10,888 nt of DNA from assembly GCA_946408315.1 (NCBI GenBank), contig CAMJRV010000047.1, positions 1 through 10,888 on the forward strand, written 5' to 3'. Positions 1 to 10,888 of this stretch are shown here, piece after piece. Numbering within the stretch: position 1 is the first letter of the stretch; every line of letters starts with the position of its first letter. The notes below the pieces were generated by a model. It did no database searches. It worked only from the letters and a program-made list of their open reading frames with translations, and had not been told where the DNA came from. The translations under genes were made by a program, and so were the position numbers. This DNA comes from an uncultured Bacillota bacterium (GTDB taxonomy: Bacteria; Bacillota; Clostridia; Peptostreptococcales; Anaerovoracaceae).

Positions 1-565
1 GTTTTCCGCCAGCGTTACCCAGGAAATTTCCTTTGGCGTGCTGAATCTGGGTATGCCGGAGGAAAAGGCAAGGTCCAGAGTGGAGAAGGTCATTGAGGAT
101 TTGAATATAACCCCGTTTCGCGATAAACCGACGCATTTTTTAAGCGGAGGGCAGAAGAAACGGGTATCGATAGCGGATATTTTGGTGATGGATCCGGAAA
201 TCATCCTGTTCGACGAACCGGCGGCGGCTTTGGATCCGAAGCATGCGCGCATGATCGATGAGATCATCGATCAACTCAGCGAAAAGGGGATTACGGTAAT
301 TCTGTCCACCCATGATGTGAATAAAGCCCTCATGTGGGCGGACCGGGTCGCTTTGCTGGATGAAGGCGTCATCGTATCGGAACGTACGCCGGATGAAATT
401 TTTATGGATGACGAGGTGCTGGCCCGGACGAATCTGGAAAAGCCCACCGTGCTGAGACTGTTTGAATCGTTGTGCAAGGCGGGGATTGTGGATCGGAACA
501 GCCCGATTCCGCATACGACCGAAGATCTTGAGAACTTGTTGAGAGAGGTAACCAATGACAAATAA
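1..565 (+). CDS. cbiO: Cobalt ECF transporter ATP-binding protein CbiO, 3' part
   Basis: The reading frame is open from base 2, so the gene begins upstream; about 187 C-terminal residues are visible. It is the ABC ATPase that energises uptake of Co2+ by the membrane-embedded CbiM/N/Q complex, acting on the cytoplasmic face. The fragment opens just after the Q-loop region (FSASVTQEISFG, then LNLGMP, a typical CbiO stretch). It contains the ABC signature LSGGQKKRVSIADI, the Walker B segment IILFDEP, a D-loop (ALDP) and the switch histidine in STHD. The Walker A motif must lie off the left edge. The segment after Walker B reads DEPAAALDP where DEPTAGLDP is more usual. Its end overlaps cbiK by 11 bases, which suggests translational coupling of cobalt import to cobalt insertion. 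The cobalt assignment rests on these neighbours; from the ATPase alone a nickel ECF ATPase would look similar. Confidence 0.93.
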   Translation, partial: FSASVTQEISFGVLNLGMPEEKARSRVEKVIEDLNITPFRDKPTHFLSGGQKKRVSIADILVMDPEIILFDEPAAALDPKHARMIDEIIDQLSEKGITVILSTHDVNKALMWADRVALLDEGVIVSERTPDEIFMDDEVLARTNLEKPTVLRLFESLCKAGIVDRNSPIPHTTEDLENLLREVTNDK

Positions 566-1343
566 CAAAAAGGCAATTTTAGTAGTAAGCTTTGGCACAA
601 GCCACGCCGAAACGAGGGAGAAGACCATCGGAGCCATCGAAAAGGATATCGCGGCCGCATATCCGGACTATGAGATCAGGAGAGCCTTTACCAGCGGAAT
701 GATACTGAAGGTGCTGAAAAACCGGGATGGGATCATGATCGACAATGTGGAGGAAGCGATGGCCCGGCTGTTAAACGACGGCTTCCGGGAGGTGGTGGTC
801 CAGCCGACTCACGTGATCCCCGGAGACGAATACGACGATATGGTCGCGGCTGTCGCGGCCTTTGAAGACCGCTTTGACGCTGTCATCGTCGGGACGCCGC
901 TGCTATATGGCACGGAAGATTATCAAAAGGTGATCGGTGCCGTGATGGAGCAGTTCCCATCTCTTTCGGAAAAAGAGGCTCTGGTTCTGATGGGTCACGG
1001 TACAGAGCACTCCATCAACGCGGCTTACGCCGCATTGGATTATCAATTCAAGGACATGGGATATTCCAACGTGTTCGTCGGTACTGTCGAAGGCTATCCC
1101 GAGGTTGAAACGGTGCTGAAAATGGTCGCCGCCTACGGCCCGGAAAAGGTCGTGCTGCTGCCTTTGATGGTGGTGGCGGGAGATCATGCTGTTAACGATA
1201 TGGCCGGCGAGGATGAGGATTCATGGAAGACCCTCTTTGAGGAGGCGGGCTATCAGGTGGAATGCATCCTGAAGGGTCTGGGGGAATTCCAGTCCATCCG
1301 GGAGATCTACCTTTCTCATCTTGCGGCGGCAATAGGAGCATAG
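555..1343 (+). CDS. cbiK: Sirohydrochlorin cobaltochelatase CbiK
   Basis: A 262-residue class II chelatase that inserts Co2+ into sirohydrochlorin to give cobalt-sirohydrochlorin, the committed step of the anaerobic B12 route. The N-terminus has the family pattern ILVVSFGTSHAETRE. His148 (in MGHGTEH) and His211 (in GDHAVNDMAGED) match the two metal-site histidines known in CbiK, and Glu179 in GTVEGYPEV matches the third acidic ligand. There is no signal peptide, so it is expected to be cytoplasmic, unlike the periplasmic CbiK paralogues of some sulfate reducers. The ATG lies inside the end of cbiO, preceded by a GAGAGAGG ribosome binding site. The length fits CbiK rather than the shorter CbiX-S form. 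Its position between a cobalt importer ATPase and cbiD supports cobalt over iron as the physiological metal. Confidence 0.95.
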   Translation: MTNNKKAILVVSFGTSHAETREKTIGAIEKDIAAAYPDYEIRRAFTSGMILKVLKNRDGIMIDNVEEAMARLLNDGFREVVVQPTHVIPGDEYDDMVAAVAAFEDRFDAVIVGTPLLYGTEDYQKVIGAVMEQFPSLSEKEALVLMGHGTEHSINAAYAALDYQFKDMGYSNVFVGTVEGYPEVETVLKMVAAYGPEKVVLLPLMVVAGDHAVNDMAGEDEDSWKTLFEEAGYQVECILKGLGEFQSIREIYLSHLAAAIGA

Positions 1344-1347
1344 GAAA

Positions 1348-2598
1348 ATGGAACAGTACGTTCTGAAGGACAACCAGAGACTGCGGTGCGGGTATACGAC
1401 CGGGAGCTGCGCGGCAGCCGCGGCACAGCGAGCCGCGGCTATGGTGCTGGGCGCTTCCTTTTCGGTCGAGGATAAAATCATGATCGATACGCCGAAGGGG
1501 GTCCGGCTTGAACTTGCTCCGGCTGACATGGAGACAGGGGACGGATGGGCGCGCTGCGCGGTCCGAAAGGACGGGGGCGACGATCCCGATGTGACTACAG
1601 GGATTCTGATCTATGCAAAGGTATCGAAAGTGCCTGACTGGGAGCAAGGAATCGCACCGGGGAAGTTCTCCGGCAGGGAACACTTCTCCGAGACGGAAGA
1701 CGCGCCCTGGATCACTCTGGACGGAGGAACCGGCGTGGGCCGGGTTACGAAACCGGGACTTGCCTGCGCTGTGGGAGAAGCAGCGATCAATCCCGTACCG
1801 AGGCGGATGATTCTGGAGCAGGTCAGGATGGTCTGCGATGAGTTTGATTATAGAGGAGCGCTCCACGTGGAAATTTCCGTTCCGGAGGGAGAAGAGACCG
1901 CAAAGAGGACGTTCAACGCTCAGTTGGGGATACTCGGCGGAATTTCCATCCTGGGAACCAGCGGCATTGTGGAGCCCATGAGCGAGCAGGCCCTGATCGA
2001 TACGATCAAGGTCAAAATGAATGTGAGCAAGGCCGGCGGAACGGAATATCTGGTTATTACGCCGGGAAACTACGGTGAGACATTTTTAAAATCCCACATT
2101 GAGCTGTCAGAGATCGATTCCGTAAAATGCAGCAATTTCGTCGGAGATGCGCTGGATTACGCAGAATCGTCCGGGTTCAAGGGAGTTCTGCTGGTAGGCC
2201 ATATCGGAAAGTTTATCAAGGTGTCGGCAGGGATCATGAACACCCATTCCAAGTACGGAGACGGCAGGATGGAAATCATGGGCGTACACGCGGCGCTGGC
2301 CGGAGCCTCAAAGAGCGTGCTCGAAAGGCTTTTGACCTGCGTTACGACAGAGGATGCGATTTCGGTTCTGGATGAAGCGGAAATCCGGGAAGAAACCTTG
2401 CGCTCTGTGCTTTCCAGACTGGACAGCCGGATCAGGGAAAGGGTGCATCACAGCATGGAAATCGGAGCGGTGATCTTTTCCAACCAGTACGGGTATCTGG
2501 GAGAAACGGAGGGTGCGCCGTTATTGCGGAAAAAACTGCTGGAACAGGCAGAAAAGGATAAAGGTGAGATAGAGGATGGAGCAAAAAGACAGGAATAA
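1348..2598 (+). CDS. cbiD: Cobalt-precorrin-5B C1-methyltransferase CbiD
   Basis: A 416-residue protein that methylates C1 of cobalt-precorrin-5B using S-adenosylmethionine, the step specific to the anaerobic pathway after ring contraction. The N-terminal signature CGYTTGSCAAAAAQ (residues 14-27) is characteristic of CbiD. Other family blocks are LDGGTGVGRVTKPGL, the central GGISILGTSGIVEPMSE, LLVGHIGKFIKVSAGIMNTHS and the C-terminal VIFSNQYGYLGET. CbiD has its own fold and is not homologous to the other corrin methylases here. It starts four bases after the cbiK stop with AGGAG at about 1334-1338 upstream. Its last 23 bases overlap cbiL. In many genomes cbiE/cbiT follow cbiD; here they do not. 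Confidence 0.97.
   Translation: MEQYVLKDNQRLRCGYTTGSCAAAAAQRAAAMVLGASFSVEDKIMIDTPKGVRLELAPADMETGDGWARCAVRKDGGDDPDVTTGILIYAKVSKVPDWEQGIAPGKFSGREHFSETEDAPWITLDGGTGVGRVTKPGLACAVGEAAINPVPRRMILEQVRMVCDEFDYRGALHVEISVPEGEETAKRTFNAQLGILGGISILGTSGIVEPMSEQALIDTIKVKMNVSKAGGTEYLVITPGNYGETFLKSHIELSEIDSVKCSNFVGDALDYAESSGFKGVLLVGHIGKFIKVSAGIMNTHSKYGDGRMEIMGVHAALAGASKSVLERLLTCVTTEDAISVLDEAEIREETLRSVLSRLDSRIRERVHHSMEIGAVIFSNQYGYLGETEGAPLLRKKLLEQAEKDKGEIEDGAKRQE
2561..2568 (+). promoter_or_regulatory. Ribosome binding site of cbiL inside cbiD
   Basis: AAGGTGAG lies seven bases before the ATG at 2576, within the last codons of cbiD. It supports that start even though it gives a 23-base gene overlap, and it implies that cbiL translation is coupled to that of cbiD. 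Confidence 0.6.
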
Positions 2599-3292
2599 AA
2601 AAACGGGAAAACTTTACGGTCTGGGCGTAGGGCCCGGCGACCCCGAGCTGATGACCCTGAAGGCGGTCAGACTGATCCGGGAATGCGACGTCGTCGTGAT
2701 TCCCGCGTCTGGTAAGACGGTCAACGTGGCCTATGAGATCGCCAAGGGAGCTGTACCGGAGATTGAAGAGAAGGAGCTGCTTGAAATCTCCATGCCGATG
2801 ATTCGGGAGGAAGACAAGCTTGCGGAGAGCCACGATAAGGCCGCCGACGCGGTGATCACCGTGCTGGAGGCCGGGAAGGACGCCGCATTTTTGACGTTGG
2901 GAGATCCGTCTATCTATTCCACTTATATCTATGTTCATGACAGAGTCGGCGCCCGGGGATACGACACGGAAATCGTGCCGGGGATTCCTTCCTTCTGCGC
3001 AGTCGCGGCCCGGCTGAACGAGGGCTTGACGGAAGCCTCGGAAGCGCTGCACGTCATTCCCGCATCCTATGAGGGGATGGAGGAAGCCATGCAGCTTTCA
3101 GGGACCCGAGTTTTGATGAAATCGGGAAAGGCCATCGGAAAGGTGAAAGAATTCCTTTCTCAGATGGAGCGCCAGCCGTCGGTAAAGATGGTGGAACGCT
3201 GCGGAATGCAGGGAGAGCGGGTTTTTAACCGGCTTGAGGACATCGACGAGGACGCGGGATATTTTTCAATATTGGTTGTAAAAGATAAATAG
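2576..3292 (+). CDS. cbiL: Cobalt-factor II / precorrin-2 C20-methyltransferase CbiL
   Basis: A 238-residue SAM-dependent tetrapyrrole methylase that adds the methyl group at C20 of cobalt-factor II, the first ring methylation after cobalt insertion. The glycine-rich motif YGLGVGPGDPELMTLKA is at residues 14-30, a second methylase motif LTLGDPSIYSTY at 107-118, and VPGIPSFCAVAA at 134-145. The segment DVVVIPASGKTVNVAYEIA is typical of CbiL/CobI and separates it from CbiF and CbiH, also in this window. The first ten residues are lysine-rich and precede the fold. The start overlaps the end of cbiD and has a good internal ribosome binding site. Because cobalt is inserted early here, the natural substrate should be the cobalt form rather than metal-free precorrin-2. 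Confidence 0.95.
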   Translation: MEQKDRNKKTGKLYGLGVGPGDPELMTLKAVRLIRECDVVVIPASGKTVNVAYEIAKGAVPEIEEKELLEISMPMIREEDKLAESHDKAADAVITVLEAGKDAAFLTLGDPSIYSTYIYVHDRVGARGYDTEIVPGIPSFCAVAARLNEGLTEASEALHVIPASYEGMEEAMQLSGTRVLMKSGKAIGKVKEFLSQMERQPSVKMVERCGMQGERVFNRLEDIDEDAGYFSILVVKDK

Positions 3293-3307
3293 GTTGAAGG
3301 AGTAATC

Positions 3308-4063
3308 ATGGTACATTTTGTAGGAGCGGGTTCCGGTGCCGCAGATCTGATCACCGTGAGAGGACAGAAGCTTTTAAAGGAGGCAGATGTCATCATCTAT
3401 GCAGGCTCTCTGGTCAATCCGGAACATCTGGAGCTTGCCGGGGAGGGCTGCCGGATCTATGACAGCGCTTCCATGACATTGGAGGAAGTGGTCGCGGTAA
3501 TGAAAGAAGCCGAGGCTGCCGGAAAGATGACGGTGAGGCTTCATACCGGCGATCCGAGCATATATGGGGCAATCAGAGAGCAGATGGATATTTTGGATGA
3601 ATGGGGGATTTCCTATGACGTGGTCCCCGGCGTGAGCTCGGCTTTCGGCGCCGCGGCGGCGCTGAAGGCGGAATATACCCTGCCCGACGTTTCCCAGACG
3701 GTGATCATTACGAGAATGGCCGGCAGGACGCCGGTGCCGGAAAAGGAGGAAATCTCTCTGCTGGCCGCACATCAGGCGACCATGGTGATCTTTTTAAGTA
3801 CGGGTCTGCTGGAACCGCTGAAAGATCGGCTGCTTGCCGGCGGCTACCGGAAAGATACTCCGGCGGCTATCGTCTATAAAGCGACCTGGCCCGATGAAAA
3901 GGTCTTCCGGGGAACGGTGGACACTCTGCCTGAGATGGCAAAGGAGAACGGGATCACCAAGACGGCGCTGATCCTGGTGGGAGATTTCCTGGGTGACAGC
4001 TACGAACGTTCCAAGCTGTACGACCCCGCTTTTACTCACGAATTCCGGGAAGCGACGAGATGA
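3308..4063 (+). CDS. cbiF: Cobalt-precorrin-4 C11-methyltransferase CbiF
   Basis: A 251-residue SAM-dependent methylase that methylates C11 of cobalt-precorrin-4. The start MVHFVGAGSGAADLITVRGQ carries the N-terminal motif, and ADVIIYAGSLVNPEHL (residues 26-41) is diagnostic for CbiF/CobM. The nucleotide-binding loop LHTGDPSIYGAIREQM is at about 78-93, and VVPGVSSAFGAAA follows at 105-117. The C-terminal RSKLYDPAFTHEFR is also a CbiF hallmark. The ribosome binding site AAGGAG (3297-3302) lies five bases before the ATG, and the gap after cbiL is 15 bases. In many operons cbiG comes next; here hemA follows after 41 bases. Confidence 0.96.
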   Translation: MVHFVGAGSGAADLITVRGQKLLKEADVIIYAGSLVNPEHLELAGEGCRIYDSASMTLEEVVAVMKEAEAAGKMTVRLHTGDPSIYGAIREQMDILDEWGISYDVVPGVSSAFGAAAALKAEYTLPDVSQTVIITRMAGRTPVPEKEEISLLAAHQATMVIFLSTGLLEPLKDRLLAGGYRKDTPAAIVYKATWPDEKVFRGTVDTLPEMAKENGITKTALILVGDFLGDSYERSKLYDPAFTHEFREATR

Positions 4064-4070
4064 AAGGCAG

Positions 4071-4089
4071 CCGGCGGCACGTCCGCCGG
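4071..4089 (+). promoter_or_regulatory. Small GC-rich intercistronic hairpin between cbiF and hemA
   Basis: A perfect 7-bp stem (CCGGCGG / CCGCCGG) with a 5-nt loop (CACGT) occupies most of the 41-base gap. No U-tract follows, so it does not look like an intrinsic terminator. It ends four bases before the AAGGA ribosome binding site of hemA. It could shield the 3' end of the upstream message or tune hemA initiation; that role is inference. Confidence 0.45.
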
Positions 4090-4104
4090 GCAAAAGGATA
4101 GGAA

Positions 4105-5367
4105 ATGGACACGAATCTGAACATCAAAATGGTCGGGATCGATCATAACAAGGCTTCAATTGAATACAGAGAACTCTTTTCCTTTACGAAAGCAGGCGCC
4201 GCTGAGGCGATGAAAGTTTTGAAAGAACGGTATCCCATAGACGGCTGCGTCATCCTGTCCACGTGCAACCGAACGGAGCTGTGGATCAGCACGGAATCAA
4301 ACCTGTCGCCCTGCCGCATGCTGTGCGCTTTGAAGGAGGCCGATCCCGCCGATTATCGAGAGCTCTTCGTCGAGCGGGAGGGCGTGAACGCTGCTTCTCA
4401 TCTTCTGGAGCTTGCCTGCGGGCTGGATTCCAGGATTTTCGGGGAGGACCAGATCATCTCCCAGGTGCGGGAAGCCATTATCCTTTCCCGCAAAAGCCAC
4501 TGTGCCGACATGGTTCTGGAAAAGGTATTCCAGACCGCTATCGGCGCCGCAAAGAAGGTCAAATCTCATGTGAGACTGGCGGCGCCCGACGGTTCCACCG
4601 CCTTGCAGGTCGTTTCCCTGCTGAAGGAAACGCTGGGGGATCTCAAAGGGGTTTCCTGCCTGATGATCGGAAACGGCAAGATGGGGCAGCTGGTCTGCAG
4701 CGCCCTGATGTCCTGCGGTGCGGAGGTAAAGATGACGCTGCGGAAGGTGATGCATGGGACTCGCCAGACGGAATCGGAAATTCCGGAGGGCTGTGTTATG
4801 ATCCCCTATGAAAACAGGATTCAGGAACTGGCCTCCTCCAAGGTTGTGATCAGCGCAACCCGGAGCCCGCACTATACGCTGAAACGAAACGAAGTGGAAG
4901 GCTTTCTGAGCCGGGAACCGAGCATCTGGATCGATCTGGCGGTGCCCAGGGATATCGAGCCCTCTATCGGCGGACTTTCCGGGATCGACCTCTATGACAT
5001 CGATCACTTGACCAGGGGCGAGAGCGGCGCGGCAAACGAAACGGGCAGAAAAGAGGCCATGAAGATCCTCCGGGATTATCTCGACGAGCTGATCCAATGG
5101 TTTGCGTTCCGGGAAAGGGTGCCTGAGATTCAGGATATTCTAAAGCTGTCGGTAGAAGACGTATCGAAGCGGCTCGACCATCCTCTGGAAGCGATAGAAC
5201 TGCCGGAGGAAGAGAAAAAGCTGGTCCAGGCAGAAATTGAACGGGCGGTGGAAAAGGCCGTCGGCAAGCTGCTCTTCGGCTTGAAGGACACCCTCAGACA
5301 TTCTCTGTGGAAGGAATGCCTGGGAGCCGTCCATGAAGCGGCAAACAAGGATACTCTGAAATCATAG
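4105..5367 (+). CDS. hemA: Glutamyl-tRNA reductase HemA
   Basis: A 420-residue NADPH-dependent enzyme that reduces glutamyl-tRNA(Glu) to glutamate-1-semialdehyde, the first step of C5-route tetrapyrrole synthesis. The catalytic cysteine is Cys54 in CVILSTCNRTELW. His99 (ASHLLELACGLDSRIFGEDQI) fits the conserved active-site histidine. The Rossmann domain shows GVSCLMIGNGKMGQLV, with GNGKMG where GAGEMG is more common. The C-terminal dimerisation helices run from about LDELIQWFAFRERVPEIQDIL onward. The ATG follows AAGGA at 4094-4098. The gene ends in tandem in-frame stops (TAG TAA). Its place in a B12 operon, with hemC and cobA-hemD downstream, suggests that the precursor pathway is dedicated at least partly to corrinoids. 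hemB and hemL are needed too but are not in this window. Confidence 0.96.
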   Translation: MDTNLNIKMVGIDHNKASIEYRELFSFTKAGAAEAMKVLKERYPIDGCVILSTCNRTELWISTESNLSPCRMLCALKEADPADYRELFVEREGVNAASHLLELACGLDSRIFGEDQIISQVREAIILSRKSHCADMVLEKVFQTAIGAAKKVKSHVRLAAPDGSTALQVVSLLKETLGDLKGVSCLMIGNGKMGQLVCSALMSCGAEVKMTLRKVMHGTRQTESEIPEGCVMIPYENRIQELASSKVVISATRSPHYTLKRNEVEGFLSREPSIWIDLAVPRDIEPSIGGLSGIDLYDIDHLTRGESGAANETGRKEAMKILRDYLDELIQWFAFRERVPEIQDILKLSVEDVSKRLDHPLEAIELPEEEKKLVQAEIERAVEKAVGKLLFGLKDTLRHSLWKECLGAVHEAANKDTLKS

Positions 5368-5374
5368 TAAATGG

Positions 5375-5628
5375 TAAGCGCTGTTGCAAATCGAGATTAA
5401 ATTTGGGAGACTACGCTTCCCAGAGCTGTTTTCGGAATTTGTCCTTTAATAACTGCGGTTCTCAGCTTTCGGATAGAAAAGCAAACTGAAGCTGAATCAG
5501 TGCTTTTCTTCGCATTTCATGCTCGCCGAAAGCTCTGATCACCGCAGTTGAAAGGACGAAAATTCCTCAAAAGGCTCTGTGCATCATAGGCTTCCAAATT
5601 TAATAACATATTTTGCAATAGCCTCTTA
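5375..5628 (+). repeat. Long imperfect inverted repeat with branched tip (MITE-like element or structured RNA)
   Basis: This fills most of the roughly 400-nt non-coding gap between hemA and cbiH. The left arm (about 5380-5472) pairs with the right arm (5526-5622) along nearly its whole length. Exact or near-exact blocks are 5380-5390 with 5612-5622, 5396-5406 with 5594-5604, 5441-5447 with 5551-5557, 5451-5459 with 5541-5549, and 5466-5472 with 5526-5532. TAAG at 5375-5378 and CTTA at 5625-5628 extend it. The centre folds into a perfect 9-bp stem (5475-5483 with 5501-5509) and a small GCAT/ATGC hairpin (5512-5522), giving a forked tip. No convincing ORF lies inside. The outer end reads GCGCTGTTGCAAA, resembling IS6-family termini as I remember them, but I see no target duplication. 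It could be a non-autonomous transposon or a structured transcript; I cannot decide. Confidence 0.75.
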
Positions 5629-5641
5629 ATTATAAGTTTTT

Positions 5642-5745
5642 GCGTTCCTGCCGGGGGTGTCCCTGAAGGACCTGAAACCGATCACCATTTTTATGCGAAG
5701 CATATAAAAATGGGAGTTCCTAAAGGGACACCCCGGCGGGAACGC
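5642..5745 (+). repeat. Long hairpin with conserved apical core, copy 1 (5' leader of cbiH)
   Basis: An approximately 104-nt hairpin whose arms meet at a GAA loop (5697-5699). The outer stem pairs GCGTTCC (5642-5648) with GGAACGC (5739-5745) and continues through GC-rich pairs to about 5673/5715. An 11-nt bulge on the 5' side only (GAAACCGATCA, 5674-5684) follows. The apical stem CCATTTTTATGC (5685-5696) pairs with GCATATAAAAATGG (5700-5713), with two extra bases on the 3' side. The core recurs after cbiH in the same orientation. No poly-U tract follows, so a simple terminator is unlikely. It ends 29 nt before the cbiH start codon chosen here and may act in mRNA processing, stability or translation; this is inference. 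Confidence 0.8.
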
Positions 5746-5762
5746 CAGTATAAATGAATACG

Positions 5763-5769
5763 AAGGTGG
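5763..5769 (+). promoter_or_regulatory. Ribosome binding site that sets the cbiH start
   Basis: AAGGTGG lies five bases before the ATG at 5775. The in-frame ATG at 5754 has no Shine-Dalgarno sequence and would add seven residues before the conserved N-terminal strand, so 5775 is preferred. Confidence 0.7.
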
Positions 5770-5774
5770 TACTT

Positions 5775-6509
5775 ATGAAAATATATGTGGTGGGCCTCGG
5801 CCCCGGCGAAGATCGCCAGATGACGCAGAGAGCCCTTGACGCTCTCGAAGCGTGCGATGTGATAACGGGTTACGATGTGTACGTCGATCTGATCAAAGAT
5901 CGGTTCCAACATAAAAAACTGATTTCGACGCCGATGAAAAAAGAGGCGGAACGGTGTCATATCGCTGTGGAAGAGGCGTTAAAGGGGCAGACCGTGGCGA
6001 TGGTCTGCAGCGGAGATCCGGGCGTATACGGCATGGCGGGTCTGATGTACGAGGTGGCACAGCAGTATGATCCCATTGAGATCGAAGTGGTTCCGGGGAT
6101 TACGGCCGCCTGCAGCGGGGCTGCGATTTTGGGCGCTCCCCTGATTCATGACTTTGCCGTCATTAGCTTGAGCGACCTGCTTACGCCGTGGGAACGGATC
6201 GAGAAGCGGATCGAATGCGCCGCTGCTGCGGATTTTGTCATCTGCCTCTACAATCCATCCAGCAAGAAACGGTCGGATTATTTGAAGAGAGCCTGTGAGC
6301 TCGTATTAAAACACAGAGAAGCCGGAACAAAATGCGGCTTTGTGAAGAATATCGGACGCGAAGGGGAGGCGGGCTATGTGCTGACCCTTGAGGAGCTTCG
6401 TGAGACTCAGGTCGACATGTTTACCACCGTCTTTATCGGCAATTCCCAGACGAGAGAGATCGGCGGGAAGTTAGTGACCCCAAGGGGTTACCAGATCGAT
6501 CAGTTATAG
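5775..6509 (+). CDS. cbiH: Cobalt-precorrin-3 (precorrin-3B) C17-methyltransferase CbiH
   Basis: A 244-residue SAM-dependent methylase that methylates C17 and drives ring contraction of cobalt-precorrin-3. It begins MKIYVVGLGPGEDRQMTQRA, the N-terminal methylase motif. ITGYDVYVDLI (residues 30-40) is typical of CbiH/CobJ. The loop VCSGDPGVYGMAGLMYE is at 77-93 and VVPGITAACSGAAILGAPL at 105-123. The diagnostic ISLSDLLTPW (130-139) and LYNPSSKKR (158-166) follow, and the protein ends with a TPRGY motif. I chose the start for its ribosome binding site and because the protein then opens directly on the conserved strand. It is a plain CbiH with no CbiG or nitrite-reductase-like fusion. It is the only gene in the window flanked by long non-coding hairpins on both sides. 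Confidence 0.95.
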   Translation: MKIYVVGLGPGEDRQMTQRALDALEACDVITGYDVYVDLIKDRFQHKKLISTPMKKEAERCHIAVEEALKGQTVAMVCSGDPGVYGMAGLMYEVAQQYDPIEIEVVPGITAACSGAAILGAPLIHDFAVISLSDLLTPWERIEKRIECAAAADFVICLYNPSSKKRSDYLKRACELVLKHREAGTKCGFVKNIGREGEAGYVLTLEELRETQVDMFTTVFIGNSQTREIGGKLVTPRGYQIDQL

Positions 6510-6520
6510 AAAGCAGGGAT

Positions 6521-6618
6521 GCTGTGACGGCGTGCCTCGGCAGAAACCTGAAACTGATTACCATTTTTATGCGTCAGCATATAAAAATGGGGGTTTCAGA
6601 GGGGTACGCCGTCACAGC
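6521..6618 (+). repeat. Long hairpin with conserved apical core, copy 2 (between cbiH and cbiJ-sirC)
   Basis: An approximately 98-nt hairpin beginning 12 nt after the cbiH stop. The outer stem GCTGTGACGGCGT (6521-6533) pairs perfectly with ACGCCGTCACAGC (6606-6618). A second paired block is GAAACC (6543-6548) with GGTTTC (6592-6597, one base read as the neighbouring G). An 11-nt bulge GAAACTGATTA (6550-6560) sits on the 5' side only. The apical stem CCATTTTTATGC (6561-6572) pairs with GCATATAAAAATGG (6577-6590) around the loop GTCA. The apical stem is identical to copy 1, and the bulge differs only by two C-to-T changes. The outer arms are largely different in sequence but still paired. The cbiJ ribosome binding site GGAGAG (6630-6635) lies just beyond it. 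No U-tract follows. Confidence 0.82.
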
Positions 6619-6641
6619 AAGACCTGAATGGAGAGAATGAT

Positions 6642-7970
6642 ATGCCGAACCTTTTAATCTTTGCAGGCACAACGGAAGGAAGAGAACTTTTGGAAGCCCT
6701 GTCCCGCAGCATCGGCGGGAGCGGTCTTTCCGTCTATGCCTGTGTGGCGACGGATTACGGAAAGGAATTGCTCCCGGAAGGGCTTGCGCAGGTCCATGTC
6801 AGGGCCGGAAGGATGACCGAGCAGGAGATGGTCGATTTTATGGAGGAAAAACGGTTTGATTCCGTCATCGATACGACCCATCCCTATGCCAGACTTGCAA
6901 GTGAAAACATCAGGGCTGCCTGTAAAAGGGTAGGCTGTGAATATATCAGAGTGCTCCGGCCAAGCGGAGTAGAGGAGAAGATGGACTGTCTGTTTTTCGG
7001 CAGTCATGAAGAGGCGGCTCACTATTTGAACGAGGTAGAAGGCAATGCGCTTCTCACCGTCGGGAGCAAGGAGCTGTCCAGATATACGGGAGTCCGGGAT
7101 TATCAGAAGAGGCTGTTCCCCAGGGTGCTGCCCATGGCGGAAGTAGTGGAAAGCTGCTGCGGTCTGGGGTTTCCCGGAAAGCAGCTCATCTGCATGCAGG
7201 GACCTTTCACGGCGGAGCTGAACGCCGCCATGATCCGTCAGACAGGCGCCCGGTACGTTGTGACCAAGGATTCGGGAGAGACGGGGGGCTTTTTTGAAAA
7301 ATATCAGGCTGCAGTGGAAACCGGCGCAGAGCTGTTGGTCATCGGCAGAGAACAGGAAGAGGAAGGAATTTCTCCTGAAGACTTGCTGAATCGCCTGGAA
7401 GCCGTCTATCATATCACCGTGGAGAGGCACACTGCGGAACGACGTCAGGAGGAAGGGAGCGGAGCGGAGCCGGAGGCAGAGCGGGAACAGGAACAGGGCC
7501 TTGGCCAGTGGTTCCCTTTCTTCATAAATCTGTCGGAAAAGACCGTGGTTGTGATCGGAGCGGGAAAAATCGCCAAAAGGCGCATTGAGACGCTTTTGAA
7601 ATTTGACTGCCGTCTCCGGGTGATCGCCGGGAGCGTCCTGGCTGAAGTGGCGTCGTACGCAGAGGCAGGGAAGCTGGAGCTTCGGATGAAAGCCTATGAG
7701 GATTCCGACCTGGAGGGAGCCGACTATGTGTTGGCGGCGACGAACGACAAGCAGATCAATCATAAAATCTATGAATCTTGCAGGACCGCCGGGGTGCCTG
7801 TCAATGTGGCGGATGACAAAGGGAAAAGCGATTTCTATTTCCCGGGCATTATTCGAAAGAACGGGATTACTGTGGGAGTTACTGCGGAAGGCAGGGATCA
7901 CGCCCTCGCGAAAAAAGCTACCGGAGCGATCCGCGGCTGTTTGGAGCGAGAGCTGGAACCGATGGATTAA
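6642..7970 (+). CDS. cbiJ: Bifunctional cobalt-precorrin-6A reductase / precorrin-2 dehydrogenase (CbiJ-SirC fusion)
   Basis: A 442-residue two-domain protein. Residues 1-258 are CbiJ, which reduces cobalt-precorrin-6A with NAD(P)H: LLIFAGTTEGRELL (4-17), VIDTTHPYARLASENI (75-90), YIRVLRP (101-107), LLTVGSKEL (137-145) and the late VTKDSGETGGFFEK (207-220). Residues 290-442 are the SirC/CysG-N/Met8 NAD-binding domain that oxidises precorrin-2 to sirohydrochlorin: VVVIGAGKIAKRRIETLL (302-319), YVLAATND (362-369), VNVADDKGKSDFYFPGIIR (387-405; the aspartates are where the family's catalytic Asp lies) and GVTAEGRDHALAKKATGAIR (412-431). The extended helical C-terminus of stand-alone SirC is short here. 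A charged Glu/Gly/Gln-rich linker (259-289) joins the halves. The frame is continuous, so this is a genuine fusion in the sequence given. The two activities act at distant pathway steps, before and after the corrin methylations. Confidence 0.93.
   Translation: MPNLLIFAGTTEGRELLEALSRSIGGSGLSVYACVATDYGKELLPEGLAQVHVRAGRMTEQEMVDFMEEKRFDSVIDTTHPYARLASENIRAACKRVGCEYIRVLRPSGVEEKMDCLFFGSHEEAAHYLNEVEGNALLTVGSKELSRYTGVRDYQKRLFPRVLPMAEVVESCCGLGFPGKQLICMQGPFTAELNAAMIRQTGARYVVTKDSGETGGFFEKYQAAVETGAELLVIGREQEEEGISPEDLLNRLEAVYHITVERHTAERRQEEGSGAEPEAEREQEQGLGQWFPFFINLSEKTVVVIGAGKIAKRRIETLLKFDCRLRVIAGSVLAEVASYAEAGKLELRMKAYEDSDLEGADYVLAATNDKQINHKIYESCRTAGVPVNVADDKGKSDFYFPGIIRKNGITVGVTAEGRDHALAKKATGAIRGCLERELEPMD
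7456..7495 (+). repeat. Short tandem repeats encoding the CbiJ-SirC linker
   Basis: Three tandem GGAGC units (7456-7470) and two tandem GGAACA units (7484-7495) lie in the purine-rich stretch encoding the flexible linker of the fusion. Such microrepeats suggest that replication slippage built or extended the linker. The two unit types have different lengths, so loss or gain of one GGAGC would shift the frame and uncouple the SirC domain. Confidence 0.6.
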
Positions 7971-7985
7971 AAAACAGGAAAATGC

Positions 7986-7991
7986 AGGAGG
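7986..7991 (+). promoter_or_regulatory. Consensus ribosome binding site of hemC
   Basis: A perfect AGGAGG lies nine bases before the TTG at 8001. No ATG or GTG in this frame is equally well placed, so it decides the unusual TTG start. Confidence 0.75.
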
Positions 7992-8000
7992 ACGGGAAAA

Positions 8001-8924
8001 TTGGAAGCAAGAAAAATCAGAGTCGGAAGCAGAGAGAGCAGGCTGGCTGTGATCCAGTCGGAACTGGTCATGGAGCAGATTCGCCAGGCGCATCCTGAAC
8101 TGGAATTGGAACTGATTACGATGAAAACGACAGGGGACATCATCCTGGACCGGAGCCTGGACAAGGTGGGAGGAAAAGGACTTTTCGTCAAGGAGTTGGA
8201 TCAGGCTTTGCGGGACGGCAGAATCGACATCGCCGTTCACAGCCTGAAGGATATGCCGATGGAAACCCCTGATGACCTGCCCCTGCTGGCCTTTTCCAAG
8301 CGGGAAGATCCCCGGGACGTTCTGGTGCTCCCTCAGGGAGACGGAATGACCGGCGAGGCTTCCGGCGTTGGAAGCGGCGAGGACTTTTCCGATTCCGGGA
8401 AGCCGATAGGGAGTTCCAGTTCCAGGAGAAATCTCCAGCTGAGAAGGCTGTACGGCAACATGACGACGTTAGGGGTGAGAGGCAATGTCCTCACGAGATT
8501 ATCCAAGCTGGACAGCGGAAATTACAGCGCGCTGGTGCTGGCCTACGCGGGACTGAAACGGCTCGGCCTTGCAGACAGAGTCAGCCGGATCTTTGAGCCG
8601 GATGAAATGATACCGGCCGCGGGCCAGGGCATCATGGTCGTGCAGGGAAGGGCCGGGGAAGATTACGCATTTCTGGATTGTATCAACGACAGGGATGCGG
8701 AGACAGAAGCGCTGACGGAACGGGCCTTCGTGAGAGCGCTGGACGGGGGATGCAGTTCTCCCATCGCCGCTTTTGCCCGGGCTGCCGGAGGCGAAGTTCA
8801 TCTGACCGGACTTTACTATAAAGAAGCAGAGGATGACTATATAACCGGAGAGATATCGGGCAGCCGAAAAGACGGAGAGGCTCTGGGCCGAAAGCTGGCA
8901 TTTCAGCTCAGGGACGGAATTTGA
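8001..8924 (+). CDS. hemC: Porphobilinogen deaminase (hydroxymethylbilane synthase) HemC
   Basis: A 307-residue cytoplasmic enzyme that polymerises four porphobilinogens into hydroxymethylbilane. Translation starts at TTG, directly before the conserved KIRVGSRESRLAVIQSE. The catalytic aspartate is Asp84 in HSLKDMPME. GSSSSRRNLQL (137-147) corresponds to the usual GTSSLRR substrate-binding segment. RGNVLTRLSKLD (160-171) and PAAGQGIMVVQ (205-215) follow. Cys251 in LDGGCSSPIAAFA is the attachment site of the dipyrromethane cofactor. A Gly/Ser/Asp-rich stretch (about 112-135) before GSSSSRR seems longer than in most relatives and is likely a surface loop. The gene lies 30 bases after cbiJ-sirC and three bases before cobA-hemD, so the three are probably co-translated. 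Confidence 0.96.
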   Translation: MEARKIRVGSRESRLAVIQSELVMEQIRQAHPELELELITMKTTGDIILDRSLDKVGGKGLFVKELDQALRDGRIDIAVHSLKDMPMETPDDLPLLAFSKREDPRDVLVLPQGDGMTGEASGVGSGEDFSDSGKPIGSSSSRRNLQLRRLYGNMTTLGVRGNVLTRLSKLDSGNYSALVLAYAGLKRLGLADRVSRIFEPDEMIPAAGQGIMVVQGRAGEDYAFLDCINDRDAETEALTERAFVRALDGGCSSPIAAFARAAGGEVHLTGLYYKEAEDDYITGEISGSRKDGEALGRKLAFQLRDGI

Positions 8925-8927
8925 AAG

Positions 8928-10505
8928 ATGGTGGTTATGATGAAAACGGAAATTCAGGGCGCCGGCAGCGGCGATCAAAATAAGAATCACAGGGGGAAGG
9001 TCTGGCTTGTGGGAGCAGGTCCCCACGATGCTGGACTGTTCACCCTGAAGGGGAAGGCTGTTTTGGAGCAGGCCGATGTGGTGGTCTACGATCATCTTGT
9101 GGGCCAGAGCATCCTCGCCATGATCCCGAAGACGTGCAAGCGGATCAACGTGGGGAAAATCTCGGGAAACCATCCGGTGCCGCAGAAGGAGATCAATCAA
9201 ATCCTTGTAAAGGAGGCGCTGGAAGGAAAACGGGTCGTCAGGCTGAAGGGCGGGGACCCCTTCCTTTTTGGCCGCGGCGGCGAAGAACTGGAAACTATCT
9301 GCGAGAACGGGATTCCTTTTGAAGTCGTTCCCGGCGTGACGTCGGCCATTTCCGTGCCGGCCTACAATGGGATTCCGGTCACCCACAGGGATTACTGTTC
9401 TTCCGTGCATATCATAACGGGACATACGAAAAATCTGGAACGGGCGGACATCGATTTCCCTTCCCTCGTAAAATTCGGAGGTACGCTCATATTCTTGATG
9501 GGCGTCGCTTCCATGCCGGTGATCTGCAGTGAACTGATCGATGCGGGAATGGATCCGGAAACCCCTGCTGCGATTCTGGAACGGGGGACGACGGCCCATC
9601 AGAGGCGGGTTGTTTCCGACCTTGCGCATCTGCCCGAAGAGTCGGCGAAGGCGGAAATCCGGACGCCGGCGATCGTCGTGGTGGGAAAGGTCTGCAGCCT
9701 GGCGGAACGGTTCCACTGGGCCGAAGACAGGCCGCTGGGAAGGCTGAAGATCATGGTGACAAGGCCGAAGGGCAGGAGTTCCGCCCTGACGGCGAGACTG
9801 CAGGAATACGGAGCCGAGGTCGTAGAGGTTCCCACCATTGAAACGGATATGATCCTGGAAAACGAGCTCCTGTCCGAAGCGCTGAAAAATATCGGGGAAT
9901 ATCAGTGGATCGCATTCACGAGTCCCTTTGGCGTTCAGGTATTTTTCCAAAAACTGCTGGAGTTGAAAATAGACGTCAGAAAGCTCCTCGGACTGAAGTT
10001 TGCGGCCATCGGCACCGCAACCAGGAAAGCCATAGAAGATAGAGGGATCTTGGTGGATCTGATGCCTGAGATCTATGACGGCCGGGCTCTGGGAGAGGCC
10101 CTGGCCCGCAGGATCGTGGCGGAGGATGAGAAAAATGACGAGCAGCAGCTCGTCCTGATTCCGAGAGCAAAAATCGGAACTGAGGAGGTGCTGAAGCCGC
10201 TGGATGAGGCAGGAGTTCTGTATGAAGACCTGCCGATCTACGACACGGTGGAAGCTCCCGACGATGAATTCTCCTGGTACGACGATACGGTGGATTATGT
10301 GGCCTTTACGAGCGCCTCTACGGTAAGGGGCTTTGTCAGGATGGCAAAGGATATCGACTACACGACGGTCAAGGCGGTCTGCATCGGGGAACAGACTGCC
10401 GGGGAAGCCGCCAAATATGGAATGAAGACTTTTATCGCTGAAAAAGCGTCTATCGACAGTATGGTCGAGCTATTTCTTGAACTTGGGAAAAATGACGGGC
10501 AATGA
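8928..10505 (+). CDS. cobA-hemD: Uroporphyrinogen-III C-methyltransferase / uroporphyrinogen-III synthase (CobA-HemD fusion)
   Basis: A 525-residue bifunctional enzyme. The N-terminal half (about 24-265) is the SAM-dependent CobA methylase that converts uroporphyrinogen III to precorrin-2: VWLVGAGPHDAGLFTLKG, ADVVVYDHLV, the loop VVRLKGGDPFLFGRGGEE (103-120), VVPGVTSAISVPAYNGIPVTHR (133-154) and MGVASMP. The C-terminal half (about 272-520) is HemD, which cyclises hydroxymethylbilane to uroporphyrinogen III: IMVTRPKGRSSALTARLQEYGAEVVEVPTIE, WIAFTSPFGVQVFF, FAAIGTATRKAI and DYVAFTSASTVRGF. HemD is poorly conserved, but these blocks and the fusion context make it secure. The fusion is well known in Clostridia and joins consecutive steps. 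The first 23 residues precede the fold. ATG codons at 8937 and 8940 are also in frame, and GGTGGT at 8930-8935 might serve one of them, so the exact start is uncertain by a few residues. Confidence 0.95.
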   Translation: MVVMMKTEIQGAGSGDQNKNHRGKVWLVGAGPHDAGLFTLKGKAVLEQADVVVYDHLVGQSILAMIPKTCKRINVGKISGNHPVPQKEINQILVKEALEGKRVVRLKGGDPFLFGRGGEELETICENGIPFEVVPGVTSAISVPAYNGIPVTHRDYCSSVHIITGHTKNLERADIDFPSLVKFGGTLIFLMGVASMPVICSELIDAGMDPETPAAILERGTTAHQRRVVSDLAHLPEESAKAEIRTPAIVVVGKVCSLAERFHWAEDRPLGRLKIMVTRPKGRSSALTARLQEYGAEVVEVPTIETDMILENELLSEALKNIGEYQWIAFTSPFGVQVFFQKLLELKIDVRKLLGLKFAAIGTATRKAIEDRGILVDLMPEIYDGRALGEALARRIVAEDEKNDEQQLVLIPRAKIGTEEVLKPLDEAGVLYEDLPIYDTVEAPDDEFSWYDDTVDYVAFTSASTVRGFVRMAKDIDYTTVKAVCIGEQTAGEAAKYGMKTFIAEKASIDSMVELFLELGKNDGQ

Positions 10506-10563
10506 GGCCGCGATGACGGCTGATGCCGTGTGAAGAATCGTGCGGAAGAAAGGACGGTGCGAA

Positions 10564-10888
10564 ATGACATTTGAATTATGGAATACTGCGGTGCTTCCGT
10601 CCATGCTTGCTCTGGCCATCGGCTTTGCGCTGGACCTGGCCTTCGGCGACCCCCACTGGATGCCTCATCCTGTCTGTCTGATCGGCAATCTGATTTCCAA
10701 AGGAGAGACGATCATCAGAAGCATGCTGCCGAAAACACCGGGAGGCGAATTTGCCGGAGGCGTTTTGCTTGCGGTGGTCGTCATCCTCGTTTCGACCGCT
10801 TTGCCCATCGCGATCCTCTGGGGTGCGGCGCAGATTCATGTGGGCTTGCGGATCGCAGTGGAAGCTCTTATGTGCTATCAGATTCTGG
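10564..10888 (+). CDS. cbiB: Adenosylcobinamide-phosphate synthase CbiB, 5' part
   Basis: The first 108 residues or so of an integral membrane protein; the gene runs off the right edge. CbiB (CobD in the aerobic naming) attaches (R)-1-amino-2-propanol or its phosphate to adenosylcobyrate, a late step in assembling the nucleotide loop. The family signature is clear near the N-terminus: GFALDLAFGDPHWMPHPVCLIGNLIS (residues 20-45), which normally reads close to FGDPxxxPHPVxxIG. A hydrophobic segment overlaps the signature (about 9-26), and a second runs at about 65-88 (VLLAVVVILVSTALPIAILWGA). The ATG is preceded by AAAGGA around 10549-10554. The gap after cobA-hemD is 58 bases and contains only a weak 5-bp hairpin (10516-10529). 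Confidence 0.93.
   Translation, partial: MTFELWNTAVLPSMLALAIGFALDLAFGDPHWMPHPVCLIGNLISKGETIIRSMLPKTPGGEFAGGVLLAVVVILVSTALPIAILWGAAQIHVGLRIAVEALMCYQIL

Follow-up and report, generated by a model that had tools for sequence, protein, structure and literature searches.

ERIC sequences and the small dispersed repeats of Nostoc are scattered repeats with hairpin potential, and attC sites lie behind the stop codon of a cassette, where the antisense strand folds. Quasi-palindromes can be corrected by template switching during replication. REPs (GTAG and CGTC super-families) and REPINs are dispersed imperfect palindromes, with REPs measuring 20–40 nt. Passages of PMC3733652 place REP elements between co-directional or convergent genes near their 3' ends and describe some as supplying the stop codon of flanking genes. 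Some insertion sequences, ISPsy8 and ISPpu9 among them, have REP palindromes as their targets and insert into these, as stated in parts of PMC1525189. The bcr1–bcr18 repeats of Bacillus cereus are intergenic, some being MITE-like and some structured, and occur in UTRs or operons; sections of PMC3446304 put 84/165 and 62/155 copies within an mRNA in two strains and report a correlation of the bcr3 family with mRNA decay rate.

Here we describe a hairpin repeat of about 100 nt from an uncultured Bacillota bacterium of the Anaerovoracaceae. Two copies flank cbiH in the window, by which we mean the whole 10,888-nt stretch of DNA analyzed. Our preferred reading, to which we assign a probability of about 0.6, is that these hairpins belong to a dispersed, non-coding, REP-like repeat with a mobile core whose outer pairing is supplied by the site. 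This would add a REP-like family, without a recognised transposase, in a Firmicute lineage. The repeat resembles ERIC and the Nostoc repeats, as these are generally described, in dispersal and hairpin potential. It shares with REPs the dispersed imperfect palindrome and, as far as the relevant text of PMC3733652 goes, the placement, with convergent favored over divergent gaps. It differs from REPs in size (our covariance model has 97 positions and 37 pairs, and some copies have longer arms), in a conserved 11–12-nt bulge inside the hairpin, in a copy-specific outer stem and in that no linked RAYT was found beside it. In 32/166 copies (10 in the host genome, G000, and 12 in G117), the middle stem is immediately preceded by the motif GTAG, which lies in an internal loop and not at an end. 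The bcr repeats are likewise intergenic and of Firmicutes, a likeness by description only; the passages of PMC3446304 that describe them mention no host-derived arms.

Two hairpins flanking cbiH and their relatives

The window hairpins lie among cobalamin and haem genes (Pfam). Copy 1 lies 274 nt past the hemA stop and is followed by cbiH; copy 2 is located after the cbiH stop codon (6507–6509) and ahead of the cbiJ start (6642). Their folding energies are –60.6 kcal/mol (5642–5745) and –55.2 kcal/mol (6521–6618), and 0/200 dinucleotide shuffles fold as well as the real hairpin in either case. The complement strands fold worse, at –56.4 and –45.7 kcal/mol, respectively; throughout, R1 denotes the strand carrying the bulge on its 5' side. 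Direct inspection bears out the architecture originally read from the sequence: both copies have the same apical stem (CCATTTTTATGC paired with GCATATAAAAATGG), 5'-side bulges with two C/T differences and small loops (GAA in copy 1, GTCA in copy 2), and their outer stems are unlike each other yet each self-pairing. A middle stem, absent from the original description, lies between the bulge and the outer stem (GGACCT/AGTTCC and GAAACC/GGTTTC in copies 1 and 2). Both copies also read, as had been noted, in the operon's sense direction, which turns out to be the minority orientation of the family.

Table 1. Positions of the hairpin repeat copies, their parts and the intervening gene in the window.
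Feature	Position	Strand	Basis
Hairpin repeat copy 1 (A type), between hemA and cbiH	5642..5745	+	Covariance model match 5646–5741, 85.6 bits; fold z –8.73
Hairpin repeat copy 2 (A type), between cbiH and cbiJ	6521..6618	+	Covariance model match 6522–6617, 84.9 bits; fold z –8.92
Conserved one-sided bulge GAAACCGATCA, copy 1	5674..5684	+	Sequence; conserved across family
Conserved one-sided bulge GAAACTGATTA, copy 2	6550..6560	+	Sequence
Apical stem-loop CCATTTTTATGC-GAA-GCATATAAAAATGG, copy 1	5685..5713	+	Sequence, fold
Apical stem-loop, copy 2	6561..6590	+	Sequence, fold
cbiH-like tetrapyrrole methylase gene, between both copies	5775..6509	+	PF00590

The hemA–cbiH gap also contains a second inverted-repeat element at ~5379–5623 (arms 5396–5440 and 5560–5604), a MITE-like insertion whose ends resemble GGCTATTGCAAAAT by eye; none was seen in that gap of the four relatives read. 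The adjacent cbiJ gene (6642–7970) carries a fused putative NAD-binding domain (PF13241).

Two sense-orientation copies inside a cobalamin operon could signify a corrinoid- or cbi-specific regulatory RNA among hemA, cbiH and cbiJ, in line with the original suggestion that an element binding a ligand or a protein might tune cbiH and cbiJ. This is very improbable: dozens of copies lie elsewhere in the genome, and across the family copies follow genes such as uvrB and mgtE. At the cbiH loci of five relatives, one of which covers the cbiH–cbiJ side only, the model has no match, and among the loci examined (the host and these five relatives) the cbiH sites are filled in the host only; presence at cbiH is lineage-specific. 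Rfam yields no match in the window at the gathering score and three far below the cut-off. The genome-wide distribution and the orthologous cbiH loci without a match lead us to reject a cbi-specific element; the hairpin repeat is not a corrinoid regulator. A riboswitch or other known RNA family was rejected separately, none of the Rfam matches being near the cut-off.

The host genome is a fragmented metagenome-assembled genome (MAG) of 3.30 Mb in 589 contigs, 67% complete. A 62-nt core query has 13 blastn matches in it. When a 60-nt consensus was used as query, five further genomes of the genus yielded copies and 35/41 genomes yielded none. A covariance model built from 20 copies matches 9/9 genomes of the genus. 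In a family-wide search it matches 12/247 genomes and 2/92 genera, three of the matching genomes being of another genus, and in an order-wide search 9/393 genomes and 2/158 genera; both searches used stricter filters that may miss weak matches, and their genome sets overlap. Named records hold the exact core pattern in eight stretches, from MAGs of uncultured Eubacteriales, Firmicutes or Clostridiaceae. After removal of 25 opposite-strand duplicates (14/63 in the host, 11/128 in other genomes), we read 166 distinct copies, 49 in the host and 117 in 11 other genomes; these are the copies fetched and not a census. Copy numbers reach ~50 per genome, an underestimate because subfamilies with divergent apices are matched weakly or not at all by the model. 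With dozens of copies and presence throughout the genus, what had been put forward as the main alternative, a family of short palindromic repeats scattered over the genome, is now the description that fits.

Subfamily members with another short apex (GAAACCGTCCGA...GAGCGGTTTCC) lie at L152 2783–2854 (G008), L210 2513–2587 (G002) and L272 ~1410–1481 (G003). Core-only copies without an outer stem occur at L151 3013–3073, 56 nt from a full copy bearing the same apex, and at L182 16374–16433. A phage or plasmid origin was considered and rejected, since the 62-nt core query has no match in the phage and plasmid collections and the exact core pattern is absent from viral_contigs.

Genomic position and orientation

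Neighboring genes were called with our own codon-model gene caller, and left and right neighbors were read on R1. The repeat is positioned at gene 3' ends, which flank 158/166 copies on one side or more, with a median gap of 25 nt to a stop and 96 nt to a start. The neighbor classes are '--' (90 copies), '+-' (32), '++' (25) and '-+' (6), and 13 copies are incomplete or within a called gene. Convergent surroundings thus outnumber divergent ones by 32 to 6, versus 14 to 41 among element-free gaps of at least 60 nt (p 1.9e-8). Between co-directional genes, 90/115 copies are antisense to those genes, and R1 is mostly the antisense strand of the gene that ends at the element. The bias of '--' over '++' is strong in G003 (29 to 5) and in seven other genomes of the genus (37 to 3). 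The host shows no bias for A type (8 to 8) and 11 to 4 for B type; the other genus, at 5 to 5, shows none. Random orientation outside transcribed regions had been named as the sign of a selfish repeat; instead, copies follow stop codons and are oriented with a bias in most genomes. GC skew, the majority gene strand and the adjacent gene strand agree in 66/70 co-directional copies (loci of at least 4.5 kb), so that a replication-strand cause of the bias is inseparable from gene strand.

Folding of the antisense strand behind a stop codon, seen in most copies here, is also how attC sites are generally described. Yet integron sites of this kind are the least probable of the explanations considered: the copies are dispersed, and no integron integrase exceeds the model cut-off in 9/9 genomes (best 82.4 of 265 bits). 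Intrinsic terminators of the upstream genes would account for the position directly past stop codons, the A-rich left and T-rich right flanks of some copies, and the arms behind a class I tRNA-synthetase gene that end in GGCGCTTTTT in G005, G006 and G008. However, flank composition is only mildly biased, the window copies are inside an operon and lack a following T run, and a 413-aa gene (DUF1015) followed by the element has a separate terminator-like hairpin beyond it, all of which makes terminators an improbable explanation.

Sites are partly common to several species, with 50 copies in 17 clusters having a gene neighbor in common between species; such sharing could reflect selection for function. 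One cluster lies behind the 413-aa gene in six genomes, and in G002 an extra hairpin adjoins the first there. The same site is sometimes filled by different subfamilies. Copies elsewhere stand behind uvrB, mgtE, a class I tRNA-synthetase gene, which we take to be ileS, an S41 peptidase gene and a hydrogenase gene. The tRNA-synthetase locus has a strong model match in G005, weak matches in G003, G004 and G006, hairpins visible by eye only in G007 and G008, and an ordinary terminator-like hairpin in G001. The S41 peptidase site is filled in G003 and G005 and unfilled in the five other loci read. Further apices were observed behind the tRNA-synthetase gene (L268, L269, L273 and L276).

A Y1 transposase (PF01797) is present in 3/9 genomes of the genus and 2/3 genomes of the other genus. 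It was not found in 7/12 genomes carrying the repeat; several of the genomes are incomplete, and those without it include G001 (97% complete) and G008 (98% complete). None of the eight loci around Y1 transposase genes contains a match to the repeat model. A Y1/RAYT enzyme was therefore rejected as the mover.

Structure and covariation of the hairpin

On R1 the element consists of an outer stem, a short internal loop, a middle stem (typically GAAACCG/CGGTTTC), the 11–12-nt bulge (typically TRAAACCNNTTA), an apical stem (CC..TTATGC / GCAT..AA..GG, with a small bulge) and a small loop. There are several subfamilies, some with other apices. The inner 8–10 pairs of the outer stem belong to the element consensus and not to the site. 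Two apical pairs are G-A/G-A in 30/130 copies and T-C/T-C in 0/130, as parsed by a coarse pattern that leaves 36/166 copies unparsed; tandem G-A/G-A pairs should be stable only on R1. Among 3236 outer pairs, 2993 are Watson-Crick, 114 G-U, 50 A-C and 79 other. Shared descent of the copies partly inflates this G-U excess; with the count restricted to the host genome it is 36 versus 26.

All 18 outer pairs covary, with both sides changing, in 40 host copies and in 113 copies from other genomes. The covariation score is 0.660 versus 0.208 after shuffling in the host set and 0.507 versus 0.173 in the other. These values come from cleaned model alignments (9/49 host and 4/117 other copies fell below the cut and were excluded) that were fitted to the structure and are hence tilted towards it. 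Distal outer pairs of B type show 57 double Watson-Crick changes versus 12 single ones in 209 cells, and those of A type 111 versus 23. The apical stem of B type has 2 double and 11 single changes, and 10.7% of its bulge letters are off consensus. The excess of double changes fits arms set by the site or copied from each other better than stepwise compensation, as an indication and not as proof.

Selection at the RNA level, for an mRNA 3'-end stabiliser or an RNase III or intercistronic processing site whose outer stem varies by compensation, would explain this strong covariation, the conserved bulge, the location in presumed 3' UTRs or in the gaps of operons and the recurrence of the element after one and the same gene, in as many as six species. 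Several observations make it rather unlikely. In the '--' class, transcripts of both flanking genes carry the opposite strand, whereas the G-U excess (59 versus 24) favors the bulge-5' strand, as do the G-A pairs over all copies. Double changes dominate in the distal B-type pairs while the bulge departs from consensus to the extent given above, and in some copies the arms run into coding sequence.

Outer arms and the insertion site

In a subset of copies, the site is the source of the outer arms, which are a mirror of the gene end or the arms of another palindrome. The latter case is seen in the host, where outer arms like TTACTRTTCACAGCC lie beside 11/21 B-type copies, on both sides in five (within 45 nt, up to 3 mismatches). 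The TTACTRTTCACAGCC-like motif occurs 20 times in the genome with at most one mismatch, versus 0 for a reversed control, and at three places such arms form stand-alone hairpins of ~40 nt without a core. Another palindromic repeat can thus hold a core in its loop. As described in portions of PMC1525189, REP-targeting insertion sequences likewise enter an existing palindrome, as we infer for B type; those sequences carry a transposase, in contrast to the short core here.

Stand-alone palindromes of ~40 nt with arms like GTTACTRTTCACAGC were located in the host at L239 ~1500, L243 ~1475–1515 and L244 ~1500. They are a second, REP-like repeat of this genome. At L240, a palindromic element of ~235 nt lies between the same GTTACTRTTCACAGC-like arms.

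In other copies, pairing of the stem extends beyond the stop codon and takes in the last part of the adjacent coding sequence. In an anchored test, at least 18 stem positions, mismatches included, align into coding sequence in 8/107 stop-adjacent copies, versus 0.40 expected from a control in which the far flank was swapped within the genome; at least 24 coding positions are reached by 5/107 copies versus 0/2675 swapped-flank controls. A laxer cut of at least 10 coding positions gives 13 copies versus 3 to 7 in the controls, and 0/31 copies reach this length on the opposite side. A separate local-alignment test, cruder and weak, scores at least 24 in 6/113 copies versus 0/123 controls. No coding-end mirror of 18 positions was detected by the anchored test in 99/107 copies. 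The continuation of arms into gene ends is real but visible in a minority only, as expected if a non-coding arm decays. The two window copies have no mirror of the gene end, and divergence of the corresponding empty sites is too great for reconstruction.

Individual loci, read by eye from alignments and with genes named by Pfam, illustrate these mirrors. In G001, the end of mgtE is followed by the element, then by ~36 nt that repeat the mgtE end in inverted and decayed form, and then by the next gene; G003 has the element without a mirror of the coding end, and G002, G004, G006 and G008 (G007 was not among the loci read) have neither a model match nor a visible mirror. Behind uvrB, the model matches in G000, where a decayed mirror is visible, in G001 and, weakly (25.3 bits), in G002; there is no match in G003, G004, G006, G007 and G008. 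At a 352-aa gene (PF19328), G003 and G005 have the mirror in common and the site is empty in G008; the inverted copy looks inserted between the element and the original downstream sequence, without replacing the latter. At a 120-aa gene, elements are present in G003 and G008, and G005 has an apparent decayed mirror without a core, which would mean loss of the core or a palindrome older than the insertion.

Inverted copies of gene ends and the large excess of compensated double over single changes in both types could also arise after insertion, if the core hairpin seeded template switching and the arms were repeatedly copied from each other by quasi-palindrome correction or extension. The inverted copy at the 352-aa gene, which looks added and not substituted for downstream sequence, speaks against this, and we regard it as unlikely. 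Under the preferred reading, in which the site supplies the outer pairing of a mobile core, the core would move as DNA, probably as the folded single strand R1, and land behind stop codons or in the tips of existing hairpins. The landing site would provide the outer pairing through insertion into a palindrome or through fold-back copying of the neighboring strand primed from the hairpin. In the latter case, the core's 3' end would be extended on its own 5' flank, so that on the gene strand the gene end would be followed by the core, then by the inverted gene end and then by the downstream sequence. After insertion, transcription would turn the element into a strong hairpin, located in a 3' UTR or in the gap between two genes of an operon. 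An effect on mRNA decay is a plausible candidate role, as a side effect.

That the folded core primes such fold-back copying as it inserts behind a gene, and so comes to lie between the 3' end of that gene and the same end in inverted form, is a tentative proposal. Its odds are lowered by G005, where a mirror lacks a core, and by the mgtE locus of G003, where the element lacks a mirror. If true, it would be insertion with an inverted rather than a direct target duplication, of a kind that we have not seen described, and mirrored gene ends could be searched for in any genome. A literature search, with most subscription journals outside its reach, returned no REPs with inverted duplication and no palindromic intergenic repeats of Clostridia with covariation; in work on compensatory palindromic repeats, quasi-palindromes, small dispersed repeats and MITE inverted duplication, nothing was seen on site-derived arms. 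The original prediction had taken diverged but still complementary arms to indicate selection for structure or a palindromic element that maintains pairing, and had named covariation as support for an RNA role. Covariation is present and strong, but it does not single out RNA here, as the arms are locus-specific and some mirror coding ends; the outer stem can be explained without RNA selection. Our data suggest that covariation among dispersed hairpins may stem from the landing site and not from RNA selection alone, which bears on covariation-based RNA searches.

In G003, a perfect inverted repeat of at least 78 pairs surrounds a copy (L199 ~2437–2535), apparently reaching into coding sequence; near a contig end, it could be a copy of very recent origin or the product of an assembly join, and it was left out as proof. 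In G005, an element together with its mirrored gene end is duplicated in tandem at a contig end (L166 3290–3512), the unit being ~125 nt.
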